Shown in pieces: positions 1 through 64,000 of a stretch of 64,000 nt of DNA. The position numbers and the translations under genes are program-made. How positions within the stretch are numbered: the first letter of the stretch is position 1; every line of letters begins with the position of its first letter. Source of the DNA: Cryptosporangium phraense (GTDB lineage: Bacteria > Actinomycetota > Actinomycetes > Mycobacteriales > Cryptosporangiaceae); NCBI RefSeq assembly GCF_006912135.1, contig NZ_VIRS01000015.1:62001-126000 (forward strand), read 5' to 3'. The notes under the pieces were generated by a model that saw only the letters and a program-made list of their open reading frames with translations, did not search any database and was not told the origin of the DNA.

Positions 1-2732
1 GTCTCCCGGCGGTAGAGCTCGGTGCGGTACGTCAGCACGCATCGCACCGACGGCCCGGCGTCCCAGACGTCGAGGCGCACGTCCCGGTTGCTGTGCCGCT
101 CACCGCCCGGCACCGGCAGCAGGGTCGCGTCCAGGCCGTCGAAGCGGAGCTCGGTCTCCCGGGCCGCGTTGATCGAGAACCTCAGCCCGAACCCCTGGTC
201 GGACCGCAGCTCGGGCAGCAGAGCCTTGTAGTGGATGCCGGAGTACTCCTCGACCACCGGGAAGTCGCGGGCCACCCCGAGGCACACCTCGGCGACGCTG
301 CGCGGCGCGCGCAGGTCGAACCGGAGCGGCGCGGTGTGGGTCAGCTCGCCGACGACCGACTCCAGCCGGACGGTGCTGCGCTGCCCCACCGACACCCCGA
401 CCAGCAGGTCGTCCACCCCGGACACCTCGGCCAGGGCCAGCGCGAACACGCTCACCAGCACCGCGAACCGGGTGACGCGATGCTCGTCGGTGAACGCGGT
501 CAGCAGCGCGGACGCGTTCTTCGGCAGGCTGAACGGCACCGCGGCGGCGTCGTAGGTCGGCGACTCCGGCCGCGGCCGCTCGGCCGGGAGCTCCCGGAAC
601 GGGTAGCCGCGCAGGTACCCACGCCAGAACGCGAGGTGCTCGGCCGTCGCGGCCGGGGTCTTGCGGGCCTCCTCCTGGGCGACGTACTCGCGGTACGGCA
701 CCGGCGGCGGCACCTCGCGGCCGGAGTAGGCCGCGGCCAGGTCGTGCAGCAGCACCGGCCCGGACTGGCCGTCGAAGAACAGGTGGTGGGTGACGATCGC
801 CAGCACGCTCTCGTCGGGGCCGAGACGGTGGAGCGCGACCCGGAACGGCCGCTCCCGGGTGACGTCGAACGGGCGCAGCTCGGCGGTGTTCGGCACGTCG
901 TCGAGCGACCGGACGTCGACGACCGGCAGGTCGACCGGCGCGGGCGGATGGACCAGCTGCGCGTCGGGGCCGATCGTGCTCCGCAGCGCCTCGTGGCGCG
1001 CGGCCACCGTCGTGGCCGCGTTACGCAGCGCGGCGACGACCACCGGGCCGCGCAGGTGGACGAGCTGGAGCATCTCGGCGTCGGCCCCGCCGTCCTCGAG
1101 GATCGCCAGCAGGCTCCGCTGGGCGTCCGACAGCGGGACGGTCGTCGTCTCCGGCACGGCGATCGGCGGCGCTGCGCCGGACGCCGTGAGCGAGGCCGCG
1201 AACTCGTGCAGCACCGGGGTGGCCAGCAGCGTCCGCAGCGACGTCGAGTACCCGTGGACGTCCCGGAGCCGGGCGACGATCCGGGTGCCGCTGAGCGAGT
1301 CGCCGCCCTCGGCGAAGAAGTCGGTGTCCCGGCCGACCGGGGTCTTTAGCACCGCGGCCCACACCTCGGCGACCGTGCGTTCCCGGGCGTCCCGGGGTTC
1401 CTCGCCGGTCGGCAGGGCCGCGCGGTCGATCTTCCCGTTCACGGTGAGCGGGATCGCCGGCACGACGTCGACGCGGCCCGGCACCATCGCCGCGGGCAGC
1501 ACGCCGGCCAGCTGCTCCCGCACCGACTCGGCCGCCCCGACCACGTAGGCCACGAGACGCCCGTCGTGCAGCGCGACCGCGGCCTGCCGGACGCCGGGCA
1601 GCGCCAGCAGGGCGCGTTCGATCTCCGCGAGCTCGATCCGGTGGCCCCGGATCTTCACCTGACGATCGAGGCGGCCGAGGAAGTGCAGCTCGCCGCCGTC
1701 GTCCCAGGCCGCGCGGTCTCCGCTCCGGTACCACCGGCCGGGCTCGCCCCAGGGCGCCGGCCCGAACCCCGGCTGGTCGCCCAGGTAGCCGCGGGCGACG
1801 CCGGGCCCGCCGATCCACAGCTCACCGGCCACACCCGGGGACGCGACGACCCGTCCGTCGTCGTCGACCACGCGCAGCAGTGCCCCGGCGGCCGGCCGGC
1901 CGATCGGCGGTAAGCCGTCACGGGCGTACGACCGGAGGTCACCGGTGGCCGTGACCAGCACCGTCGCCTCCGAGGGCCCGTACGCGTTGACGACCGCGGC
2001 CGGGAAGTCGCGGTCGGGCCAGACCCGCAGCACGTCGCCGCCCAGACGCAGGCCCCGCAGCGTCGACGGGCGGCGGCCGAGCGTCAGCAGGGCCTCGCCG
2101 ACCGGCGTCGGCAGCACGCCCTGGGTGATGCGCTCGGCGTCGAGCCGGGCCAGCAGCTCGTCCGGGTCGCGGACGGCCTCGTCGGGGAACGGGACCAGCG
2201 TGGCCCCGGCCGCCAGCGTGCCCCAGATGTCGAGGATCGACGCGTCGAACCCCGGGCCGGTCGTGAACACCACCCGATCGGCGGGCGTGAGCCCGTACTC
2301 GGCGACGTACCAAGCGATGAGGTTGGCCAGGTTGTCGTGCCCGACCGCCACGCTCTTCGGCTCACCCGTCGACCCCGACGTCGAGATGACGTAGGCCAGG
2401 CCGTCGGCGGCGCGCGGCGAAGCGTCCGGACAGGAGTAAGAGGCGGGCAGCACGCGGGAGGTTTGGGCGCTGCGCAGCGCGGACTCGATCCGCGCCGGCG
2501 GGAGCGCCGGATCCAGCGGCAGGAAGGCCGCACCGGCGAGCCAGACGCCCAGCTCCGCGGCCACCAGCTCGGGGCCGCGCGGGAACACCAGACCGACGAT
2601 CTCGCCGGGCCGGACCGCAGCCGCGTAGCGGCGCGCGCGCCGGACCAGCTCGGCGTAGGTGACCTCACCGACCGCGGCCGAATCCGGCGCGACCTCGGCT
2701 CTTCGGATCACCCGCTCGGGAACGCTCTCCAT
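1..2732 (-). CDS. Non-ribosomal peptide synthetase, initiation module A-T-C (partial, 3' end outside window)
   Basis: The leftward frame starts at ATG 2732-2730 and stays open to the window edge (910 codons). An adenylation domain fills residues 1-430: VTYAEL (A1), TSGSTGEPK (A3), NAYGPSEAT (A5), YRSGDRAAW (A7), KIRGHRIELAE (A8) and NGKID (A10). A carrier domain follows with its phosphopantetheine serine in FAEGGDSLSG (about residue 480). A condensation domain then begins, with catalytic HHLFFDG. No C domain precedes the A domain, so this looks like the first module of an assembly line. By eye the specificity positions begin with Asp235 (FDASILD), expected for an alpha-amino acid; the remaining code (roughly DALVRGAVL) matches no specificity I recognise. 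It lies 11 bp after the MFS gene, with GGGAG in front of the ATG. Confidence 0.93.
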   Translation of the reverse strand, partial: MESVPERVIRRAEVAPDSAAVGEVTYAELVRRARRYAAAVRPGEIVGLVFPRGPELVAAELGVWLAGAAFLPLDPALPPARIESALRSAQTSRVLPASYSCPDASPRAADGLAYVISTSGSTGEPKSVAVGHDNLANLIAWYVAEYGLTPADRVVFTTGPGFDASILDIWGTLAAGATLVPFPDEAVRDPDELLARLDAERITQGVLPTPVGEALLTLGRRPSTLRGLRLGGDVLRVWPDRDFPAAVVNAYGPSEATVLVTATGDLRSYARDGLPPIGRPAAGALLRVVDDDGRVVASPGVAGELWIGGPGVARGYLGDQPGFGPAPWGEPGRWYRSGDRAAWDDGGELHFLGRLDRQVKIRGHRIELAEIERALLALPGVRQAAVALHDGRLVAYVVGAAESVREQLAGVLPAAMVPGRVDVVPAIPLTVNGKIDRAALPTGEEPRDARERTVAEVWAAVLKTPVGRDTDFFAEGGDSLSGTRIVARLRDVHGYSTSLRTLLATPVLHEFAASLTASGAAPPIAVPETTTVPLSDAQRSLLAILEDGGADAEMLQLVHLRGPVVVAALRNAATTVAARHEALRSTIGPDAQLVHPPAPVDLPVVDVRSLDDVPNTAELRPFDVTRERPFRVALHRLGPDESVLAIVTHHLFFDGQSGPVLLHDLAAAYSGREVPPPVPYREYVAQEEARKTPAATAEHLAFWRGYLRGYPFRELPAERPRPESPTYDAAAVPFSLPKNASALLTAFTDEHRVTRFAVLVSVFALALAEVSGVDDLLVGVSVGQRSTVRLESVVGELTHTAPLRFDLRAPRSVAEVCLGVARDFPVVEEYSGIHYKALLPELRSDQGFGLRFSINAARETELRFDGLDATLLPVPGGERHSNRDVRLDVWDAGPSVRCVLTYRTELYRRE

Positions 2733-2743
2733 GACCCCACTCC

Positions 2744-3958
2744 CTACTCCGCCGCTACGACGATTTCCTCCGCCCGGGTCCGCGACCCCCACCGCGCGAC
2801 CGGCCCGATCAGCAACCCGAGCACCAGGAAGATCCCGCCGACGATCGCCCAGCCGGGCATTCCCCACCCCAGCACCACCGAGGTGGCCAGAATCGGCCCC
2901 ACGATCCCCTCGACCGACACTCCGAGGGAGAAAACGCCCTGGTACTGGCCCATCAACGCGTCCGGAGCGAGCCCGTAGCTCAGCCCCCACGACGCGGCCC
3001 CGGTCCACAGCTCCCCGAGCGTGAGCAGCACGACCCCGGCCACCAGCAGGGCCACCGCGATTGCGGCCCCGGCCGAGGCGGCCGACCCCAGCAGCAGGCA
3101 GGCCGGCACCAGGACCAGCGCCCCCAGCCGACCGGCCCGCGCCGCTCCCGGCACCGACTCCGCGCCCCCGCTCAACCGCACCTGCAGCACGACCGCGAGC
3201 ACGGTGTTCAGCGCGACCAGCACCCCCACCAGCGCCGCCGGGGCCGACGTCGACCGCACGATCCACAGCGGGAGCGCGATGACCAGCAGGCTGTGGTGCA
3301 GCATCAGCAACCCCGACAGCAACGACGAGGCCAGGTAGGCGGGGTCACGCACCGCGACCCACCCCGGGGAGCCGGGCGAGGCTCCGGCCGACCGCGGGAT
3401 CGCGGCCACGCACACGGCGGCGACCGCGCAGCTCACGACGTACGCACCGAGCAGCGCCAGGTAGGCCGGCCGGGTGTCGAGCTGCAGCGGGACCGCGGCC
3501 GCCAACGCGCCCAGCGCGGCCCCGGTGTTGAACACCGCGCGCTGCTGCGCTTTGAAGCGCACCCGTCCGTCGCTCCCGGCCACCCGGCTCACGAGGACGC
3601 TGCGCGCGACCCAGCACCCGCGGTCGACGAACGTCACCGCGGTCAGCACGACGACGAACATCGGCGCCGACCGCACGAACGCGTAGCCCACGAGCAGCAC
3701 GGCCTGGACGACGAACAGCCACAGCGTCAGCGTCCGCGGGTCGATCGAGTCGCACAGCCGGCCGAACAGCAGCGGGCCGGCCAGCGCGACGACCCCGGCG
3801 ACGGCCAGCCCGGCCCCGACGACCTTCGGGTCCAGGTGCACGAACCGCACGAAGAACAGGCCGCTCGCGGTGACGAACGCGGCGAAGCCGAACGAACTGA
3901 CCAGCGTGGCCAACGTCAGCGCGCGTTCCGGCCCGGACGCCGGCCAGAGTTCTCTCAT
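2744..3958 (-). CDS. MFS transporter, probable exporter of the NRPS product
   Basis: This 404-residue protein has about twelve hydrophobic helices and the MFS loop motif GRLCDSIDPR between TM2 and TM3. Its length is normal for a 12-TM major facilitator. It lies between a PF04672 methyltransferase (44 bp upstream) and the NRPS (11 bp downstream) on the same strand, so the three are probably co-transcribed. Export of, or self-resistance to, the peptide product is the likely role; this is inferred from position only. No extra domain is visible. Confidence 0.8.
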   Translation of the reverse strand: MRELWPASGPERALTLATLVSSFGFAAFVTASGLFFVRFVHLDPKVVGAGLAVAGVVALAGPLLFGRLCDSIDPRTLTLWLFVVQAVLLVGYAFVRSAPMFVVVLTAVTFVDRGCWVARSVLVSRVAGSDGRVRFKAQQRAVFNTGAALGALAAAVPLQLDTRPAYLALLGAYVVSCAVAAVCVAAIPRSAGASPGSPGWVAVRDPAYLASSLLSGLLMLHHSLLVIALPLWIVRSTSAPAALVGVLVALNTVLAVVLQVRLSGGAESVPGAARAGRLGALVLVPACLLLGSAASAGAAIAVALLVAGVVLLTLGELWTGAASWGLSYGLAPDALMGQYQGVFSLGVSVEGIVGPILATSVVLGWGMPGWAIVGGIFLVLGLLIGPVARWGSRTRAEEIVVAAE

Positions 3959-4001
3959 CGCCCCCAGACTGCGGGAGCGGCCTTGCGGAAAGCTTGTGCG
4001 G

Positions 4002-4793
4002 TCAGGGCTTGTGGGCGACCGCCCCGTCGGCGGCGATGTCGGCGGCCGAGGGACGCGGGCCGGTCTCGTCCTCGGCGCGCCACTCGGAGATCGACACCAG
4101 GCCGGGTGGAACCAGCTCGAGCCCCTCGAAGTACCGCGCCACCTCGGCGCGGGACCGCATCTCGAACGGCACCCGGCCGACGTCGGTGAGCCCCTCGGCC
4201 TGCTGCTTGGGCAGGTAGTCGTCGACCGCGTGGGTGACCGCGAGGAAGCTGCCCGGCGGCAGCGCGTCGACCAGCGTCCGGACGTGCTCGTAGGGTTGGT
4301 CGCTGTCTTTCATGAAGTGCAGCAGCGCGATCAGCATCAGCCCGATCGGCTGGGAGAAGTCGAGGATCTCGCGGGCCTGGGACAGGATCGTCTCCGGATC
4401 CCGGAAGTCGGCCTGCAGGTAGGCCGTGGCCCCGGCGTCGGTGCTGGTCAGCAACGCGCGGGCGTGGACGAGGACGATCGGGTCGTTGTCGACGTAGACG
4501 ATCCGCGCGTCGGGCGTGAGCGACTGGGCGACCTCGTGCGTGTTGTTCGCGGTCGGGATGCCGGTGCCGATGTCGAGGAACTGCCGGATCCCGGCCTCGC
4601 GGGCCAGGTACGTGACCGCACGGCGGAGGAACTTCCGGTTCTCGACCGCCCACAGCTTGATCGTCGGGAACGCGGCGATCACCGCGTCGCCGGACTCGCG
4701 GTCGGCCGCGAAGTTGTCCTTCCCGCCGAGCCAGTAGTCGTACCGCCGGGCCGGGTGGGGCACCGAGGTGTCGATCGACAGGCCGTCCGTCAT
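4002..4793 (-). CDS. SAM-dependent methyltransferase, PF04672 (DUF574) family, copy 1
   Basis: The protein (263 residues) has the family's N-terminal signature PHPARRYDYWLGGKDNFAAD, a Rossmann SAM-binding motif FLDIGTGIPT and the acidic-loop residues YVDNDP. An upstream GTG (4814) is in frame, but the ATG at 4793 is preferred: it matches where family members begin and lies 7 nt after a TAGGGT -10 box, as in leaderless transcripts. It heads the MFS-NRPS operon and could methylate the peptide or a precursor. The family is greatly expanded in actinomycetes and mostly uncharacterised. Two further copies lie at 14381-15187 and 58686-59435. Confidence 0.88.
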   Translation of the reverse strand: MTDGLSIDTSVPHPARRYDYWLGGKDNFAADRESGDAVIAAFPTIKLWAVENRKFLRRAVTYLAREAGIRQFLDIGTGIPTANNTHEVAQSLTPDARIVYVDNDPIVLVHARALLTSTDAGATAYLQADFRDPETILSQAREILDFSQPIGLMLIALLHFMKDSDQPYEHVRTLVDALPPGSFLAVTHAVDDYLPKQQAEGLTDVGRVPFEMRSRAEVARYFEGLELVPPGLVSISEWRAEDETGPRPSAADIAADGAVAHKP

Positions 4794-4800
4794 GGCGCCC

Positions 4801-4829
4801 ACCCTAGTGCTCACGCTGAGCGACGGTCA
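4801..4829 (-). promoter_or_regulatory. Probable promoter of the methyltransferase-MFS-NRPS operon (leaderless start)
   Basis: On the minus strand TGACCG (4829-4824) and TAGGGT (4806-4801) are separated by 17 bp. The TAGGGT ends 7 nt before the ATG at 4793. This is the geometry of actinobacterial promoters that make leaderless mRNA, and it supports the shorter start of the methyltransferase. Prediction by eye only. Confidence 0.45.
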
Positions 4830-4852
4830 TCCGGCTCCCCTGTGGACGACCT

Positions 4853-4880
4853 CTTGCCCCCGGCAACGAGTTGGTATAGA
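4853..4880 (+). promoter_or_regulatory. Possible promoter of the permease-ligase-hydrolase operon
   Basis: A CTTGCC hexamer (4853-4858) and TATAGA (4875-4880), 16 bp apart, precede the permease GTG at 4925, which has GAGGAG as ribosome binding site. This is the only recognisable -35/-10 pair in the 130-bp gap to the divergent methyltransferase. Spacing is slightly short and the call is tentative. Confidence 0.3.
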
Positions 4881-4924
4881 CCTGCGTCGTCGCGCGTGAG
4901 GTACCGGTTGACGAGGAGTGACCC

Positions 4925-6376
4925 GTGGCTGGTGAGGGTCCGCGGCTCGGCCGCGAATTGAGCATCTGGGAGGCCGTCGGAATCTCCGTCGCCCTCATGG
5001 CGCCGTCGATGGCGGCGAACATCAATCCACAAGGCATGGTGGGCAGCGTCGGGCGGGCCGTGCCGCTCACGTTCGCGCTGGCCACCGTCGGCGTCCTGCT
5101 CGTCGCGTACACGTTCGTGCGCCTGACTCAGAAGTTCCACCACTCGGGGTCCGTGTACGGCTTCGTCGGGGCGACGCTGGGCGCGCGCCCGGGTGTCGTC
5201 GCCGGTTGGGGCCTGCTCGGGACATATCTCTTCTACGCCGTGGTCACGTCCACGGCGTCGGCCCGGTTCCTCGTGTCGTTCCTCGACGGCACCGGTCTCT
5301 GGGACTCGCCGCCGGACTGGATCGTGCTGCCTCTCGTCGGCCTGGTGCTGCTGGGCGTGCTCTGGCTGACGATCTCGCCGATCCGGCTCGGCACCCGCGT
5401 GCTGCTGATCGTCGAGGCGTCGACGGTCGCGCTGATCCTGATCGTCGCGGTCGTCGTGCTGGTGAAGGTGAGCGGCGACGGCAAGTTCACGACGTCGCCG
5501 TTCACGGTGGCGCCGGGCACCGACACCAGCGCGCTGTTCCTCGGCGTCGTGTTCGGGTTCCTGTCGTTCGCCGGTTTCGAGGCGGCGGCCACGCTGGGTG
5601 AGGAGACCCGGCAGCCGCGCCGGGACATCCCGCGGGCGATCCTCGGCACCGCGATCTTCGGTGGCGTCTACTTCGTGTTCGTCACCTGGGTCGAGGTGAT
5701 GGGCTTCGGCACCTCGTCCGACGGGCTGGCCGCGTTCGGATCCTCCGGATCCCTCTTCGGCGACCTGGGAACCCGGTACGTCGGGGCCTGGCTCGGCGAC
5801 CTCATCAGCCTCGGCGCGGCGATCAGCGCGTTCGGGTGCGCGCTCGCCTGCGCCGTCGGCGCGTCGCGCCTGCTGTTCGCGATGGCTCGGGACGGTCTGG
5901 CGCCCGCCCCTCTCGCCCGGGTCTCTCCGGTGAGGCGGACGCCTATCGGCGCGGCAGTGGGGGTCGTGCTGGCGGCCGCGGTGATCGAGGTGCTGCTGTG
6001 GCTGGTCTACCGGGACGGGTCCGACACGTCGCTCGCGGTCTTCGTCGCGGCCGGGGTGATCGGTACGTTGGTGCTGCTCGTGGTGTATGTCCTGGCTTCG
6101 GTGGGAGTGATCCGATTGCTGTTCGTCGGCCGTGACCCGCGCGTGCGGACGTGGGAGGTGATCATCCCGGTCGCCGGGCTGATCGTGCTGGGCTACACGC
6201 TCTACCGCAACGTGATCCCGCTGCCCGAGGGCAAGAGCCTGGTGGCACCGGCGGTGGCCGCGGTCTGGCTGCTGGTCGGGCTGGTGGCCGTGCTGGCCGC
6301 CCCGCGTCTGACCCGGCGGGCCGGTGCGGCGCTGACCGCCGACGAGGGCCTCACGGCGGCGAAGGAGCGGGTGTGA
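4925..6376 (+). CDS. APC-superfamily amino acid/amine permease
   Basis: This 483-residue protein has about twelve hydrophobic helices, and its first helix carries the APC-type opening ISVALMAPSMAANINPQG. A central stretch EAAATLGEETRQPRRDIPRA matches the conserved cytoplasmic loop of this superfamily. The GTG start at 4925 follows GAGGAG. The stop overlaps the GTG of the glutamine-synthetase-like gene by 4 bp, so import and ligation are translationally coupled. The substrate is probably an amino acid or a primary amine that the next enzyme gamma-glutamylates; that is inferred from context. Confidence 0.88.
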   Translation: MAGEGPRLGRELSIWEAVGISVALMAPSMAANINPQGMVGSVGRAVPLTFALATVGVLLVAYTFVRLTQKFHHSGSVYGFVGATLGARPGVVAGWGLLGTYLFYAVVTSTASARFLVSFLDGTGLWDSPPDWIVLPLVGLVLLGVLWLTISPIRLGTRVLLIVEASTVALILIVAVVVLVKVSGDGKFTTSPFTVAPGTDTSALFLGVVFGFLSFAGFEAAATLGEETRQPRRDIPRAILGTAIFGGVYFVFVTWVEVMGFGTSSDGLAAFGSSGSLFGDLGTRYVGAWLGDLISLGAAISAFGCALACAVGASRLLFAMARDGLAPAPLARVSPVRRTPIGAAVGVVLAAAVIEVLLWLVYRDGSDTSLAVFVAAGVIGTLVLLVVYVLASVGVIRLLFVGRDPRVRTWEVIIPVAGLIVLGYTLYRNVIPLPEGKSLVAPAVAAVWLLVGLVAVLAAPRLTRRAGAALTADEGLTAAKERV

Positions 6377-7743
6377 CATCGGCGAGCCCGGCCCCCGATG
6401 ACCGGGCTCGGGCGCAGCAGATCGCACACGAGCTGCCGTCGCTGGGGGTGCACGGCGTCGCGCTGACCTACGTCGACACCGCGGGCATCACCCGGGTGAA
6501 GGCGGTGCCGGTCTCGGCGCTGGGCTCGGCGGTGCGGTGGGGCGTCGGCATGTCCCCGGTGTTCGACCTGTTCCTGGCCGACGACTCGATCGTCGGCACC
6601 GACAAGCAGGGCGGCCCCGATGGCGACCTGCGGCTCTACCCGGACCTCGACCAGCTGACCGTGCTGGCCGCCCAGCCCGGCTGGGCCTGGGCGCCGGTCG
6701 ACCGGCTGACCCAGGAGGGCGTCCCGCACGTCAACTGCTCGCGGTCGCTGCTGCGCCGGGTCGTCGACGAGGCGGCCGGGCGCGGGCTGTCGATCCGGGC
6801 CGCGGTCGAGATCGAGTTCGTGCTCGACCGCGGGGACGGGCCGTCGTTCGAGCCCGCGTGTTCCGGGCCCGCGTACGGGATGACCCGGCTGGTCGAGCAG
6901 AGCGAGTTCTGCGCCGAGGTGCTCGCGGCGATGGCCGCCCAGGGCGTCGACGTCGACCAGGTCCATCCGGAGTACGCGCCGGGGCAGTTCGAGATCTCGG
7001 TCGGGGCCACCGATCCGGTGGCCGCGGCCGACCGGTCGGTGCTGGTCCGGCAGACGCTCCGGGCGCTGGCGCGCAAGTACGGCCTGCGGATCTCGTTCTC
7101 GCCGTCGGTGCTGGCCGGGGGCGTGGGCAACGGCGGCCACGTGCACCTCTCGCTGTGGCGGGGCGGCGCGAACCTGCACGGCACCGGTGACCGCCGGTAC
7201 GGGATGACGCCGGACGCCGAGGCGTTCGCGGCCGGGATCCTGGAGGCGCTGCCCGCGCTGGCCGCGGTGAACACGCCCAGCCCGGCCAGCTTCCTGCGGC
7301 TGCAGCCGTCGCACTGGGCCGGCGTCTACGCCTGCTGGGGGCACGAGACCCGGGAGGCGGCACTGCGGGTCGTGACCGGGACGACCGGCGTACGCGAGCG
7401 GGCGTCGAACCTCGAGGTGAAGTGCGTCGACCTGGCCGCGAACCCGTACCTGGTGTTCGCCGGGCTGCTGTCGGCCGGGCTGGACGGCGTGGACCGGGGG
7501 CTCGAACTGCCCGAGGAGGTCACCGGGGATCCGTCGCGGTTCTCGGCGTCCGAGTTGGCGTCGCGCGGGATCACGCCGCTGCCGACCACGATGGACGCGT
7601 CCCTGGCCGCGTTCACGGCCGACGCGAAGCGCTGGGGCGACCTGCTCGCGGACGCGATCGTGGCGGTGCGCCGGGGCGAGGAGGCCCGGATGGAGGGGCG
7701 CTCGCCGGACGAGGTCGCCGAGGCCTACCGGTGGGTCTATTGA
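6373..7743 (+). CDS. Glutamine synthetase family protein (probable gamma-glutamyl-amine ligase)
   Basis: This 456-residue protein is of GlnA-like length. The metal-binding glutamates are present: EIEFVL, and HPEYAPGQFEI with two Glu. The glutamate/ATP-site segment NGGHVHLSL, the active-site arginine segment FLRLQPSHWAGVY and the C-terminal EVKCVDLAANPYL are also there, so the ATP-grasp core looks active. The adenylylation loop of housekeeping GlnA is not recognisable. Similar proteins in Streptomyces (GlnA3, GlnA4) glutamylate polyamines or ethanolamine. Coupling to a permease and two amidohydrolases points to catabolism of an imported amine rather than ammonium assimilation. The start is GTG 6373 (GTGA overlap). 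Confidence 0.85.
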   Translation: MTSASPAPDDRARAQQIAHELPSLGVHGVALTYVDTAGITRVKAVPVSALGSAVRWGVGMSPVFDLFLADDSIVGTDKQGGPDGDLRLYPDLDQLTVLAAQPGWAWAPVDRLTQEGVPHVNCSRSLLRRVVDEAAGRGLSIRAAVEIEFVLDRGDGPSFEPACSGPAYGMTRLVEQSEFCAEVLAAMAAQGVDVDQVHPEYAPGQFEISVGATDPVAAADRSVLVRQTLRALARKYGLRISFSPSVLAGGVGNGGHVHLSLWRGGANLHGTGDRRYGMTPDAEAFAAGILEALPALAAVNTPSPASFLRLQPSHWAGVYACWGHETREAALRVVTGTTGVRERASNLEVKCVDLAANPYLVFAGLLSAGLDGVDRGLELPEEVTGDPSRFSASELASRGITPLPTTMDASLAAFTADAKRWGDLLADAIVAVRRGEEARMEGRSPDEVAEAYRWVY

Positions 7744-8945
7744 GTACGTATCCGCTGGTGGATCACCACTGCCACGGGGTGGTGACCCGGGACCTGGATC
7801 GCGCCGGGCTCGAGGCGCTGCTCAGCGAGGGTGGCGCGCCGGCCGACGGGGAGTCGAACTTCGACACGCCGCTCGGGCTGGCGATCCGGCGGCACTGTGC
7901 GCCGCTGCTCGATCTGCCGGTGCACGCGCCGGTGGCGGAGTATCTGGAGCGGCGGGCGTCGCTCGGGGCCGAGGAGGTGGCTCGGCGTTTTCTCGGGGCG
8001 ACCGGGACGGCGCGGTATCTCGTCGACACCGGGTTCAACGCGTCGGGGCTGACGTCTCCGGCGGAGTTGGCGGTGCTGGGCGGGGGTTCGGCGTCGGAGA
8101 TCGTGCGGTTGGAGTCGGTGGCCGAGGCGGTGGCGGCGGCCGGGGTCGAGCCGTCGGAGTTCGGGGACGTCTTCCGTTCCTCGCTCGCCCGGGTCGTGGC
8201 GGAGGTGGGGGCGGTCGGGGTGAAGTCGGTGGCGGCCTACCGGACCGGGTTCCGGCTCGACCCGTCGCCGCCGAGTCCGGCGGAGGTGTCGGCCGCGGCG
8301 GCGCGGTGGCTGTGGTCCCGTGGGGCTGGTGACGGCGGAGCCGCCGGAGCCGGCGGGGCTGATGGTGGCGGGGCCGGCGGAGCCGGCGGCGGCGGGGGCG
8401 GTGGCGGCGAAGCCGTCGGAGGCGGCGGGGGCGGGTGGCGGTTGGCCGAGCCGGTGTTGCAGCGGATGACGTTGGAGGCGGCGATCGAGCTCGGGCTGCC
8501 GATCCAGTTCCATGTGGGCTTCGGCGACAGCGACATCCGGATGACCGAGGTCGACCCGACGCTGCTGTCGGACTGGATCCGGCGCCACCGGGTGCCGGTG
8601 ATGCTGCTGCACTGCTGGCCGTTCCAGCGCCAGGCGTCGTTCCTCGCCCACGTGTTCCCGAACGTCTACGTCGACGTCGGGCTGGCGCTGCACTACGTCG
8701 GGCCGCGGCGGGGCGTCGAGGTGCTCGCCGAGGTCGCCGAGGTGACCCCGTTCAGCCGACTGCTGTACTCGTCGGACGCGTACGGGGCGCCCGAGCTGTA
8801 CGCGCTCGGTGCGCACGGCTTCAGGGTCGCACTGGAGGCCCTGCTGACCGATCGCGTCGAGAGTGGCGAGTGGTCGGCGTCCGACGCGGACCGGATCGGC
8901 CACCTGATCGCGCACGGCAACGCGGAACGCGTCTACCGGCTGTGA
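7731..8945 (+). CDS. Amidohydrolase (Amidohydro_2 type) with Gly-rich insertion
   Basis: The metal-dependent TIM-barrel hydrolase (about 404 residues) has DHHCHG near its N-terminus, a strand histidine in IQFHVGFGD, another in LLHCWP, and the terminal aspartate in YSSDAYG. The start is uncertain: GTG 7731, or TTG 7740 overlapping the preceding stop. Residues about 196-235 (nt 8316-8445) form a Gly/Ala tract with very few other residues, between the Pro-Ser region and the RLAEPVLQR helix, which homologous folds would not need. In fungi an amidohydrolase is fused to a glutamine-synthetase domain (FluG type); here the two are adjacent genes. It probably cleaves the product of, or a substrate for, the ligase. 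Confidence 0.82.
   Translation: MGLLSTYPLVDHHCHGVVTRDLDRAGLEALLSEGGAPADGESNFDTPLGLAIRRHCAPLLDLPVHAPVAEYLERRASLGAEEVARRFLGATGTARYLVDTGFNASGLTSPAELAVLGGGSASEIVRLESVAEAVAAAGVEPSEFGDVFRSSLARVVAEVGAVGVKSVAAYRTGFRLDPSPPSPAEVSAAAARWLWSRGAGDGGAAGAGGADGGGAGGAGGGGGGGGEAVGGGGGGWRLAEPVLQRMTLEAAIELGLPIQFHVGFGDSDIRMTEVDPTLLSDWIRRHRVPVMLLHCWPFQRQASFLAHVFPNVYVDVGLALHYVGPRRGVEVLAEVAEVTPFSRLLYSSDAYGAPELYALGAHGFRVALEALLTDRVESGEWSASDADRIGHLIAHGNAERVYRL
8316..8445 (+). repeat. GGC/GGA-rich low-complexity tract inside the amidohydrolase gene
   Basis: Runs of GGCGGN and GGNGCC-like units encode nearly pure glycine/alanine with a few Asp and Glu. The frame is kept on both sides. It looks like an in-frame simple-sequence expansion in a surface loop. 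Confidence 0.7.
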
Positions 8946-10225
8946 CGGACCTCGCCACGGCCTGGCGGGCCGCCCTCGCCGCCGAGTTACCGGGCGCGGT
9001 CGCGCTGCGCCACCAGCTGCACGCGATGCCCCAGGTCTCGGGAGCGGAGGAGCCGACCGCCCGGCGGGTAGCCGCCGCGATCCTCGCCGGCCGGGCCGGC
9101 GGGGACGGCGCGGCCGACCTGGCCGACCCGGACGGCGCGGACGGCGCGGACGGCGGGGACGGCGGGGACGGCGGGGGTTCCCGGTCGTCGCCGGGCCGGG
9201 GCGCGTCGGCGGTCCGCCTGGAGACGATCGCCGGGACCGGGCGGTTGTTGCGGATCGGGCCGGACGGGCCGGCGGTCGGGCTCCGGGCCGAGATGGACGG
9301 GCTCCCGGTCGCGGAGGCGACCGGCGCGCCGTTCGCCGCGGTCAACGGCGCGATGCACGCCTGCGGTCACGACGTGCACCTCGCCGCGCTCGTCGCGGTC
9401 GTCCGCGCGGCCCGCCGCATCGACCTCCCGGCCGGTCTGGTCGCGGTGCTGCAGCCCCGCGAGGAGGTCGGCCCGACCGGCGCGGCCGACGTCGTCGCCT
9501 CCGGACGTCTGCTCGATCTGGACGTCCGGTCGCTGGTCGCCGCCCACGTGCAACCGCTGGTTCCGGCCGGGTGCGTCACCAGCGACCCCGGCCCCGTGAA
9601 CGCGTCGGTCGACGAGATCGACATCGTCATCACCGGGCGGGGCGGCCACGGCGCCTACCCCCACCTGGCCGCCGACCCCGTGCCCGCGCTGTGCCGGACC
9701 GTGCTCGCCGTGCCGGAGGCGGCCCGCGCCGCGGTCGATCCGCTGCACCCGGTGGTGGTGACGATCCCGCAGCTCGCCGGCTCGGGAGCCCCCAACGTCC
9801 TGCCCGGCGTGGCGACCGCCTCGGGCACCGTGCGGGCCATGCGCGAGCCGGACCGGAAGCTGGTGCACGACCGGATCGGCCGCACCGTGCGCGCGATCGC
9901 CGAGGCGCACGGCTGCACCGGCGAGTACCGCATCCGGCGGGGTGAGCCCGCGCTGGTCAACGATGCGGCGCTCGCCGGGGCGTCCGCCTCGTGGTTGAGG
10001 ACGTTCGGAGTGCCGTCGGCGAGCTTCGCGTCCTGCGGGTCCGACGACTTCGCCACCTACGGTCCGCAGGTGCCGATCCTGATGCACTTCGTCGGCACCG
10101 GAGAGGGCCCGGAGGGCCCGATGCTGCACGACGCGCGCTACCTGCCGGGAGACGGGACCGTGGAGCTGACCGCGCTGGCGCTGCTGGCCGGGTGGCTGGC
10201 CGGCTACGGGCTGATCGGGTCGTAG
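8942..10225 (+). CDS. M20-family amidohydrolase (hippurate/IAA-amino-acid hydrolase type)
   Basis: The protein (427 residues) has the M20D metal-site motifs in order: HACGHDVH with two His and Asp, REEVGPTGA with the catalytic Glu pair, AAHVQP with the third His, the dimerisation-domain GRGGHGAYPH, and C-terminal LMHFVGTGE. Such enzymes cleave the amide bond of N-acyl amino acids. Residues about 54-88 (nt 9100-9200) form an Asp/Gly-rich expansion of GAD and GGD units. The gene overlaps the amidohydrolase by GTGA and closes the four-gene operon. Its likely job is releasing the amino acid from a gamma-glutamyl or acyl conjugate; this is inferred. Confidence 0.87.
   Translation: MTDLATAWRAALAAELPGAVALRHQLHAMPQVSGAEEPTARRVAAAILAGRAGGDGAADLADPDGADGADGGDGGDGGGSRSSPGRGASAVRLETIAGTGRLLRIGPDGPAVGLRAEMDGLPVAEATGAPFAAVNGAMHACGHDVHLAALVAVVRAARRIDLPAGLVAVLQPREEVGPTGAADVVASGRLLDLDVRSLVAAHVQPLVPAGCVTSDPGPVNASVDEIDIVITGRGGHGAYPHLAADPVPALCRTVLAVPEAARAAVDPLHPVVVTIPQLAGSGAPNVLPGVATASGTVRAMREPDRKLVHDRIGRTVRAIAEAHGCTGEYRIRRGEPALVNDAALAGASASWLRTFGVPSASFASCGSDDFATYGPQVPILMHFVGTGEGPEGPMLHDARYLPGDGTVELTALALLAGWLAGYGLIGS
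9120..9180 (+). repeat. GACGGCGCG/GACGGCGGG tandem tract inside the M20 gene
   Basis: A 9-bp unit reading GACGGCG(C/G)G is repeated about six times in frame and encodes Asp-Gly-Ala and Asp-Gly-Gly triplets. It has the same character as the Gly tract of the gene before it. Confidence 0.7.
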
Positions 10226-10293
10226 GGAGGGTCACGGTGGCGACGGCCGGGTTTCGCTACGGCGGGTGATGGGGTTCTGGCATGATCGTCGCC

Positions 10294-10842
10294 ATGACGA
10301 CGCCCGGCCTCCTGCGCGAGGTTCGTGCTGTCGTCTTCGCGCTGGTGTGTCTGAGCGTGTCGGTGCCGCTGCACACCTGGGCGCACGGTGCTCTCCCGCC
10401 GCTGACCGCGGTGCTGGCCGGGGCGGGTCTCGTGCTCGGCGCGGGCGTTTTGCTGGCGAACCGGCGCCGGGGCTTCGGCGCGATCGCCGGGACGCTGGGC
10501 GTCGTCCAGGCCGGGCTGCACGGCCTGTTCTCGGTGGTGGGGGCTGAGCCGGGGCACGTGATGGTGCCCGCGCATTCAGCCTCGACGATGGTGTTCGCGC
10601 ACGTCGTGGCCGGTCTGCTGGCGGCGGCGTGGCTGTTCGCGGGCGAGGTCGCGGTCTGGCGTCTCGTGCGGTGGGTGGGGCGGCGGGTGCCGGCTCTGTT
10701 CGCGGTGGCGCGACTGGTTCTTGTCGTGCCTTTGCCGAGGCTGGCGTGCGCGCGCCGAGCCGAGCGGCACGTGCCGCTGCCCCGGTCGTTCTGGTCCCGC
10801 ACCGTGGCCCGCCGAGGCCCTCCCGCACTCCGACTCCGCTAG
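10294..10842 (+). CDS. Small His-containing membrane protein, paralogue A (unknown function, metal-region)
   Basis: This 182-residue protein has four hydrophobic stretches and a basic C-terminal tail ending in RRGPPALRLR. It is clearly paralogous to 17583-18158: both begin MT(T/S)PGLLRE, share an LH-x-WAHG segment, QAGLHGLF, an outward loop with His/Met/Ser, and AGEVAVWRLVRW. The conserved histidines sit at helix ends, which would suit metal handling. No known domain is recognised. Both copies have ATGATC-x-TCG-x-C before the second ATG, and a CATGAT 7 nt upstream would suit a leaderless start at 10294; ATG 10282 is the alternative. A repeat island follows directly. Confidence 0.7.
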   Translation: MTTPGLLREVRAVVFALVCLSVSVPLHTWAHGALPPLTAVLAGAGLVLGAGVLLANRRRGFGAIAGTLGVVQAGLHGLFSVVGAEPGHVMVPAHSASTMVFAHVVAGLLAAAWLFAGEVAVWRLVRWVGRRVPALFAVARLVLVVPLPRLACARRAERHVPLPRSFWSRTVARRGPPALRLR

Positions 10843-10886
10843 CCCGCCGCCTACCGTTCGCTGCGCCCTGATGCGCGACGCCGCCC

Positions 10887-10970
10887 CTGATGGCGCGCTG
10901 CCGCCCGGATGGCGCGGTGACGCCGCCGCTGATGGCGCGCTGCCGCCCGGATGGCGCGGTGACGCTGCCG
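10887..10970 (+). repeat. 42-bp direct repeat, two copies
   Basis: The unit starts CTGATGGCGCGCTGCCGCCC and recurs exactly 42 bp later, followed by a partial third copy (CCGCTGAGGGCGC). It lies in the first part of island 1. Confidence 0.75.
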
Positions 10971-11183
10971 CTGAGGGCGCGGAGGCCTGCGTGCGCTGAT
11001 GGCACGGACGCGCTGCGTGCCCGCGCCACGCGGTGGCGCCGTACGGCATCGCGGTGGCGCGCGGCGCTGCACTGAAGGCGGGGCGGCCCCGCCGCGCCGT
11101 AGCGGTGCGCGGTAGCGCTATGCGGTCGCGGCGTTGCGCGGCAGCGCGGCGGTGCCGTGTGGTGCGGCAGTGCAGTGCGGCAG

Positions 11184-11375
11184 CATTGCGCGGTGCGGAA
11201 GCGTCACGCGGCGGTGCGGTGCGGCGCGGCAGCATTGCGCGGTGCGGAAGCGTCACGCGGCGGTGCGGTGCGGCGCGGCAGCATTGCGCGGTGCGGAAGC
11301 GTCACGCGGCGGTGCGGCGCGGCAGCATTGCGCGGTGCGGCGCCGCAGTGCGGTGCGGCGCGGTACGTCGCGCGG
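11184..11375 (+). repeat. 49-bp tandem repeat (three full copies plus a shortened fourth)
   Basis: The unit begins CATTGCGCGGTGCGGAAGCG and starts at 11184, 11233 and 11282. The third copy lacks one GTGCG pentamer, so the next CATTGCGCGG begins at 11326 (44 bp later) and then decays into GTGCG/GCGCG pentamers. The full copies are identical by eye, which points to recent expansion. There are no spacers, so it is not a CRISPR array. Confidence 0.85.
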
Positions 11376-11396
11376 CGCGGTGCGGCGCGGTGCGGT

Positions 11397-11515
11397 GCGT
11401 CGCGCGGTGCGGTGCGTCGCGCGGTGCGGTGCGTCGCGCGGTGCGGCGCGGCAGTGCGGTGCGGCGCGGCAGTGCGGTGCGGTGCGGCGCGGCAGTGCGG
11501 TGCGGCAGCGCGTCG
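11397..11515 (+). repeat. 17-bp and 15-22-bp GCGG tandem units
   Basis: TGCGTCGCGCGGTGCGG is repeated three times with a period of 17 bp. GCGGCGCGGCAGTGCGGT-type units follow. The underlying period is a 5-mer, as in the 49-bp repeat beside it. Confidence 0.75.
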
Positions 11516-11877
11516 CGCGGCGGGGCTGCCATGGCGCGTGGCGCTGCGTTGGAGGCGCGGTGGCGTTGCGCCGTAGTGGTCGCCGGGTGGTGTGCGGCCG
11601 TGGAGGTGCGCGGTGGCGCCGGGGTGGTGGCGTCGTGCGGCAGCGCGGTGGCGTCGCGCTGACGGTGCGGTGGCATCGCCGGTGGCACGGCTCGGCTGCG
11701 CTGGCGGTGGCGCCGTGCGGTGGCGCCGTGCGCCGTGCGCCGGTGGTGGCGTCGCGCGGTGCGCGGCTGTATTGCGCGGACGCGGCTCAGCCGCGGTCGC
11801 GCGGCGAGTTTCCTTGACCTGCCTCGGTGGCAGCGGCGTTGTGCCGTGCCCTGGGCGCTCACTTGTGGAGAGATTTC

Positions 11878-13767
11878 GTGACGATCAGCTCTGACCCTCC
11901 CCGGCCCACTGTTGTGACAGGAGTGAAGGAAGCGACCGACGTGACGCCGGTTTCGGCGCCACCGGCAACGCTCGTGGCGGCACCACCAGCCGCGGTCCCG
12001 GCGACGCCCGCGCCCGTCTCGGCGCCCCCAGCCGCAACGCCGCCACCCGCGGCGCCCCCATCCGCAACGCCCCCAGCCGCAGCACCCCGGGCTGCGGCCA
12101 CCCCGACCGCAGCACCCCCGACCGCAGCACCCCCGACCGCAGCACCCCCAGCCTCGACCCCTCCAGCCTCAACGCCCCAGGCTGCGGCACCCCGGGCTGC
12201 GGCCACCCCGATCACAGCACCCCCGACCACAGCACCCCCGACCGCAGCACCCTCGACTGCAACGCCACCGGCCTCGGAACCCCCGGCCTCGGAACCCCCG
12301 GCCGCGGGGCCACCGGCCGCGGGGCCACCGGCCTCGGAACCGGCGCCCGCGCCCGCGCCCGCCGACGCGCCCGCGCTGCCGGCCTCGGAACCGGCGGCCG
12401 CGGTTCGGGCGGTGGTGCCCCTGTCCCGGTGGGCCGTGTTGCGGCGGTTGCACTTCTACGCCGGCATCTTCATCGGCCCCTTCCTCTTCATCGCCGCCCT
12501 CACCGGCCTCGCCTACACCCTCACCCCTCAACTCGACCGCATCGCCTACGGGCACGAGCTCTACGTCGACCAGATCACCGAATCCAAAGTCCCCCTCGCC
12601 GACCAGGTAGACGCAGCCCGCGCGGCGCACCCCACCGGCACGCTGACGACCGTCTCCGTCCTCGACGACCCCCACGCCACCACGCGGATCGCATTCTCCA
12701 CTCCGGAACTCGCCGCCGACGAGAAGGTCGACACGGTCTACGTCGACCCGTACACCGGACAGGTCCGCGGAACCCTCACCACCTGGTACGGCTCCACCCC
12801 CACCACGACCTGGCTCGACAGCTTCCACCGCACGCTCAACCTCGGCGACCTCGGCCGCAACTACTCGGAGCTGGCCGCGTCCTGGCTCTGGGTCGTCGCG
12901 CTGGGCGGCGTCGTCCTGTGGCTCGGCCGGAAGCGCAAGTACCGCGGCGAGCGCGGCCGGGCGCTCGTCCCCGACCTGCAGGCGAAGGGCGTCCGGCGGA
13001 CCCGGGGCTGGCACGCGTCGGTCGGCCTCTGGATCACGGCCGGGCTGCTGGTGCTGTCGGCGACCGGGCTGACCTGGTCGCAGCACGCCGGCGCGCATTT
13101 CAGCACGGTGCTGGACGCGATGAAGGGCCACGCCCCGGCCTTGGACGCCGGGCTGACGAGTGGCCACCACGGCACCGGCACCGCCCCAACCGGAGAAGGG
13201 CTACCGGCCGGGGTGAGCCTCGAGCAGGTGATCCGCGCGGCCGGGCCGATGTCCGGCCGCACCGACATCACGGTCCCCGCCGACGCGAGCACCGCGTACG
13301 TCGTGGCCCAGGACGACGGGGTCTGGCCGGTCGGTTTCGACCAGGTCGCGGTCGACCCGCGGAGCGGCGAGGTCACCGAGCGGGTCGAGTACGCCGACTG
13401 GCCGTTCCTGGCCAAGCTCACGAAGATCGGGATCCGCGCGCACATGGGTGAGCTGTTCGGGATCGTCAACCAGGTGCTGCTGGCCGCGCTGGCGCTCGGG
13501 CTGCTGTGCGTCATCGTCTGGGGGTACCGGATGTGGTGGCAGCGCCGTCCGCGGCGGGCGACGGCCCGGCTCGGTGCGCCGCCGGCACGCGGTGGCTGGC
13601 GCGCGCTGCCGGTCTGGTTCCTGGCGATCGCGGTCCCGGTCACGATCGCGGTCGGCTGGGCCCTCCCCCTGCTGGGGCTCTCGCTGCTGGCGTTCGTCGT
13701 CTTCGACCTGCTGGCCGGAGCCTTCCGCTGGGCCCTGCGCACCCCGGGCCCCCGCCCGGTCGACTGA
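11878..13767 (+). CDS. PepSY-associated membrane protein with long Pro/Ala-rich N-terminus
   Basis: This 629-residue protein starts at GTG 11878, which has GGAGAGA 6 nt upstream. Residues about 20-180 are almost only Ala, Pro, Thr, Ser and Glu, with imperfect internal duplications (TAAPPTAAPP units, ASEPPASEPP units). The PepSY_TM core follows: TM1 at about residue 187 (LHFYAGIFIGPFLF), an extracytoplasmic PepSY region (VDPYTGQVRG), WLDSFHRTLNLGDLG, further helices near 345, 385 and 525, and a C-terminal helical pair. The histidine in the TM1 LHFYAG is typical of the family, which is linked to iron or copper uptake. The Pro/Ala extension should be cytoplasmic and is unusual. Repeat island 1 is directly upstream. 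Confidence 0.87.
   Translation: MTISSDPPRPTVVTGVKEATDVTPVSAPPATLVAAPPAAVPATPAPVSAPPAATPPPAAPPSATPPAAAPRAAATPTAAPPTAAPPTAAPPASTPPASTPQAAAPRAAATPITAPPTTAPPTAAPSTATPPASEPPASEPPAAGPPAAGPPASEPAPAPAPADAPALPASEPAAAVRAVVPLSRWAVLRRLHFYAGIFIGPFLFIAALTGLAYTLTPQLDRIAYGHELYVDQITESKVPLADQVDAARAAHPTGTLTTVSVLDDPHATTRIAFSTPELAADEKVDTVYVDPYTGQVRGTLTTWYGSTPTTTWLDSFHRTLNLGDLGRNYSELAASWLWVVALGGVVLWLGRKRKYRGERGRALVPDLQAKGVRRTRGWHASVGLWITAGLLVLSATGLTWSQHAGAHFSTVLDAMKGHAPALDAGLTSGHHGTGTAPTGEGLPAGVSLEQVIRAAGPMSGRTDITVPADASTAYVVAQDDGVWPVGFDQVAVDPRSGEVTERVEYADWPFLAKLTKIGIRAHMGELFGIVNQVLLAALALGLLCVIVWGYRMWWQRRPRRATARLGAPPARGGWRALPVWFLAIAVPVTIAVGWALPLLGLSLLAFVVFDLLAGAFRWALRTPGPRPVD
11983..12400 (+). repeat. CCCCCGACCGCAGCA-type repeats encoding the Pro/Ala linker
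   Basis: Fifteen-bp units reading GACCGCAGCACCCCC and related forms recur. A block with APRAAATP followed by TAAPP units appears twice (nt about 12085-12150 and 12190-12250), and GCCTCGGAACCCCCG occurs in tandem near 12270-12300. All keep the reading frame. Confidence 0.75.
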
Positions 13768-13815
13768 CCCCCGGGCGGCGGGCCGCCCCGGCCCGCCGCC
13801 CACCGGCACGCGACC

Positions 13816-14313
13816 CTACGACGACATGATCGTGTTGACGTCGACCTTCCGGCCGGCGCCGGCCACGTGCCGTCCCCGCACCGCGACCCGGCGCTGCAGC
13901 CACAGCGCCCCGACGATCGTCCAGGCGATCGTCGCCGGGGCCAGCACCGCGAACCCGGCCAGCGCGGCGAACGCCACGCCCCAGCCGGACCCGAGCGCCA
14001 CCGCCAGCACGTGCCCCTCGACCAGCAACAGCCCGACGCCCGCGGCCAGCGCCGCGGTCCAGTGCGGCACCGCGGCCGGCTCCCGCAGCCAATGCGCCGC
14101 CGCCCACGACGGGTATCCGAGCAGGACGGTCAGCAGGAGCAGCAACGACACCGACGTGCCGGCGTCCGCGGTCCGGATGAACAACCCGACGGCCACGACC
14201 CCGGCACCCACTCCGGCCAGCGACCACGCGAGCTGGCGCCCGTGCGTCCGGGACGCTCTGCCCGTTCCACCCAGTCCGGCGGCTAACAGCACCGACAGCA
14301 AGTACGCGATCAC
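13816..14313 (-). CDS. Hypothetical four-helix membrane protein
   Basis: The 165-residue protein starts at GTG 14313, behind GGGGAGGCGAT. Four hydrophobic stretches are visible: the N-terminal MIAYLLSVLLAAGLGG, residues about 28-45, 52-66 with 82-105, and 112-140. A basic tail ends in VNTIMSS. No domain is recognised. It converges on the PepSY gene (48 bp between stops) and lies 67 bp before a methyltransferase on the same strand's far side. Confidence 0.65.
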   Translation of the reverse strand: MIAYLLSVLLAAGLGGTGRASRTHGRQLAWSLAGVGAGVVAVGLFIRTADAGTSVSLLLLLTVLLGYPSWAAAHWLREPAAVPHWTAALAAGVGLLLVEGHVLAVALGSGWGVAFAALAGFAVLAPATIAWTIVGALWLQRRVAVRGRHVAGAGRKVDVNTIMSS

Positions 14314-14380
14314 ATCGCCTCCCCAGAGAACGTGGCGCCCGTTTCTCCGGGGTTATCCGGTCACCGCCGCGGCTGAAACC

Positions 14381-15187
14381 TCAACCGACGCGGGCCACTG
14401 CGCCCAGACACGCGACGTCGGCCGGGTCCGGCCGGTCGTCGTCGAGCGGCCGCCACTCCGAGATCACCGCGATTCCCGGGTCCACCAGCGACATCCCGTC
14501 GAAGTACCGGGCGAGCTCGGAAGCGCTGCGCAGCTGGAACTCCCCGCCGGCCCGCGCCATCGCCTCGAGCGTGGCCGCGGTCGGAGCCGGCAGATAGTCG
14601 GCGCTGCCGTGCGAGATAGCCAGATAGCTGCCGGCCGGCAACGCCTCGACGAGCGTCCGCACCACCGCGTACGAGTCGGCCTTCGCGTCCGGCACGAAGT
14701 GCAGCACCGCGATCAGCATCAGCGCCACCGGTTGCGAGAAGTCGAGCGTCTCCCGGGCCTGCTCCAGGATCACCGCCGGGTTCCGCAGATCGGCCTCGAG
14801 GTACGACGTCAGGCCCTGCCGCGTCGACGTCAGCAGCGCCCGCGCGTGGGTCATCACCAGCGGGTCGTTGTCGACGTAGACGACCCGCGACTCGGGCGCG
14901 ATGCGCTGCGCGACCTCGTGCGTGTTGTCGGCCGTCGGCAGCCCGGTACCGACGTCGAGGAACTGGCGGATCCCGGCCTCGCGGGCCAGGTACGTCACCA
15001 CCCGGCGCAGGTACGCCCGGTTCTGCACCGCCCAGACCCGCGCGGTCGGGAAGACCGCGGCCATCTGCTCGCCGGACTCCCGATCGACCGCGAAGTGGTC
15101 CTTGCCGCCCAGCCAGTAGTTGTAGCGGCGGGCCGAGTGCGGCACGGTCGTGTCGATGCCCGCGAACACGGGCGGGTCGGGACTCAT
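14381..15187 (-). CDS. SAM-dependent methyltransferase, PF04672 (DUF574) family, copy 2
   Basis: The 268-residue protein has PHSARRYNYWLGGKDHFAVD at its N-terminus, the SAM motif FLDVGTGLPT, the acidic YVDNDP, LDFSQPVALMLIAVLHF in the core sheet and a C-terminal ISEWRPLDDD. The ATG at 15187 (GGAAGG 8 nt upstream) is chosen over an upstream in-frame start because the family begins here. It is closer to copy 1 than to copy 3 by eye. It has no obvious operon partner and its substrate is unknown. Confidence 0.86.
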   Translation of the reverse strand: MSPDPPVFAGIDTTVPHSARRYNYWLGGKDHFAVDRESGEQMAAVFPTARVWAVQNRAYLRRVVTYLAREAGIRQFLDVGTGLPTADNTHEVAQRIAPESRVVYVDNDPLVMTHARALLTSTRQGLTSYLEADLRNPAVILEQARETLDFSQPVALMLIAVLHFVPDAKADSYAVVRTLVEALPAGSYLAISHGSADYLPAPTAATLEAMARAGGEFQLRSASELARYFDGMSLVDPGIAVISEWRPLDDDRPDPADVACLGAVARVG

Positions 15188-15280
15188 CGCGACGCCTTCC
15201 GTCGGCCCCCGGGAACCAGCGCCGACGATCGTACTGCGAGTCGCGAAGGGACTGTCCCGCGGTGTTCCGCCGGGCAACGT

Positions 15281-15314
15281 AAAAAGAAGGACGGAACCGT
15301 CGGCAGACGGTCCC
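15281..15314 (-). terminator. Rho-independent terminator of cbtB-cbtA
   Basis: On the minus strand GGGACCGTC (15314-15306), loop TGCC, GACGGTTCC (15301-15293, one mismatch) and then GT CCTTCTTTTT follow the cbtA stop codon by 14 nt. A strong GC stem plus a T-rich tract is rare in this GC-rich window and is convincing. Confidence 0.8.
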
Positions 15315-15328
15315 GCCCCTCACCGGCC

Positions 15329-16183
15329 TCAGGCCGGGACCGCCGTGGTGGCCGCGGGCGCCGGTCGCGCGACCAGCACCCTCTCGGCGAGCGGGCCGAA
15401 GACCAGGCCGAACGCGGTCCACAGGATCAGCTGGGCGCCGACCGAGTACAGGCGGAACGTGGCCAGCACGTCCGCGGGGAAGCCCTCGTAGACGATCCGG
15501 CCGCTCGGGTCGCGCAGCGGCAGCGGCGTCTCGGTGGCCCGCTCGGAGCCGGTCGCGGCGACGTTCGCGGCCAGGTGGCCGAGCGGCGGGAGCAGCAGCA
15601 TCACGACCCCGACCGCGACGACGTAGGCGGCCCCGGCCAGCAGCGCCGCGTTCCAGTTCCCGAAGCGCGCGGCCAGCCGCTGCCCGAGCCAGACCGCGCC
15701 GCCGAGGAACACCAGCGACGCCAGCACCATCACCAGGTACAGCCCGCCGCGTGTGCCGATCGTGTCGTCGTTGCCCACCGCGGGTGGGTTGGCCGGGTAC
15801 TTCAGCCAGGGCACGAGGAACAGTCCGACGAACGCGCCCCCGGCGACGAGCAGCGCCAGCACCCGCGGCCGGACCATCCCGACCCGCCCGAGGCAGATCG
15901 TGTAGATCACGGTCGCGAGCAGGCCCATCGCGATGCCGAACGCGATCAGCCCCACGCCGATGCCGACGTTCGCCTGGATCGTCCGGGTGAACGTCTCGGC
16001 TTCCGCGGCCGGCACCGGCAGCCCGGCGGCCTTGTCGAGCGCGTCCTGAGCCGCGCCCCGACCCTCTTCGTAGTCGATGGCCTGCTGGATCTGCGGTTCA
16101 GCGAAGATCCGCGCGAAGACGAACGCGCACACGCCACCGATCCCGCCGGCCAGAGCGCCGCGCAGGAGGAGTTTGAGTTCCAC
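15329..16183 (-). CDS. cbtA: CbtA-type cobalt transporter subunit
   Basis: The 284-residue membrane protein opens with LLLRGALAGGIGG, continues with AFVFARIFAEP and an IDYEEG loop, and has about six helices, including LYLVMVLASLVFLGG and LILWTAFGLVFG. This pattern is that of CbtA (predicted cobalt transport, with CbtB). It lies 9 bp after cbtB. A cobalamin riboswitch and a strong promoter precede cbtB, and a terminator follows cbtA, so the pair is a self-contained transcription unit for cobalt import when cobalamin is scarce. Confidence 0.9.
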   Translation of the reverse strand: MELKLLLRGALAGGIGGVCAFVFARIFAEPQIQQAIDYEEGRGAAQDALDKAAGLPVPAAEAETFTRTIQANVGIGVGLIAFGIAMGLLATVIYTICLGRVGMVRPRVLALLVAGGAFVGLFLVPWLKYPANPPAVGNDDTIGTRGGLYLVMVLASLVFLGGAVWLGQRLAARFGNWNAALLAGAAYVVAVGVVMLLLPPLGHLAANVAATGSERATETPLPLRDPSGRIVYEGFPADVLATFRLYSVGAQLILWTAFGLVFGPLAERVLVARPAPAATTAVPA

Positions 16184-16192
16184 GGAGTCGGC

Positions 16193-16399
16193 TCAGTGGC
16201 AGGGGAAGCCGATGAAGTGCCGCGCGTCGTGCACGAACTCGTGGATGTGCACGTCGTTGCCGAAGACCGACACGGCCCCCTGGTCGACGCCGATGAAGTA
16301 GTAGAGCAGCAGCGCCAGCAACACGGCGGAGCCGAGGTACACGGCACCGCGCGAGCCGGAGATGACGACCGGCGTAGCGACAGCGGACGGCTGGGTCAC
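16193..16399 (-). CDS. cbtB: CbtB-type cobalt transporter subunit
   Basis: This 68-residue protein has one transmembrane helix (residues about 20-38, YLGSAVLLALLLYYFIG) and a His-rich C-terminus: HIHEFVHDARHFIGFPCH, with five His and one Cys. This matches CbtB, where the terminal histidines are thought to bind cobalt. The start GTG 16399 follows AGAGGAGG. A stem of GGGGA/TCCCC (16430-16414) lies immediately before that ribosome binding site and may be part of the riboswitch expression platform. Confidence 0.92.
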   Translation of the reverse strand: MTQPSAVATPVVISGSRGAVYLGSAVLLALLLYYFIGVDQGAVSVFGNDVHIHEFVHDARHFIGFPCH

Positions 16400-16449
16400 G
16401 TTGAGCCTCCTCTGGGGATCGTGCGTCCCCCTGTGGTCAGGGCTTCCGT

Positions 16450-16541
16450 GACGGCGCCAGTATCTGACTCACCGGCTGGGCAGCCGGCACACAGTGGCGC
16501 GACCGTGCTGGGTTTTCACCAGCTTCCTCGCACCGTCACGT
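16450..16541 (-). promoter_or_regulatory. Cobalamin riboswitch
   Basis: On the minus strand the conserved blocks appear in order: GAGGAAGCTGGTGAAAACCC (GGTGAAAACC at 16520-16511), the core GCCACTGT (16498-16491), a CCGGCTG/CAGCCGG hairpin, and the B12 box GAGTCAGATACTGGCGCC (16470-16453). This is the canonical cobalamin (RF00174) arrangement. It lies between the predicted cbtB promoter and cbtB, so cobalt import is predicted to switch off when adenosylcobalamin or a related corrinoid is plentiful. Confidence 0.93.
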
Positions 16542-16547
16542 TGTTCG

Positions 16548-16576
16548 AACATAGGACCGCACTGACGTGCGGTCAA
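16548..16576 (-). promoter_or_regulatory. cbtBA promoter with inverted repeat over the -35/spacer
   Basis: Minus strand TTGACC (16576-16571) and TATGTT (16553-16548) are 17 bp apart, a near-consensus housekeeping promoter. A perfect 8-bp inverted repeat, GACCGCAC and GTGCGGTC around TGAC (16555-16574), covers the spacer and most of the -35 box, so a repressor could block it. A TGTTCGAACA palindrome (16543-16552) overlaps the -10. The predicted start site is near 16541, just before the riboswitch. Confidence 0.7.
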
Positions 16577-16758
16577 TCGTGGGGTCCGGCGCGCGAGACC
16601 TTCATCTCAGTTGATGGGGGGTTTTGTTACGCCTGCCTGGCTGGGGTTCGGGGGTCCGGGACTGGGTCTGGGAGGCTGGGGCTCGGTCGTTCCGCTCCTT
16701 CGGGGGTGGTTGCTGGCTCGGCCTCGCTGGCTGGGGGTGTGCAACGCCTGGCCCGCAC
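16577..16758. other. Gap without gene (180 bp) between cbt promoter and merR promoter
   Basis: The sequence is G-rich (CTGGGGTTCGGGGGTCCGGG and similar). I see no gene, hairpin or palindrome that I can support here. Confidence 0.5.
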
Positions 16759-16790
16759 TTGCATCCGATACCTGGGTACAGGCTTACCGT
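16759..16790 (+). promoter_or_regulatory. MerR-type promoter/operator (20-bp spacer with dyad), leaderless
   Basis: TTGCAT (16759-16764) and TACCGT (16785-16790) are separated by 20 bp. CCTG-GGTA-CAGG (16771-16782) is a dyad in the spacer. Over-long spacers with a central dyad are the hallmark of promoters activated by MerR-family proteins. The ATG at 16797 starts 6 nt after TACCGT, so the transcript should be leaderless. The operon contains a merR gene, which fits autoregulation. Confidence 0.6.
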
Positions 16791-16796
16791 CCGGGT

Positions 16797-17102
16797 ATGA
16801 CGAAATGGCCGGCTCCGGAGTGCACGCTGCCGACGGCCGAAAGGCCGTTCCGGGTGGCGGAGTTCGACGCGCTGCTCCGGACGGCGCGGCAGACCGAACG
16901 AGTCACCAAGGCACACGGCCGGGTTCTGCTCGCCGAGCGGGCCCGGGCGCGGGCGGAGGACCTGACCGCCCGCGAGACGGAGTGCTGTTCGTTCTTCCGC
17001 TTCAGGTTCCGGTCGGCTCCGAGCGGATTCTGGCTGGACATCACGGTGCCCGACGAACAGGTAGCCGTGCTCGACGCGTTGCTGGGACCGGCCGAGTCGT
17101 GA
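16797..17102 (+). CDS. Small Cys-Cys protein preceding merR (unknown function)
   Basis: The 101-residue soluble protein has a Cys in PAPECTLP near the start, a helical middle rich in Arg, Ala and Glu, and a conserved-looking TARETECCSFFRFRF block followed by a short beta-rich end (WLDITVPDEQVAVLDALL). The Cys pair resembles a metal- or thiol-binding site. The stop overlaps the merR start by GTGA. I recall similar small proteins beside actinobacterial MerR genes but know no proven function. The start ATG 16797 agrees with the leaderless promoter. Confidence 0.75.
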   Translation: MTKWPAPECTLPTAERPFRVAEFDALLRTARQTERVTKAHGRVLLAERARARAEDLTARETECCSFFRFRFRSAPSGFWLDITVPDEQVAVLDALLGPAES

Positions 17103-17506
17103 CCGGCACCCTGCGGACCAGCGAGCTGGCCGCGGCCGCCGGAGTGAACACGCAAACGCTGCGGTACTACGAGCGGCGGGGCCTCCTCGCGTCACCGGAC
17201 CGAACACCCGGCGGCCACCGGATGTACCCGCCCGAGACGGTCACCGCGCTGCGGCTCATCAAGGTCGCGCAGCGACTCGGATTCACGCTGGACGAGGTCG
17301 CGGACCTGCTCGAGGTGGGGCGGCGCCGGTCCCGCGGGCTGCAATCCCGGGCGCGCGCCAAGCTCGCCGAGCTGGACGAGCGGATCCAGGACCTGCAGAC
17401 GATCCGGTCGACGCTGGCCGAGGCGCTCGAAGCCGGCTGTGACGACCTGGCCGAGTGCGCGAGCAGTTCGCGCTGCCCGCTCCCGTTCCCCGACGCGCCT
17501 ACCTAG
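17099..17506 (+). CDS. MerR-family metal-responsive regulator
   Basis: The 135-residue protein has an N-terminal winged helix (TSELAAAAGVNTQTLRYYER, RTPGGHRMY) and a dimerisation helix. Its C-terminal metal loop contains GCDDLAEC and SSRCPLPF. At the position where Hg, Zn and Pb sensors carry a Cys in the dimerisation helix, this protein has Ser (RRRSRG), as CueR does for monovalent Cu/Ag/Au. With neighbouring copper genes, a Cu(I)-type sensor is the best guess, but the family alignment is by eye. It probably controls its own operon through the dyad at 16771-16782. Confidence 0.85.
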   Translation: MTGTLRTSELAAAAGVNTQTLRYYERRGLLASPDRTPGGHRMYPPETVTALRLIKVAQRLGFTLDEVADLLEVGRRRSRGLQSRARAKLAELDERIQDLQTIRSTLAEALEAGCDDLAECASSSRCPLPFPDAPT

Positions 17507-17582
17507 CAGCCGCCGGACCCCCTCGGGCGACTCGCGCGGGGTTCACCGTGGACTGTCGGTGGGGTCTGGCATGATCCTCGGC

Positions 17583-18158
17583 ATGACGAGCCCGGGACTG
17601 CTGCGCGAGGCGCGCGCCCTCGTGTTCGTCCTCGTGTGCCTGAGCTTGTCGGTGACGTTGCACGGCTGGGCCCACGGCCAGTTGCCATCGGTGCTGGCCC
17701 TGCTGGCCGGCACCGGACTCATCGCGCCGGTCGCGATGGTGCTCACCGGGCGCCGTCGCGGCCTGCCGGTGATCGCCGGTGGGCTCGCGGTGACGCAGGC
17801 CGGCCTGCACGGGCTGTTCACGCTCGTCCCGTCGGGGGTCCCGTCGGGCGGGGCGCACGCGATGATGTCGATGCCGAGCGCCGGCACGATGCTCGCGGCG
17901 CACGTCCTGGCCGGGAGCCTCACGGCGCTGTGGCTGTACGCCGGTGAGGTCGCGGTCTGGCGCCTGGTGCGCTGGTTCGCGCGCCGGGTGCCCGCTCTGG
18001 GCGTTCTGTTCGCGCTGGTTGCCCGCCGCCTGTTGGCTCCTGCGCCGCGACGGTTCCGTCCTCGTCTGGCCGAGTTCGCGGCTCCGCCGCCCGAGCCGAC
18101 GTGGCTACGCAGCACCTCCCGCCGAGGCCCGCCCCGCCTTCTCCCCGCGCCCCACTAG
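17583..18158 (+). CDS. Small His/Met membrane protein, paralogue B (unknown function, metal-region)
   Basis: This 191-residue paralogue of 10294-10842 has four hydrophobic stretches, SVTLHGWAHG, QAGLHGLFTLV, an extracytoplasmic HAMMSMPSAGTM segment rich in Met and His, AGEVAVWRLVRW and a basic tail. Met/His clusters of this kind are typical of Cu(I) handling at membranes. It starts 76 bp after merR, with ATG 17571 and 17583 both possible. The shared TCTGGCATGATC upstream sequence suggests the same leaderless start as in paralogue A. Like paralogue A it is followed by a repeat island and then metal genes. Confidence 0.7.
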   Translation: MTSPGLLREARALVFVLVCLSLSVTLHGWAHGQLPSVLALLAGTGLIAPVAMVLTGRRRGLPVIAGGLAVTQAGLHGLFTLVPSGVPSGGAHAMMSMPSAGTMLAAHVLAGSLTALWLYAGEVAVWRLVRWFARRVPALGVLFALVARRLLAPAPRRFRPRLAEFAAPPPEPTWLRSTSRRGPPRLLPAPH

Positions 18159-18696
18159 CCCGCCCTGCCCGCGCGCTCACGCCGGGAGCGACGCCGACCG
18201 TCCGAACTTCGCTCACGCGGAGCGACGCCGACAGTCCGCCCGCCGCTCAGGACAACCGCCCGTAAGGGCGACTGTCCGGACGGACGTGCGGCCGTGCGGA
18301 TGGACGTCCGCACGGACGCCCGATGCTCGAGTGGACGTCGCACGGACCGCACTGCACGCGCCGACGCGCGTGCCGTAGGCGTGGTGCATGCACCGCAGAC
18401 GTTGGTGCGCGCGCCACGACGTCGGCGCCGGCCGCATCGGCCGCTGCTGGGGCCGCGTGTGCACGCTCCAGGCCGACGAAGGCAGCGCACGCTCACGGAC
18501 AGGACGCACGCGCTCCGCACCTGAACGAGGTATGTCCTCGACAGGGTCGGGACGCACGCGTCCGGCGCCCGCGGAGTGCACGCGCTGCGCCTGGGTGGGA
18601 CGTACGCGCTCCGGCCCGCGGAGTGCACGGGCGCTCCGTGCCGGCGAGACGCACGTGCGTCGCTCGCGGTCTGTGCTCGGTCCGAACTCGGCCGGC

Positions 18697-18792
18697 GCAC
18701 GCACCGCACGCGCCGTAGGCGCACGCACCGCACGCGCCGTAGGCGCACGCACCGCACGCGCCGTAGGCGCACGCACCGCAGGCGCTGTGGGC
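18697..18792 (+). repeat. 24-bp tandem repeat, four copies
   Basis: GCACGCACCGCACGCGCCGT+AGGC repeats at 18697, 18721 and 18745 identically, and a fourth copy (18769) carries three changes. There are no spacers. Confidence 0.85.
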
Positions 18793-18955
18793 GCACGCGC
18801 CGCCGTCGCGGACACGCTGACGCGAACGCATGCGACGCCGCTCGCGGGTCGCGTGCATCGCGTGGTGCGACGGGCGAATCGCGGGCGTGGCCTGAGCACA
18901 TCGCGCAGCGCAGGTGCATCACGGGCAGCGCAGATGCGGAGTCCGCAGCCCAGGT

Positions 18956-19048
18956 GCTGCGGACGCAGCGCACCGACAGTGGGTCTAGCTCGTTCGGCGC
19001 GCTGGCGGGCGCTGCGGACGCAGCGCACCGACAGTGGGTGTAGCTCGT
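18956..19048 (+). repeat. 38-bp direct duplication (period 55 bp)
   Basis: The segment starting GCTGCGGACGCAGCGCACCG and ending in TAGCTCGT(T/C)CGG occurs at 18956 and again at 19011 with two or three differences. Confidence 0.8.
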
Positions 19049-19060
19049 CCGGCCGCTCGC

Positions 19061-19112
19061 GGGCGCTGCGAGCGGGCGCTGCGAGCGGGCGCTGCGAGCG
19101 GGCGCTGGCGAT
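19061..19112 (+). repeat. 13-bp tandem repeat, four copies
   Basis: GGGCGCTGCGAGC begins at 19061, 19074, 19087 and 19100; the last copy is imperfect. Confidence 0.85.
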
Positions 19113-19294
19113 GCCGGCGGGAGGCACCTCCGAGCCGCGCGGCGGCGCGGGATTCGCCCGCTCACCCAGGGACGCACGCATCCCCCTGCGCCAGGCCCCC
19201 GCTCCCCCGCGCCGGCCACGCGCCTCGCCGAGATGCCGTGCACCGACACAACGACCGAATCAGGCAAATCATAACCTCCCGAGAGGAACCCTCC

Positions 19295-19864
19295 ATGTTC
19301 TCCATCCGCAAGACCCGCCTAGCCGCCCTCACCGTCACCCTCGCCACCGCGGGCCTCCTCACCTCCGCCTGCACCACCTCCCCCGACACCGCCACAACCA
19401 CCCCCACGGCCACCCCCTCGGTCAAGGCCACCGCCGAAGCGGCGCTCTCCATCACCGACCCCTGGATCAAGGCCACCGACACCGGCATGACCGCCGCCTT
19501 CGGCACGCTCGTCAACCACACCGACCAGCCGCTCACGATCGTCGGCGCCACCTCTTCCCTCTCCGTCATGGAGCTCCACGAGATGGTCATGCAGGACGGC
19601 AAAATGATCATGCAACCGAAGAAGGGCGGATTCGTCCTGCCGGCCAAGGGCACCCACGAGCTCTCTCCGGGCGGCGACCACCTGATGTTCATGTCGGTCA
19701 CCTCCCCGATCAAGGCGGGCGACGAGGTCACGGTCACGCTCGAGCTGTCCGACGGCACGAAGTTCCCGTTCACGGCGGTCGGCAAGCCGTTCTCGGGCGC
19801 CGAGGAGAGCTACGCCCCCGACGCCGGCATGCCCATGGGCTCCGACCCGACCCCGTCGGCATGA
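19295..19864 (+). CDS. PCuAC-type periplasmic copper chaperone lipoprotein (ECuC-like)
   Basis: The 189-residue protein has a signal peptide with lipobox LLTSAC (Cys about residue 27), a short Thr/Pro linker, and a PCuAC (DUF461) cupredoxin-like domain. The Cu(I)-binding His/Met set is present: MELHEM, a Met-rich DGKMIM stretch and GDHLMFM, spaced as in the family's H-M-x10-M-x21-H-x-M pattern. It acts on the outer face of the membrane, delivering copper to enzymes. It overlaps the DyP gene by ATGA. In Streptomyces lividans the related ECuC works with Sco and the peroxidase DtpA in copper delivery. Confidence 0.93.
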   Translation: MFSIRKTRLAALTVTLATAGLLTSACTTSPDTATTTPTATPSVKATAEAALSITDPWIKATDTGMTAAFGTLVNHTDQPLTIVGATSSLSVMELHEMVMQDGKMIMQPKKGGFVLPAKGTHELSPGGDHLMFMSVTSPIKAGDEVTVTLELSDGTKFPFTAVGKPFSGAEESYAPDAGMPMGSDPTPSA

Positions 19865-21021
19865 ACTACGTCCGCATGAGCAGGCGCGGCCTGCTCACCG
19901 GGGGCGCCGCCGCGGTCGGCGGCGCCCTCGTGGGCGTCGCCACCAGCGACGCGCTCCAACAACAGAAACAGCAACCACAGCAACAGCCCTACGGCCGGCA
20001 GACCGAACCGTTCCACGGCAACCGCCAAGCCGGCATCGACACGCCCCCACAGGCCGCCGCGTCCTTCCTCGCGTTCACCCTCCACCGGGACACCGACCGC
20101 GATGCGATCGGACGCATGCTCCGCCTGCTCACCGACGACGCGGCCCGCCTCACCGCGGGCCGCCCCGCGCTCGGCGACACGGACGCGGACCTCGCCCGGA
20201 CCCCGGCCCGCCTCACGGTCACGGTCGGCTTCGGCCCCGGCCTCTACCGGGCGGCCGGCCTCCGGTCCCCGGTGGCGGCGCTCCCCGCGTTCCCGATCGA
20301 TCGCCTGCAACCGCGCTGGACCGGCGGTGACCTGCTCCTGCAGGTCTGCGCGGACGATCCGACCGCGGTCGCCCACGCCCAGCGCATGCTGGTCAAGGAC
20401 GCGCGTCCGTTCGCGGCCGTCCGCTGGGTGCAACGAGGCTTCCGACGCGGACGTGGCGTCGAAGCCGACGGCGCCACCCACCGCAACCTGCTGGGCCAGC
20501 TCGACGGGACGGCGAACGTCCGCACGCCGCCCGGGGCGATCTGGGCCGGGGACGCCACGACGCTCGTCGTCCGGCGGATCCGCCTGGAGATCGAGACGTG
20601 GGACAAGCTCTCGCGCACCGACAAGGAGCTGGCGGTCGGCCGCAAGCTCGACACCGGGGCTCCGCTCACCGGCGGGAAGGAACACGACGAGCCCGACTTC
20701 AGCGCGGTGGACTCCGTCGGCCTGCCGGTCATGCCGGACTTCGCGCACGTCACCCGGGCGCACGTGAGCGACGAACGGATCCGCATCCTCCGACGTCCGT
20801 ACAGCTACGACGGCGAGCCGGACGCCGGCGGGGTGCCCGACAGCGGCCTGATCTTCGCGTCGTACCAGGCCGACGTCGGTGCGCAGTACCTGCCGATCCA
20901 GCGCCGGCTGGCCGAGCAGGATCTGCTGAACCAGTGGACGACGCCGATCGGCTCGGCGGTGTTCGCGATCCCGCCCGGGTGCGCCGAGGGCGGCTGGATC
21001 GGCGAGCAGGTGCTGACGTGA
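19861..21021 (+). CDS. Tat-exported Dyp-type haem peroxidase (DtpA-like)
   Basis: This 386-residue protein opens with a twin-arginine signal, MSRRGLLTGGAAAVGG. The DyP fingerprint LLGQLDGTANVR carries the distal Asp of G-x-x-D-G, and the proximal haem His lies in DFAHVTRAHVSD. The C-terminal RRPYSYDGE and LIFASYQAD are also typical. It couples by ATGA to PCuAC upstream and by GTGA to CopC downstream. A Tat DyP in a copper operon matches Streptomyces DtpA, needed for maturation of the copper oxidase GlxA; the same role here is inferred. Confidence 0.93.
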   Translation: MNYVRMSRRGLLTGGAAAVGGALVGVATSDALQQQKQQPQQQPYGRQTEPFHGNRQAGIDTPPQAAASFLAFTLHRDTDRDAIGRMLRLLTDDAARLTAGRPALGDTDADLARTPARLTVTVGFGPGLYRAAGLRSPVAALPAFPIDRLQPRWTGGDLLLQVCADDPTAVAHAQRMLVKDARPFAAVRWVQRGFRRGRGVEADGATHRNLLGQLDGTANVRTPPGAIWAGDATTLVVRRIRLEIETWDKLSRTDKELAVGRKLDTGAPLTGGKEHDEPDFSAVDSVGLPVMPDFAHVTRAHVSDERIRILRRPYSYDGEPDAGGVPDSGLIFASYQADVGAQYLPIQRRLAEQDLLNQWTTPIGSAVFAIPPGCAEGGWIGEQVLT

Positions 21022-21518
21022 GGGCCCTGCTGGTCATCGTCATCGCGGTCGCCGGAACGCTGCTCGGGATCTCGCCGGCCCGCGCGCACTCGGACGTCAC
21101 CGGCAGCACGCCGGCCGCGTCGAGCACCGTCACCGTGGCTCCGACGGAGGTCACGCTGACGTTCACCGGGCCGATCCGGGGTCAGTTCAGCACGGTCGTG
21201 GTGACCGGGCCGGGCGGGGCCCGGTTCGGCACCGGCGCGGCGCGGGCGGTCGACCGGACGCTGCACCAGGCGGTGCGGCCGCTGGTGGGCGGGGAGTACA
21301 CCGTGGCCTGGCGGGTCGTGTCCGGCGACGGTCACCCCCTCCAGGGTGTCTTCCGCTTCACCGCCGACCTGCCCGGAGCCCCGGCCGCGCCGCCGGCGGC
21401 GGCACCGTCCGAGCCCGACGACGGAACCGGGCTGTTCCTGGCCGCCGCCGTCGCCGGCCTGCTGGTCGTAGGAATCGGCATCGTCGCTCTGGCCCGGACG
21501 AGACGCAAGAAGCACTGA
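21018..21518 (+). CDS. CopC-domain copper-binding protein with C-terminal membrane anchor
   Basis: The 166-residue protein has a Sec signal ending at ARA, so the mature protein begins HSDVTGSTPA with the N-terminal Cu(II)-binding His. A CopC beta-sandwich follows, with the second ligand region VSGDGHPLQG. A Pro/Ala linker, one transmembrane helix (residues about 138-160) and a RRKKH tail end it. No CopD domain is fused. The GTGA overlap with the DyP gene makes it the last gene of the copper operon. Confidence 0.92.
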   Translation: MRALLVIVIAVAGTLLGISPARAHSDVTGSTPAASSTVTVAPTEVTLTFTGPIRGQFSTVVVTGPGGARFGTGAARAVDRTLHQAVRPLVGGEYTVAWRVVSGDGHPLQGVFRFTADLPGAPAAPPAAAPSEPDDGTGLFLAAAVAGLLVVGIGIVALARTRRKKH

Positions 21519-21536
21519 CGGGCCTCGGCGCCGGCC

Positions 21537-21995
21537 TCATTCCCCCCGGCCGGCGCCGAGCCCCGCGTCGTACGTCTCGCGATGCTCGAGCACGTCGTCC
21601 ATGTGCGTCTCGGCCCACGACTTCAACCCGCGCATCACCTGGTACAGCGACAACCCCAGCTCGGTCAGCTCGTACGTCACCGAAACCGGCACCGTCGCCA
21701 CCGCCGTCCGGGTCACCAGCCCGTCCCGCTCCAGGTTGCGGAGCGTCTGGGTGAGCATCTTCTGACTCACCCCGGCGATCAGCCGGGACAGCTCCGAGTA
21801 CCGCATCGACCGCGGCTCCCCCGCGCAGCCGGTCTCGAGCTGGTGCGAGCCGTCGCTCCCGAGCGCGGCCAGCACGAGGTGCACCCACTTGTCGGACAGC
21901 CGGTCGAGCAGCGCCCGGCTGGGGCACACGGCGAGGAAGGCGTCGTACTGGAGCTTGCTCTGCGCTCTCTTCTGCGCCGCCGTGGTCGTCGCCAT
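21537..21995 (-). CDS. HxlR-family transcriptional regulator
   Basis: The 152-residue winged-helix protein has the HxlR pattern: CPSRALLDRLSDKWVHLVL, then RYSELSRLIAGVSQKMLTQT, and RNLERDGLVTR for the wing. Its Cys (AVCPSR) is at the usual redox/ligand-sensing position. It is divergent from the aldo-keto reductase at 22110, with two palindromes between them. It ends 18 bp from the CopC stop (convergent). Start ATG 21995. Confidence 0.9.
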   Translation of the reverse strand: MATTTAAQKRAQSKLQYDAFLAVCPSRALLDRLSDKWVHLVLAALGSDGSHQLETGCAGEPRSMRYSELSRLIAGVSQKMLTQTLRNLERDGLVTRTAVATVPVSVTYELTELGLSLYQVMRGLKSWAETHMDDVLEHRETYDAGLGAGRGE

Positions 21996-22003
21996 GCCCG
22001 CCT

Positions 22004-22037
22004 CACTCGTGAGTGACTTACGCACTCTGAAGTGCGT
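22004..22037. promoter_or_regulatory. Two palindromes, probable HxlR operators
   Basis: CACTC-GT-GAGTG (22004-22015) and ACGCACT-CTGA-AGTGCGT (22020-22037) lie back to back just upstream of the HxlR start, in the gap to the divergent reductase. ACTC/GAGT and ACT/AGT half-sites are related. They are the only strong dyads in the gap. Confidence 0.6.
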
Positions 22038-22109
22038 ACTTCCCGATGGAGAGTTACGCGTCGATAGTGACCTAGGAACCGCTACGACGAAACCCAAGAG
22101 GCATTCCGA

Positions 22110-22976
22110 ATGACCGCAACTCCGCTTCCCGGCGGCACCTGGACGCTCGGCGACCTGACCGTCACCCGCTTCGGCTACGGCGCCATGCAGCTGGCCGGCC
22201 CCGGCGTGATGGGTCCGCCCGCCGACCGGGACGGCGCGCTCGCCGTCCTCCGCGCCGTCGTCGAGTCCGGCATCACGCACATCGACACGGCCGACGCGTA
22301 CGGGCCGCACGTCACGAACGAGCTGATCCGCGAAGCGCTGCGGCCCTACCCGCCGGAGCTCCACCTCGTGACCAAGGTCGGCGCGCACCGGGACGCGGAC
22401 GGCGGCTGGCCGCCGGCCCGCGACCCGGAGAGCCTGCGCCGGGCCGTCCACGACGACCTCGGACGGCTCGGCCTCGACGTGCTCGACGTCGTCAACCTGC
22501 GGCTCGGCAACGCGCTGGGGCCCGTCCCGGGCTCGGTGGCCGAGGCGTTCGGGACGCTCGTCGAGCTCCAGCGGCAGGGGCTGATCCGGCACCTCGGCGT
22601 GAGCAACGTGACGCCCGAGCAGGTCGTCGAGGCGCAGTCGATCGCCCCGATCGTCTGCGTCCAGAACGCCTACAACCTCGCGCACCGCGACGACGACGAG
22701 CTGATCGACGGGCTGGCGTCCCAGGGCGTCGCCTACGTGCCGTTCTTCCCGCTCGGCGGGTTCGCTCCGCTCCAGGCGGCGGAGCTCTCGGCGGTGGCCG
22801 ACCGGCTGGGCGCGACGCCGATGTCGGTGGCGCTGGCCTGGCTGCTGCGGCGCTCGCCGAACATCCTGCTGATCCCCGGCACCAGGTCCCTGGCGCACCT
22901 GCGCGAGAACATCGCCGGCGCGGCCCTCGTCCTCTCGGACGAGGACCTCGCCGACCTGGACAAGATCGGCCGCTGA
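22110..22976 (+). CDS. Aldo/keto reductase
   Basis: This 288-residue TIM-barrel oxidoreductase has the AKR motifs GYGAMQLAGP, IDTADAYG (catalytic Asp and Tyr), LVTKVG (catalytic Lys), GVSNVTPEQV and IPGTRSLAHLRENI (NADPH site). The usual strand-4 His is replaced by Asn (RLGNALG), which occurs in some AKR groups. The HxlR gene is divergent and probably regulates it in response to a reactive carbonyl or quinone, as in similar HxlR/oxidoreductase pairs. Confidence 0.9.
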   Translation: MTATPLPGGTWTLGDLTVTRFGYGAMQLAGPGVMGPPADRDGALAVLRAVVESGITHIDTADAYGPHVTNELIREALRPYPPELHLVTKVGAHRDADGGWPPARDPESLRRAVHDDLGRLGLDVLDVVNLRLGNALGPVPGSVAEAFGTLVELQRQGLIRHLGVSNVTPEQVVEAQSIAPIVCVQNAYNLAHRDDDELIDGLASQGVAYVPFFPLGGFAPLQAAELSAVADRLGATPMSVALAWLLRRSPNILLIPGTRSLAHLRENIAGAALVLSDEDLADLDKIGR

Positions 22977-22984
22977 GGCCGGCC

Positions 22985-23004
22985 GACCGGCCGAAAGGCC
23001 GGTC
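22985..23004. terminator. Stem-loop between convergent genes
   Basis: GACCGGCC-GAAA-GGCCGGTC is a perfect 8-bp stem with a GNRA-type loop, 8 bp after the reductase stop and 11 bp before the UspA stop. It could end transcription from both sides, though no T-tract is present. Confidence 0.6.
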
Positions 23005-23015
23005 AGCCGGGCCGG

Positions 23016-23489
23016 TCAGTCCCCCGGCGCCGGCCGGACGATCAGCACGTCACACTCCGCACCCTTCGTCACCTCCAACGCGACGCTCCCCAGCAACCGC
23101 TCGGCCAGCGACCGCTCGTGCCGGGCCCCGACGACGATCAGCTGGGCCCCGCGGTCGGTCGCCGTCGACAGCAGCGCGGCCGCGGGCTCCCCGTCGACCA
23201 GCAGCGCGGCCGAGATCGTCGCGTTCTCGCCCTGCGCGACCGCTACCGCCGCCGCGATCGCCTCACTGGCCGCGGCCCGTCCGAGCACCTGCCCGACCCG
23301 GGTGTCGCCGCCCAGCGTGGCCACGTTCTTGGCCTCGGCTCGCCGGGACAGGTCGGCGAACGCGCACACGATCACCAGGTCGGCGTCCTCCCGGGCGGCC
23401 AGCCAGGCCGCCCTGGCCACGGTCGGCCCGGCCAGTTTCGACCCGTCGGTCCCGACGACGACCACCCGGTAGTCCGTCAGCCCGCTCAT
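23016..23489 (-). CDS. Universal stress protein (UspA domain)
   Basis: The 157-residue protein has one Usp domain: VVVVGTDGSKLAG at the N-terminus and the ATP-binding G-x2-G-x9-G-S region in VVGARHERSLAERLLGSVALEV. It ends with CDVLIVRP. The ATG overlaps the MFS stop by 4 bp, so it is translated with the transporter. Start 23489. Confidence 0.9.
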   Translation of the reverse strand: MSGLTDYRVVVVGTDGSKLAGPTVARAAWLAAREDADLVIVCAFADLSRRAEAKNVATLGGDTRVGQVLGRAAASEAIAAAVAVAQGENATISAALLVDGEPAAALLSTATDRGAQLIVVGARHERSLAERLLGSVALEVTKGAECDVLIVRPAPGD

Positions 23490-24868
23490 GACGACGCTCC
23501 CGCGGGCATGGCCGTCAACGCGTCGACGTCCCGGACGATCGGCGGTTCCTTGATCCACAGCATCGTCGCGGCCGCACAGGCCAGCAGGATCCCGGCGAAC
23601 ATGATCGCGTTGTTCGGGTCGTCGCCGAGCAGCCCGCTGTAGATCGCGCCGAACGTCACGGTCTGGATCAGCATCGGGACGACGATCATCATGTTGATGA
23701 TTCCCATGTAGACGCCGTACCGGGTGGACGGGATCATCCGCACCGCCATGATGTACGGCACGCCCATGATCGACGCCCAGGCGATGCCGAGCCCGATGAT
23801 CGGGATGAACAGCAGGTACCGGTTCGACAGGTGCGGGAAGATCACCAGCCCGACCGCCGCGCACAGCAGGCAGGCGATGTGGACGAACTTCGCCCCGCGC
23901 CGCCGGGCCACCGCCACCAGCGAGAACGCCACCGTGAACGTGACGATGTTGTACCAGCCGTTCACCAGCCCGGTCCACCCGACCGCCCGCGCGTAGTCCG
24001 GCGTCGACGCGTCGGTGGTGCCCCACACCGACTTCGCCACCGACAGCGTCACGAACTGCCAGTAACACACCATCGCGTACCACTGGAACAGGTACACCAG
24101 CGCGAGTTTTCGCAGCTCCGGCGGCATCTCGACGATCGCGTCCCAGATGCCGCGCACCGCGGCCCCGAACCCGCCGCGATCGGCCCGCATCTCGGCCAGC
24201 TCGGATTCGCTCGGCGGGATCTCCGGCGTACTGAGCACGGACACCAGCACGGTGCCGATCGAACACACCGACCCGAGCATGAACGACCCGAGCACCCAGT
24301 ACGGGATGCCGGCCTCGGTGCCGCCGGTGATGAACTTCTGGAACACGAACAGCGAGATGTTCGCCAGCGTGATCCCGAACCCGGTGAAGAAGCTCTGGGC
24401 CAGGAAGCCCTTGGCCAGCTGCGACGGCGGCAGCTTGTCGGCGATGAACGCCCGGTACGGCTCCATCGCGGTGTTGTTCGACGCGTCCAGCAGCCAGAGC
24501 AGCAGCACGGCCATCCAGACCGCGGCCACGAACGGGAAGAGGAACAGGCAGATGCTGCAGCCGATCGCCCCGATCAGGAAGAACGGCTTCCGCCGCCCCC
24601 ACCGCGGGCTCCACGTCCGGTCGGACAGCGCGCCGATCAGCGGCTGGATCAGCAACCCGGTCACCGGCCCGGCCAGGTTCAGGATCGGCAGTTCGTCGGG
24701 GCTGGCGTGCAGGAAACTGAAGATCGGGTTCACCGCGGTCTGCTGCATCCCGAAGCTGTACTGGATGCCGAAGAAGCCGAGGTTCATCAGCAGGATCTGC
24801 CGCATGTTCATCAGCGGCTTGTGCCGGATCGTGGTGACGTGCCCGGCCGCCGTCGTGGTTGCGGTCAT
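23486..24868 (-). CDS. MFS transporter, GPH/SUT-like (sugar type)
   Basis: The 460-residue protein has twelve predicted helices. NLGFFGIQYSFGMQQTAVNP in TM1 and GALSDRTWSPRWGRRKPF in the TM2-3 loop match MFS sucrose/maltose-type symporters. The ATG at 24868 overlaps the SRPBCC stop (ATGA). A LacI regulator is divergent, so uptake of a sugar or glycoside is likely. Confidence 0.85.
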   Translation of the reverse strand: MTATTTAAGHVTTIRHKPLMNMRQILLMNLGFFGIQYSFGMQQTAVNPIFSFLHASPDELPILNLAGPVTGLLIQPLIGALSDRTWSPRWGRRKPFFLIGAIGCSICLFLFPFVAAVWMAVLLLWLLDASNNTAMEPYRAFIADKLPPSQLAKGFLAQSFFTGFGITLANISLFVFQKFITGGTEAGIPYWVLGSFMLGSVCSIGTVLVSVLSTPEIPPSESELAEMRADRGGFGAAVRGIWDAIVEMPPELRKLALVYLFQWYAMVCYWQFVTLSVAKSVWGTTDASTPDYARAVGWTGLVNGWYNIVTFTVAFSLVAVARRRGAKFVHIACLLCAAVGLVIFPHLSNRYLLFIPIIGLGIAWASIMGVPYIMAVRMIPSTRYGVYMGIINMMIVVPMLIQTVTFGAIYSGLLGDDPNNAIMFAGILLACAAATMLWIKEPPIVRDVDALTAMPAGASS

Positions 24869-25335
24869 CGCGCACCCGCCCCGGTCAGGAAGTCCTGCAG
24901 GCGCGTGAGCTCGCGCTCCCACCCCTGGCTGTGTTCGTAGGCGACGGTCTCGTCGTACGGACCCTGGATGATCCGGACGAGGGTCCCCTCGCGTCCGGTG
25001 CGCAGGAACTCGACGCGTAACTCCAGCGGGACGTCCGGGTCGATGCCGGCGTCGCCGGTGATGCGCTGGCGGGCGACGAAGACGTCCGGGTCGAAGAACT
25101 CGACGAAGATCGCGTCGGTGGTGACGCGCACGCCGGGGTCGTCGTCCAGCACCTTGACGTGGTGGTGCCGTCCACCGAGCTTCAGTTCCGACGTGACGGT
25201 ATCGGTTTCGACGTGCCAGCCCGGGCTACCTCGCCATTGCGCCATCTCGTCGGGCTCGGTCCAGGCCTGGAACAGCCGCTTCTGGGATTCGTCGAATTGT
25301 CGCTCTACTACCACCATGATGTTTGCCGTCATCAT
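24865..25335 (-). CDS. SRPBCC/AHSA1-like protein
   Basis: The 156-residue protein has the AHSA1 START-like pattern: VERQFDESQKRLFQAWTEPD at the start, WRGSPGW, a beta-rich middle and a C-terminal helix GWERELTRLQDFL. The family binds hydrophobic ligands; the ligand here is unknown. It is first in a three-gene leftward operon with the MFS and UspA genes. Tandem ATG codons (25335, 25332) leave the start uncertain by one residue. Confidence 0.82.
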   Translation of the reverse strand: MMTANIMVVVERQFDESQKRLFQAWTEPDEMAQWRGSPGWHVETDTVTSELKLGGRHHHVKVLDDDPGVRVTTDAIFVEFFDPDVFVARQRITGDAGIDPDVPLELRVEFLRTGREGTLVRIIQGPYDETVAYEHSQGWERELTRLQDFLTGAGAR

Positions 25336-25350
25336 TGACCGCCTAAGGGT

Positions 25351-25366
25351 GGTTTAACGTTCTACC
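25351..25366. promoter_or_regulatory. LacI-family operator
   Basis: GGTTTAACGTTCTACC is a near-perfect 16-bp palindrome of the form GGTNNAACGTTNNACC with the central CG typical of LacI-family sites. It lies 15 bp upstream of the SRPBCC-MFS-UspA operon and 68 bp upstream of the divergent lacI-type gene. Confidence 0.75.
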
Positions 25367-25433
25367 TAGGGTGTGACCAGGGTCTCACTCGCTGCGTACG
25401 AGTCAATGGCGTTGCGTCGTTTGGGAGGTCGGA

Positions 25434-26435
25434 GTGGCCGGTCGCGTGACGATCCATGACGTCGCTCGCGTGGCCGGGGTGTCGCACCAGACCGTGTCCA
25501 ACGTCCTGAACGGACGCAACCGGGTCGGGGCGGCGGCCCGGCAACGCGTGCACGCGGCCATCGACGAGCTCGGCTACCGGCGGCACGCCGGCGCGGCGAG
25601 CCTGCGGACCCGCCGGGCCGGGCGCCTGGCCTACCCGCTCGGGCCGGCCGAACGCGGGCCGTCGAACACGATCCTGCTCGAGTACCTGCAGGCCCTGACG
25701 GCCGCCGCGGCCCGGCACGGCCAGCACCTGGTGCTCACCGAGGACGACCCGGCCGGCGCGCTCCGGCTGGTGCGGGCCGGTGAGGTCGACGGGGTCGTGC
25801 TCACCAACGTCGTCGCCGGGGATCCGCGGGTGACCGTGCTGGCCGCGGCCGGCGTGCCGTTCGCGTGCTTCGGCCGGACCGGCCCCGACCGGCCGCAGTG
25901 CTGGGTGGACGTCGACAACCAGGCCGGCACCGTGGCAATCACCGAGCGGCTGGTCGCCCGCGGGCACCGGCGGATCGCGTTCCTGGGGTACGCGCCGCAG
26001 GGCGGCTGGGACGTCGAGCGCGAGGCCGGCTACCGCGCGGCGATGGGGTCGGCGCGTCTGACCCCGCGGGTGTCCACTCCGGACCCGGAGGGACCGCAGG
26101 CCGCCCGGGCGATCGCCCGGCTGCTCGACGGCGCCCGCCGCCCCACCGCGGTGGTCACCGGCAGCGACGTCCTGGCCGCCGCCGTCTGCGCCGCCGCCAC
26201 CCTCCGCGGCCTCGAGCTGACCGCCGCCCCGGCCGAGGCCGGGGCGCTCGCGGTGACCGGTTTCGACGGCTCGGTCGTCGGCCGGCTGCTCGCTCCGGCA
26301 CTCACCACGGTGGCGATTCCGCTGGCCGAGATCGCCGAGCGCGTCATCCGGCGCGTCCTGGCCGAGATCGACGGCCCGACGGACGGCCCCGGCGAGGTCC
26401 TCGCGCCCGAGATCCTCGCCGGCGCCACCGGCTGA
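25434..26435 (+). CDS. LacI-family transcriptional regulator
   Basis: The 333-residue protein has an N-terminal helix-turn-helix and hinge (IHDVARVAGVSHQTVSNVLNG, DELGYRRHAGAASLRTRR), followed by a periplasmic-binding-like effector domain with DGVVLTNV, FGRTGPD, DNQAGT and VTGSDVLAAAV. The start GTG 25434 follows GGGAGG. The operator at 25351 sits between it and the MFS operon. Its stop directly abuts the stop of the SMP-30 gene with no base between. Confidence 0.92.
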   Translation: MAGRVTIHDVARVAGVSHQTVSNVLNGRNRVGAAARQRVHAAIDELGYRRHAGAASLRTRRAGRLAYPLGPAERGPSNTILLEYLQALTAAAARHGQHLVLTEDDPAGALRLVRAGEVDGVVLTNVVAGDPRVTVLAAAGVPFACFGRTGPDRPQCWVDVDNQAGTVAITERLVARGHRRIAFLGYAPQGGWDVEREAGYRAAMGSARLTPRVSTPDPEGPQAARAIARLLDGARRPTAVVTGSDVLAAAVCAAATLRGLELTAAPAEAGALAVTGFDGSVVGRLLAPALTTVAIPLAEIAERVIRRVLAEIDGPTDGPGEVLAPEILAGATG

Positions 26436-27335
26436 CTACGGACGCCCGGCGTGCGGGACGTCCACCTCGGCGGCCAGCAACACGGCCTCGCGCTTGTCGT
26501 GGCGCAGGTGCTCGTAGAAATCCGGGGCCGAGCACAGCAGCAGCGTCCGGCCGTCGTCGCCGCCGAGCTGGCACGCGTACACGCCGAGCCCGTCCGGCGC
26601 CGGGATCTCGTCCACGATCTCGCCGCCCGGCGACACCCGCACGGCCCGGCCGCCCACCGCGTCCGCGGCCCAGAGGTGGCCGTCGGCGTCCAGCGAGCAC
26701 CCGTCCGGCGCCACCACGAGCTGCCCCAGGACCTCCTCGGTCGTCTTCCCGGTCGGCGTCGGCGCGAACTGCGCCCACACCCGCCGGTTCGACAGCGTCC
26801 CGTCCGCGGCCAGGTCGAACGCCGTGTACCGGTTCCCGAGCGTCTCGCCGACGATCAGCGTCGAGCCGTCCGGCGTGATCACCGACCCGTTCGGGAAGTA
26901 CAGGTCGTCGGCCACGACGGTCACCGACCCGTCCGGGTCGACCCGCTTGAGCGTCGCGGTCCGCAGATCGCCCCCGCCCATCAGGTCGAATCCGAAGTCG
27001 CCGACGAAGATCCGCCCGCCCTCGTCGATCACCAGGTCGTTGAGGAACCCGCCGGAGTGCGCCGACAGGTCCGCGAGCGTCGAGGTCGCGCCGTCGGCGA
27101 ACCGCAGCAGCCGCTGATCCTTCATCGAGACGACGACCAGCGAGCCGTCGGGCAGCCACCCCATCCCCGACGGCTGGTGCTCGACCTCGAACAGCACGGT
27201 CTCCGCGCCGTCGGACGTGATCCGGCTGACCGTGTGCCGGTAGAAGTCGGACACCCACCAGGTGCCGTCGCGCCAGCGCGGCCCCTCGAAGAACGCCCCG
27301 CCGCTGAAGATCTCCCGAACCTCTTTGTTCGCCAT
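26436..27335 (-). CDS. SMP-30/gluconolactonase family protein
   Basis: The 299-residue six-bladed propeller has FFEGPRWRDG (metal-ligand Glu), LNDLVIDEGGRIFVGDFGF (Asn and Asp) and YFPNGSVITPDG (Asn), plus APDGCSLDADGHLWAAD. The calcium/zinc-site residues of lactonases are thus present. It probably hydrolyses a sugar lactone or lactone intermediate. It lies 10 bp after the acyl-CoA dehydrogenase start-side gene on the same strand (operon). Confidence 0.88.
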   Translation of the reverse strand: MANKEVREIFSGGAFFEGPRWRDGTWWVSDFYRHTVSRITSDGAETVLFEVEHQPSGMGWLPDGSLVVVSMKDQRLLRFADGATSTLADLSAHSGGFLNDLVIDEGGRIFVGDFGFDLMGGGDLRTATLKRVDPDGSVTVVADDLYFPNGSVITPDGSTLIVGETLGNRYTAFDLAADGTLSNRRVWAQFAPTPTGKTTEEVLGQLVVAPDGCSLDADGHLWAADAVGGRAVRVSPGGEIVDEIPAPDGLGVYACQLGGDDGRTLLLCSAPDFYEHLRHDKREAVLLAAEVDVPHAGRP

Positions 27336-27344
27336 AGCCGCAAC

Positions 27345-28496
27345 CTAACTGAGCAGGGACCTTGCGGCGACGAGTCGCTGGATCTGGTTCGTGCCCTCGT
27401 AGATCTGGGTGATCTTGGCGTCGCGCATCATCCGCTCCACCGGGAAGTCCTGCGTGTACCCGGCGCCACCGAGCAACTGCACCGCGTCGGTGGTGATCCG
27501 CATCGCGGTGTCCGACGCCTGGCACTTCGCGGCCGCTCCGAAGAACGTCAGGTCGGCGTCGCCGCGCTCCGACTTCGCCGCGGCCACGTAGACGAGCTGG
27601 CGTGCGGCCTCGAGGCTGATCGCCATGTCGGCCAGCATGAACTGGATCGCCTGGAAGTCCGCGACCCGCTGCCCGAACTGCTTGCGCTCCCGCACGTAGG
27701 CGGTCGCCACGTCCAGAGCGCCCTGGGCGATGCCGACGGCCTGCGCGCCGATCGTGATCCGCGTGTGGTCGAGCGTCCGCAGGGCGATCTTGAGGCCCTC
27801 GCCCGGTGCACCGATGCGCCGGTCGTCCGGAATGCGGACGTTCTCCAGCAGGACCTCCCGGGTCGGGGAACCCTTGATCCCGAGCTTGCGCTCGGGCGCA
27901 CCGAAGGTGACGCCCGGATCGGACTTCTCGACGACGAACGCGGTCGCGTTCGCCCCGCGCCGGCCGTCCGGGTCGGTGATCGCGAGGACCGTGTAGAACT
28001 CGGACTCCCCCGCGTTGGTGATCCAGGCCTTGACGCCGTTGAGGACCCACTCGTCGCCGTCGCGCACCGCGCGGGTGCGCATGGACGCGGTGTCGCTGCC
28101 CGCCTCGCGCTCGGAGAGCGCGTAGGAGAACATCGCCTCGCCGCGGGCGACCGGCGGCAGGTATTTGGCCTTGAGCTCGGCCGACCCGGCCAGCAGCACC
28201 GGCATGCTGCCGAGCTTGTTCACCGCCGGGATCAGCGACGAGGACGCGCATCCGCGCGCCACCTCCTCGATGATCAGGCAGACCGCGAGGGCGTCGGCGT
28301 CCGCGCCGCCGTACTCCGACGGCACGTGGGCGGCGTGGAAGTCGCCCGCGACCAGCGCGTCGTAGGCCTCGCGGGGGAACCGCGACTCGGCGTCGACCGA
28401 CGCGGCGTGCGGCGTGATCTTGTCCGCGACCAGGTCGCGCACGGCGGCGCGCAGGTCCTCGTGATCCTCGGACAGCCGGAACAGATCGAACGTCAT
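27345..28496 (-). CDS. Acyl-CoA dehydrogenase
   Basis: This 383-residue protein has FSYALSEREAGSD (FAD/substrate motif), the second signature QLLGGAGYTQDFPVERMMRDAK and the catalytic base Glu in YEGTNQIQR. The domain order is helical, beta and helical, as in the family. The ATG at 28496 is chosen because homologues begin with FDLFRLSEDH. It is divergent from a TetR gene with two operators between them, so it is likely repressed until an acyl-CoA ligand appears. Confidence 0.93.
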   Translation of the reverse strand: MTFDLFRLSEDHEDLRAAVRDLVADKITPHAASVDAESRFPREAYDALVAGDFHAAHVPSEYGGADADALAVCLIIEEVARGCASSSLIPAVNKLGSMPVLLAGSAELKAKYLPPVARGEAMFSYALSEREAGSDTASMRTRAVRDGDEWVLNGVKAWITNAGESEFYTVLAITDPDGRRGANATAFVVEKSDPGVTFGAPERKLGIKGSPTREVLLENVRIPDDRRIGAPGEGLKIALRTLDHTRITIGAQAVGIAQGALDVATAYVRERKQFGQRVADFQAIQFMLADMAISLEAARQLVYVAAAKSERGDADLTFFGAAAKCQASDTAMRITTDAVQLLGGAGYTQDFPVERMMRDAKITQIYEGTNQIQRLVAARSLLS

Positions 28497-28517
28497 GGCG
28501 CCTTCCCTGGGGTCTTC

Positions 28518-28558
28518 GGTACCGAGTACCTGCTCATGGTACTGAGTACCAGGGTACT
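28518..28558. promoter_or_regulatory. Two TetR operators plus half-site
   Basis: GGTACCGAGTACC (28518-28530) and GGTACTGAGTACC (28538-28550) share GGTAC/GTACC arms and are 20 bp apart centre to centre, two helical turns on the same face. A half-site GGTACT follows at 28553. They fill the gap between the acyl-CoA dehydrogenase and the divergent TetR gene. Confidence 0.82.
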
Positions 28559-28566
28559 CTCGCCGG

Positions 28567-29205
28567 GTGGTCAACGAGTCCTCGCGCGAGCGGCTGATCG
28601 CCGCCGCGTTCGCGCTGTTCGAGGAGCAGGGCTACGAGCAGACGACCGTCGACGACATCGCCGCCAGGGCCGGCGTCGGCCGCACCACGTTCTTCCGGGC
28701 GTTCGGGTCGAAGGACGACGTGATCTTTCCGCACCACGAGTCGCTGGTCCTGGCCGTGCGCGACCGGCTCAACGCGGCCGCGCCCGACGCCGGGGTGCCC
28801 GCGATCGTCGAGGGCGCGCGCCTGGTGCTGACCCACTACCTCGACGAGGGCGACCTGGCCCGGGCCCGATATCGGCTGACCCGGACGGTGCCGGCCCTGC
28901 GGGCGAGGGAGATCGGCGGGATGCAGCAGTACCAGCGGCTCTTCCGCGAGTTCATCGTGTCCCGGGGGACCGAGTTGTTCCGGGCCGAGCTGCTCGCGAA
29001 CGCGGTGGTGACCGCGCACAACTACGTGTTGCGGCGGTGGCTCCGGGAGCTGAGTACTGATCCTCTGGCGGAGTTCGACCGGGCGATGGCCGACGTCCTG
29101 CGTCTGTTCTCCGGCTCCCCGGAGGGCGCGTCCGCCGTCGTCATCCTGCGCACCGATCAGGATCTGGACGCCGTGCTGCCGAGCATTCGAATCGCGTTGG
29201 AGTAG
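28567..29205 (+). CDS. TetR-family regulator
   Basis: The 212-residue protein has the N-terminal HTH (RLIAAAFALFEEQGYEQTTVDDIAARAGVGRTTFFRAF), with FFRAF replacing the usual YYHF. A helical ligand-binding domain follows, with no cofactor motif. It is divergent from the acyl-CoA dehydrogenase, and the palindromes at 28518-28550 overlap both promoters. A fatty acyl ligand is plausible. Confidence 0.9.
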   Translation: MVNESSRERLIAAAFALFEEQGYEQTTVDDIAARAGVGRTTFFRAFGSKDDVIFPHHESLVLAVRDRLNAAAPDAGVPAIVEGARLVLTHYLDEGDLARARYRLTRTVPALRAREIGGMQQYQRLFREFIVSRGTELFRAELLANAVVTAHNYVLRRWLRELSTDPLAEFDRAMADVLRLFSGSPEGASAVVILRTDQDLDAVLPSIRIALE

Positions 29206-29283
29206 CGGCCAGTAGCTGACCTCTATCTCCGGCACTGTTCCTGGTGTCGCCGGATCGCCCGGCGGTACGAGAGGAGCAGTGTC

Positions 29284-29691
29284 GTGACCCTGGCTTTCGA
29301 CATCGACTGGCTGGCCGTTCTGATCGTCACCGTGGCCTGCACGGTGCTGGGTGGCGTGTACTTCGGCGCGGTGATTCCCCGGCAGTACGCGGCGGCGATG
29401 GGTCGCACCGAGGCCTGGAAGCCGCCGGCCTGGACGTTCGCCGGCCAGGCCGTGGCGACGCTGCTGGTGGTGGTGACCAGCGCGGTGCTGCTGCGCAGTC
29501 TGGACGTGCGGGAGATCGGGACGGGATTGGTGTTCGGGCTGGTCGTCGGGGTGGGGTACCTGGCCGCGATGGTGCTGAACATCGCGATCAACCCGAACTT
29601 TCCGCATCCGGTGCGGTACACGCTCCTGAACGGCCCGTACTTCGTGATCTCCAGCCTCCTGACCGGCGCGGTCGTCGCCGCCCTGGCCTGA
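29284..29691 (+). CDS. DUF1761 membrane protein
   Basis: The 135-residue protein has four transmembrane helices: DWLAVLIVTVACTVLGGVYFG, the stretch around WTFAGQAVATLLVVV, GLVFGLVVGVGYLAAM and a last helix. The W-x-WL-x-Y-ish first segment and AAMVLNIAINPNF suit the DUF1761 family. It has no known function and no operon partner. The GTG start follows GAGGAG. Confidence 0.75.
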   Translation: MTLAFDIDWLAVLIVTVACTVLGGVYFGAVIPRQYAAAMGRTEAWKPPAWTFAGQAVATLLVVVTSAVLLRSLDVREIGTGLVFGLVVGVGYLAAMVLNIAINPNFPHPVRYTLLNGPYFVISSLLTGAVVAALA

Positions 29692-29712
29692 CGGGCGCCG
29701 TCCGGAGGCGGG

Positions 29713-32415
29713 CTAGTGGGCCGGGACGGAGAGGCGGGCTCGTTCGGTCGCGACGACCTGGCGGACGAGCTCGGACTCGGACAGGTCGACCGCCTCCGGC
29801 GCCGCCGCCAGGTCGCTGTGCCGGGCATACTCGTCGAACGTCTGCGTCTTGCGCGCGAGCAGCTCGACGATCCGCTGGTCGACGCTGTCTTCCGACAGCA
29901 GCCGGTGCACCTGCACGGTCTGCACCTGCCCCATCCGGTGGGCGCGCGCGATCGCCTGCGTCTCGGTCGTCGGCTTGAGCTGCGGTTCACAGAGGACGAC
30001 GACCGACGCCGACTGGATGTTCAGCCCGACCCCACCCGCGACGATCTGGGCGACCAGCGCCGCACCGCCCTCGGCGGCCGAGAACTCGTCGACGAGCTCC
30101 TGGCGGCGACCGGCCGGCACCGAGCCGGTCAACGGCCCGAACACCGCGCCCGGCAGCGACCGCGCCACCAGGTCGAGCACCTCGCGGAAGTACGAGAACA
30201 CCAGCACCCGCCGGTGGTTCTCCTCGGCCTCGGCCACGATCTCCACGAGCCGGCGCATCTTCTCCGACTCGGTCCCCTGAAGCATTCCGGCCTGGCGCAT
30301 CGCCATGAAGTTGCCCCGCTCCACGGCTTCCCGGTAGGCGATCGAGTCGTCCGCCGACAGCGGGAGCCACTCCTCCACCTCGATGAGCTCCGGCAGCTCG
30401 GTGAGGACGTCCTCCTGGTTGCGCCGGAGGTACGCGGGCGCGACCTGGCGCCGGAACGCCCGCGGTGCGCCGGCCCGGGCCGCGGCGACCAGATCGGGGC
30501 GCAGGTAGGAGATCAGCGTCCGGAACTCGTCGACGCGGTTCTCGAGCGGCGTGCCGGTGAGCAGGATCGCGCGGTCGGCCTGCTCGATCAGCGCCGTGGT
30601 GCGGACGGTCCGCCGGGCGGCCGGGTTCTTGACGTAGTGCGCCTCGTCGACGACGACGCAGGCCAGGTCACCGACCTCGGCCAGCGCCGGGCCCCACCAC
30701 CCCAGGGTCTCGTACGTCGTGACCGCGACGCCGCCGTCGCGCAGCCACTTCTGGGCGGCGCGCTCCCGATCGGGCCCGTGGACCCGATGCGCCACCAGCC
30801 GCGATTTGCTCTCGACCTCGCGGACCCAGTTCGACACCACCGCGGCCGGGCAGACGACGAGGAACCGGTTCGCGCCCCGGCTGCGCAGGTGCGCCAGGAC
30901 CGCGAGTGCCTCCAGCGTCTTGCCCAGGCCCATCTCGTCGCCGACGAGGACCTTGTGCTGGACGAGCGCGAACCGGGCCGCGAAGCCCTGGTATCCGCGC
31001 AGGGAGGCGGTCAGGTACTCGGTGCGGAGCGGCTGTTCGCGGACCGCCTCGATGATGTCTTCGGGCAGGTCGCCGTGGGCGGCGTTCTCGTCTTCGGTGA
31101 GGAAGCCGAGTTCGGCGAGCATCGCGATGTAGTCCGCCGGCCGCGCCAGGTAGTCCACCCACGGATCCCCGCCGGGCTCCTCCCGGCCAGCCCGGTTGCC
31201 CACCGGCGCCGCACCGGCCCGCGCGGCCGCCGGCTCGGCATCCGGCCGCGCGGCGGTGCGCCCGGCGCCCGGCCGCGCCGCACGTCTACGGCCGGCGTCG
31301 AGCATCGCGGCCCGCCGCACGACCGCCGTCATCCCCTCCCGGAGCCCACCCCGCTCCGGCCCACGCCCCGGCGGCGACGGCAACACCAGCAGGTACTCGG
31401 TGGTCGGCCGGATCGCCGCTCCCAGCGGCGCCAGCTCCCCCGCCACCCACAAATCGTCGGCCGCCGACCGCGTCTCCCGGTTCGCGTCCCAGTCGGCCAA
31501 CCGCCTCAGCAACTCCGTCGCTTCGGGCGGACGTCCGTCCACATCGATGCGGACCGGCGTCTCCTCGTGCGTGACGCAGCGCAGCTCGTGGGCCGCACCG
31601 AGGATCCGCCTCGTCGTCGTCTCGCCGACGCCCGGGAGCGCGTCCAGGGCCGGGCCGCGGTCGAGCACCTGCTGCACGGTCGTCAGGCGCGCGTCGGCCA
31701 GCGCGCCCAGGCGCAGGCGGTCTCGGGTGGCCTGCTTCAGCGCGTCGACCGGCATCGTCTCGAGCAACCGCCGGACCTCGGCCTCGCGCACGCCCTCGCC
31801 GGCCTCCCGGGCCGCCGACCGGTACCGGGCCTCCCCGGCGACGGCCGCGGCGATGCGATCGAGCGCCGACGGTAGGCCGGCGAACTCCGCCCGGTCGACG
31901 AGAAACGGCGCCGGCCCGTCGTGCGCCGCGACGAGCGGCCAGCCCAGCGACGGCGAGAGCAGCGGAACCGGCGCGCCGGTGAGCGTCCCCATGCGCTCGA
32001 GCCGTACCGGAGCCTCGGCCAGCAGGGCCGCGTGTTCGCGGCGGAGGTACTGCGCCGCGGCCTCGGCCGCGCGCCGCTGCGCGGAGCCGACGAAGAACCT
32101 CCGCAACCCGAGGACCGGAGCCACCTCGTCGAGCGCCCGCCGTACCTCGCCGGTCAGCCGGTCGAGAAAGGCCTCGTCGGCACCGGGCAGCCGGGCCCGA
32201 TCGGACAGCGCCCGCACCACATCGGAATCCGAGGAATCGAACGGAACCACCCGCCCGAACGGAAGAACGACCGACCGGGCCGCGAGCACCCGCTCAGCCT
32301 CCGAGGCGGCCGCCGCCACCCGCCGGCGCCACTGACGCACCTCGGCCGCCCGCCGGCTCCACCCCTCGAGATCACCGGCCAGAGCCCGGACTAGCTCGCG
32401 TTCTGCCTTGTCCAT
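29713..32415 (-). CDS. SNF2-family DNA/RNA helicase (DEAH)
   Basis: The 900-residue protein has an N-terminal region of about 430 residues including a helix-hairpin-helix-like LDALPGVGETTTRRIL, then a low-complexity Arg/Ala/Pro linker and a SNF2 ATPase core. The core shows GDEMGLGKT (Walker A), VVVDEAHYVKN (DEAH), LLTGTPLEN (motif III), VFSYFREVLDLV and AIARAHRMGQ (motif VI), so the helicase looks intact. It is probably a remodelling translocase for repair or transcription. The ATG at 32415 lies inside the end of the SnoaL-like gene (25-bp overlap). Confidence 0.9.
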   Translation of the reverse strand: MDKAERELVRALAGDLEGWSRRAAEVRQWRRRVAAAASEAERVLAARSVVLPFGRVVPFDSSDSDVVRALSDRARLPGADEAFLDRLTGEVRRALDEVAPVLGLRRFFVGSAQRRAAEAAAQYLRREHAALLAEAPVRLERMGTLTGAPVPLLSPSLGWPLVAAHDGPAPFLVDRAEFAGLPSALDRIAAAVAGEARYRSAAREAGEGVREAEVRRLLETMPVDALKQATRDRLRLGALADARLTTVQQVLDRGPALDALPGVGETTTRRILGAAHELRCVTHEETPVRIDVDGRPPEATELLRRLADWDANRETRSAADDLWVAGELAPLGAAIRPTTEYLLVLPSPPGRGPERGGLREGMTAVVRRAAMLDAGRRRAARPGAGRTAARPDAEPAAARAGAAPVGNRAGREEPGGDPWVDYLARPADYIAMLAELGFLTEDENAAHGDLPEDIIEAVREQPLRTEYLTASLRGYQGFAARFALVQHKVLVGDEMGLGKTLEALAVLAHLRSRGANRFLVVCPAAVVSNWVREVESKSRLVAHRVHGPDRERAAQKWLRDGGVAVTTYETLGWWGPALAEVGDLACVVVDEAHYVKNPAARRTVRTTALIEQADRAILLTGTPLENRVDEFRTLISYLRPDLVAAARAGAPRAFRRQVAPAYLRRNQEDVLTELPELIEVEEWLPLSADDSIAYREAVERGNFMAMRQAGMLQGTESEKMRRLVEIVAEAEENHRRVLVFSYFREVLDLVARSLPGAVFGPLTGSVPAGRRQELVDEFSAAEGGAALVAQIVAGGVGLNIQSASVVVLCEPQLKPTTETQAIARAHRMGQVQTVQVHRLLSEDSVDQRIVELLARKTQTFDEYARHSDLAAAPEAVDLSESELVRQVVATERARLSVPAH

Positions 32416-32960
32416 GCCTCGCCGCGCTCCCATCCCTCCGCGCCGCGAGCGTAAGCCCTCCCCCCGACACTTCGCCGCGCCCGGCGGGTCGCGACCGCGC
32501 ACCGCAGCAGGTAGGCCGGGGTAGGCGGGATCCAGCCGAGCTGCCGGGCCTGGGCCTGGTCGTCCCGGACCGCCCAGTGCTCGACCACCAGGTCGTCGCG
32601 CACCCTCAGAAAGTGCGCGTGGTGCACCTCGAAGCGCTTGCCGGTCGGCGCGAACGCCCGCTCGACCCGCCCGTCGGGCGTCCAGATCGTGAAGTTCCCG
32701 GTGTGCCGTCCGGACATCGTGCCGTAGGTGACCACCAGGTCCCCATCGACCGCGGCGGTCTCGACGGTGAAGGCCAGCTCGCTGTACGCGGACCTCAGCC
32801 ACAGCGCGGTGGCCCAGAAGGCCTCCGGGCCGGTCCCGCGGCAGTCCGGGGGCTCGTCGACGGCCTCGCGGTTGGTCGCGTCCGGGTGGACGACCTCCCG
32901 CAACTGCTCCAAAGTTCCGTCGGCCATCAGGTGGATCGAGCGTTCGGCGATCGCGCGCAT
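32391..32960 (-). CDS. SnoaL-like (NTF2-fold) protein with basic C-terminal tail
   Basis: The first about 140 residues have the SnoaL/ester-cyclase pattern: IAERSIHLMADGTLEQLREV, HPDATNRE, GTGPEAFWA, and FEVHHAHFLRVRDDLVVEHWAVRD with the conserved His-Trp. The last about 45 residues are Arg/Gly-rich and overlap the start of the SNF2 gene; the true end may be as given, since the frame continues without break. It is divergent from a TetR gene with two operators between, which suggests repression by that TetR. Confidence 0.8.
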   Translation of the reverse strand: MRAIAERSIHLMADGTLEQLREVVHPDATNREAVDEPPDCRGTGPEAFWATALWLRSAYSELAFTVETAAVDGDLVVTYGTMSGRHTGNFTIWTPDGRVERAFAPTGKRFEVHHAHFLRVRDDLVVEHWAVRDDQAQARQLGWIPPTPAYLLRCAVATRRARRSVGGRAYARGAEGWERGEAWTRQNAS

Positions 32961-32975
32961 GACTCCTCCTCAGAG

Positions 32976-33023
32976 TTCGGTACAGTTCGCTGTACTCAAT
33001 TGAGGACAGTACGCTGTACCGAA
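32976..33023. promoter_or_regulatory. Paired TetR operators inside a long dyad
   Basis: GTACAG-TTCG-CTGTAC (32980-32995) and ACAG-TACG-CTGT (33006-33017) are 24 bp apart. The outer arms TTCGGTACAG (32976) and CTGTACCGAA (33023) also pair exactly. The set lies between the SnoaL-like gene and the divergent TetR gene. Confidence 0.82.
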
Positions 33024-33045
33024 CCTGAGCACAACCGGGAGTTCG

Positions 33046-33660
33046 ATGGCCTACGACAATCGGTCGCGCGCGGCCGCCGCGCAGGCGACCCGGGCCGCGG
33101 TGCTGGCCGCGGCCCGCGACGCGTTCCTCGACGCCGGCTACGCGGGCACGACGATCCGCGCGGTCGCGGAGGCCGCCGGCGTCTCGCCGGAGACCGTCTA
33201 CAAGCGCTTCGGCGGTAAGGCCGGCCTGCTCAAGGCCGTCTACGACGTCGCGATGGCCGGCGACGACGACCCGGTGCCGATCGCCGAACGTCCGGAGTTC
33301 CTCGCGGTCCGGACCGCGTCCACGACCGCCGAGGTCGCGGCCGCGTACGCCGCGTACGCGCGGCTGCTGACCGGCCGGGCCGGTCCGCTGATGCGCGTGG
33401 TCCTGTCCGCGCGCGGCACCGACCCCGATCTCGACGCGTTCGTGCGCACCGTCGACGGAGAGCGCCTGATCGGAGCGACGATGGCGACGACCGGCTGGGC
33501 CGAGAAGGGCTGGCTCCGCGGCGACCCCGACCGGTCGCGCGACCACCTCTGGATGCTGATCTCCCCGGCGGTCTGGGCCCTGTTCGCCGAGCGCGGCTGG
33601 ACGCTGGACGACTACGAGACGTGGCTCCGGACCACGCTCACCGCCACGATTCTCGCCTAG
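33046..33660 (+). CDS. TetR-family regulator
   Basis: The 204-residue protein has the HTH region AAARDAFLDAGYAGTTIRAVAEAAGVSPETVYKRFGGK and a helical effector domain. It is divergent from the SnoaL-like gene. Its TAG stop lies in a CTAG that also bounds the IS remnant at 33661. The palindromes at 32976-33023 are its likely binding sites. Confidence 0.9.
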   Translation: MAYDNRSRAAAAQATRAAVLAAARDAFLDAGYAGTTIRAVAEAAGVSPETVYKRFGGKAGLLKAVYDVAMAGDDDPVPIAERPEFLAVRTASTTAEVAAAYAAYARLLTGRAGPLMRVVLSARGTDPDLDAFVRTVDGERLIGATMATTGWAEKGWLRGDPDRSRDHLWMLISPAVWALFAERGWTLDDYETWLRTTLTATILA

Positions 33661-34232
33661 ATGGTTGATTCTCAACGGTGTGGCGGCGCGTTCTGGCCCG
33701 TCACATGTGCCGTTGGTCTGCTCCGGGTAGTCACCTCCGAACGTCGCCGGCTGCGCCTGGTCACCGGCCGCCTGCCCAGGAGGTTTCCTGCTCTGCCCCG
33801 CCAGCCCGGCTACAACACACGCCTGCGCGCCGCGGGTGGCCTGCTAGCCCGGGTACTGCGGGAACCGGCCCGCGACGCCACGTTCCGGCACGACGACCTG
33901 TGGCTGGCCGACTCCACCCCGGTCGGCTGCGGCGCCTCCCGGGACACCGCGGAACACTCCGATCCGGCCGGCCACGCCCACGACGGCCACGACGCGTCAC
34001 ACTCGCGATGGTTCTGGGGCCTGCGCCTGCCTCTGGTCTGCACCCCGATCACCTCGGCCTTGGCCGGCGCGAAAACCGACGAACCGACCGCGGTCTCCGA
34101 CTGCTGATCCCGGCCTACCGCAACCGCGAACCACGACCCGGCCAGCACCTGCTCAAACCGTTCCGGCACGTCATCGAATCGGTCAACCGCCCACCCGAAC
34201 ACTGATCGCCTACGACCACTGAAACCATCTAG
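33657..34232 (+). mobile_element. IS982-type element, internally deleted, between CTAG direct repeats
   Basis: CTAG occurs at 33657-33660 and 34229-34232. The ends are the inverted repeats ATGGTT (33661) and AACCAT (34228). The interior codes for pieces of an IS982-type transposase. At 568 bp between the CTAG copies it is shorter than an intact element, which I expect near 0.8-1 kb. The CTAG copies look like a target-site duplication. They supply the TAG stop of the TetR gene on the left and the TAG stop of the DUF2461 gene (reverse strand) on the right. Confidence 0.8.
33700..34222 (+). pseudogene. IS982-family transposase remnant
   Basis: In one frame the sequence reads FPALPRQPGYNTRLRAAGGLL, LWLADSTPVGCG (first catalytic Asp), SHSRWFWGLRLPL and LAGAKTDE, then stops at 34107. 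Another frame continues with PFRHVIESVN and, after a deletion, ends LIAYDH stop at 34222, the usual end of this family. The conserved dissection DSTPV, SHSR-x-FWGLRL, K-x-DE and IESVN is that of actinobacterial IS982 transposases. It is frameshifted and deleted, so inactive. Confidence 0.8.
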
Positions 34233-34861
34233 GCCGTAGTGGACGCGCCCACGTGCGTAGCGAGCCACTCCAGCACCGGCACCGTCGCGCGCCACGTACC
34301 GGCGACGAAAGCGCGTCCCTCGTCGGCGCCGATTCCGCCGTCCACCGGCCGGCGACGGCCGAGCGTCACGCTCTTGCGGCGCAGCGCGTCGATCTGGGGG
34401 TGGTCGCGGGCGTAGCCGCGGGGCGCGGTCGCCAGCGTCTCGCCCCACTGTTCCAGCCCGCTCGCGGCGATCCGCTTCTCCAGGTCGGCGTCCACCGCGG
34501 CCCGATACCGTTCGAGCTGGTCGCGGGCCATCCGCCAGTACCCGCCCCCGGCGGTCAGGCCGTCGGCGGAGACGCCCAGGTAGAACCCCGTCGGGCTGAG
34601 CGACGACCCGGAGAGCACGCCGTACGTCTGGGTCTTGTACGGCGACTTGTCGGCCGCGAACCGCACGTCCCGGTGCTGCCGGAACACCTTCGTCTCGCCG
34701 CCGAACTCGTCCCGCAGGTCGTCGAGCAACGCGGTCAGCTGACCCCGGACCGCCGACTCGTAGTACGCCCGGTGGGCGGTGAAGTACTCCCGGCTGTTGT
34801 CGTTCTCCAGCCCGACGAACCAGCCGGCGACCCCCGCGTCGAACCCCTCGAACCGCGCCAT
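34229..34861 (-). CDS. DUF2461 family protein
   Basis: This 210-residue protein has the DUF2461 pattern: the N-terminal LENDNSREYFTAHRAYYES, FRQHRDVRFAADKSPYKTQ, GFYLGVSADGLTAGGGYW and a C-terminal GRAFVAGTW. The function of the family is unknown. Its stop shares the CTAG at 34229-34232 with the IS remnant. It is divergent from the zwf-type gene. Confidence 0.9.
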   Translation of the reverse strand: MARFEGFDAGVAGWFVGLENDNSREYFTAHRAYYESAVRGQLTALLDDLRDEFGGETKVFRQHRDVRFAADKSPYKTQTYGVLSGSSLSPTGFYLGVSADGLTAGGGYWRMARDQLERYRAAVDADLEKRIAASGLEQWGETLATAPRGYARDHPQIDALRRKSVTLGRRRPVDGGIGADEGRAFVAGTWRATVPVLEWLATHVGASTTA

Positions 34862-34977
34862 GGGCCTATCGTGCCGCCAGCCCGACGTAGAAGTCGAGGG
34901 CGAACGCGCTGCTGAGGTACGCGGCTAAGTCGTAGACCACCGGGGTATGCACGGTGCAACCAATTCAGGAGGTAGCC

Positions 34978-36381
34978 GTGCCCGCACCACAGCCGGGGCC
35001 CACCGTCTTCACCCTGTTCGGCGCCACCGGTGACCTCGCCAAGCGCATGGTGCTGCCGGCGTTCTACACGCTCGCGATCGAGGGCCTGCTCCCGAAGGAC
35101 TGGATCCTCGTCGGCAACGGCCGGGGCGACGTCTCGCACGAGAACTTCACCCAGCACGTCCACGACGTCCTGACCGAGTTCGGGCCGAAACCGTCCCAGG
35201 GGCCGTGGAAGGAATTCTCGAAGCGCTTGCGCTTCGCCGGCGGAGGGTTCGACTCCGACAACCCGGGCAGCCTGCTCGACGTCCTCGACGAGGCCCGGTC
35301 CGACGTCGGGGCCGACGCCCAGCTCGTGCACTACCTGGCGGTGCCGCCGGTCGCGTTCGAGGGCCTCACCAAGGGCCTCGGCGCGCATGGGCTCGCGGCC
35401 GGCTCGCGGGTCGTCTACGAGAAGCCGTTCGGCACCTCGACCGAGGGTTACCGGAAGCTCAACCGGGCCGTCCACGCGGTGCTGGACGAGTCGCAGGTCT
35501 ACCGGATCGACCACTTCCTGGGGAAGGAAGCCACCCAGGACCTGCACGTCCTGCGGTTCGCGAACGAGCTGTTCGCCTCGGTCTGGGACCGCCACCACAT
35601 CGAGAGCGTCCAGATCGACGTGCCCGAGACGCTCGGCATCGACGACCGGGCCGAGTTCTACGACGCCACCGGCGCCGTCCTCGACATGCTGGTCACCCAC
35701 CTGTTCCAGGTGGCGGCCGAGGTCGCGATGGAGCCGCCGCGGAGCCTGACCGCCGACGATCTGCAGTCTGCCCGCGAGAAGGTGATCCGGGCGTTCCGGC
35801 CGCTGGACCCGTCCGAGGTCGTCCTCGGCCAGTTCACCGGCTTCAAGAGCGTCAAGGGCGTCCGCCGCGGGTCGACGACCGACACGTTCGTGGCGGCCCG
35901 CCTGTGGATCGACAACCCCCGCTGGCGCGGGGTCCCGTTCTATTTGCGGACGGGTAAACGCCTGGCCGTCTCCGAGCAGCGCGTCACGCTGGTGCTGAAG
36001 ACGCCGACGGCGCCGTTCGCCGACCTCGCGCCGGGCGCCAACACGCTGTCGTTCTCGCTGTCCGGGGCCGGGGAGATCGACCTGTCGCTGCTCGCCAAGC
36101 GGCCGGGCGTCGACCTCGACCCCGAGCAGGCGACCGTGCGGCTGCCGCTGTCCGAGTTGCCGGACGCCGATCCGCTGCCGCCGTACGTCCGCCTGATCCA
36201 CGACGTGCTGGTCGGTGACCGGTCGCTGTTCACTCGTCCGGACGGGTTGTCGGCGAGCTGGAAGGCGGTCCAGCCGCTGCTGGACGCGCCGCCGGCGCCG
36301 GCCCGGTACGCCCAGGGTTCGTGGGGCCCGTCCGCCGCCGCAAAGCTCGTCGCCCCGGGCCGGTGGGTGGTCGGTCAGTAG
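34978..36381 (+). CDS. zwf: Glucose-6-phosphate 1-dehydrogenase
   Basis: The 467-residue protein has the NADP motif FTLFGATGDLAKR, EKPFGT, and the substrate/catalytic motif RIDHFLGKE. Length is normal. GTG 34978 is chosen over ATG 34954 because AGGAGGT lies 5 nt upstream and the protein then begins PTVFTLFG as expected. It converts glucose-6-phosphate to 6-phosphogluconolactone with NADP. Its partners gnd, tal or opcA are not in the window, so it may be a secondary copy. IS982 remnants lie on both sides. Confidence 0.93.
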   Translation: MPAPQPGPTVFTLFGATGDLAKRMVLPAFYTLAIEGLLPKDWILVGNGRGDVSHENFTQHVHDVLTEFGPKPSQGPWKEFSKRLRFAGGGFDSDNPGSLLDVLDEARSDVGADAQLVHYLAVPPVAFEGLTKGLGAHGLAAGSRVVYEKPFGTSTEGYRKLNRAVHAVLDESQVYRIDHFLGKEATQDLHVLRFANELFASVWDRHHIESVQIDVPETLGIDDRAEFYDATGAVLDMLVTHLFQVAAEVAMEPPRSLTADDLQSAREKVIRAFRPLDPSEVVLGQFTGFKSVKGVRRGSTTDTFVAARLWIDNPRWRGVPFYLRTGKRLAVSEQRVTLVLKTPTAPFADLAPGANTLSFSLSGAGEIDLSLLAKRPGVDLDPEQATVRLPLSELPDADPLPPYVRLIHDVLVGDRSLFTRPDGLSASWKAVQPLLDAPPAPARYAQGSWGPSAAAKLVAPGRWVVGQ

Positions 36382-36800
36382 GCGTCGTCCGCCCGACCGT
36401 GCACAGGGGAGCGGGCTGCACGTCGGGGCCGGTCGGCCAGCAGATCGATCAGGACGTCACGTTCGTCGGTTTTCGCGCCGGCCAGCGCCCCGGTGACGGG
36501 GAGCGCGGCCGGCGTGGTCACCAGGTGCAGTCGCAGGTCCCAGAACCAGCGGGAATGTGAGGCGCAGTAGCCGTATGCGGCGTGACCGGCCAACTCGGAG
36601 CGTCGGCCGGTCTCGCGGGAGGCGCCGCAGCTGACCGGGGTTGTAGCCGGGCTGCTTCTTCCTCGGGGTCAACGTCACCCAGTGACGCGGTCATCTCCGT
36701 GCCTCACTGCCGAGCCACGCTCGGCCATCAGACCAGAACACCGTTAGCTACCCAGTCCCCGGTTCCGAAGTTGGTCAGTGGTCGTAGGCGGTCAGGCCAG
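36382..36800 (-). pseudogene. IS982-type transposase fragments (second remnant)
   Basis: Minus-strand frames show an end fragment LTAYDH stop (36797-36777) and then, further down the strand, KKQPGYNPGQLRR and, in another frame, GHAAYGYCASHSRWFWDLRLHL, LAGAKTDERD. The order (C-terminus before N-terminal part) means at least two broken copies or a rearranged one. It is oriented opposite to the remnant at 33657-34232. The remaining 60 bp to 36865 show nothing. Confidence 0.65.
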
Positions 36801-36865
36801 ATCGCGGCGGTCAGCGCGAGAAGGCGTTGGGCGATGCGGACGGACGCGCTCGTGCGGGGCTGAGA

Positions 36866-37276
36866 TCAGCGGTCGTCGCCCGGCTCCTTCTCGGCTTTGA
36901 CCTGGACTCGGGTCGCCGTCCGGACGCCGTCGGTCTGGGTGCCGGTGACCGTCACGCGTGCGCCGGCCGGCAGGGCGTCCACCGTGGTGGTCTTGTCGTT
37001 GAGCGTGATCCGCGCGGTCGCCGCGACCGAGACGGTCACCGTCGTGCCGCGGGGCGCGGTTCCGCCCTTGACCGAGAGTGTGAGCGTCGACGCGGTGGTG
37101 CCGGTCAGTGTTCCGGTGAGCGCGAACGAGGTGGTCCGGGCCGGTTTGGTCCGCTCGGCCGGGACGGGCTTCCGGCCGTGGCCGTTCGGGGAGTCGGCCA
37201 GCGCGGGTGCGCCGATCGAGCCGGCGATGATCGAACCGGCGACCAGCGGAAGGACGACGAGGGCCAGGCGACGCAT
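36866..37276 (-). CDS. Small secreted protein with OB-like beta domain
   Basis: The 136-residue protein has a Sec signal (LALVVLPLVAGSIIAGSIGAPALA, cleavage near residue 27), a Pro/Arg/Lys-rich linker and a Thr/Val-rich domain of alternating strands (TLTGTTASTLTLSVKGGT, ARVTVTGTQTDG). The domain resembles DUF5666-type small beta barrels. Function unknown. It starts behind GAGGAGC. Confidence 0.7.
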   Translation of the reverse strand: MRRLALVVLPLVAGSIIAGSIGAPALADSPNGHGRKPVPAERTKPARTTSFALTGTLTGTTASTLTLSVKGGTAPRGTTVTVSVAATARITLNDKTTTVDALPAGARVTVTGTQTDGVRTATRVQVKAEKEPGDDR

Positions 37277-37368
37277 GAGTGCTCCTCACGACGGTGGGTG
37301 ATGCATCCACCGTGCCCGGCGACCGGGTGCACCCGGAGGGGCGGCCGGGTGCGGCCCGGGTGCGGATC

Positions 37369-37821
37369 TCAGGTGAGCCGGAAGACCGGGAAGCCCGGGG
37401 TGATGGCCCGGACCTGGTCGTCGGTCGAGTTCTTGTCGATGCCCTCGAAGAACTGGCCGACCTCCCAGCTCCACTTGCGCAGGTACTCGCGCAGCACCGG
37501 GAGCTTGACGTCGTCGGGCAGCTCAGCGGCCCGGAAGGCCTCGACGCGGCGGCCGACCTGGAGTTCGCCCTCGTGCGAGACGCGGAGATTGCGCACCCAC
37601 TGCGTCGTGCCGCGGGGCGAGATGAGGTAGCGCTCGCCGTCGAGCGTCAGCAGGTTCACCGCGGTCTCGCGCCACTCGCCGCTCTTGCGGCCGCGGACCC
37701 GCAGCACGCGCGATCCGGCCACGCTCACGCCGAGCCGGGTGAGGCTGCGAACCGAGCGGTTGAAGACGTGGTGGGTGAACCAGCCGGGCTGGAGGTACCG
37801 GGTCGTCTGCTGGGCGTTCAT
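37369..37821 (-). CDS. Nitroreductase/deazaflavin (F420)-dependent oxidoreductase family protein (Ddn-like)
   Basis: The 150-residue protein has the split-beta-barrel pattern RVRGRKSGEWRETAVNLLTLDGERYLISPRGTTQWVRNLR, including GRKSG and the GERYLIS-x-RG-x-TQW segment that binds F420 in Ddn-like proteins. ATG 37821 (GAGGGGAA upstream) is chosen. It is divergent from a TetR gene with two palindromes between. Its C-terminus (REYLRKWSWEVGQFFEGID) is somewhat longer than in Ddn. Confidence 0.85.
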   Translation of the reverse strand: MNAQQTTRYLQPGWFTHHVFNRSVRSLTRLGVSVAGSRVLRVRGRKSGEWRETAVNLLTLDGERYLISPRGTTQWVRNLRVSHEGELQVGRRVEAFRAAELPDDVKLPVLREYLRKWSWEVGQFFEGIDKNSTDDQVRAITPGFPVFRLT

Positions 37822-37840
37822 CGCGTTCCCCTCTCGATCC

Positions 37841-37907
37841 GAGAGCACCGCTCTCTGTTGAGATCAACAGTCGCACTCTTGCCCTCGGCCGTCAAGAGCA
37901 CTGCTCT
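37841..37907. promoter_or_regulatory. Two GAGAGC-x3-GCTCTC operators
   Basis: GAGAGC-ACC-GCTCTC (37841-37855) and AGAGC-ACT-GCTCT (37895-37907) share the same dyad, 53 bp apart. They lie in the gap between the Ddn-like gene and the divergent TetR gene, and are likely sites of that TetR. Confidence 0.78.
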
Positions 37908-37950
37908 CGGAAAGTTGCGGCGCTCTCGACACGTCGGCATAGTGGGTGGC

Positions 37951-38643
37951 ATGAGCGCACCTCGGACGGCCCGGGCCCGGGCCCGGGCGGAGCTGACCCA
38001 CGAGATCAAGGACGCGGCCGGACGGCAGCTGACCGAGGTCGGAGCGGCCGCGCTGTCGTTGCGCGCGGTGGCGCGCGAACTCGGGATGGCCTCGTCCGCG
38101 GTCTACCGGTACTTCGCCAGTCGCGACGAGCTACTGACCGCGCTGATCATCGACGCCTACGACGCGGTCGGAGCGGCCGCGGAGGACGCGGAAGCGGCCG
38201 TGCCGCGCGGGGACCATCTCGGCCGGTGGCTGGCCGCGATGGAGGCCGCCCGGGCCTGGGCGCTCGCCCACCCCCAGCAGTACGCGCTGATCTTCGGCAG
38301 CCCGGTGCCCGGCTACCGGGCGCCGCAGACGACCGCCGACCCGGCGTCCCGGATCCCGCTGCTGTGCCTGCGCATCCTGGGCGACGCGGACGCGGCCGGT
38401 GCGCTGCGGCCCAGGCCCGAGTCGGTGCTGCCGGCCGCGGTGAGGTCGGACCTCGAGGCGCTGAGCGCTCTCGTCGCGTCCGGCCTGGGTGAGGAACTGC
38501 TCGCCCGGACGATCATGGCCTGGACGCAGCTGATCGGCAGCATCAGCTTCGAGCTGTTCGGCCACCTGAACAACGTGATCCGCGACTACGACGCGTACTT
38601 CACGTTCCAGATGCGGAACGTCGCTCACGACCTCGGGCTGTAG
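37951..38643 (+). CDS. TetR-family regulator (WHG-type C-terminal domain)
   Basis: The 230-residue protein has the HTH segment AAGRQLTEVGAAALSLRAVARELGMASSAVYRYFASRDELL, and the effector domain segment RAWALAHPQQYALIFGSPVPGY is typical of the TetR group with the WHG domain. It is divergent from the F420-type oxidoreductase. Palindromes between the two genes support a repressor/target pair. Confidence 0.9.
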   Translation: MSAPRTARARARAELTHEIKDAAGRQLTEVGAAALSLRAVARELGMASSAVYRYFASRDELLTALIIDAYDAVGAAAEDAEAAVPRGDHLGRWLAAMEAARAWALAHPQQYALIFGSPVPGYRAPQTTADPASRIPLLCLRILGDADAAGALRPRPESVLPAAVRSDLEALSALVASGLGEELLARTIMAWTQLIGSISFELFGHLNNVIRDYDAYFTFQMRNVAHDLGL

Positions 38644-38813
38644 GGCCCGCCGTCCATCGGGGTCGGGACCGGCCGGGGCCGGCCGTCGGGGCCGACCGCC
38701 CAGGCCTGCGTGGGGAGATCGGGCCACGGGACGCTGGGGAACGCGACCGTCGCCGAGAAGCTCGACTCGACGGCCGCCAGCACCCGACGCCCGACGGATC
38801 GCCAGTGCACCAT
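38625..38813 (-). CDS. Small hypothetical protein (62 aa)
   Basis: The frame MVHWRSVGRRVLAAVESS... to SPRS has strong codon bias: third positions are nearly all G or C, as in neighbouring genes. A segment PWPDLPTQAWAVGPDGRP looks protein-like. Its end overlaps the TetR stop by 19 bp (convergent). No family is recognised; it could also be a gene fragment. Confidence 0.5.
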   Translation of the reverse strand: MVHWRSVGRRVLAAVESSFSATVAFPSVPWPDLPTQAWAVGPDGRPRPVPTPMDGGPYSPRS

Positions 38814-38867
38814 CCGCCCACGGTACCGCTAATCCCTATTTGACGAGTAGGAAATGGGAAACCGGCG

Positions 38868-39272
38868 TCAGGACGAGCGGGCGGCGATCAGCGCCAGGTT
38901 CGCCCACCCGCGCAGGCCGAGCAGCGCCAGCGCGAGCGCGCCCCCGGCCCAGCCCCAGTCCCAGGCCGTGGGAGCGAACCGGGCCACCTCACCGGTCCAT
39001 CCCTGGCGGACGTCGTCGGTGACCACATAGGTGAACTGGTCGCCCGGGTCACGCCGGCTCGTTCCGTAGACCGGGCCCGCGTCGGTCGAGCAGACCCGCT
39101 CCTCCCGGCCACCCCACTGCGACTCGCGGTGGCACTCCGCGACCGTGCCGCGGTGGTGCGGCTCGGTGAACCAGTCGAACGTCCACCACGACGCCAGCAC
39201 GAACCACACCGTCGCGGCCAGTACGACGAGGCCCCACAGGATCGCCTCGGTCCGGGTCTCGAGCGTGCGCAC
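38868..39272 (-). CDS. Two-helix membrane protein, hypothetical
   Basis: The 134-residue protein has an N-terminal helix (LWGLVVLAATVWFVLASWW), an exposed loop with two Cys (AECHRES, ERVCSTD) and a C-terminal helix (GWAGGALALALLGL). The Cys pair could form a disulphide outside the cell. Family unknown. It starts at GTG 39272, 10 bp after the ligase stop, so it may be the last gene of the box operon, though a functional link is not evident. Confidence 0.65.
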   Translation of the reverse strand: MRTLETRTEAILWGLVVLAATVWFVLASWWTFDWFTEPHHRGTVAECHRESQWGGREERVCSTDAGPVYGTSRRDPGDQFTYVVTDDVRQGWTGEVARFAPTAWDWGWAGGALALALLGLRGWANLALIAARSS

Positions 39273-39282
39273 GGGCGCGAGT

Positions 39283-40839
39283 CTAGGGCTCGGTCAGCCG
39301 CTCGATGGCCAATTCGCGGACCCGGAACCGCTGGAGCTTCCCGGTCGCGGTCACCGGCATCGCGTCGAAGAGCAACACGTGACGTGGCCGCTTGAACGAG
39401 GCCAGCCCTTCCCGGCAGAACCGCACCAGGTCGTCGCTCGTGCACTCGGATCCCGGAGCCAGCACCACGCAGGCGACCGGTTTGTCCAGCCCAGCGGCGT
39501 CCGGAACCGACACGACGGCCACCTGGACGACGTCGGGATGGGCCCGGAGGCGTTCTTCGACCTCGGTCGGAGACACCCAGATGCCCCCGGCCTTGATGAT
39601 GTCGTCGGTCCGGCCGAGGGAGGTGTAGTAACCGTCCGCGGAGCGGACGTACGTGTCGCCGGTGCGCACCCACGGACCCTGGAAGACGCGGCGGGTCACC
39701 TCGGTGCGCGACCAGTAGCCGGTCGCGGCGGACGAGCCACCCACGTACAGGTGGCCGGGCGTTCCGTCCGGCACCGGGATCCCGTCGTCGTCGACGATCT
39801 TGGCCTGGTACCCGGCGACGATCTCGCCGGTCGTGCCGGCCCGGGTCCGGCCCGGACGCCCGCTGATGAAGATGTGCAGCATCTCGGTCGAGCCGATCCC
39901 GTCGAGCATCTCGACGCCGAACGTCGAGCAGAACCGGTCGAACAGCGGCGCCGGGAACGCCTCCCCCGCCGACACGCACTCCCGCACCGACGCGAACGCG
40001 TCGCGCGGGAGCCCGGCCGCGAGCAGCGCCGCGTAGTACGTCGGCCCGGCGAAGAAGAGCGTCGGGGAGAACTCCTGCAGGACGCGCAGCGTCCCCTTGG
40101 GGGAGGGACGGGAGCGGTCGAGCACGACGGACGCCCCGACCGAGAACGGGAACGTCATCGAGTTGCCGAGCCCGTAGGCGAAGAAGAACTTCGCGACCGA
40201 GAAGCAGACGTCGTCGGGGCGGATCGCCAGGACGTCCTGCGCGTAGGTCTCGGCCGTGTCGCGCAGCGACCCGTGCCGGTGCATCGCCGCCTTCGGCGTC
40301 CCGGTGGTCCCCGAGGTGTAGAGCCAGAACGCGGGTGACTCCGCCGTCGTCGGGTACGGGTCGGCCGGGGTGCCGGTCGCGACGAACGACTCCCACGGCC
40401 AGACCGGCACCCCGCGGACGCGGGGCAGCGCCTCGTCGGTGAGCACGACGACGTGCTGGAGCTCGGGCAGTCCTTCGAGGACGGGGGCCAGGTCCGCGAA
40501 TTCCGACGACAGGACGACGACACGGGCGCGCGAGTCCTCGGCGAGCGTCCGCAGGTCCTTGGCCAGCACCATCGTGCTGACCGGCACCGGAACGGCGCCG
40601 AGCCACAGGCCGGCCAGGAACGCGGTCACCAGTTCGGGGCCGTCACCCAGGCAGAGCAGGACGCGTTCTTCCGGCCGGACCCCGGCGCGCCGCAGAGCGC
40701 CGGCGAACGCCCGCACCGAGGCGAGCAACTCGCCGTAGGTGACCTCGCGGACCGAACCGTCGAGATCGATCGCGGTGATCGCGCGTCTCTCCGGCGCGTG
40801 GCGGCCGACGAGCCATTCGGAAGCGTTGAAGGTAGCCAC
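39283..40839 (-). CDS. Benzoate-CoA ligase
   Basis: This 518-residue ANL-family enzyme has the AMP-binding motif YTSGTTGTPKAAMH, FFAYGLGNSMTFPF, FFAGPTYYAAL, DGIGSTEMLHIF and the C-terminal VTATGKLQRFRV with the catalytic Lys. GLGNSMTFPFSVGAS and the overall order match benzoate-CoA ligases (BclA/BadA). It activates benzoate with ATP and CoA for the BoxBC route and sits 43 bp after boxB on the same strand. Confidence 0.9.
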   Translation of the reverse strand: MATFNASEWLVGRHAPERRAITAIDLDGSVREVTYGELLASVRAFAGALRRAGVRPEERVLLCLGDGPELVTAFLAGLWLGAVPVPVSTMVLAKDLRTLAEDSRARVVVLSSEFADLAPVLEGLPELQHVVVLTDEALPRVRGVPVWPWESFVATGTPADPYPTTAESPAFWLYTSGTTGTPKAAMHRHGSLRDTAETYAQDVLAIRPDDVCFSVAKFFFAYGLGNSMTFPFSVGASVVLDRSRPSPKGTLRVLQEFSPTLFFAGPTYYAALLAAGLPRDAFASVRECVSAGEAFPAPLFDRFCSTFGVEMLDGIGSTEMLHIFISGRPGRTRAGTTGEIVAGYQAKIVDDDGIPVPDGTPGHLYVGGSSAATGYWSRTEVTRRVFQGPWVRTGDTYVRSADGYYTSLGRTDDIIKAGGIWVSPTEVEERLRAHPDVVQVAVVSVPDAAGLDKPVACVVLAPGSECTSDDLVRFCREGLASFKRPRHVLLFDAMPVTATGKLQRFRVRELAIERLTEP

Positions 40840-40853
40840 GGTGCTCCTCCGGG

Positions 40854-40895
40854 GTCAGAAACGCACGGTCAGCAACGCACGGTCAGAAACGGACG
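40854..40895. repeat. 14-bp tandem repeat, three copies, at the boxB stop codon
   Basis: GTCAG(A/C)AACG(C/G)ACG occurs at 40854, 40868 and 40882. The copy at 40882 carries the boxB stop codon and its last residues; the other two extend into the gap before the ligase gene. Confidence 0.8.
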
Positions 40896-42316
40896 TAGTC
40901 GAATTCGACCGGGAGGTCGTTGATGCCGAACGGCGGCGGGGCGATCCAGCCGGCGAAATCGCCGGTGTCGTAGTGCGGAACCATCAGCTCGGCGACGCGT
41001 GCCCGGTCGTCGGCGGAGGGCAGGAAATCCTCGACCGATTCGACGAACATGCCGTCCGGCGCGATCGTGTGCCCGGAGAACGCGCCGACGCGCCGGTTGA
41101 AGCCCTCATGGGGGAGGTAGAGGCGGGCGTCGACGCCCGCCTTCTCGAGTTCGGTGTTCCAGCGTTTGACGCCGGTGGCGCAGTCGGCCGCGTATTCGTT
41201 GCGGAGGTCGAGGTTGAGGGCGGTGAGTAGCGGGACGGTCCTGGTCCCCAGCCGGCCTTCGTCGACGACCGGGACCTCGGTCGTCAGGCCGGAGAGGACG
41301 TGGTCGTCCTTACGGCGGGTCTCCATCCAGCGGCCCTTGAGGCCGCCGGTGAAGTAAGCCGCCGCGTTCGACGAGGTTTCGGCGCCGAACAGGTCCAGCG
41401 AGACCGCGTACTGGAAGTTCAGGTATTTCTGGATGACGCCGAGCGGGATACCGCCGTACTCCCAGATGTCGTCGGTGTCGTGCTGTTTCATCAGCTCGGC
41501 GGTGCGCTGCACGGTCCGCTGGACGCCGGTCGTGCCGACGAACATGTGGTGGGCTTCTTCTTTGAGCATGAATTGGCAGGTACGCGAGAGCGGGTCGAAC
41601 GCGCTCTCTTTCAGCGTGCCGAGCTGATACTTGCCGTCGCGGTCGGTGAAATACGTGAACATGAAGAACGACAGCCAGTCGGTCGTCTCCTCGTTGAACG
41701 CGCCGAGAATGCGGGGCGAGTCGTAGTCGCCGGAATTGCGCCTGAGTAATTCCTCGGCCTCTTCCCGGCCGTCGCGGCCGAAGTAGGCGTGCAGCAGGTA
41801 GACCATCGCCCAGAGATGGCGTCCTTCTTCGACGTTGACCTGGAAGAGGTTGCGCATGTCGTAGAGCGAGGGGGCGGTGCGGCCCAGGTGGCGCTGTTGC
41901 TCCACGGACGCCGGTTCGGTGTCGCCCTGGATCACGATGAGCCGGCGCAGGTCGGCGCGGTACTCGCCGGGGACTTCCTGCCAGGCCTTCTCGCCCTTGT
42001 GGGCGCCGAACGCGATCTGCCGGTCGGGGTCCTGCTCGGCCAGGAAGATGCCCCAGCGGTACTGCTCCATCGGGACCCGGTCGAAGTGCGCCCAGCCGTC
42101 GCGCCCGACCGCGATCGCGGTGCGGAGGTAGACGTCCTGGGTCGGGATCGACGGGCCGAGCGTCGTCCACCAGTCGAGGAACTTCGGTTGCCAGCTCTCG
42201 AGCGCGCGCTGGAGCCGGCGGTCCTGGGCGAGGTTGACGTTGTTGGGGATCCGCTCGGAGTAGTCGATACGCGAGAGCGGGCCGGTGGGCGCGGGAGCGT
42301 CGGCGATCTCTGACAT
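40883..42316 (-). CDS. boxB: Benzoyl-CoA 2,3-epoxidase subunit BoxB
   Basis: The 477-residue diiron enzyme shows carboxylate/His ligands in NVEEGRHLWAM and LKEEAHHMFVG, an EETTDWLSFFMFTYF segment, and RIDYSERIPNNVNL at the N-terminus, as in BoxB. It epoxidises benzoyl-CoA at C2-C3 using O2 and electrons from BoxA (a flavin/iron-sulphur reductase). boxC starts just upstream and the stop/start gap is 4 bp. No boxA lies in this window. Confidence 0.95.
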   Translation of the reverse strand: MSEIADAPAPTGPLSRIDYSERIPNNVNLAQDRRLQRALESWQPKFLDWWTTLGPSIPTQDVYLRTAIAVGRDGWAHFDRVPMEQYRWGIFLAEQDPDRQIAFGAHKGEKAWQEVPGEYRADLRRLIVIQGDTEPASVEQQRHLGRTAPSLYDMRNLFQVNVEEGRHLWAMVYLLHAYFGRDGREEAEELLRRNSGDYDSPRILGAFNEETTDWLSFFMFTYFTDRDGKYQLGTLKESAFDPLSRTCQFMLKEEAHHMFVGTTGVQRTVQRTAELMKQHDTDDIWEYGGIPLGVIQKYLNFQYAVSLDLFGAETSSNAAAYFTGGLKGRWMETRRKDDHVLSGLTTEVPVVDEGRLGTRTVPLLTALNLDLRNEYAADCATGVKRWNTELEKAGVDARLYLPHEGFNRRVGAFSGHTIAPDGMFVESVEDFLPSADDRARVAELMVPHYDTGDFAGWIAPPPFGINDLPVEFDYVRF

Positions 42317-42320
42317 GGTT

Positions 42321-44030
42321 TCAGGCTCGATTCCGGTCGTAATCTGCGCGTTGGCCGGTGCCGTAGCGGCGGAGGGCGCCCTCCGGGCCGGCCGCGTTCG
42401 GCCGCTGGAAGATCCAGTTCTGCCAGGCGCTCAGCCGCCCGAAGACCTTCGTCTCCAGCGTCTCCGCCCCGGCGAAGCGCAGGTTGGCTTCGAGGCCGGT
42501 GAGCGCGTCAGGCGAGAAGCTGGCCCGCTCCTCGATGGCCAGGCGCAGCTCGTCGTCCCAATCGAGGTCGTCGGGCGCGGTGGTGACCAGCCCGAGCGCG
42601 TCGGCGTCCGCGGCCAGTAGGTCCTCGTGCAGATGCTTCTCGACCGCGGCCTGGTCGCCGCCGAAACGGGTGTGCAGGCGGGACACGCCGTTGCCCATCG
42701 GCAGGAGCCCGAGATTGAACGCGTCCAGCCGCAGAGTCGCCGGCGGCAGCGGGTTCTCGTCGTCCTCGAACTGGCCGGTGAGCATGAACTGCCGGTCGGC
42801 CGCGAACGCGATCTCGGCCAGCGAGCCGGCGAAGCAGCTGCCCGGCTCGATCAGCGCGAAGAGCGTGCGTGAGGTCGTGTCGAGGCGCTTGAGCGTCCGC
42901 CGGTAGAAGCCGATCGTCTCGTCGACCAGCCAGTCGTCGGCGTGGGCGAGGAGGAAGTCGTCGTAGGCAGTGACCAGGGCCGGGTCGCCCTCGGTGCGCA
43001 GCAGCCAGGTGCCGAGGGTGGGTTCGTTGGTGCGGAGGCGGAGGATCGCGTCGTCGAGCTCGCGGGTGGTGGCGAGGAGCCAGGCGCGGTCGCCTTCCGC
43101 GTGCAGGTCGGTGGGGGGTTCGGTCGGTCCGGTGACGGTGAGGGTCGCGGTCCCCGCGCCCCGGTCGAGGTCCACCCGCACGTGCGGATACCGGATCCCC
43201 CCGTCGGTGCTCTCCCGCCGTAACGGACCGAGTTCGACGCCCGGCTCTTCCACACCGTAGGAGTGCTGCTCGGTGCCGGCCCCAACCGCCGCCCCACCGC
43301 GCGCAGTGGCCGCGGCCGAGCCGCGGCGCGTCGGGCGGGCGGCGGCTTCGGCGGCCCGGCGGGCCACCTCGGCTTCGAAGTCACGAGCCTTCGCCACCGC
43401 ATCGACCAGCCCCCACTGAACAGCCCGGGCCCCCCGCACCCCCTCGGCGGTCGTCGCGAACACGTCGGCGCGGTCGCGCCGGACCCCGCGCTTGTCCACT
43501 ACCCGGGTCAGCCCACCGGTACCGGGCAGAACCCCGAGCAGCGGCACCTCCGGCAGCGAGACGGCCGACGAGTTGTCGTCGACGAGCACGATCTGGTCGC
43601 AGGCCAGCGCGAGCTCGTACCCGCCCCCGGCCGCCGACCCGTTCAGCGCGGCGATGAACGTCAGCCCCGAGTGCGCCGACGAGTCCTCCATCCCGTTGCG
43701 CGTCTCGTTCGTGAACTTGCAGAAGTTGACCTTCCAGCTGTGCGCCGACGCGGCGAGCATCTTGATGTTCGCGCCGGCGCAGAACATCCGCTCGAGCCCG
43801 CTCGTGACGACGACCACTCTCACCGCCGGATGCTCGAACCGTACCCGCTGCAACGCGTCGTGCAGCTCGATGTCCACACCCAGGTCGTAGCTGTTCATCT
43901 TCAGCTCGTAGCCCGGCACCAGCCCGCCGTTCTCGTCCACGGCGAGCGTCAACGTGGCGATCCGGCCCTCGACGGACAGCGTCCAGTGGCGATATTTCTC
44001 CGGGCCGGTATCGAAGTCGACCTCGATCAC
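42321..44030 (-). CDS. boxC: Benzoyl-CoA-dihydrodiol lyase BoxC
   Basis: The 569-residue enzyme has two crotonase-like halves: residues about 20-240 with FCAGANIKML and SAAGGGYELALACDQI, and about 300-500 with GSCFAGSLAEIAFAADRQ. This is the BoxC arrangement. A low-complexity Ala/Arg/Gly linker (residues about 228-262) joins them. BoxC opens the ring of the epoxide or dihydrodiol to give an aldehyde and formate. It is the first gene of the leftward operon and is divergent from paaX. Confidence 0.93.
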   Translation of the reverse strand: MIEVDFDTGPEKYRHWTLSVEGRIATLTLAVDENGGLVPGYELKMNSYDLGVDIELHDALQRVRFEHPAVRVVVVTSGLERMFCAGANIKMLAASAHSWKVNFCKFTNETRNGMEDSSAHSGLTFIAALNGSAAGGGYELALACDQIVLVDDNSSAVSLPEVPLLGVLPGTGGLTRVVDKRGVRRDRADVFATTAEGVRGARAVQWGLVDAVAKARDFEAEVARRAAEAAARPTRRGSAAATARGGAAVGAGTEQHSYGVEEPGVELGPLRRESTDGGIRYPHVRVDLDRGAGTATLTVTGPTEPPTDLHAEGDRAWLLATTRELDDAILRLRTNEPTLGTWLLRTEGDPALVTAYDDFLLAHADDWLVDETIGFYRRTLKRLDTTSRTLFALIEPGSCFAGSLAEIAFAADRQFMLTGQFEDDENPLPPATLRLDAFNLGLLPMGNGVSRLHTRFGGDQAAVEKHLHEDLLAADADALGLVTTAPDDLDWDDELRLAIEERASFSPDALTGLEANLRFAGAETLETKVFGRLSAWQNWIFQRPNAAGPEGALRRYGTGQRADYDRNRA

Positions 44031-44134
44031 GCCGCCTCCCGCAGGTGCGCTCCGGTGAGCCTGTCCCCCATCGTGGACGTGCTACATAGATATCGCAAGG
44101 GCTACGCGGCTCTGTAGACCGTTAGGATGGCGCG
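44031..44134. promoter_or_regulatory. Divergent control region boxC/paaX
   Basis: The 104-bp gap holds an unusually AT-rich core, GCTACATAGATATCGC (44089-44104), which could contain -10 elements for both directions (TACATA, GATATC). I see no clean PaaX dyad. A PaaX-type repressor presumably binds here to control the box operon. Confidence 0.4.
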
Positions 44135-44977
44135 GTGACCGCCCCGATCGTGACCCGTCGCCAGCAGCTGGGTGCCGCGAGCGCACCGAGCCTGCTGCTG
44201 ACGATCCTCGGGGAGTTCGTCCTCCCGTCCGGCCGCGCGGTCTGGACCGCGGCCCTGCTCGACCTGATGGGCGAGATGGAGATCGCCGAGAAGGCGATCC
44301 GGCAGGCGATCATGCGCACCGCCGACAGCGGCTGGATCGCCGGCGCGCGGATCGGCCGCGAGACGCGGTGGTCGCTCACCCCGGCCGGGATCCGGCTGCT
44401 CCGCGAGGGCACCGAACGCATCTTCGGCTTCGCCACCGGCACCCCCGAGTGGGACCACCGATGGTTGCTCACCAGCGTCAACGCCCCGGAGAACCAGCGG
44501 GCCGTCCGTGCGAAACTGCGGACGCAGCTCGGGTGGGCCGGCCTCGGCGCGCTCAACGCCGTCACCTGGGTGACGCCCTGGGCCGACCGGGAGGCCGAGG
44601 TCCGGCAGGTGCTCGACGGTCTGGACCTCAGCAGGTCCAGCTGGTCGTTCGTCGCGGCGGCCGGGCAGATCGGCGACGAACGGTCGCTGACCCGCGCGGC
44701 CTGGGATCTCGATGAAATCGAGAACCGGTACGAGTCGTTCCTCGACCTCGTCGGCCGGCGGCGGCCGCGGACCGACCGGCAGGCGCTGCTGGCGCAGATC
44801 CGGCTGGTGCAGGAGTGGCGCCGCTTCCCGTTGCTCGACCCCGGTCTCCCCCGCGAGCTGCTGCCGCCACGGTGGAGCGGCCACCGGGCCGCGGAGGTCT
44901 TCCGGGAGCGGCATGCGGCCTGGGCCCCGCGAGCCCGAGCCGCCTGGACGGCGCTGACCGACCGAGGAGGACTCTGA
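44135..44977 (+). CDS. PaaX-family transcriptional regulator
   Basis: The 280-residue protein has an N-terminal winged helix (LLLTILGEFVLPSGRAVWTAALLDLMGEMEIAEKAIRQAIMR), a Cas2-like middle (DHRWLLTSVNAPENQRAVR) and a C-terminal PaaX domain. PaaX proteins sense aromatic CoA thioesters. Divergence from the box operon makes benzoyl-CoA a likely ligand. It is coupled to the amidohydrolase by TGATG. Confidence 0.9.
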   Translation: MTAPIVTRRQQLGAASAPSLLLTILGEFVLPSGRAVWTAALLDLMGEMEIAEKAIRQAIMRTADSGWIAGARIGRETRWSLTPAGIRLLREGTERIFGFATGTPEWDHRWLLTSVNAPENQRAVRAKLRTQLGWAGLGALNAVTWVTPWADREAEVRQVLDGLDLSRSSWSFVAAAGQIGDERSLTRAAWDLDEIENRYESFLDLVGRRRPRTDRQALLAQIRLVQEWRRFPLLDPGLPRELLPPRWSGHRAAEVFRERHAAWAPRARAAWTALTDRGGL

Positions 44978-45843
44978 TGCTCGACGGCCATCGGCTGATC
45001 GATGCGCACGTGCACGTCCCCGTGCTCGGTTCCCTCAAACCGGCCTGGAGGGACTGGGCCCGGGACTTCGGCCGCCCCGGCGTCCTGGAGGAGATCTGGG
45101 ACGCCGACGGGCGCCCGCGCCCGGCCGCGCTCGACCGCCTCTTCGCCGACGAGGGCGTCGACACCGCGCTGCTGTTCTGCGAGTACAGCCCCAAGGCGAC
45201 GGGTTACCAGGAGTTCGACGACCTGCTGCCGATCGTCGACCACAATCCGGAACGGTTCCGGCCGGTCGCGAACGTCAACCCTCACCTGCACCACCCGATC
45301 GACCGGGAGCTGACCCGTCAGCTCGACCGGGGCGCGGCCGCCCTCAAGCTGCACCCGGTGCACGGCGGGTTCCGCGTCGACGACGCGGCGCTGTACCCGG
45401 CGTACGCGGTGCTGGTCGAGCGGCGGGTACCGCTGATCGTGCACTGCGGCACCAGCAGTTTCCCGGGCTCGACGAACGCGAACGCGGACCCGGTGTTCGT
45501 CGACACGGTGCTGCGCGATTTCCCGTCGCTGACCGTGGTGCTCGCGCACGGGGGGCGCGGCTGGTGGTACGACGCGGCGGCGTTCCTGGCGCTGTCGCGG
45601 CCGAACGTCTGGATCGAGCTGTCCGGCCTGCCGCCGAAGCGCCTGCCGGAGTACTACGCGCGGTTCGACCTGGGACGGTTGTCCCGGAAGTGGATCTACG
45701 GTACGGACTGGCCGGGGGTGCCCGGGCAGGCGGTCAACGCCCGGGCGATCGCCGCGCTGGTGCCCGAAGATGTCGTGCCGCTGGTACTGGCCGGCAACGC
45801 GGCCGGCGTGTACGCCGGTCTCTCGAGGGGTGACGAATGCTGA
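44977..45843 (+). CDS. Amidohydrolase (Amidohydro_2 family)
   Basis: The 288-residue TIM-barrel protein has LIDAHVHVP (metal HxH), LKLHPVHGG, LIVHCGTS, VLAHGGRGW and YGTDWPG (terminal Asp). It may be a decarboxylase or a hydrolase of an aromatic-ring fragment or lactone. It overlaps paaX by one base and the MBL gene by 7 bp, so the three form one operon next to the box genes. Confidence 0.85.
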   Translation: MLDGHRLIDAHVHVPVLGSLKPAWRDWARDFGRPGVLEEIWDADGRPRPAALDRLFADEGVDTALLFCEYSPKATGYQEFDDLLPIVDHNPERFRPVANVNPHLHHPIDRELTRQLDRGAAALKLHPVHGGFRVDDAALYPAYAVLVERRVPLIVHCGTSSFPGSTNANADPVFVDTVLRDFPSLTVVLAHGGRGWWYDAAAFLALSRPNVWIELSGLPPKRLPEYYARFDLGRLSRKWIYGTDWPGVPGQAVNARAIAALVPEDVVPLVLAGNAAGVYAGLSRGDEC

Positions 45844-46607
45844 CACAGATCGCGGACGGCGTGCTGGTGCACCGGAGCGAGTTCTGCCAGAGCAACGCGG
45901 TGGTCGTGCAGGGCCGGTCCGGTGTGTTGCTGATAGATGCCGGGGTGCAGGAGCACGAGCTGGCCTGCCTGGCCGAGGATCTGGCCGGGCAGGCCGTGGT
46001 GGCCGGCTTCTCGACGCACCCGCACTGGGATCACCTGCTGTGGCACCCCGCGTTCGGCGACGCGCCCCGGTACGGCACGGTCCGGTGCGCGGACACGGCC
46101 CGGGCGCGGCTGTCGGACGCGGGGGCCAGGGACCGGGTCCGCGGGATGATCCCCGCCGACATCGTCGATCAGGTGCCGCTGGAGCTGCTCGGCGGGATCT
46201 CCGGCCTGGCCGCGTCGGAGATCCCGTGGGACGGGCCGACGGTCCGGGTCGTCGAGCATCAGGCGCACGCGCCCGGTCACGCGTCGCTGGTGGTCGAAGA
46301 CAGCGGGGTGCTCGTCGCCGGGGACCTGCTCTCCGACCTGCTGATCCCTCTGCTCGACCTGACCGGCGCGGCCGATCCGGCCGAGGATTACCTCGCCGCG
46401 CTGCGGCTGCTCGAGGGCCTCCCCGCCGACGTCGTCGTTCCCGGCCACGGCTCGGTGGCCCGCGGCGGCGAGATCGCGGCGCGCCTCGACCGCGACCGCG
46501 CCTACGTCCAAGCCCTTGCGGACGAGAAGCCGGTGGACGATCCCCGGGTCGCGTCTCTCGCGCCGGTGCACGAGCGGCAGGTCCGGGCGCTCACGGCGCC
46601 GCGCTGA
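45837..46607 (+). CDS. MBL-fold metallo-hydrolase
   Basis: The 256-residue protein has THPHWDHLLWHP (zinc motif HxHxDH), APGHASLVVED (His), AGDLLSD (Asp) and VVPGHGSVARGG (His), so both zinc sites are complete. It probably hydrolyses a thioester or lactone. It is co-transcribed with paaX and the amidohydrolase. GAGGGG lies before ATG 45837. The 3' end overlaps the kinase pseudogene by 17 bp. Confidence 0.87.
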   Translation: MLTQIADGVLVHRSEFCQSNAVVVQGRSGVLLIDAGVQEHELACLAEDLAGQAVVAGFSTHPHWDHLLWHPAFGDAPRYGTVRCADTARARLSDAGARDRVRGMIPADIVDQVPLELLGGISGLAASEIPWDGPTVRVVEHQAHAPGHASLVVEDSGVLVAGDLLSDLLIPLLDLTGAADPAEDYLAALRLLEGLPADVVVPGHGSVARGGEIAARLDRDRAYVQALADEKPVDDPRVASLAPVHERQVRALTAPR

Positions 46608-46982
46608 GGACCGCGCCGGTGACCTGGCCGAGCGGCATCGTGGCGTCGACGAACGTGGCGCCGAGGGGGCGGTAGATCGCGTCCGAGAGGGCGTTGTCGC
46701 GGACGGCCGCGGCCAGCTCCTCGGGGTGCGCGCCGAACGCGTTGGTGGTCCGGTTCCGCAGGCGGTCGGTCAGCGTCCCGAGGTCGACGACGAGGCAGAT
46801 GATGACGTCGAACAGGTCGCGGACCTCGGCCTCGTTCTCGACGGAGCCGCAGAGGAAGACGGTGGAGCCGGCCGCGCGCGCGGCGAGCACCTCGACCTGC
46901 GGGCGGGAGATCTCCCACCCGAAGCGGTCGAGCCACCCCGCGGGTGCGGGGTGGAATTACCGGTCACCCAGACCAGTGCCAC
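46591..46982 (-). pseudogene. P-loop kinase-like ATPase, Walker A deleted and frameshifted
   Basis: The minus strand begins GTG-GCA-CTG, reading MALVWVTGNS, exactly the start expected before a GKS/T Walker A. It then jumps to PAGWLDRFGWEIS in another frame, and continues TVFLCGSVENEAEVRDLFD, LTDRLRNRTTNAFGAHPEEL to the stop at 46591. The P-loop and about 40 following residues are missing and the frame is shifted. Homologues that I recall (actinobacterial AAA-type nucleotide kinase-like proteins) have GKST here. Confidence 0.72.
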
Positions 46983-47028
46983 GCCCCCCAGAGTCGCACA
47001 ACGACTCCGACGGCGGCACGATCGGCTC

Positions 47029-47526
47029 GTGACCGACTACCCCCGCGTAGCATTCCGGACGGTCGATTACCACCAGTTGGTCCGACGGGCCTGCTTCGTC
47101 TGCGAGTTGCTGGCCGGCAGCCCCGCCTACCTTCATCACGTCGTTCACCGGGACGACCTGGCGGTCGTGTTCCTGAGCCGGTTTCCATCGCTGTGGGGCC
47201 ACGTGCTCGTCGCGCCGGTCGCGCATCACGAGCACGTGATCGGCGACTTCGACCTCGATTCCTATCTCGCGCTCCAGCGACGAGTGCACGCGGTCGGGTC
47301 GGCGCTGACCGCGGCCGTTCGGTGCGAGCGGCTGTACGTGCTCAGCCTCGGTAGTCAGCAAGGCAATCGGCACGTCCACTGGCACCTCGTCCCGCTGCCG
47401 CCCGGGACGCCCTACGACGAGCAGCAGATCGCCGCGCTCGGCGCCGATCGCGGCTACCTCGACGTTCCCGACGGCGCGATGGCCGATCTGGCGAACGCGA
47501 TCGCTCGCCGAATTGTGGTCAGGTGA
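47029..47526 (+). CDS. HIT-family protein
   Basis: The 165-residue protein has the histidine triad NRHVHWHLVPLPPG (HxHxH) and the preceding FPSLWGHVLVAPVAHHEHV. CFVCELLAGSPAYLHHVV suggests a zinc-binding Cys pair and His, as in Hint/FHIT-like actinobacterial members. It hydrolyses a nucleotide phosphoramidate or dinucleotide. The GTG start is at 47029. Its end overlaps a convergent MBL gene by 8 bp. Confidence 0.9.
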   Translation: MTDYPRVAFRTVDYHQLVRRACFVCELLAGSPAYLHHVVHRDDLAVVFLSRFPSLWGHVLVAPVAHHEHVIGDFDLDSYLALQRRVHAVGSALTAAVRCERLYVLSLGSQQGNRHVHWHLVPLPPGTPYDEQQIAALGADRGYLDVPDGAMADLANAIARRIVVR

Positions 47527-48202
47527 TCGCGTCGAGGCGGCGGCGGACGTCGGTGGCGGCGAGCGGGCCGCCGTGTCCGACGTGGATCGTCGTCGGGCCG
47601 TGCGCCAGCACCCGCTCCAGGCCGGCGCGATTGGCCGCTCGATCCTCGGTGAAGTAGTGCCGGAGCGGATGCCCGGGCCGGACGCGCCCGCCGGCGAAGC
47701 CTCCTCGGACCAGGTCGCTGACGATCGCGTCCCCGCCGTCATCGAGCAGGACGACGTAGGAGCCCGGCGTGTGTCCGCCGACCGGGACGAGCTCGCCGCC
47801 GACACCGAACTCGTCGAGCCGACGGGCGCCGTCGAGCTGGAGCTGCGGGGTGAACCCGGGAAAGTGCTGGCGGGTCATGTGGAGCTTGAGGGCGGCGCCG
47901 ACGGGGCCGGTCGGGACCAGCGCGTCGTTGGTGCCGGCGAGCAGCGACGGGGCGTCGGCACGGCCGATCGCGACCGGAGCGCCGCCGGACGCGGCAGCGG
48001 CGACGGCGCCGGTGTGGTCGGTGTGGCCGTGCGTCAGCACGACGAGGGACAGGTCGTTCGGCGTGATGCCGTGGGTCCGCAGCCCGGCGACCAGCCGGTC
48101 GCCGTCGCCGGGCGAGCCGGCGTCGACGAGAACCGGCCGGTCACCGAGGACCAGGAACGCGTTGCTGATGCTGAGCGGCAGGGGAACGACGCGCGTGGAC
48201 AC
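47519..48202 (-). CDS. MBL-fold metallo-hydrolase
   Basis: The 227-residue protein has LTHGHTDHTG (zinc HxHxDH), VGGHTPGSYVV, AIVSDLV (Asp) and IHVGHGGPL (His), so the site looks complete. It is 6 bp downstream of another MBL gene on the same strand; the two are probably one operon and may be an old duplication, though their spacing and sequence differ. Confidence 0.88.
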   Translation of the reverse strand: MSTRVVPLPLSISNAFLVLGDRPVLVDAGSPGDGDRLVAGLRTHGITPNDLSLVVLTHGHTDHTGAVAAAASGGAPVAIGRADAPSLLAGTNDALVPTGPVGAALKLHMTRQHFPGFTPQLQLDGARRLDEFGVGGELVPVGGHTPGSYVVLLDDGGDAIVSDLVRGGFAGGRVRPGHPLRHYFTEDRAANRAGLERVLAHGPTTIHVGHGGPLAATDVRRRLDAIT

Positions 48203-48208
48203 GGGCGC

Positions 48209-48934
48209 CTATCCGAGGGGGTCGGGAACGGTCTCGGCGGTGGCCGCGGCCCGGAGCTTCTTGGTGTCCGGACCGCGGAGCGCCTGGCCGTGCCCGAAGC
48301 AGACGGTGTCGACGTCGAGCGCGGCGAAGCGGCGGAACGACGCGCGGGCCTCGGAGCGATCGTGATTGAACGGGCCGAGGATCACGTTGCCCTCGTACTC
48401 GGTGGCGATGTCGCCGGTGAACACCACGCCGTCCTGCTCGAAGAGCAGCGCGATGCTGCCGTCGGTGTGCCCGGGAGTCGAGATCACCTGGGCCTTCAGG
48501 GTGTCCAGCACCTCGTCGTCGGCGAGTTCGCGGTCCACCCGGCACGGCGGCGCGTCCGGGATCGAGCCGGCGATGTGGGCGTAGAGGCCCTCTTCGGCGT
48601 GCGTCAGCGCGGGGAGGGTGCCGGGGTGGTCGCCGCGGATGATCCCGGCGTCGGAGTGGTGCGCCCACACCTGGACGCCCGGCCAGGCGGCGAGTTCGGC
48701 CGCCGAGCCCGCGTGGTCGGGGTGCCAGTGCGTCAGCAGCACGTGGGTCAGCGCGTCCCGGTCGAGGCCCCAGTCGCGCAGGGCGGCGGCGAGCGCGTCG
48801 CCCTGACCGGCGATGCCGGTGTCGACCACGACCGCGCTGCGGCCCCGGCGTAAGAGGTAGGCCTGCCCTGGTCCGCTGTCGCGGACCATCCGCAGGTCGG
48901 GACGAAGATCGACGACGTTCAGGCTTATGCTCAC
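48209..48934 (-). CDS. MBL-fold metallo-hydrolase
   Basis: The 241-residue protein has LLTHWHPDHAG (zinc HxHxDH), STPGHTDGSIALLFE, FTGDIATE (Asp) and VCFGHGQALRG (His). GTG 48934 is chosen because the protein then begins SISLNVVDLRPDL; upstream in-frame codons would add an unlikely Arg-rich leader. The TetR gene is divergent with two related palindromes between them, so this is its probable target operon. Confidence 0.87.
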   Translation of the reverse strand: MSISLNVVDLRPDLRMVRDSGPGQAYLLRRGRSAVVVDTGIAGQGDALAAALRDWGLDRDALTHVLLTHWHPDHAGSAAELAAWPGVQVWAHHSDAGIIRGDHPGTLPALTHAEEGLYAHIAGSIPDAPPCRVDRELADDEVLDTLKAQVISTPGHTDGSIALLFEQDGVVFTGDIATEYEGNVILGPFNHDRSEARASFRRFAALDVDTVCFGHGQALRGPDTKKLRAAATAETVPDPLG

Positions 48935-48943
48935 ACCTGTGAC

Positions 48944-49015
48944 CTTACGGGCGTGAACTCTAGACGCGCAAGGGTCGGCGCCCGATCCAGGACAAAGTAA
49001 GCTCACGGCCGTGAG
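48944..49015. promoter_or_regulatory. Two TetR operators (CTCACGGCCGTGAG type)
   Basis: CTCACGGCCGTGAG (49002-49015) is a perfect 14-bp palindrome overlapping the TetR GTG start. CTTACGGGCGTGAA (48944-48957) is the same site with three changes, next to the MBL start. This is the pattern expected for a repressor controlling itself and the divergent operon. Confidence 0.75.
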
Positions 49016-49661
49016 TACAGCGGCCAGCGAGTCCCGGCGACGCAATCCCCGCGGGGGCGGGCGGGCGCTGCGCGGCGAGATCGTGGCGGCGGCGCGGGCG
49101 ATCCTCGTCGAGGAGGGCTACGAGAGCGCGGTGACGCTCCGGGGCGTCGCCCGGCGCGTCGGCATCGCGCCGCAGTCGATCTACCCGCATTTCGACGGTC
49201 CGGACGAGATCGTGCAGGCCGTCACCGTCGAGACGTTCGCCGAGTTGGGGCGCTTCATCGCGAGTGCGAAGGAAGGCATCGAGGCCCCGCGCGAGCGGCT
49301 CCTCGCCGGGTGTCGGGCCTACATGGCCTTCGGTCTGAACAACCCGAACCTGTACGGGCTGCTGTTCCGCCGGAACCGGCTGCTGCGCGGCGAGGAGCCC
49401 GGCCCGCCCGGGGCCGGCCGGCTCGACACCCGCGACCCGGACGCGGGGCCGTTCGCGTCCCTGATGGACGGTGTCCGCCAGTGCATCGCCGACGGGTCGT
49501 CGGGCGCGACCTCGGTGCTGTCGACGGCGGTGCAGCTGTGGATGGCGATGCACGGGCTCGTCGTGCTCCGGGGCGGCGGTTACCAGTTCCCCTGGCCCGA
49601 CCTCACCGAGACCGAAGTCGAACTCATCACCTCGATCGCCAAACTGCACGACCCCCGGTGA
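49011..49661 (+). CDS. TetR-family regulator
   Basis: The 216-residue protein has the HTH AAARAILVEEGYESAVTLRGVARRVGIAPQSIYPHFDG, with a YPHF recognition end, and an effector domain with FGLNNPNLYGLLFRRN typical of the WHG type. It is divergent from the two MBL genes. The palindrome at 49002-49015 covers its start codon, so it is likely autoregulated. Confidence 0.9.
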   Translation: MSTAASESRRRNPRGGGRALRGEIVAAARAILVEEGYESAVTLRGVARRVGIAPQSIYPHFDGPDEIVQAVTVETFAELGRFIASAKEGIEAPRERLLAGCRAYMAFGLNNPNLYGLLFRRNRLLRGEEPGPPGAGRLDTRDPDAGPFASLMDGVRQCIADGSSGATSVLSTAVQLWMAMHGLVVLRGGGYQFPWPDLTETEVELITSIAKLHDPR

Positions 49662-49697
49662 CGCCGAGCCGGCCCCGCGTCCTCGACTGACGGGGAT

Positions 49698-50873
49698 CTA
49701 CAGCTGGCCGTGCCTCGGCGGCACCGCGCCGGTCAGCACCCAGCGCCCCACGTGCTGCACCTTCCAGCGCGCCGGGTCGTGCAGCGTGTGCGTGCGCCCG
49801 TCCCGCCAGAAGCGGGACAGGTTCAGCGCCTCCGACGCCGACCGGGTGCCGCCCAGCTCGAACAGCGCCGACGCCACCTCCACGGCCGCCCGCCCGGCCG
49901 CCACCTTGGCGACCGCGGTCGCCACCGACGCCCGCGCGGCCGAGGCCTCGGAGAGCGACGGTCCGGCCTCGTCGATCGCCTCGGCCGCCGCGCGGACCAG
50001 GGCCTCCGCGCCCCGCACGACGATCTCCAACTCTCCCGCCTGCTGCACCAGCAGCGGATCCTCGACCGCGGTGCCCACCCCCGCCTCCCACCACGGGCGC
50101 GCGGTTCCGGCCTGGGTCACGGCCGCGGTCAGCGCCCCGCGGGCGATGCCCACGTCGAGAGCCGCGTGCAGCACCTGGGCCCGCGCTCCGTAGGTCGTCG
50201 GCCGGGCGAAGATCGGCGTGTAGGGCACGACCTGGTCCGCGTCCACGCGGACGTCGTCCAGGTGGACGCTTCCGCTGGCCGTCGTGCGCTGGCCCATCCC
50301 GTCCCAGTCGTCGGTGACGGTCACCCCAGGAGCGTCGGCCGGCAGGAAGGCGAGCGCCTTCGCGTCGCCGAGCACCGCCCGGACGACGAGCCAGTGCGCG
50401 AACAGCGCGCCGGTGCTGTAGAACTTCTCGCCCCGCAGCAGGTAGCCACCGTCGGGACATCGCGTCAGCGTCGTCGCGTCGTCCGCGGCCGTGCGCCCAC
50501 CGCGCTCGGCCTGCGCGTTCGCGAAGCGCTCGCCGCGCAGAGCCGCGCCGAACCAGCGCTCCCGCTGGTCGACGGTCCCCTCCAGACGCAGCGCCTCGAG
50601 GAACACGAAGTGGCTGTGCGGGATCTGGGCCAGGCTCGCGTCGGCCGCCGCGAGCAGCCGGAACACCTCGGCCAGCGACACGATCGGCACCTCGGCGCCC
50701 CCGAAGCGGGCCGGCACCGAGATGCCGAGCAGGCCGGAGGCCGACAGCTCGGCCAGCTCGGTCGCCGGGAGCGTGCGGGTCCGGTCGCGGTCGGCGGCCT
50801 GCGACGCGAACGTCGCCGCGAGCTCGGTGGCGATCTCCTCGGCCTCGCGGCCGGAACGGACGACATGGGTCAT
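49698..50873 (-). CDS. SfnB-type FMN/FAD monooxygenase (acyl-CoA dehydrogenase fold)
   Basis: The 391-residue protein is of the acyl-CoA-dehydrogenase fold but of the SfnB sulphur-acquisition branch: LPATELAELSASGLLGISVPARFGG, QIPHSHFVFLEALRLEG, GEKFYSTGALFAHW, DDWDGMGQRTTASGS and a C-terminal ALNLSRFWRDGRTHTLHDP. The Arg-rich end RFWRDGRT replaces the YEGT base of dehydrogenases. Such enzymes attack C-S bonds or reduced-sulphur carbon compounds. It is divergent from an ABC transporter operon, which suggests a shared role in scavenging. Confidence 0.85.
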   Translation of the reverse strand: MTHVVRSGREAEEIATELAATFASQAADRDRTRTLPATELAELSASGLLGISVPARFGGAEVPIVSLAEVFRLLAAADASLAQIPHSHFVFLEALRLEGTVDQRERWFGAALRGERFANAQAERGGRTAADDATTLTRCPDGGYLLRGEKFYSTGALFAHWLVVRAVLGDAKALAFLPADAPGVTVTDDWDGMGQRTTASGSVHLDDVRVDADQVVPYTPIFARPTTYGARAQVLHAALDVGIARGALTAAVTQAGTARPWWEAGVGTAVEDPLLVQQAGELEIVVRGAEALVRAAAEAIDEAGPSLSEASAARASVATAVAKVAAGRAAVEVASALFELGGTRSASEALNLSRFWRDGRTHTLHDPARWKVQHVGRWVLTGAVPPRHGQL

Positions 50874-50881
50874 GTGATCAC

Positions 50882-50936
50882 CCTAGGCAAATCCCTACCT
50901 GTTTGGTAGACATACTAGGCCACCGACGCTTACGGT
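50882..50936. promoter_or_regulatory. Divergent control region with nested inverted repeats
   Basis: CTACC-TGTTT-GGTAG (50895-50909) lies inside CCTAG (50882) and CTAGG (50919). A minus-strand TAGTAT (50917-50912) and a plus-strand TAGACA (50907-50912) with TACGGT (50931-50936, 18-bp spacer) are candidate promoter boxes for the SfnB gene and the ABC operon. The inner dyad would sit at the SfnB start site. A regulator responding to sulphur status is possible, but no motif is known to me. Confidence 0.45.
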
Positions 50937-50989
50937 CGCTGCATCGTCGCGCGCCGTGTTCCTTCGACTCCCGCCCCCAGGAGTTCCTC

Positions 50990-52561
50990 ATGCCCCACGA
51001 TTCCCTTCTGTCCAGACGCCAGGTGTTCGCCGGCGCTGGTGGCCTCGGTCTTCTCGCCCTGCTCGCGGCCTGCGGCGTCGACGACGGCGCCCCGGACGCG
51101 GCGGCGAGCGGGCCCGCGAAACAGGGCGGCACGCTCCGGGCCGGGACGACCGCGCCACCGACCGCGGTCGAGCCGGTGACGATGTACGACGGGTCGTCGA
51201 TCGCGCTCGTGCAGCTGGTCGCCGACTACCTGATCTGGCTGGACGACAAGTACCAGCTGGTCCCCCGGCTGGCCGAGAAGTGGACGGCCGAAGACGGCAA
51301 CAAGCGCTGGACGTTCACGCTCCGGCCGGGCGTGACGTTCTCCGACGGCACCCCGCTGGACGCCACCGCGGTCAAGGCCAGCTTCGACCGGCTGCTCGAC
51401 CCGAAGAACAAGTCGGCCGCGCTCTCGGCCTTCGGTGACGTGCTGAAGCCCGGCGGGGTCACGACCAAAGACCCGCAGACCGTCGTGTTCACGCTCGCCC
51501 GCGCGTTCTCCGACTTCCCGTACCTGGTCTCGGCCGGCAACTACAACGCGGTGATCCTCAAGGCCGACTACGCCGGCGACTTCACCAAGAACCCGATCGG
51601 CACCGGCCCGTTCCTGCTGACCGACTACAACCCGTCCACCGGCGCGACCTTCACCCGGAACCCCAAGTACTGGCAGCCGGGAAAGCCCTATCTGGACGGC
51701 GTGAACGTCCGCTTCTACGCGGACTCGCAGGCCGAGCAGCTCGCGCTGCAGAGTGGCGAGCTCGACGCGCTGATCCTGACCGAGGCGTCGGTGATCCAGG
51801 CCGCGGGCGACATCGCGCTCGACGAGGCCGCGTCCACCGGCATGACCGCGCTCACGCTCCGCGTCGACCGGGCGCCGTTCGACAAGAAGGAGGTCCGCCA
51901 GGCGGTCGCCTACGCGCTCGACCGGCCGAGCGTGAACGAGGCCGTCAACGACGGGATCGGTCAGCTGGGCAACGACCACCTGTACGCGCCGCTGTTCCCC
52001 TCCGCACCCAAGGACCTCGCGCAGCGGAAGAAGGACCCGGCCAAGGTCAAGGAGCTCCTCGCGGCCGCGGGTGTCCCGAATCTGAAGTTCGCGCTGACGT
52101 TCGACCCGCCCAACAAGGACTACGCGCTGGTCATCCAGGCCCAGCTCAAGGAGGTCGGGATCACCGTCGACCTCGACCAGCGCACGTCGGCCGCGTTCTA
52201 CGGCGGCAATCAGGAGACCGACACGCCCTGGCTGTTCACGACGGCCAACCTCGTCGGCTGGGCCGGGCGCGCGGTGCCGAGCCAGTTCGTCAGCCCGATG
52301 GTGACCAGCACCGGCGTCTGGAACGGCTCGAAGTACCGCAACCCGGCGGTCGACCAAGCGCTGACCGCCTACGACGCGGCCACCGACGACGCCGAGCGGC
52401 AGAAGCAGGCGGCGATCATCGCCGACGCGCTGCACGAGGACGTGCCGGTCGTGCTGAGCCTCTGGAACGGAGCGGTGCGGGCTTACAACAAGCGCAAGTT
52501 CCGCGGTATCACCGCCCACCCGTCGTCCTACGTCGACTTCAGCGCGGTCTCCTCGGTATGA
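50990..52561 (+). CDS. ABC transporter substrate-binding lipoprotein (SBP_bac_5)
   Basis: The 523-residue protein has SRRQVFAGAGGLGLLALLAACG, a signal with lipobox LAAC (Cys residue about 29) that also carries twin Arg. The extracellular domain shows the SBP_bac_5 pattern: KWTAEDGNKRWTFTLRPGVTFSDGTPL, PIGTGPFLLTDY and FYADSQAEQLALQSGELDA. This is the oligopeptide/nickel family, which also serves glutathione and other small compounds. ATG 50990 follows AGGAG. It overlaps the permease by 4 bp. Confidence 0.93.
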   Translation: MPHDSLLSRRQVFAGAGGLGLLALLAACGVDDGAPDAAASGPAKQGGTLRAGTTAPPTAVEPVTMYDGSSIALVQLVADYLIWLDDKYQLVPRLAEKWTAEDGNKRWTFTLRPGVTFSDGTPLDATAVKASFDRLLDPKNKSAALSAFGDVLKPGGVTTKDPQTVVFTLARAFSDFPYLVSAGNYNAVILKADYAGDFTKNPIGTGPFLLTDYNPSTGATFTRNPKYWQPGKPYLDGVNVRFYADSQAEQLALQSGELDALILTEASVIQAAGDIALDEAASTGMTALTLRVDRAPFDKKEVRQAVAYALDRPSVNEAVNDGIGQLGNDHLYAPLFPSAPKDLAQRKKDPAKVKELLAAAGVPNLKFALTFDPPNKDYALVIQAQLKEVGITVDLDQRTSAAFYGGNQETDTPWLFTTANLVGWAGRAVPSQFVSPMVTSTGVWNGSKYRNPAVDQALTAYDAATDDAERQKQAAIIADALHEDVPVVLSLWNGAVRAYNKRKFRGITAHPSSYVDFSAVSSV

Positions 52562-53511
52562 GACACCTGCTGCTGCGCCGCCTGGCCGCGATCCCGCTCA
52601 CGCTGGTCGTGATCTCGGTGCTGGTGTTCCTGGCCACCGAGGTGCTGCCGGGTGACGTCGCCCGGCAGATCCTCGGCCGGGAGGCCAGCGACGCCACGGT
52701 CGCGGCGCTGCGTCAGGAGCTGGGCCTCGACCGGGCGCTGCCGGTGCGGTACTGGGACTGGCTGGTCAGCTTCGTCACCGGCGACTGGGGCACGTCGTAC
52801 ACGCTGAAGGTGCCGGTCCGGGACCTGGTGTTCGAGCGGCTCGGCGCGTCGCTCCTGCTGGCCGCGTTCGCGTTCGTGCTGCTCGTGCCGGTCGCGCTGA
52901 CCTGGGGCGTGGTGTCGGGGCTGTACCACGACCGGCCGCTCGACCGGTTCCTGTCGGTCACCGGGCTGGCGCTCGCGGCGACCCCGGAGTTCGTCACCGG
53001 GGTCGTGCTGCTCGTCGTGTTCGCGGTGACGCTGCGGTGGTTCCCGGCCGGCGCCCAGGCTCCCCCGGGCGCGTCCCTCAGCCTACGGCTGGAGCACCTC
53101 GTGCTGCCCGCCGTGTCGCTGGTGCTGCTCTGCCTCGGGTACGTCGCCCGGCACGTACGGGCGAGCACGGTCGCGTCGGTGCGCAGCCCGTACGTGCGGG
53201 CGGCGGAGCTGCGCGGGGCGTCCCGGGTGGCGGTCGTGCGCCGGCACGTGCTGCGGAACTCGACGGTCCCGGCCACCAGCGCGCTCGGCGTCCAGGCGCA
53301 GTTCCTGCTCGGCGGGCTGGTGTCGGTCGAGCTGCTGTTCAACTACCCGGGGATCGGCGCGCTGCTGCTCAACGCCGCCCTCGACAAGGACCTGCCGACG
53401 CTCCAGGCCGCGGCGATGGTGCTCGGGTTGCTCTACCTGCTCATCTCGCTCGGCGTCGACGTCGCCTACCGGCTCCTGGACCCGCGGCTGCGGTTGGGGG
53501 TGGCGGCATGA
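52558..53511 (+). CDS. ABC transporter permease (DppB-like)
   Basis: The 317-residue protein has six helices and the permease loop RAAELRGASRVAVVRRHVLRN (the EAA-type motif). GDWGTSYTLKVPV is typical of the first extracytoplasmic loop. It pairs with the DppC-like gene next to it, overlapping by 4 bp. Confidence 0.92.
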   Translation: MRHLLLRRLAAIPLTLVVISVLVFLATEVLPGDVARQILGREASDATVAALRQELGLDRALPVRYWDWLVSFVTGDWGTSYTLKVPVRDLVFERLGASLLLAAFAFVLLVPVALTWGVVSGLYHDRPLDRFLSVTGLALAATPEFVTGVVLLVVFAVTLRWFPAGAQAPPGASLSLRLEHLVLPAVSLVLLCLGYVARHVRASTVASVRSPYVRAAELRGASRVAVVRRHVLRNSTVPATSALGVQAQFLLGGLVSVELLFNYPGIGALLLNAALDKDLPTLQAAAMVLGLLYLLISLGVDVAYRLLDPRLRLGVAA

Positions 53512-54371
53512 CGTCGGTGGTCGAGGCTCCGCCGAGCGCGCCGGTGGCGCCTCCGCCCGCCGTGGGTGGCTCGCGTCGCGCGCCGGTGGCCCTCGGCCTC
53601 GGGCTGCTCATCCTTCTCCTGTGGACGCTGGACGCGCTGCTGTGGCGGCACTGGGCGCCGTTCGACCCGCTGGCCCAGGATCCGGGCTCGAAGTTCGCGT
53701 CGCCCGGGGCCGAGCACCTGCTGGGCACCGACCAGTTCGGGCGGGACGTGTTCTCTCGGCTGCTCGCCGGGGCCGGGTCGGTGCTGGCCGTGGCGCCGCT
53801 GGCGACCGCGCTCGCGGTGCTGGCCGGCACCGTGATCGGGCTGGTCGCGGGGTCGTCGGGGCGGTGGGTCGACGAGGGCGTCATGCGGGTGCTCGACACG
53901 CTGACCGTGTTCCCGGCGATCGTCGCGAGCATCCTGTTCGTCGCGCTGCTGGGGTCGTCGACGGCGGTGCTGGTGCTGGTCATCGGGTTCTCGTTCGTGC
54001 CGATCGTGGCCCGGAGCGTGCGGGCGGCGACGCTGGTCGAGCGGGACAAGCCGTACGTCGAGGCGGCCCGGCTGCGCGGTGAGCCGGGGTGGTCGCTGCT
54101 GGTGCGCGAGATCCTGCCCAACGTCGCCGGAACCGTGCTGGTGGAGGCGACCTCGCGGCTCGGCGACGCGGTGTTCGCGGCCGCGACGCTGTCGTTCCTC
54201 GGGCTCGGCGCCGCGCCGGGGTCGCCGGACTGGGGCGCGTCGGTCGCCGACAACCGGGCCTGGCTGCAGATCGCCCCGTGGACCGTGCTGGCGCCCGCGC
54301 TGGCGATCGCGTCGCTGGTCGTCGGCGTCGCGTTGATCGCGGATTCGCTGCGGGCCCGGGTGGAGCGCTGA
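53508..54371 (+). CDS. ABC transporter permease (DppC-like)
   Basis: The 287-residue protein has an N-terminal Pro/Ala/Val-rich stretch, HLLGTDQFGRDVFSRLLAGA (DppC signature) and the EAA loop YVEAARLRGEPGWSLLVREILPN. Six helices. The stop shares one base with the ATPase start (TGATG). Confidence 0.92.
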   Translation: MTSVVEAPPSAPVAPPPAVGGSRRAPVALGLGLLILLLWTLDALLWRHWAPFDPLAQDPGSKFASPGAEHLLGTDQFGRDVFSRLLAGAGSVLAVAPLATALAVLAGTVIGLVAGSSGRWVDEGVMRVLDTLTVFPAIVASILFVALLGSSTAVLVLVIGFSFVPIVARSVRAATLVERDKPYVEAARLRGEPGWSLLVREILPNVAGTVLVEATSRLGDAVFAAATLSFLGLGAAPGSPDWGASVADNRAWLQIAPWTVLAPALAIASLVVGVALIADSLRARVER

Positions 54372-56278
54372 TGAGCGTCGTCGTGAGCGGGCTGTCGGTG
54401 GCGTTCGGCTCGTCCGTCGTCGTCGACGACGTCAGCCTGAGCATTCCCACCGGGCGGACGCTCGGGATCGTCGGGGAGTCCGGGAGCGGGAAGACGACGC
54501 TGGTCCGGGCGCTGGGGCGGCACCTGCCGGACGGCGGGGTGGTGCGGGCCGGGAGCGTCGCCGTCGACGACGTGGACGTGCTGGGGCTGTCGCCGGGGGC
54601 GCTGCGGACGTGGCGGGCCACCGATCTCGCGTTCGTGCACCAGGAGGCCGGGGCGACGCTGGATCCGACGATGCGGGTCGGCACGCAGCTGCGCGAGGTG
54701 CTCGCGCTCCAGGGACGGCCCCAGGACCCGGTGGCGAGCCTGCTGGAGGCGGTCCGGCTGCCGGCCGACGCGGCGCGGAAGTATCCGTTCCAGTTGTCGG
54801 GTGGGCAGCAGCAGCGGGTGGTGATCGCGGCGGCGCTGGCCGCCCGGCCCCGCCTGCTCGTGCTGGACGAGCCGACGACCGGGCTCGACGCGTCGGTCGA
54901 GGCCGAGATCCTCGGGTTGCTGGACGACCTCCGGACCTCGCTCGACGCGACCGTCGTGCTGGTCAGCCACGATCTCGGGCTGGTCGGGCGGCGGTGCGAC
55001 GAGGTCGCGGTGCTGTACGCGGGCCAGGTCGTGGAGCGCGGGGCGGCGGCGGACGTGCTGTCGGCGCCGTCGCACCCGTACACCGCCGCGCTGCTCGGGT
55101 CGGCGCCGACGCTCGGGGTGCCGCGGACCGTGCGGCGGCTCACCGCGATCGAGGGCCGGGCCTCGTCGCCCGGAGAAGGCTGCCGGTTCGCGGCCCGGTG
55201 CCCGTTCGCCGATGCGGTGTGCCGGTCGGCGGAGCCCCTGGAGCGGGTCGTCGACGGGGTCTCGGTGCGGTGTCATCACGTCGAGCGGATCCGGCCGGAG
55301 TTGCCGGCGCTGGCGTCTCCGCCGGTGCGGTTGTCTCCGCCGCCGGAGATCGACGGTGTGCGGCTGGAGGTCTCCGGGCTCACCCGGAAGTACGGGCGGC
55401 AGGTCGCGGTCGAGGACGTCAGCCTGGCGATCCGCCGGGGCGAGGTGTTCGGGCTGGTCGGTGAGTCGGGCAGCGGCAAGACGACGGTGGCGCGGGCCAT
55501 CGCCGGGTTGCCGTCCGGCGTCGGGCCCGGGTCACTGCGGCTGGACGGCTCGCCGCTGGCGCCGTCGCTGGCCCGCCGCGGCGGCGCGCGGCGACGCGTC
55601 CAGATGGTCTTCCAGCAGCCCGACGCGACGCTGAACCCGGCGCAGCGGGTGCGCACGGTCCTGGCCCGGGCCCTGCGGACGCTCGGCGGACGCGGGAGCG
55701 TCGAGGAGCTGGCCGCGCGGACGCAGGTCGACCCGGGGCTGCTCCAGGCGCGGACGACCGCGCTGTCCGGCGGCCAGAAGCAGCGGATCGCGATCGCGCG
55801 GGCGTTCGCCGGTGAGCCGGACCTCGTCGTGTGTGACGAGCCGGTGTCGGCGCTGGACGTGAGCGTCCAGGCCGGGGTGCTGGAGCTGCTGGCCGCGCAG
55901 CGGGAGCGGTCGGGCACGTCGTACCTGTTCATCTCGCACGACCTGGCGGTCGTGAGTTACCTGGCCGACCGGGTGGCGGTGCTGTACCGGGGGCGGATCG
56001 TGGAATCGGGGACGACCGCAGAGGTGCTGGCCGGGCCGCATCACCCGTACACGCACGCGCTGGTGACCGCGGCCCGGGACCGCCCCACGACGCTGTCCGC
56101 CGGAACGGCCTCGGCCGGGGGGTGCCGGTTCGTGGCGCGGTGCGCGTTCGCGCACGACCGGTGCGCGGACGAGCCCGCGCTGCGCGAGATCACGCCCGGG
56201 CACGTCGTGCGGTGTCATCTCGCGTCGGGCGCGCTGCCCAGTGCGCCCCTCTCGGTTCGAACGGAGGAGCAATCGTGA
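54371..56278 (+). CDS. ABC transporter ATP-binding protein, DppD-DppF fusion type
   Basis: This 635-residue protein has two complete ATPase halves. The first has GESGSGKTT (residue about 35), LSGGQQQRV and LVLDEPTTGLD; the second has GESGSGKTT (about 360), LSGGQKQRI and VVCDEPVSALD. Each ends in an oligopeptide-type Cys cluster (EGCRFAARCPFAD with VRCHH; GGCRFVARCAFAHDRC with VRCH), the OppD/OppF C-terminal signature that may bind an iron-sulphur cluster or zinc. Confidence 0.93.
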   Translation: MSVVVSGLSVAFGSSVVVDDVSLSIPTGRTLGIVGESGSGKTTLVRALGRHLPDGGVVRAGSVAVDDVDVLGLSPGALRTWRATDLAFVHQEAGATLDPTMRVGTQLREVLALQGRPQDPVASLLEAVRLPADAARKYPFQLSGGQQQRVVIAAALAARPRLLVLDEPTTGLDASVEAEILGLLDDLRTSLDATVVLVSHDLGLVGRRCDEVAVLYAGQVVERGAAADVLSAPSHPYTAALLGSAPTLGVPRTVRRLTAIEGRASSPGEGCRFAARCPFADAVCRSAEPLERVVDGVSVRCHHVERIRPELPALASPPVRLSPPPEIDGVRLEVSGLTRKYGRQVAVEDVSLAIRRGEVFGLVGESGSGKTTVARAIAGLPSGVGPGSLRLDGSPLAPSLARRGGARRRVQMVFQQPDATLNPAQRVRTVLARALRTLGGRGSVEELAARTQVDPGLLQARTTALSGGQKQRIAIARAFAGEPDLVVCDEPVSALDVSVQAGVLELLAAQRERSGTSYLFISHDLAVVSYLADRVAVLYRGRIVESGTTAEVLAGPHHPYTHALVTAARDRPTTLSAGTASAGGCRFVARCAFAHDRCADEPALREITPGHVVRCHLASGALPSAPLSVRTEEQS

Positions 56279-56880
56279 CCCGACCAGAGAACGAGTTCGA
56301 CGGCGTCGCCGAGGCGGCCGCGGCCGCCGGCGTGCCGACGCCGACCGTGGTGCGCCGCTGGGTGAACATCAGCGTCGGCGGGCACCTCTCCGGCGTCGCC
56401 TGGGGCGACGGACCACCGGACGCGGTGCTGGTCGCGCCGCCCGGCGGTCAGGCCAGGGACCTCGACGGGGTCGCGCTGCGCCTGCAGCGGCCCGCGGTCG
56501 TGCTGGACCTGCCGGGAGCCGGGCGTTCCAGCGGCCCCGCCACGACCCCGCGGCGCGCGGGCCGGGCGGTCGCCGAGGCGATCGCGTCGTTCGCCCCGCG
56601 GGCCACCGTCTGGGCCGGGCTCGGCGAAGCCGCCACCACGGTCCTGGCCGCGGCGGCCAGGGCCGGCCGCCCGGTCGGCCTCCTCCTGCTCGTGGACCCG
56701 CTGCTCACCGACGAGATCCGGCCGCTGCTGGAGTCCGCCGCCGGCCCGGTCGCCATTGCCCGGACGACACCCGACGTCTCGGCCGGCTGGATCCCGGCCG
56801 TGCCGGTCACCGACCTGGACGGATCTCCCGGCGCGCTCGCCGAGCATCTCCGCCGCTCACTCACCGTCCCCACCGCCTGA
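56275..56880 (+). CDS. Alpha/beta-hydrolase-like protein lacking the nucleophile
   Basis: The 201-residue protein has the first part of an alpha/beta-hydrolase fold: a beta strand VVLDLPGAGRSSG, and the nucleophile-elbow position WAGLGEAATT, where the expected Gly-x-Ser-x-Gly reads Gly-Leu-Gly-Glu-Ala. No serine or Asp replaces it, so classical hydrolysis is unlikely. It may be a binding or structural partner. It overlaps the ATPase gene by 4 bp (GTGA) and lies 11 bp before the dioxygenase. Confidence 0.7.
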   Translation: MTRPENEFDGVAEAAAAAGVPTPTVVRRWVNISVGGHLSGVAWGDGPPDAVLVAPPGGQARDLDGVALRLQRPAVVLDLPGAGRSSGPATTPRRAGRAVAEAIASFAPRATVWAGLGEAATTVLAAAARAGRPVGLLLLVDPLLTDEIRPLLESAAGPVAIARTTPDVSAGWIPAVPVTDLDGSPGALAEHLRRSLTVPTA

Positions 56881-56891
56881 AGGAGCTCACT

Positions 56892-57923
56892 GTGCCCACC
56901 GAGATCGCGCCCATCGACCTCGCGCTCGCCGAATCGGGCGACCCGGCCACCCTCGCCGCCCTGCGCACCGCGGGCGAGAACCTCGGCATCATCCAGATCG
57001 TCAACCACGGCGTCCCACAGGCCACGATCGACGACTTCCACGATCGCATCGGCGCGATCCTCGCGCTCCCCCGCGACCAGAAGATCCCGCTCGCCAGCCC
57101 GACCGGCCACCCCTACCGCGGCTGGCGCCAGTGGCCCGACGACTTCGGGCGCCTCGAGCTCGAACGCTTCACGATCGGCGAGTTCGACTCGGTCGACGAA
57201 GCCGTGGCGGCCGGCCTGGACCCCCGGTACGCGGCCGACTTCGCCCACCCGAACGTCTGGCCGTCGCCGGACCTGCGCGAAGCCGCCCGCGCCTACCACG
57301 AGGCCGCCCGGCTGGTCGCCCGCCGGGTGCTGGCCGTCTACGCCCGCGCTCTCGACGTCGACCCGGGCGTCTTCCCGACCGGCGACGGGCCCGACCACAC
57401 GCAGTTCGTCGTCAACAACTATCCGACCTGGACCTACGACGACGGCGGCAGCACCGACCCGGCCGCGGGCGACGACGAGCGGAAGCTGCTGCTCCTGGAG
57501 CACGCCGACGGGTCCGTGCTCACGGTCCTGCACCAGCGCGGCGACTACGACGGTCTGCAGGGCCAGCGCGCCGACGGCAGCTGGGTACCGGTGCCGATCG
57601 TGCCCGGCGCCCTGCAGGTCTTCACCGGCTCGCTGCTCACCCGCTGGACGAACGGCCGCCTCCGGCCCGGCCGTCACCGGGTCGTCGCCGGCGGCACCGT
57701 GACCCGGCTGTCGAGCGGGGTGTTCTGGCACCCGCGCGTCGACACGGTGGTGGAGCCGCTGGCCCCGTTCGTCGGCGACGACGAGCCCGAGTTCGACCCG
57801 GTCCTGATCTGGGACACGGTCAAGGACCGGGTGGAGGAGTACCTGCGGGTGTTCGGCCGCCCCGACCAGATCGCCGCCTGGCGCGAGGGCCGCCCCTACG
57901 TCGCGGCGCTGGCCGACGCATGA
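56892..57923 (+). CDS. Fe(II)/2-oxoglutarate-dependent oxygenase (isopenicillin-N-synthase family)
   Basis: The 343-residue protein has LGIIQIVNHGVPQ at the N-terminus and the facial triad EHADGS (His-x-Asp) and GRHRVV (His), with RLSS for 2-oxoglutarate binding. LVARRVLAVYARAL is the family's central helix. Such enzymes hydroxylate or oxidatively cleave small molecules, including sulphonates and sulphate esters in related groups. GTG 56892 follows AAGGAG. It overlaps the DUF427 gene by 4 bp. Confidence 0.9.
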   Translation: MPTEIAPIDLALAESGDPATLAALRTAGENLGIIQIVNHGVPQATIDDFHDRIGAILALPRDQKIPLASPTGHPYRGWRQWPDDFGRLELERFTIGEFDSVDEAVAAGLDPRYAADFAHPNVWPSPDLREAARAYHEAARLVARRVLAVYARALDVDPGVFPTGDGPDHTQFVVNNYPTWTYDDGGSTDPAAGDDERKLLLLEHADGSVLTVLHQRGDYDGLQGQRADGSWVPVPIVPGALQVFTGSLLTRWTNGRLRPGRHRVVAGGTVTRLSSGVFWHPRVDTVVEPLAPFVGDDEPEFDPVLIWDTVKDRVEEYLRVFGRPDQIAAWREGRPYVAALADA

Positions 57924-58666
57924 CGATCTCACGCCGGCACCCGGTGCCCGACGACGAGCTCACGTACGAGCCGTCCGAGCGCCGGGTGCGCGGCACGGTC
58001 GGGTCGACGACCGTGATCGACAGCGCGAATCCGATCCTGGTCTGGGACCCGGGTCACCCGGTGCCCCGGTACGTGTTCCCCCGCGAGGACGTGCGCACCG
58101 ACCTGCTGGTGCCGGCCGCGGACGGCTACGACCTGGTGATCGACGGGCATCGCCGGGCCGGGATCGCGTCCGACGTGCCGGAGTTCGACGGGTACCTGGC
58201 GTTCGACTGGTTCCGGCGCACGGAGCCCGGGATCGAGCACTGGTACGAGGAGGACGAGGAGATCTTCGTCCACCCTCGCGACCCGTACAAACGCGTCGAC
58301 GCGCTGCCCAGCTCCCGGCACGTCCAGGTCTCGATCGACGGGGTGCCGGTCGCGGACTCGCACCACCCGGTGCTCGTCTTCGAGACCCGGCTGCCGATCC
58401 GGTACTACCTCCCGCGCGCGGACGTGGACTTCTCCCGGCTGGACAAGTCGGAGCTGCGCACCGGGTGCCCGTACAAGGGCACGGCCGTGTACTGGTCGGT
58501 GCCGGGCGGGCCGGAGAACATCGCCTGGAGCTACCCCGACCCGGTGCGGGCGGTCACGCCGATCGCCGACCTGGTCGCGTTCTACAACGAGGAGGTGGAC
58601 CTGGTCGTCGACGGCAAGCCGCTGGAGCGCCCTCTGACGGTCTTCAGCCGAGCCGCTCCGGAGTGA
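57920..58666 (+). CDS. Double DUF427 protein
   Basis: This 248-residue protein consists of two DUF427 repeats: residues about 15-125 (VRGTVGSTTVIDSANPILVWDPGHPVPRYVFPREDV) and 130-245 (VQVSIDGVPVADSHHPVLVFETRLPIRYYLPRADVD, then TGCPYKGTAVYWSV). The family has a compact beta fold; its function is unknown, but its members often accompany oxygenases. It is the last gene of the ABC/oxygenase operon. Confidence 0.88.
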   Translation: MTISRRHPVPDDELTYEPSERRVRGTVGSTTVIDSANPILVWDPGHPVPRYVFPREDVRTDLLVPAADGYDLVIDGHRRAGIASDVPEFDGYLAFDWFRRTEPGIEHWYEEDEEIFVHPRDPYKRVDALPSSRHVQVSIDGVPVADSHHPVLVFETRLPIRYYLPRADVDFSRLDKSELRTGCPYKGTAVYWSVPGGPENIAWSYPDPVRAVTPIADLVAFYNEEVDLVVDGKPLERPLTVFSRAAPE

Positions 58667-58685
58667 TCCATTATGGTCGGTAGGC

Positions 58686-59435
58686 GTGGACGACCTGCAG
58701 AGCGACGTGCCGCACTCGGCCCGGATGTACGACTACCTGCTGGGCGGCACCGACAACTTCGCCGCGGACCGGGCCGCGGTCGAACAGCTGGTCGCCGCGT
58801 TCCCGAGCATTCGCGACCTGGCCCGGGAGAACCGTAAGTTCCTGGTCCGGGCGGTGCGGCACCTCGCCGCCGAGCGGGGCATCGACCAGTTCCTCGACAT
58901 CGGCGCCGGCCTCCCCACGTCCCCCAACATCCACGAGATCGCCCCGGCCGCCCGGGTCGTGTACGTCGACCGGGACCCGCTGGTCCTGCGGTACGGCCGC
59001 GAGCGACGGGCCACCTACGTCGGGGCCGATCTCCGCGACCCCGATTCGCTGCGTGCGGCCACCGACCTGCTCGACCTGACCCGGCCGGTCGCGCTCAGCC
59101 TCGTCGCGATCCTGCACTTCCTGCCCGACTCGGCCGGCCCGCTCGGCGTCGTCCACCAGTTGATGGACGCGCTGCCTTCCGGCAGCGCGCTGGTCCTGTC
59201 GCACTCGACCGAGGACGTCAACGGCGAGGAGGTCCGGCGGGCCGGCGAGGTCTACACCCGGCAGGGCATCGAGGTCCGGTTCCGGTCCGCGGCCGAGGTG
59301 CTGCGGTTCTTCGACGGGCTCGACCTGCTCGACCCCGGCCTGGTCCCGCTGCACGCCTGGCGCCCCGACGGCCCGCCCGACTCCGACCCCCCGACCGGCA
59401 TGTACGCCGCCGTGGGGGTCAAGCTGGGAGCATGA
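58686..59435 (+). CDS. SAM-dependent methyltransferase, PF04672 (DUF574) family, copy 3
   Basis: The 249-residue protein has DVPHSARMYDYLLGGTDNFAAD, FLDIGAGLPTSPN and YVDRDPLVL. It is more distant from copies 1 and 2 (SPNIHEI replaces the NNTHEVA region). GTG 58686 is used; TATGGT (58672-58677) lies 8 nt before it, so it may be leaderless. It overlaps the next esterase gene by 4 bp. Substrate unknown. Confidence 0.87.
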   Translation: MDDLQSDVPHSARMYDYLLGGTDNFAADRAAVEQLVAAFPSIRDLARENRKFLVRAVRHLAAERGIDQFLDIGAGLPTSPNIHEIAPAARVVYVDRDPLVLRYGRERRATYVGADLRDPDSLRAATDLLDLTRPVALSLVAILHFLPDSAGPLGVVHQLMDALPSGSALVLSHSTEDVNGEEVRRAGEVYTRQGIEVRFRSAAEVLRFFDGLDLLDPGLVPLHAWRPDGPPDSDPPTGMYAAVGVKLGA

Positions 59436-60352
59436 ATCCTCCGCCGTTCGATCCCGAGCTCGGCGCGTTCCTCGACACGATCGCGCACCTCATGGGTCCC
59501 CCGCCGACCCGCGAGCAGCTTCCCGCCGCTCGCGAGCCCAGCCCATTGCAACCGCGTCCTACGGACGACGAGCTCAGCCGCGGTGGACGGTTCCGGATCA
59601 GCGAGGACGGCCCGCTGCTGAGCTGTCTCCCGGCCGACGCCACCGGGCCGGTCCCGGTGCTGTACTGGATCCACGGCGGCGGAATGATCCTGGGCGACAA
59701 CCGCTCGGGCGGCCTCACCCAGATCCTCGACCTCGTCGTCGACCTGCCCGCGGCCGTGGTCGCGGTCAACTACGGCCTGGCGCCCGAACACCCGCACCCG
59801 GAGCCGGTCGAGGACTGCTACGCCGGGCTGCAGCGCGTCGCCGAGCTCGGCCTCGGCCCGCTGATCGTGGCCGGGCGCAGTGCCGGTGGTGGCCTCGCCG
59901 CCGCGACCGTGCTGCTGGCCCGCGACCGGGGCGGACCGGCGATCCACGCCCAGATGCTGCTCGCCCCGATGCTCGACGACCGCAACGACTCGTTCTCGGC
60001 CCGCCAGCTGGACGGCCGCGGGATCTGGGACCGGTCCGCGAACGCGTTCGGCTGGGGCTGCCTGCTCGGCGACGCCGCCGGCGGTCCGGACGTCTCGCCG
60101 TACGCGGCCCCGGCCCGCGCGACCGACCTGTCCGGCCTGCCGCCGGCCTATCTCGACGTCGGCTCGGCCGAGACGTTCCGGGACGAGGACGTCGCCTACG
60201 CGAACGCGATCTGGCAGGCCGGCGGCGACGCCGAGCTGCACGTCTGGCCGGGCGGGTTCCACGGCTTCGACGGGTTCGTGCCGGAATCCCGGCTGGCCCG
60301 GCGGGCCTGGGCGACCCGCCGGGACTGGCTCACCGGCGTCCTAGGACGGTGA
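59432..60352 (+). CDS. Alpha/beta-hydrolase, hormone-sensitive-lipase type
   Basis: The 306-residue protein has WIHGGGMILGDN (oxyanion HGGG), VAGRSAGGGLAAA (nucleophile Ser), a later Asp region (LDVGSAETFRDED) and GGFHGFDGF (His). The triad is thus intact. It hydrolyses a small ester. It is coupled to the methyltransferase by ATGA overlap, and its end overlaps the putative anti-sigma gene by 12 bp (convergent). Confidence 0.87.
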   Translation: MNPPPFDPELGAFLDTIAHLMGPPPTREQLPAAREPSPLQPRPTDDELSRGGRFRISEDGPLLSCLPADATGPVPVLYWIHGGGMILGDNRSGGLTQILDLVVDLPAAVVAVNYGLAPEHPHPEPVEDCYAGLQRVAELGLGPLIVAGRSAGGGLAAATVLLARDRGGPAIHAQMLLAPMLDDRNDSFSARQLDGRGIWDRSANAFGWGCLLGDAAGGPDVSPYAAPARATDLSGLPPAYLDVGSAETFRDEDVAYANAIWQAGGDAELHVWPGGFHGFDGFVPESRLARRAWATRRDWLTGVLGR

Positions 60353-60874
60353 CCCGTTGCGGAACAGCTCGACGAGCTGCTGCTGGCTCCACACCGACGA
60401 GTAGAGCGCGAACCGGCGCCCCTCGTTGCGGGTCGGCGCCTCGACCCAGAGGGCGGCGTCGCCGGTCGCCGGGTCCTGGCCGACCCAGGCCCGTACTCCG
60501 GGCACCGCACCGCGCGGGGGCGCGACCGGGCGGGCGCCGGACGGCACCGGGCCCGGGTCGAGGCTGGACCGCAGCGGCGCCGGCGAGCCGGGCCTGGCCT
60601 GGTACGTCATCCGGAAGCCGGCCACGGTGATCGTGGTCGTGGTCGGTGTTCCCAGGGAAGCCGAGGGGGCCGGGACCGCCTGGGGCACCGGCGCCGACGG
60701 CTGTTCCACCAGGGCGACCCCAGCCACGGCCAGCCCGGCCACCGCGGGCAGCGCCAGCCAGGCGGTCGACGGTGTGCGCCGGGCGGCCGGGACCGGCCCG
60801 GCGTACCGCAGGTCGGCGGCCGCTCCCTCGAACGCGGCTCCGAGCCGCCGGGTCAGGTCGTCGTCGGTGATCAT
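60341..60874 (-). CDS. Putative anti-sigma / single-pass membrane protein
   Basis: The 177-residue protein has a short cytoplasmic N-terminus (TDDDLTRRLGAAFEGAAADLRY), one helix (WLALPAVAGLAVAGVALV) and an exposed Pro/Ser/Thr-rich domain with AGFRMTYQA and WVGQDPATGDAALWVEAP. No zinc anti-sigma motif is present. Overlap of 4 bp with the sigma-factor gene is the main reason for the anti-sigma guess. Confidence 0.6.
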   Translation of the reverse strand: MITDDDLTRRLGAAFEGAAADLRYAGPVPAARRTPSTAWLALPAVAGLAVAGVALVEQPSAPVPQAVPAPSASLGTPTTTTITVAGFRMTYQARPGSPAPLRSSLDPGPVPSGARPVAPPRGAVPGVRAWVGQDPATGDAALWVEAPTRNEGRRFALYSSVWSQQQLVELFRNGSPS

Positions 60875-61356
60875 GAGCGTTCCCTTTCCGGGGTGAGAGT
60901 GGATCGGAGGCGGTCGAGCGCGCGCGCCGTCTGCGACTTCACGGTCCCGTCACTGCAGCCCAGCGCGGCCGCGGTCTCGGCGACCGACAGGCCGGTGAAG
61001 AACCGCAGCACGAGCACGGCCTGCTGCCCTTCGGGCAGCGTCCGGACCGCGTCGAGCAGCCGGTCGTCGGCGACGGGGTCCACCATCGGGACGTCGACCT
61101 CCAACCCGGTCTCCGGTGGCCGGCGCGACAGCGATCGCCACCGGTCCTTGACCAGGTTGACGACGACCCGCCGCGCGTAGGCCTCCGGGCTCGACCGGGC
61201 CGAGCGCCACCGCCGGGCGGTGCGCAGCAGCGCGGTCTGGATGATGTCTTCGGCGTGCCCGCGGTCACCGCACAGCAGATAGGCCGTGCGGACCAGCCGG
61301 TCCGAGGAGTCGCGGACGAACTCCTCGAACTCGCGCTGGTACCCGCGGGCGATCAC
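60871..61356 (-). CDS. SigE-family RNA polymerase sigma factor (ECF)
   Basis: The 161-residue protein has region 2 (YLLCGDRGHAEDIIQTALLRTARRW, YARRVVVNLVKDRWR) and region 4 (LPEGQQAVLVLRFFTGLSVAETAAALGCSDGTVKSQTARALDRLR), typical of the SigE/SACE ECF group of actinobacteria. The GTG start follows GGAGCAACGG. It is co-translated with the membrane protein downstream (ATGA overlap). Confidence 0.92.
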   Translation of the reverse strand: MIARGYQREFEEFVRDSSDRLVRTAYLLCGDRGHAEDIIQTALLRTARRWRSARSSPEAYARRVVVNLVKDRWRSLSRRPPETGLEVDVPMVDPVADDRLLDAVRTLPEGQQAVLVLRFFTGLSVAETAAALGCSDGTVKSQTARALDRLRSTLTPERERS

Positions 61357-61410
61357 CCGTTGCTCCTTGTCGTCACGCCCCTCAGAACTCCGGCCGGCCG
61401 CCCCAGGTTG

Positions 61411-62094
61411 TCAGGCGGCCAGTTTTCCGAGGAGCCCGGCGAGTTCGACCGGCGTCGTGATCATGCAGTCGTGGCCGGTAGGGAGCTCCCAGATCTGGTC
61501 GGAGGCGGGCACCGGCCGGCGTTCGGGGGCGCCGACGGTGCAGTGGATGTGGGTGCGTGGGATTCGGGCCGCGGCCGGGTCGGAGCGGTGGGCCGGCTGG
61601 CGGAGGCACTCGACCGGCTGGTCGGCGAGCATCGTGCGCAGCCAGGCGACGTCGGCCGGGTCGGTGACGCCGAACAGCCCGCCCGGGGTCTCCGGCAGCG
61701 GCGGGATCCGCCAACTCCCGGCCGCGTCGATCAGGACCTGGGTGAACGGCATGACGTCGAGCGCGCTTTCGCCGTCCTCGGGGACCATCGCGTCGAGGAA
61801 GACCAGCTGGGCGATCCGCTCCGGCGCGCGGTCGGCGACCGAGGTGATGACCATCCCGGCGTAGCTGTGGCCGACGAGGATCACGTCGGTCAGGTCGTTC
61901 TCGGCGAGCGTCCGGAGGACGTCGTCGACGTGGGTGTCGAGGCCGACGTCGGGGCCGAGGAGGGCGGACCGGGTGCCGTAGCCGGTCAGGTCCGGGGCGA
62001 CGACCCGGTGGCCGGCCTGTTCGAGGAGGGGGATCACGCGCGTCCAGGCTTCGGCGCTGTGCCAGGCACCATGGACGAGCAGGTAAGTTGCCAT
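61411..62094 (-). CDS. Alpha/beta-hydrolase
   Basis: The 227-residue protein has TYLLVHGAWHSAEAW (oxyanion), LVGHSYAGM (nucleophile Ser), VFLDAMVPEDGES and LPTGHDCM (His). It belongs to the small esterase group of YP-type hydrolases. ATG 62094 is chosen over an upstream in-frame ATG because homologues begin at MATYLLVHG. It is divergent from an HxlR gene. Confidence 0.88.
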   Translation of the reverse strand: MATYLLVHGAWHSAEAWTRVIPLLEQAGHRVVAPDLTGYGTRSALLGPDVGLDTHVDDVLRTLAENDLTDVILVGHSYAGMVITSVADRAPERIAQLVFLDAMVPEDGESALDVMPFTQVLIDAAGSWRIPPLPETPGGLFGVTDPADVAWLRTMLADQPVECLRQPAHRSDPAAARIPRTHIHCTVGAPERRPVPASDQIWELPTGHDCMITTPVELAGLLGKLAA

Positions 62095-62168
62095 GCGGTC
62101 ATGATTGGATCTGCTCATGTGGTGCGCAATCAGGCACTTTGCCGTGCCCCGGTTCCCTCGGAGTAACC

Positions 62169-62501
62169 ATGGCCGGTAGGCGGGTAGGGTGCCGGCCGAT
62201 CGTCGAAGACAAGTGGTCGCTGGTCATCGTCGAGTTCCTGGGGCACGGCCCGCGGCGGTTCACCGAGCTCCGGCGGGGCATCGACGGGGTCAGCCAGCGG
62301 ATGCTGACGGTCACGCTGCGCAACCTGGAGCGGGACGGGATCCTCTCCCGGACCGTGCACAACGTGATGCCGCCGAACATCAGCTACGCGCTGACCCCGA
62401 TGGGCGAGAGCCTGCTCGACTCGTTCCGTCCGATGATGCGGTGGGCCGCCGAGAACGTCGAGCAGGTCGAGAAGGCTCGCGACGAGTACGACGCCCGCTA
62501 G
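62169..62501 (+). CDS. HxlR-family regulator, short N-terminus
   Basis: The 110-residue winged-helix protein reads GCRPIVEDKWSLVIVEFLGHGPRRFTELRRGIDGVSQRMLTVTLRNLERDGILSR in conserved segments. Between the Cys and the KWS motif it is about five residues shorter than usual HxlR proteins (CPV-x(9)-GDKW). The start ATG 62169 follows GGAG. It is divergent from an alpha/beta-hydrolase and its end overlaps the hemerythrin gene by 4 bp. Confidence 0.85.
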   Translation: MAGRRVGCRPIVEDKWSLVIVEFLGHGPRRFTELRRGIDGVSQRMLTVTLRNLERDGILSRTVHNVMPPNISYALTPMGESLLDSFRPMMRWAAENVEQVEKARDEYDAR

Positions 62502-62947
62502 AGGGGTCCGAGGACGGTTTGCGGGTCGGCGTCCAGATCGAGGTCTTCCAGGGCCGGGAGGAGCGTGCGCTCCTCGAAGCGGAAGTGCGATTCCATGATC
62601 GCGGCCACGCCCTGGAGGTGGCGTCGCAGCTCGTCCGCCGTCGCCGACCGATCGACGGCGGCCTGCAGGCCGCCGAGAAGGTACCCGATCATCGAATGGT
62701 CCTGCTCGAGCCGGCGGATCGTGTCGCGCAGCTCCGGATGCTGCGCGGCGAGCGCCGGGAACAGTTGCCGGTCCTCGCCCTCGTGATGTCCGGTGAGGGC
62801 CGCGCAGAAGCCGTGGCAGTACAGCAGCAGGTCGTGGATCTCGACGTCTTCGTCGCGCGTGGCCCGTAGCGCGGCCCGGAGGCGCTCGTGCACGGTACGC
62901 AGTTCTCGGCTCCAGGCCACCAGCCTGGTCTTGTCGCCCTCACCCAC
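62498..62947 (-). CDS. Hemerythrin-domain protein
   Basis: The 149-residue helical protein has the diiron-site residues in order: LYCHGFCAALTGHHEGEDRQLFP (His and Glu), LEQDHSMIGYL (His) and MESHFRFEERTLLP (His, Glu). The first His in TVHERL also fits. Such proteins bind O2 or NO. It starts at GTG 62947 region behind the short HxlR gene (convergent). Confidence 0.9.
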   Translation of the reverse strand: MGEGDKTRLVAWSRELRTVHERLRAALRATRDEDVEIHDLLLYCHGFCAALTGHHEGEDRQLFPALAAQHPELRDTIRRLEQDHSMIGYLLGGLQAAVDRSATADELRRHLQGVAAIMESHFRFEERTLLPALEDLDLDADPQTVLGPL

Positions 62948-63049
62948 GGGTGACGGGCGAAGGGAACGACGTGGTCACGTCGCGCTCCTTCGGTCCGACG
63001 CCTCCATGCCTGGCACAGCCTGCCACCGGCACGCGACGTTGGACGCAGT

Positions 63050-63211
63050 CTAGTGGGCCGGGGCGTCGTGGGGCCGGGCGTCTTGGGGACGGGCGGGCAG
63101 TTCGGTCGGGTCGACCAGGCGCTTCTGGGCCCGGGAGACGAGGTAGTCCCGCACGGCCTGCTCCAGCGGCCGCAGCACCACCCGGTCGGGTGCGTCCTTC
63201 GTGATCGTCAT
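63050..63211 (-). CDS. Tiny hypothetical protein, translationally coupled
   Basis: The 53-residue protein reads MTITKDAPDRVVLRPLEQAVRDYLVSRAQKRL, then a Pro/Arg/Asp-rich end. The ATG shares ATGA with the stop of the gene before it (63208), which supports both as real. Codon use is GC3-rich. No family known. Confidence 0.55.
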   Translation of the reverse strand: MTITKDAPDRVVLRPLEQAVRDYLVSRAQKRLVDPTELPARPQDARPHDAPAH

Positions 63212-63432
63212 GGGGTAAGCGTCGGCCATGAGGATGGGAAGCACCTGAGTAGTTCTGCGGGTCGGAACCAGGCTCGCAGCCACTCCCGGGTCCGGGTGGG
63301 GTCTGGGGCGTGGGGGCTGGGGCGTGGGGGCTGGGGCGTGGTCGTCCGGTCGGCGTCGCCGGCGAGGTCGGCGATCGCGCGCAGCGACTCCCGCCAGGCG
63401 CGGTAGGCCGAGTCCGAAGGGCACGGGGCCAT
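63208..63432 (-). CDS. Tiny hypothetical protein (74 aa)
   Basis: The protein reads MAPCPSDSAYRAWRESLRAIADLAGDADRTTTPQ, then a Pro-rich tail, and ends WPTLTP. The start region has normal codon bias. A tandem GGGGCGTGGGGGCT repeat (63306-63340) underlies the Pro-rich segment. It may be the remnant of a longer gene, since the first half has a helix-like pattern, but no family is recognised. Confidence 0.45.
   Translation of the reverse strand: MAPCPSDSAYRAWRESLRAIADLAGDADRTTTPQPPRPSPHAPDPTRTREWLRAWFRPAELLRCFPSSWPTLTP
63306..63340. repeat. 14-bp tandem GGGGCGTGGGGGCT repeat
   Basis: The unit is repeated about two and a half times within the Pro-rich coding segment of the minus-strand gene. Confidence 0.7.
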
Positions 63433-64000
63433 CGCTCGGGTCGCGTGGCCAGCGGCCCCCGCACGCGCACCTCGGTGCACCGGACCGCCGGCTGGGCGCC
63501 GTCGATCGCCCCGACGACGTCGGCACCGTGATCTCGGCCGCCGTGCTGAGCACGACGCTAGCAGCCCCCGTCTCGACCTACGGACGACCGCACCCGACGC
63601 GCCCCGTGCGCTCCACGCGGCGAACCGGGCGATGCACGACTCGCCGCTGGACCCGCGAACTCCTGAAGCCGCGGATCTCGAACCACTGCCTCGACAGGCG
63701 CAGCCACGCGCGCTGGACCAGGGCGGGAAGCTGGACCGCATCGTGCAACGGGTCGCGGGGCGCGAGTAGGCGCTGTTCACGCCGATCGAGCGGCCGGGGC
63801 GGAAATGAGCCCGAAGCTGCGACAACGCTGACCGCGGCCGGCGTCAGCGACCAGGTCTGAGCCGAAGTGCGGGGCGTGTTGAGCGACGAGGAGCTCGGCG
63901 CGCTGGTCGAGCAGGTGGCGCTGATGAAGCATTCGACCGATTCGGAGTCCCGTTGCAGGCGCCGGCCGGGGGGTGGGTGACAGGACGCGGCCCGTCCGTC
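63433..64000. other. 570 bp without a supported gene
   Basis: All frames contain only Arg/Pro/Ala-rich translations with no recognisable motif, and codon bias is weak. The section may hold decayed coding sequence or a control region. At the right edge a stretch GTTGAGCGACGAGGAGCTCGGC looks like it could begin a gene, but it reaches a stop before the window ends. Confidence 0.5.

Follow-up and report, generated by a model that had tools for sequence, protein, structure and literature searches.

Paralogous four-helix membrane proteins of Cryptosporangium phraense as probable arrest-peptide leaders of extracytoplasmic copper genes

Introduction

Translation arrest that depends on a RAPP or RGPP sequence has been demonstrated for seven proteins of Streptomyces lividans, and the genes described as enriched downstream of such peptides include those for YcnI, PCu(A)C and PepSY (Fujiwara et al. 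2025, PMC12992588). One of the seven, SLIV_18480, has four transmembrane (TM) segments, with three His and one Met predicted to bind copper (PMC12992588). The same report places a C-terminal RAPP, RAPG or RAGP arrest core in ApdA, ApdP, ApcA and SecM. In Bordetella pertussis, the uORF cruR, whose DUF2946 product carries a C-terminal R-x-P-P motif, heads copper genes, and CruR homologues are described as preceding PepSY_TM, PCuAC, YcnI and CopC genes (Roy et al. 2022, PMC9426467). CutF of Rhodobacter capsulatus also senses extracytoplasmic copper as a nascent exported protein, and its C-terminal motif is proline-rich and stall-like (PMC9973294). Here we compare with these systems two paralogous membrane proteins, A and B, encoded in a stretch of 64,000 nucleotides of Cryptosporangium phraense (the window; contig NZ_VIRS01000015.1, positions 62,001 to 126,000).

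Results

A sequence-only reading of the window had described two paralogous membrane proteins, each followed by about 1 kb of repeats and then by metal genes. This arrangement is borne out, as A and B share 57% identity across 186 columns (BLASTP, E 3e-60) and the repeat islands behind them span 1035 and 1136 bp. Pfam also confirms the gene identities given in that reading (PepSY, CbtA, MerR, PCuAC, DyP and CopC), while the Tat signal match of the DyP-type peroxidase is weak (E 0.18). A third copy of the same four-helix family in this genome, C, lies on contig C4. The features of the region are as follows.

10281 to 10286, plus strand: -10-like hexamer CATGAT, 7 nt before the ATG at 10294
10294 to 10842, plus strand: paralogue A, four-helix membrane protein, proposed arrest-peptide uORF of PepSY_TM
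10813 to 10824, plus strand: R-G-P-P codons of A (from the sequence), 5 residues before the C-terminal end
10843 to 11877, plus strand: island A, GC-rich tandem repeats (42-, 49- and 17-bp units), from the stop of A to the PepSY_TM start
11878 to 13767, plus strand: PepSY_TM protein (Pfam; GTG start placed by eye), proposed target of A
15329 to 16399, minus strand: cbtA (15329 to 16183, Pfam) and a 68-aa cbtB-like gene (16193 to 16399, by eye)
16447 to 16540, minus strand: AdoCbl riboswitch, upstream of cbtBA
17099 to 17506, plus strand: MerR-family regulator (Pfam), directly before B
17570 to 17575, plus strand: -10-like hexamer CATGAT, 7 nt before the ATG at 17583
17583 to 18158, plus strand: paralogue B, four-helix membrane protein, proposed arrest-peptide uORF of PCuAC-DyP-CopC
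18123 to 18134, plus strand: R-G-P-P codons of B (from the sequence), 7 residues before the C-terminal end
18159 to 19294, plus strand: island B, tandem repeats (24-, 55- and 13-bp units), from the stop of B to the PCuAC start
19295 to 19864, plus strand: PCuAC copper chaperone (Pfam), proposed first target of B
19861 to 21021, plus strand: DyP-type peroxidase (Pfam)
21018 to 21518, plus strand: CopC-domain protein (Pfam)

Judged by their sequences, A and B are members of a four-helix membrane-protein family with a C-terminal R-G-P-P motif, and a match to this family is present in 215 of 393 sampled genomes of the actinobacterial class. No name for the family was found in Pfam or NCBIfam with A, B and 28 members. 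At E<=1 in Pfam, A matched no family and B only Lipid_desat (E 0.12), and copper-transporter families such as CopD and CtaG gave no match to either protein in Pfam or NCBIfam at the same threshold. The 28 members matched no transport family in either database at E<=0.01, and a fold search against the PDB gave no match at E<=0.001. With no named transport family and no fold match, a copper or cobalt transporter identity for A and B was rejected. NCBIfam gave three single-member hits among the 28 members, which look unrelated. DUF2946 was matched neither by A or B (Pfam, E<=1) nor by the 28 members (E<=0.01), and inspection by eye finds no CXXC in A or B.

The AF2 model of B (mean pLDDT 76, pTM 0.51) predicts long hydrophobic helices at residues 5-31, 37-56, 61-81 and 100-135. 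The fixed positions shared by A and B, H27, Q72, H76, M103 and H107, would fall within the outward-facing halves of helices 1, 3 and 4 of this model, provided that the N-terminus is inside. In the family alignment Q72, H76 and H107 are invariant (69/69), H27 is kept in all 64 ungapped members and M103 in 66 of 69. The conservation of L118 (65/69), G121 (63/69) and E122 (66/69) is nearly equal to that of these proposed ligands; the three residues have no role in the arrest-leader reading.

The tail beyond helix 4 is variable save for RGPP, which is replaced by RAPP in one of the 69 members. R(A/G)PP is present in all 60 sampled homologues (53 gene-called and seven from stop-to-stop frames), a count somewhat favoured by the sampling because the search profile itself contained RRGPP and the 60 loci were hand-picked among the listed top-scoring matches. 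Besides A and B, all ten full-length copies of the genus (copy C and nine from three same-genus genomes) also carry the motif, as do 5/5 homologues of the same order and 21/21 named loci; the 517 remaining proteins encoded at the 74 loci all lack it. Since 39 different codon quartets encode it among 53 homologues, selection acts on the peptide. We also surveyed 60 stretches of 20 kb together with the window, a sample that covers 15% of the genome and 1,179 called proteins. Only A and B carry R(A/G)PP in this sample, against 24.5 occurrences expected by composition, and the motif is absent from all 1,112 proteins of the 60 stretches with the window excluded; the control motif A(A/G)PP was observed 43 times against 43.5 expected. 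H107 precedes the motif by 64-82 residues. In L029, a same-genus leader that stands before PepSY_TM, only 36 residues are left and RGPP is lacking, and the leader can therefore be lost.

Each of A, B and C stands directly upstream of one extracytoplasmic copper module, and the sole PepSY_TM, PCuAC and YcnI matches detected in this genome directly follow A, B and C, respectively. The next gene is co-directional in 52 of the 53 gene-called homologues. It encodes YcnI at 21 loci, PepSY_TM at 6, CopC at 4, CopC-CopD at 1 and other proteins at 7, among them Sco, FecCD and ferric reductase, whereas ECF-sigma genes rather than copper genes come directly after 13 of the 53. The expectation that homologues recur beside PCuAC, CopC and PepSY genes is thus supported. 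The first upstream gene encodes YcnI in 2 and a DyP-like protein in 4 of 49 non-edge cases. The leader tree tracks target type, with 18 changes compared with 37.6 when shuffled and none of 200 shuffles as low.

Island A is 79% GC with 60% tandem-repeat cover, its length being measured to the GTG at 11878 that was read by eye, and island B is 75% GC with 33% cover; their repeat units differ. A further repeat, with 15-bp units at about 11950-12400, is in frame and encodes the Pro/Ala-repeat tail at the N-terminus of the PepSY protein; it is counted with the protein and not with the island. A coding role for the islands was rejected: a codon-usage gene caller finds no gene in either, and of the repeat units, those of 24 and 42 bp are divisible by three but those of 13, 17, 49 and 55 bp are not. 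Among 1,118 adjacent gene pairs of the 60 stretches and the window, 11 have gaps that are 400 bp or longer and covered to 30% or more by tandem repeats, and two of these are islands A and B (gap A entered this survey as 1569 bp, the PepSY start being called late). Owing to the islands, the leader-target distance is far longer here than in relatives. Spacers ahead of PCuAC in three same-genus genomes have lengths of 101, 113 and 287 nt, and those ahead of PepSY_TM 168, 209 (behind the truncated leader) and 225 nt as called, the last being about 102 nt to a better-fitting start codon; leader spacers of class-wide relatives measure 30-427 nt at the sampled loci. Copy C has a spacer of 162 nt, of which 76 are covered by tandem repeats. 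An independent island of 414 bp, built of 34-bp units, lies behind a CopC-heading copy in a same-genus genome (L026); the other same-genus spacers contain no TRF repeats, except for 39 of 168 nt in L027, and 1 of 52 class-wide spacers reaches 30% repeat cover. The short same-genus spacers, with repeats only in L027 and L026, rule out the island as a conserved part of the cassette, and the "membrane protein plus repeat island" cassette of the earlier reading is not a conserved unit. Nor are islands a general hallmark of RGPP leaders, as none of the nine other islands in the genome sample lies behind an R(A/G)PP gene. The islands are probably products of slippage, since they are absent from the orthologous same-genus spacers and similar islands occur elsewhere in the genome.

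The consensus NANN(A/T)T is found at the offset of the hexamers in 10 of 11 genus copies (A, B, C and eight others) and one nucleotide off in the eleventh, and at no other offset within 34 nt upstream of the ATG. This sequence pattern suggests a leaderless transcript starting at gene A. A leaderless start as a family-wide trait was rejected: the hexamer is fixed only in the genus (11/11 within one nucleotide), and a class-wide TANNNT test gave 2 of 55 leaders against 10 of 250 other genes. Measured across the leader end and spacer, the C>G bubble has a median of 0.218 (n=67) compared with 0.103 for other co-directional pairs (n=131; P 3e-13), with the Pro/Arg codons of the tail contributing part of it. 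Past its first 50 nt or so, island A is G-rich, not C-rich, and ill-suited to Rho there. The ribosome-binding sites behind leaders are no more paired than those of controls (median unpaired 0.38 versus 0.37, P 0.83), and the start codons are more open (0.48 versus 0.32, P 1.6e-6), which argues against sequestration of the ribosome-binding site.

In three same-genus genomes the copy corresponding to B does not have the MerR gene immediately ahead of it. The MerR protein of the window scores best with the mercury MerR model (108.1 bits, cut-off 150.85) and then with CueR (83.6 bits, cut-off 147.4), both below cut-off, so that the CueR-like specificity read from the sequence is not established. 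The cbtBA genes and their riboswitch are a separate B12/cobalt unit outside the cassettes. CbtA and CbtB gave no match in stretches of 17-19 kb around the copies in three same-genus genomes, nor around copy C. A role for A and B in copper or cobalt movement had been suggested; the copper link is retained by their placement before copper genes, the cobalt link is rejected because cbtBA lies on the opposite strand behind its own AdoCbl riboswitch, and movement is probably the wrong role, since the two proteins look more like arrest leaders.

Discussion

A and B have the features of RAPP/RGPP arrest peptides, namely the C-terminal motif, predicted TM helices and a co-directional downstream gene. 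We propose, with a probability of roughly three in four and by analogy with described systems, that A, B and C are metal-sensing arrest-peptide uORFs that control the copper genes behind them. This kind of switch has already been described in other bacteria; the difference from the SLIV_18480 case is that three leaders in one genome head three different copper modules, two of them across 1-kb spacers. In anatomy A and B resemble Streptomyces SLIV_18480 as published, a small four-TM protein with three His and one Met, a C-terminal RAPP/RGPP and a metal-related gene downstream, although arrest has been demonstrated for SLIV_18480 and is proposed for A and B, and the likeness is one of published description. 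In logic they resemble CruR as described, with its C-terminal R-x-P-P, downstream copper genes, C>G bubble at the leader end and rather long intergenic spacer. Unlike A and B with their four predicted membrane helices, however, CruR is an exported DUF2946 protein with a CXXC. The resemblance to CutF lies in sensing by a nascent exported protein with a stall-like C-terminus, but the CutF account gives a CxxxC copper motif, a stem-loop mechanism and a stall enhanced by copper (PMC9973294). ApdA, ApdP, ApcA and SecM share the arrest core, and the genes linked to them are described as serving protein localisation rather than metal handling (PMC12992588).

In the proposed mechanism, the ribosome translating the leader would stall as the two prolines reach its P and A sites. 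Because H107 lies so far before the motif, the fourth helix would by then have newly emerged from the ribosome and inserted in the membrane, and the putative His/Met/Gln site of helices 1, 3 and 4 could bind extracytoplasmic copper. This binding may then alter the pull on the nascent chain, and hence the stall. The last steps, which are modelled on CruR and held less firmly than the rest, would most likely run as follows: at low copper the stalled ribosome blocks Rho at the C-rich leader end and the copper gene is made, while with copper the stall is released and Rho ends transcription within the spacer, which the long islands would merely lengthen. A fuller version, which we regard as less likely than not, is that the only detected YcnI, PCuAC and PepSY_TM genes of this genome are run by three diverged nascent four-helix sensors, each with a copper site that forms only after helix 4 has been inserted, and that two cassettes switch across a kilobase of untranslated repeats, so that control would act through transcription (Rho) and not at the next ribosome-binding site.

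It is also conceivable, though rather improbable, that A, B and C persist as stable proteins of the membrane, binding copper or passing it in trans to PCuAC, PepSY or YcnI, with RGPP slowing the end of translation or aiding folding. The conserved His/Met/Gln of the helices would fit such a role, as would the frequent pairing with copper chaperones; however, the tail is variable while RGPP is fixed and strongly avoided in the sampled rest of the genome, and proteins acting in trans need be neither immediately upstream of and co-directional with their partners, as in 52/53 loci, nor track neighbour identity in the tree. A four-helix membrane protein with C-terminal RGPP, placed before exported or membrane-bound copper proteins, could likewise be a Sec/YidC insertion monitor of the ApdA/SecM kind, its targets being simply proteins that need insertion capacity. 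We consider this quite unlikely: no next gene at the 53 loci was recognised as a Sec/YidC part (a count made with no dedicated Sec/YidC query), the ECF sigma factors at 13 of them are cytoplasmic, and insertion monitoring has no need of invariant His/Met/Gln.

Within the arrest-leader reading, the copper step may be reversed, copper strengthening the stall and thereby opening a stem-loop over the next ribosome-binding site. The CutF precedent (PMC9973294) and the short spacers of sampled relatives speak for this variant, yet the pairing and start-codon data given above do not, and a spacer of 1.0-1.1 kb would keep the stalled ribosome from directly reaching the next start site; we judge it to hold perhaps a minor share of the probability. 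Equally doubtful, in our estimation, is a functional role for the islands within the switch, whether as spacer, attenuator or Rho track, as opposed to neutral slippage. Long islands lie behind two of the three copies here but in 9 of the 1,116 remaining gene pairs, and leader spacers exceed 30% repeat cover in 3/3 cases here, C included, compared with 7 of the 173 co-directional gaps of 100 nt or more in the rest of the genome; the repeats behind copy C have slightly raised our estimate for this role, and the separate island of L026 also favours it. Against it stand the mostly repeat-free same-genus spacers, the single class-wide spacer that passes 30%, the nine similar islands between other genes of this genome, the differing units, and the fact that islands A and B prompted the selection of this finding.

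On the arrest-leader reading, a previously unexplained pair of membrane genes becomes a copper switch that is open to test, and a large unnamed actinobacterial family would take its place among arrest-peptide leaders. With three leaders, different targets and spacers from 162 nt (C) to 1.1 kb (B), this genome may offer a built-in test of transcription termination against start-site unmasking.

Two paralogous proposed leaders and their putative targets

The sequence-only reading had recognized two paralogous genes for small membrane proteins, A and B, each followed by about 1 kb of repeats and then by metal genes. This arrangement is borne out by our analysis, in which A and B share 57% identity and each appears as a leader, that is, a proposed arrest-peptide upstream open reading frame thought to control the next copper gene. 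The features concerned are as follows, an island being the GC-rich stretch between the leader stop and the start of the next gene.

10294-10842, leader A, small membrane protein
Behind A, tandem-repeat-rich island of 1035 bp, 79% GC, 60% repeat cover
Start GTG 11878 (start by eye), PepSY_TM gene downstream of island A
16447-16540, minus strand, AdoCbl (B12) riboswitch directly before cbtBA, 56.7 bits (cut-off 50)
Between cassettes A and B, opposite strand, cbtB-like gene and cbtA, behind the riboswitch
17583-18158, leader B, small membrane protein
Behind B, tandem-repeat-rich island of 1136 bp, 75% GC, 33% repeat cover
3' of island B, PCuAC, DyP and CopC genes in this order (Pfam)

The riboswitch and cbtBA are a self-contained cobalt/B12 unit. 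The MerR gene before B, for which the sequence-only reading noted CueR-like Ser/Cys positions, is not clearly CueR-like, as it scores 108.1 bits with the MerR model and 83.6 bits with the CueR model, both below the cut-off. Its start is overlapped by the gene of a 101-aa protein (16797-17102, plus strand) with an E-C-C-S-F-F motif and no match in Pfam, and a promoter with MerR-type spacing and a TACC..GGTA dyad is visible by eye just 5' of that gene. The N-terminal tail of the PepSY_TM protein (window 11950-12400) is enlarged by an in-frame 15-bp Pro/Ala repeat; in same-genus relatives this tail comprises a few tens of residues, judged by eye.

The genome holds three full copies of the family, A, B and C (contig C4:214914-215474), and its only YcnI, PCuAC and PepSY_TM matches lie directly behind C, B and A, respectively. 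It has two CopC genes, one of them elsewhere, and a search of this genome for Sco found none. Three same-genus genomes contain three copies close to B, which precede PCuAC-DyP-CopC, and three copies close to C, which precede YcnI. The leader before PepSY_TM differs among them: in one genome it groups with A, in another it groups with B, and in the third it is cut to 36 residues. One more same-genus copy, which falls on the B side of the tree, lies ahead of CopC, and one of these genomes has the uninterrupted order B-PCuAC-DyP-CopC-A-PepSY. The leader tree tracks target type, with 18 changes versus a shuffled mean of 37.6 (0 of 200 shuffles as low), and joins A with a same-genus copy heading PepSY (99/86). 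The cut leader (locus L029, 12149-12259) is an open frame followed by what resembles, by eye, a remnant of the rest, and the switch has apparently been lost in that species. Near copy C (locus L022, 10536-12872, minus strand) lies a protein of 778 aa whose C-terminal half holds a DyP peroxidase domain (428-762); the roughly 400 residues ahead of this domain have no match in Pfam, and the neighbouring protein is cupredoxin-like. DyP-matching proteins of 778-843 aa also occur near the counterparts of copy C in the three same-genus genomes.

A four-helix family ending in an arrest motif

A search with B alone found a match in 10 of 60 relatives (E<=0.001), and a 17-member profile gave matches (E<=1e-4) in 215 of the 393 class genomes, a figure that includes this genome. 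H27, Q72, H76, M103, H107 and R-R-G-P-P are invariant in the 17-member alignment. Across 69 members, Q72, H76, H107 and R..PP are each present in 69/69, H27 in all 64 ungapped members, M103 in 66/69 and G182 in 68/69 (one Ala); L118 (65/69), G121 (63/69) and E122 (66/69) are nearly fixed too, and the tail around RGPP is far more variable. At E<=1 in Pfam and NCBIfam, A has no match and B only Lipid_desat (E 0.12); for 28 diverse members a search at E<=0.01 gave nothing in Pfam and, in NCBIfam, three matches, each confined to one member. The AF2 model of B (pLDDT 76, pTM 0.51) has helices at 5-31, 37-56, 61-81 and 100-135, after which a short helix leads into an unstructured tail. With the N-terminus inside, H27, Q72, H76, M103 and H107 would lie in helices 1, 3 and 4, in the half of each that points outward.

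In small proteins that are secreted or lie in the membrane, R(A/G)PP close to the C-terminus is an arrest motif. According to Fujiwara et al. 2025 (PMC12992588), RAPP/RGPP is avoided in proteomes, enriched upstream of genes for YcnI, PCu(A)C and PepSY, and responsible for arrest in seven S. lividans proteins. One of the seven, SLIV_18480, has four transmembrane segments, and three of its His residues and one Met are predicted to form a copper site. Among 60 loci hand-picked down the ranking of the top-scoring matches listed from the 17-member profile search, 53 have a gene-called leader (52 with RGPP, one with RAPP), and seven have RRGPP in stop-to-stop frames, counts to be read with the caveat that the profile itself contains the motif. 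In the 53 leaders the motif is written by 39 different codon quartets, and it is absent from all 517 other proteins encoded at the 74 loci analysed. We sampled this genome through the window and 60 further stretches, each of 20 kb, which together gave 1,179 called proteins with 363,874 residues. R(A/G)PP is found there twice versus 24.5 expected by composition, whereas A(A/G)PP occurs 43 times versus 43.5 expected. The two R(A/G)PP sites are those of A and B, so that the 1,112 proteins of the 60 stretches contain no such site; copy C, not part of this sample, carries the motif too.

Genes behind the leaders

The next gene is co-directional in 52 of the 53 gene-called leaders and encodes YcnI (21), ECF sigma (13), PepSY_TM (6), CopC (4), CopC-CopD (1) or another product (7), the last including by Pfam Sco (L076, L091), FecCD (L110) and ferric reductase (L114); at L095, the same locus as L166, it is Sco-like, and L116 and L117, the remaining two of the seven, were placed with L110 on gene layout. 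The first upstream gene, in 49 non-edge cases, is YcnI in two and DyP-like in four. Of 21 loci retrieved by name (20 Nocardiopsis, 1 Streptomonospora), all have RGPP at the end and 18 have a Sco-like gene among the next two genes, with DyP next in 18/18 and then PCuAC in 14. The recurrence of homologues beside PCuAC, CopC or PepSY genes, which the sequence-only reading proposed to check, is borne out. In Nocardiopsis (L146-L166) the leader often heads ECF sigma-Sco-DyP-PCuAC, which suggests that some leaders control copper delivery via a sigma factor. A sub-clade of leaders (L110, L116, L117) heads FecCD-type ABC import genes, assigned by Pfam in L110 and by tree and gene layout in L116 and L117, and these leaders possibly sense a metal or metallophore other than copper.

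Repeat islands and proposed mechanism

The islands of 1035 and 1136 nt lie far outside the range of 52 sampled leader spacers (30-427 nt), one of which has tandem-repeat cover of at least 30%. We read them as slippage products. That they function in the switch we consider unlikely, although slightly less so than before the repeats behind copy C were found: its spacer of 162 nt has a repeat cover of 76 nt, and therefore 3/3 leader spacers of this genome reach 30% versus 7/173 co-directional gaps that measure 100 nt or more across the 60 stretches, which favours a link, as does an independent island of 414 bp of 34-bp units between a leader copy and CopC in a same-genus genome (L026, 8067-8480). 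However, nine similar islands stand between other genes of the sampled genome (11/1,118 gene pairs in all), same-genus spacers are mostly short, and repeat units differ between islands. A same-genus spacer of 547 nt (L030) has no tandem repeats, and the CopC gene behind the L026 island encodes a long linker of Ser/Gly/Asp repeats. Because this genome is a draft assembly in 87 contigs, the repeat numbers given here may not be exact.

In 10 of 11 copies of this genus the ATG is preceded at 7 nt by a -10-like hexamer, and in the 11th at 6 nt, which suggests that each of these leaders starts its own leaderless transcript; L023_5 and L029_13, two further same-genus leaders inside a cluster, were left out of this count and have no such element by eye. 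The element is not class-wide (2/55 leaders versus 10/250 other genes). Because H107 lies 64-82 residues from the motif, helix 4 would, given the length of the ribosome tunnel, just have left the ribosome at the stall. The C>G bubble, the Rho signature used for CruR (PMC9426467), has a median of 0.218 over leader end and spacer (n=67) versus 0.103 in other co-directional spacers (n=131; P 3e-13). It spans about -72 to +45 nt around the stop of A and somewhat more in B, and past it island A is G-rich. Ribosome-binding sites behind leaders are not more paired than controls (P 0.83), and start codons there are more open (P 1.6e-6). For these reasons we favour, with moderate confidence, a CruR-like switch, in which the stall blocks Rho termination, over a CutF-like one, in which it opens a stem-loop over the ribosome-binding site; the direction of the copper response is one that we infer.

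A search of the open-access literature listed no publication that deals with these genes in the organism. Leaders of this kind are already known; the present data add to them how broad one four-helix family is, how three leaders are arranged within a single genome, and natural spacers that are long.
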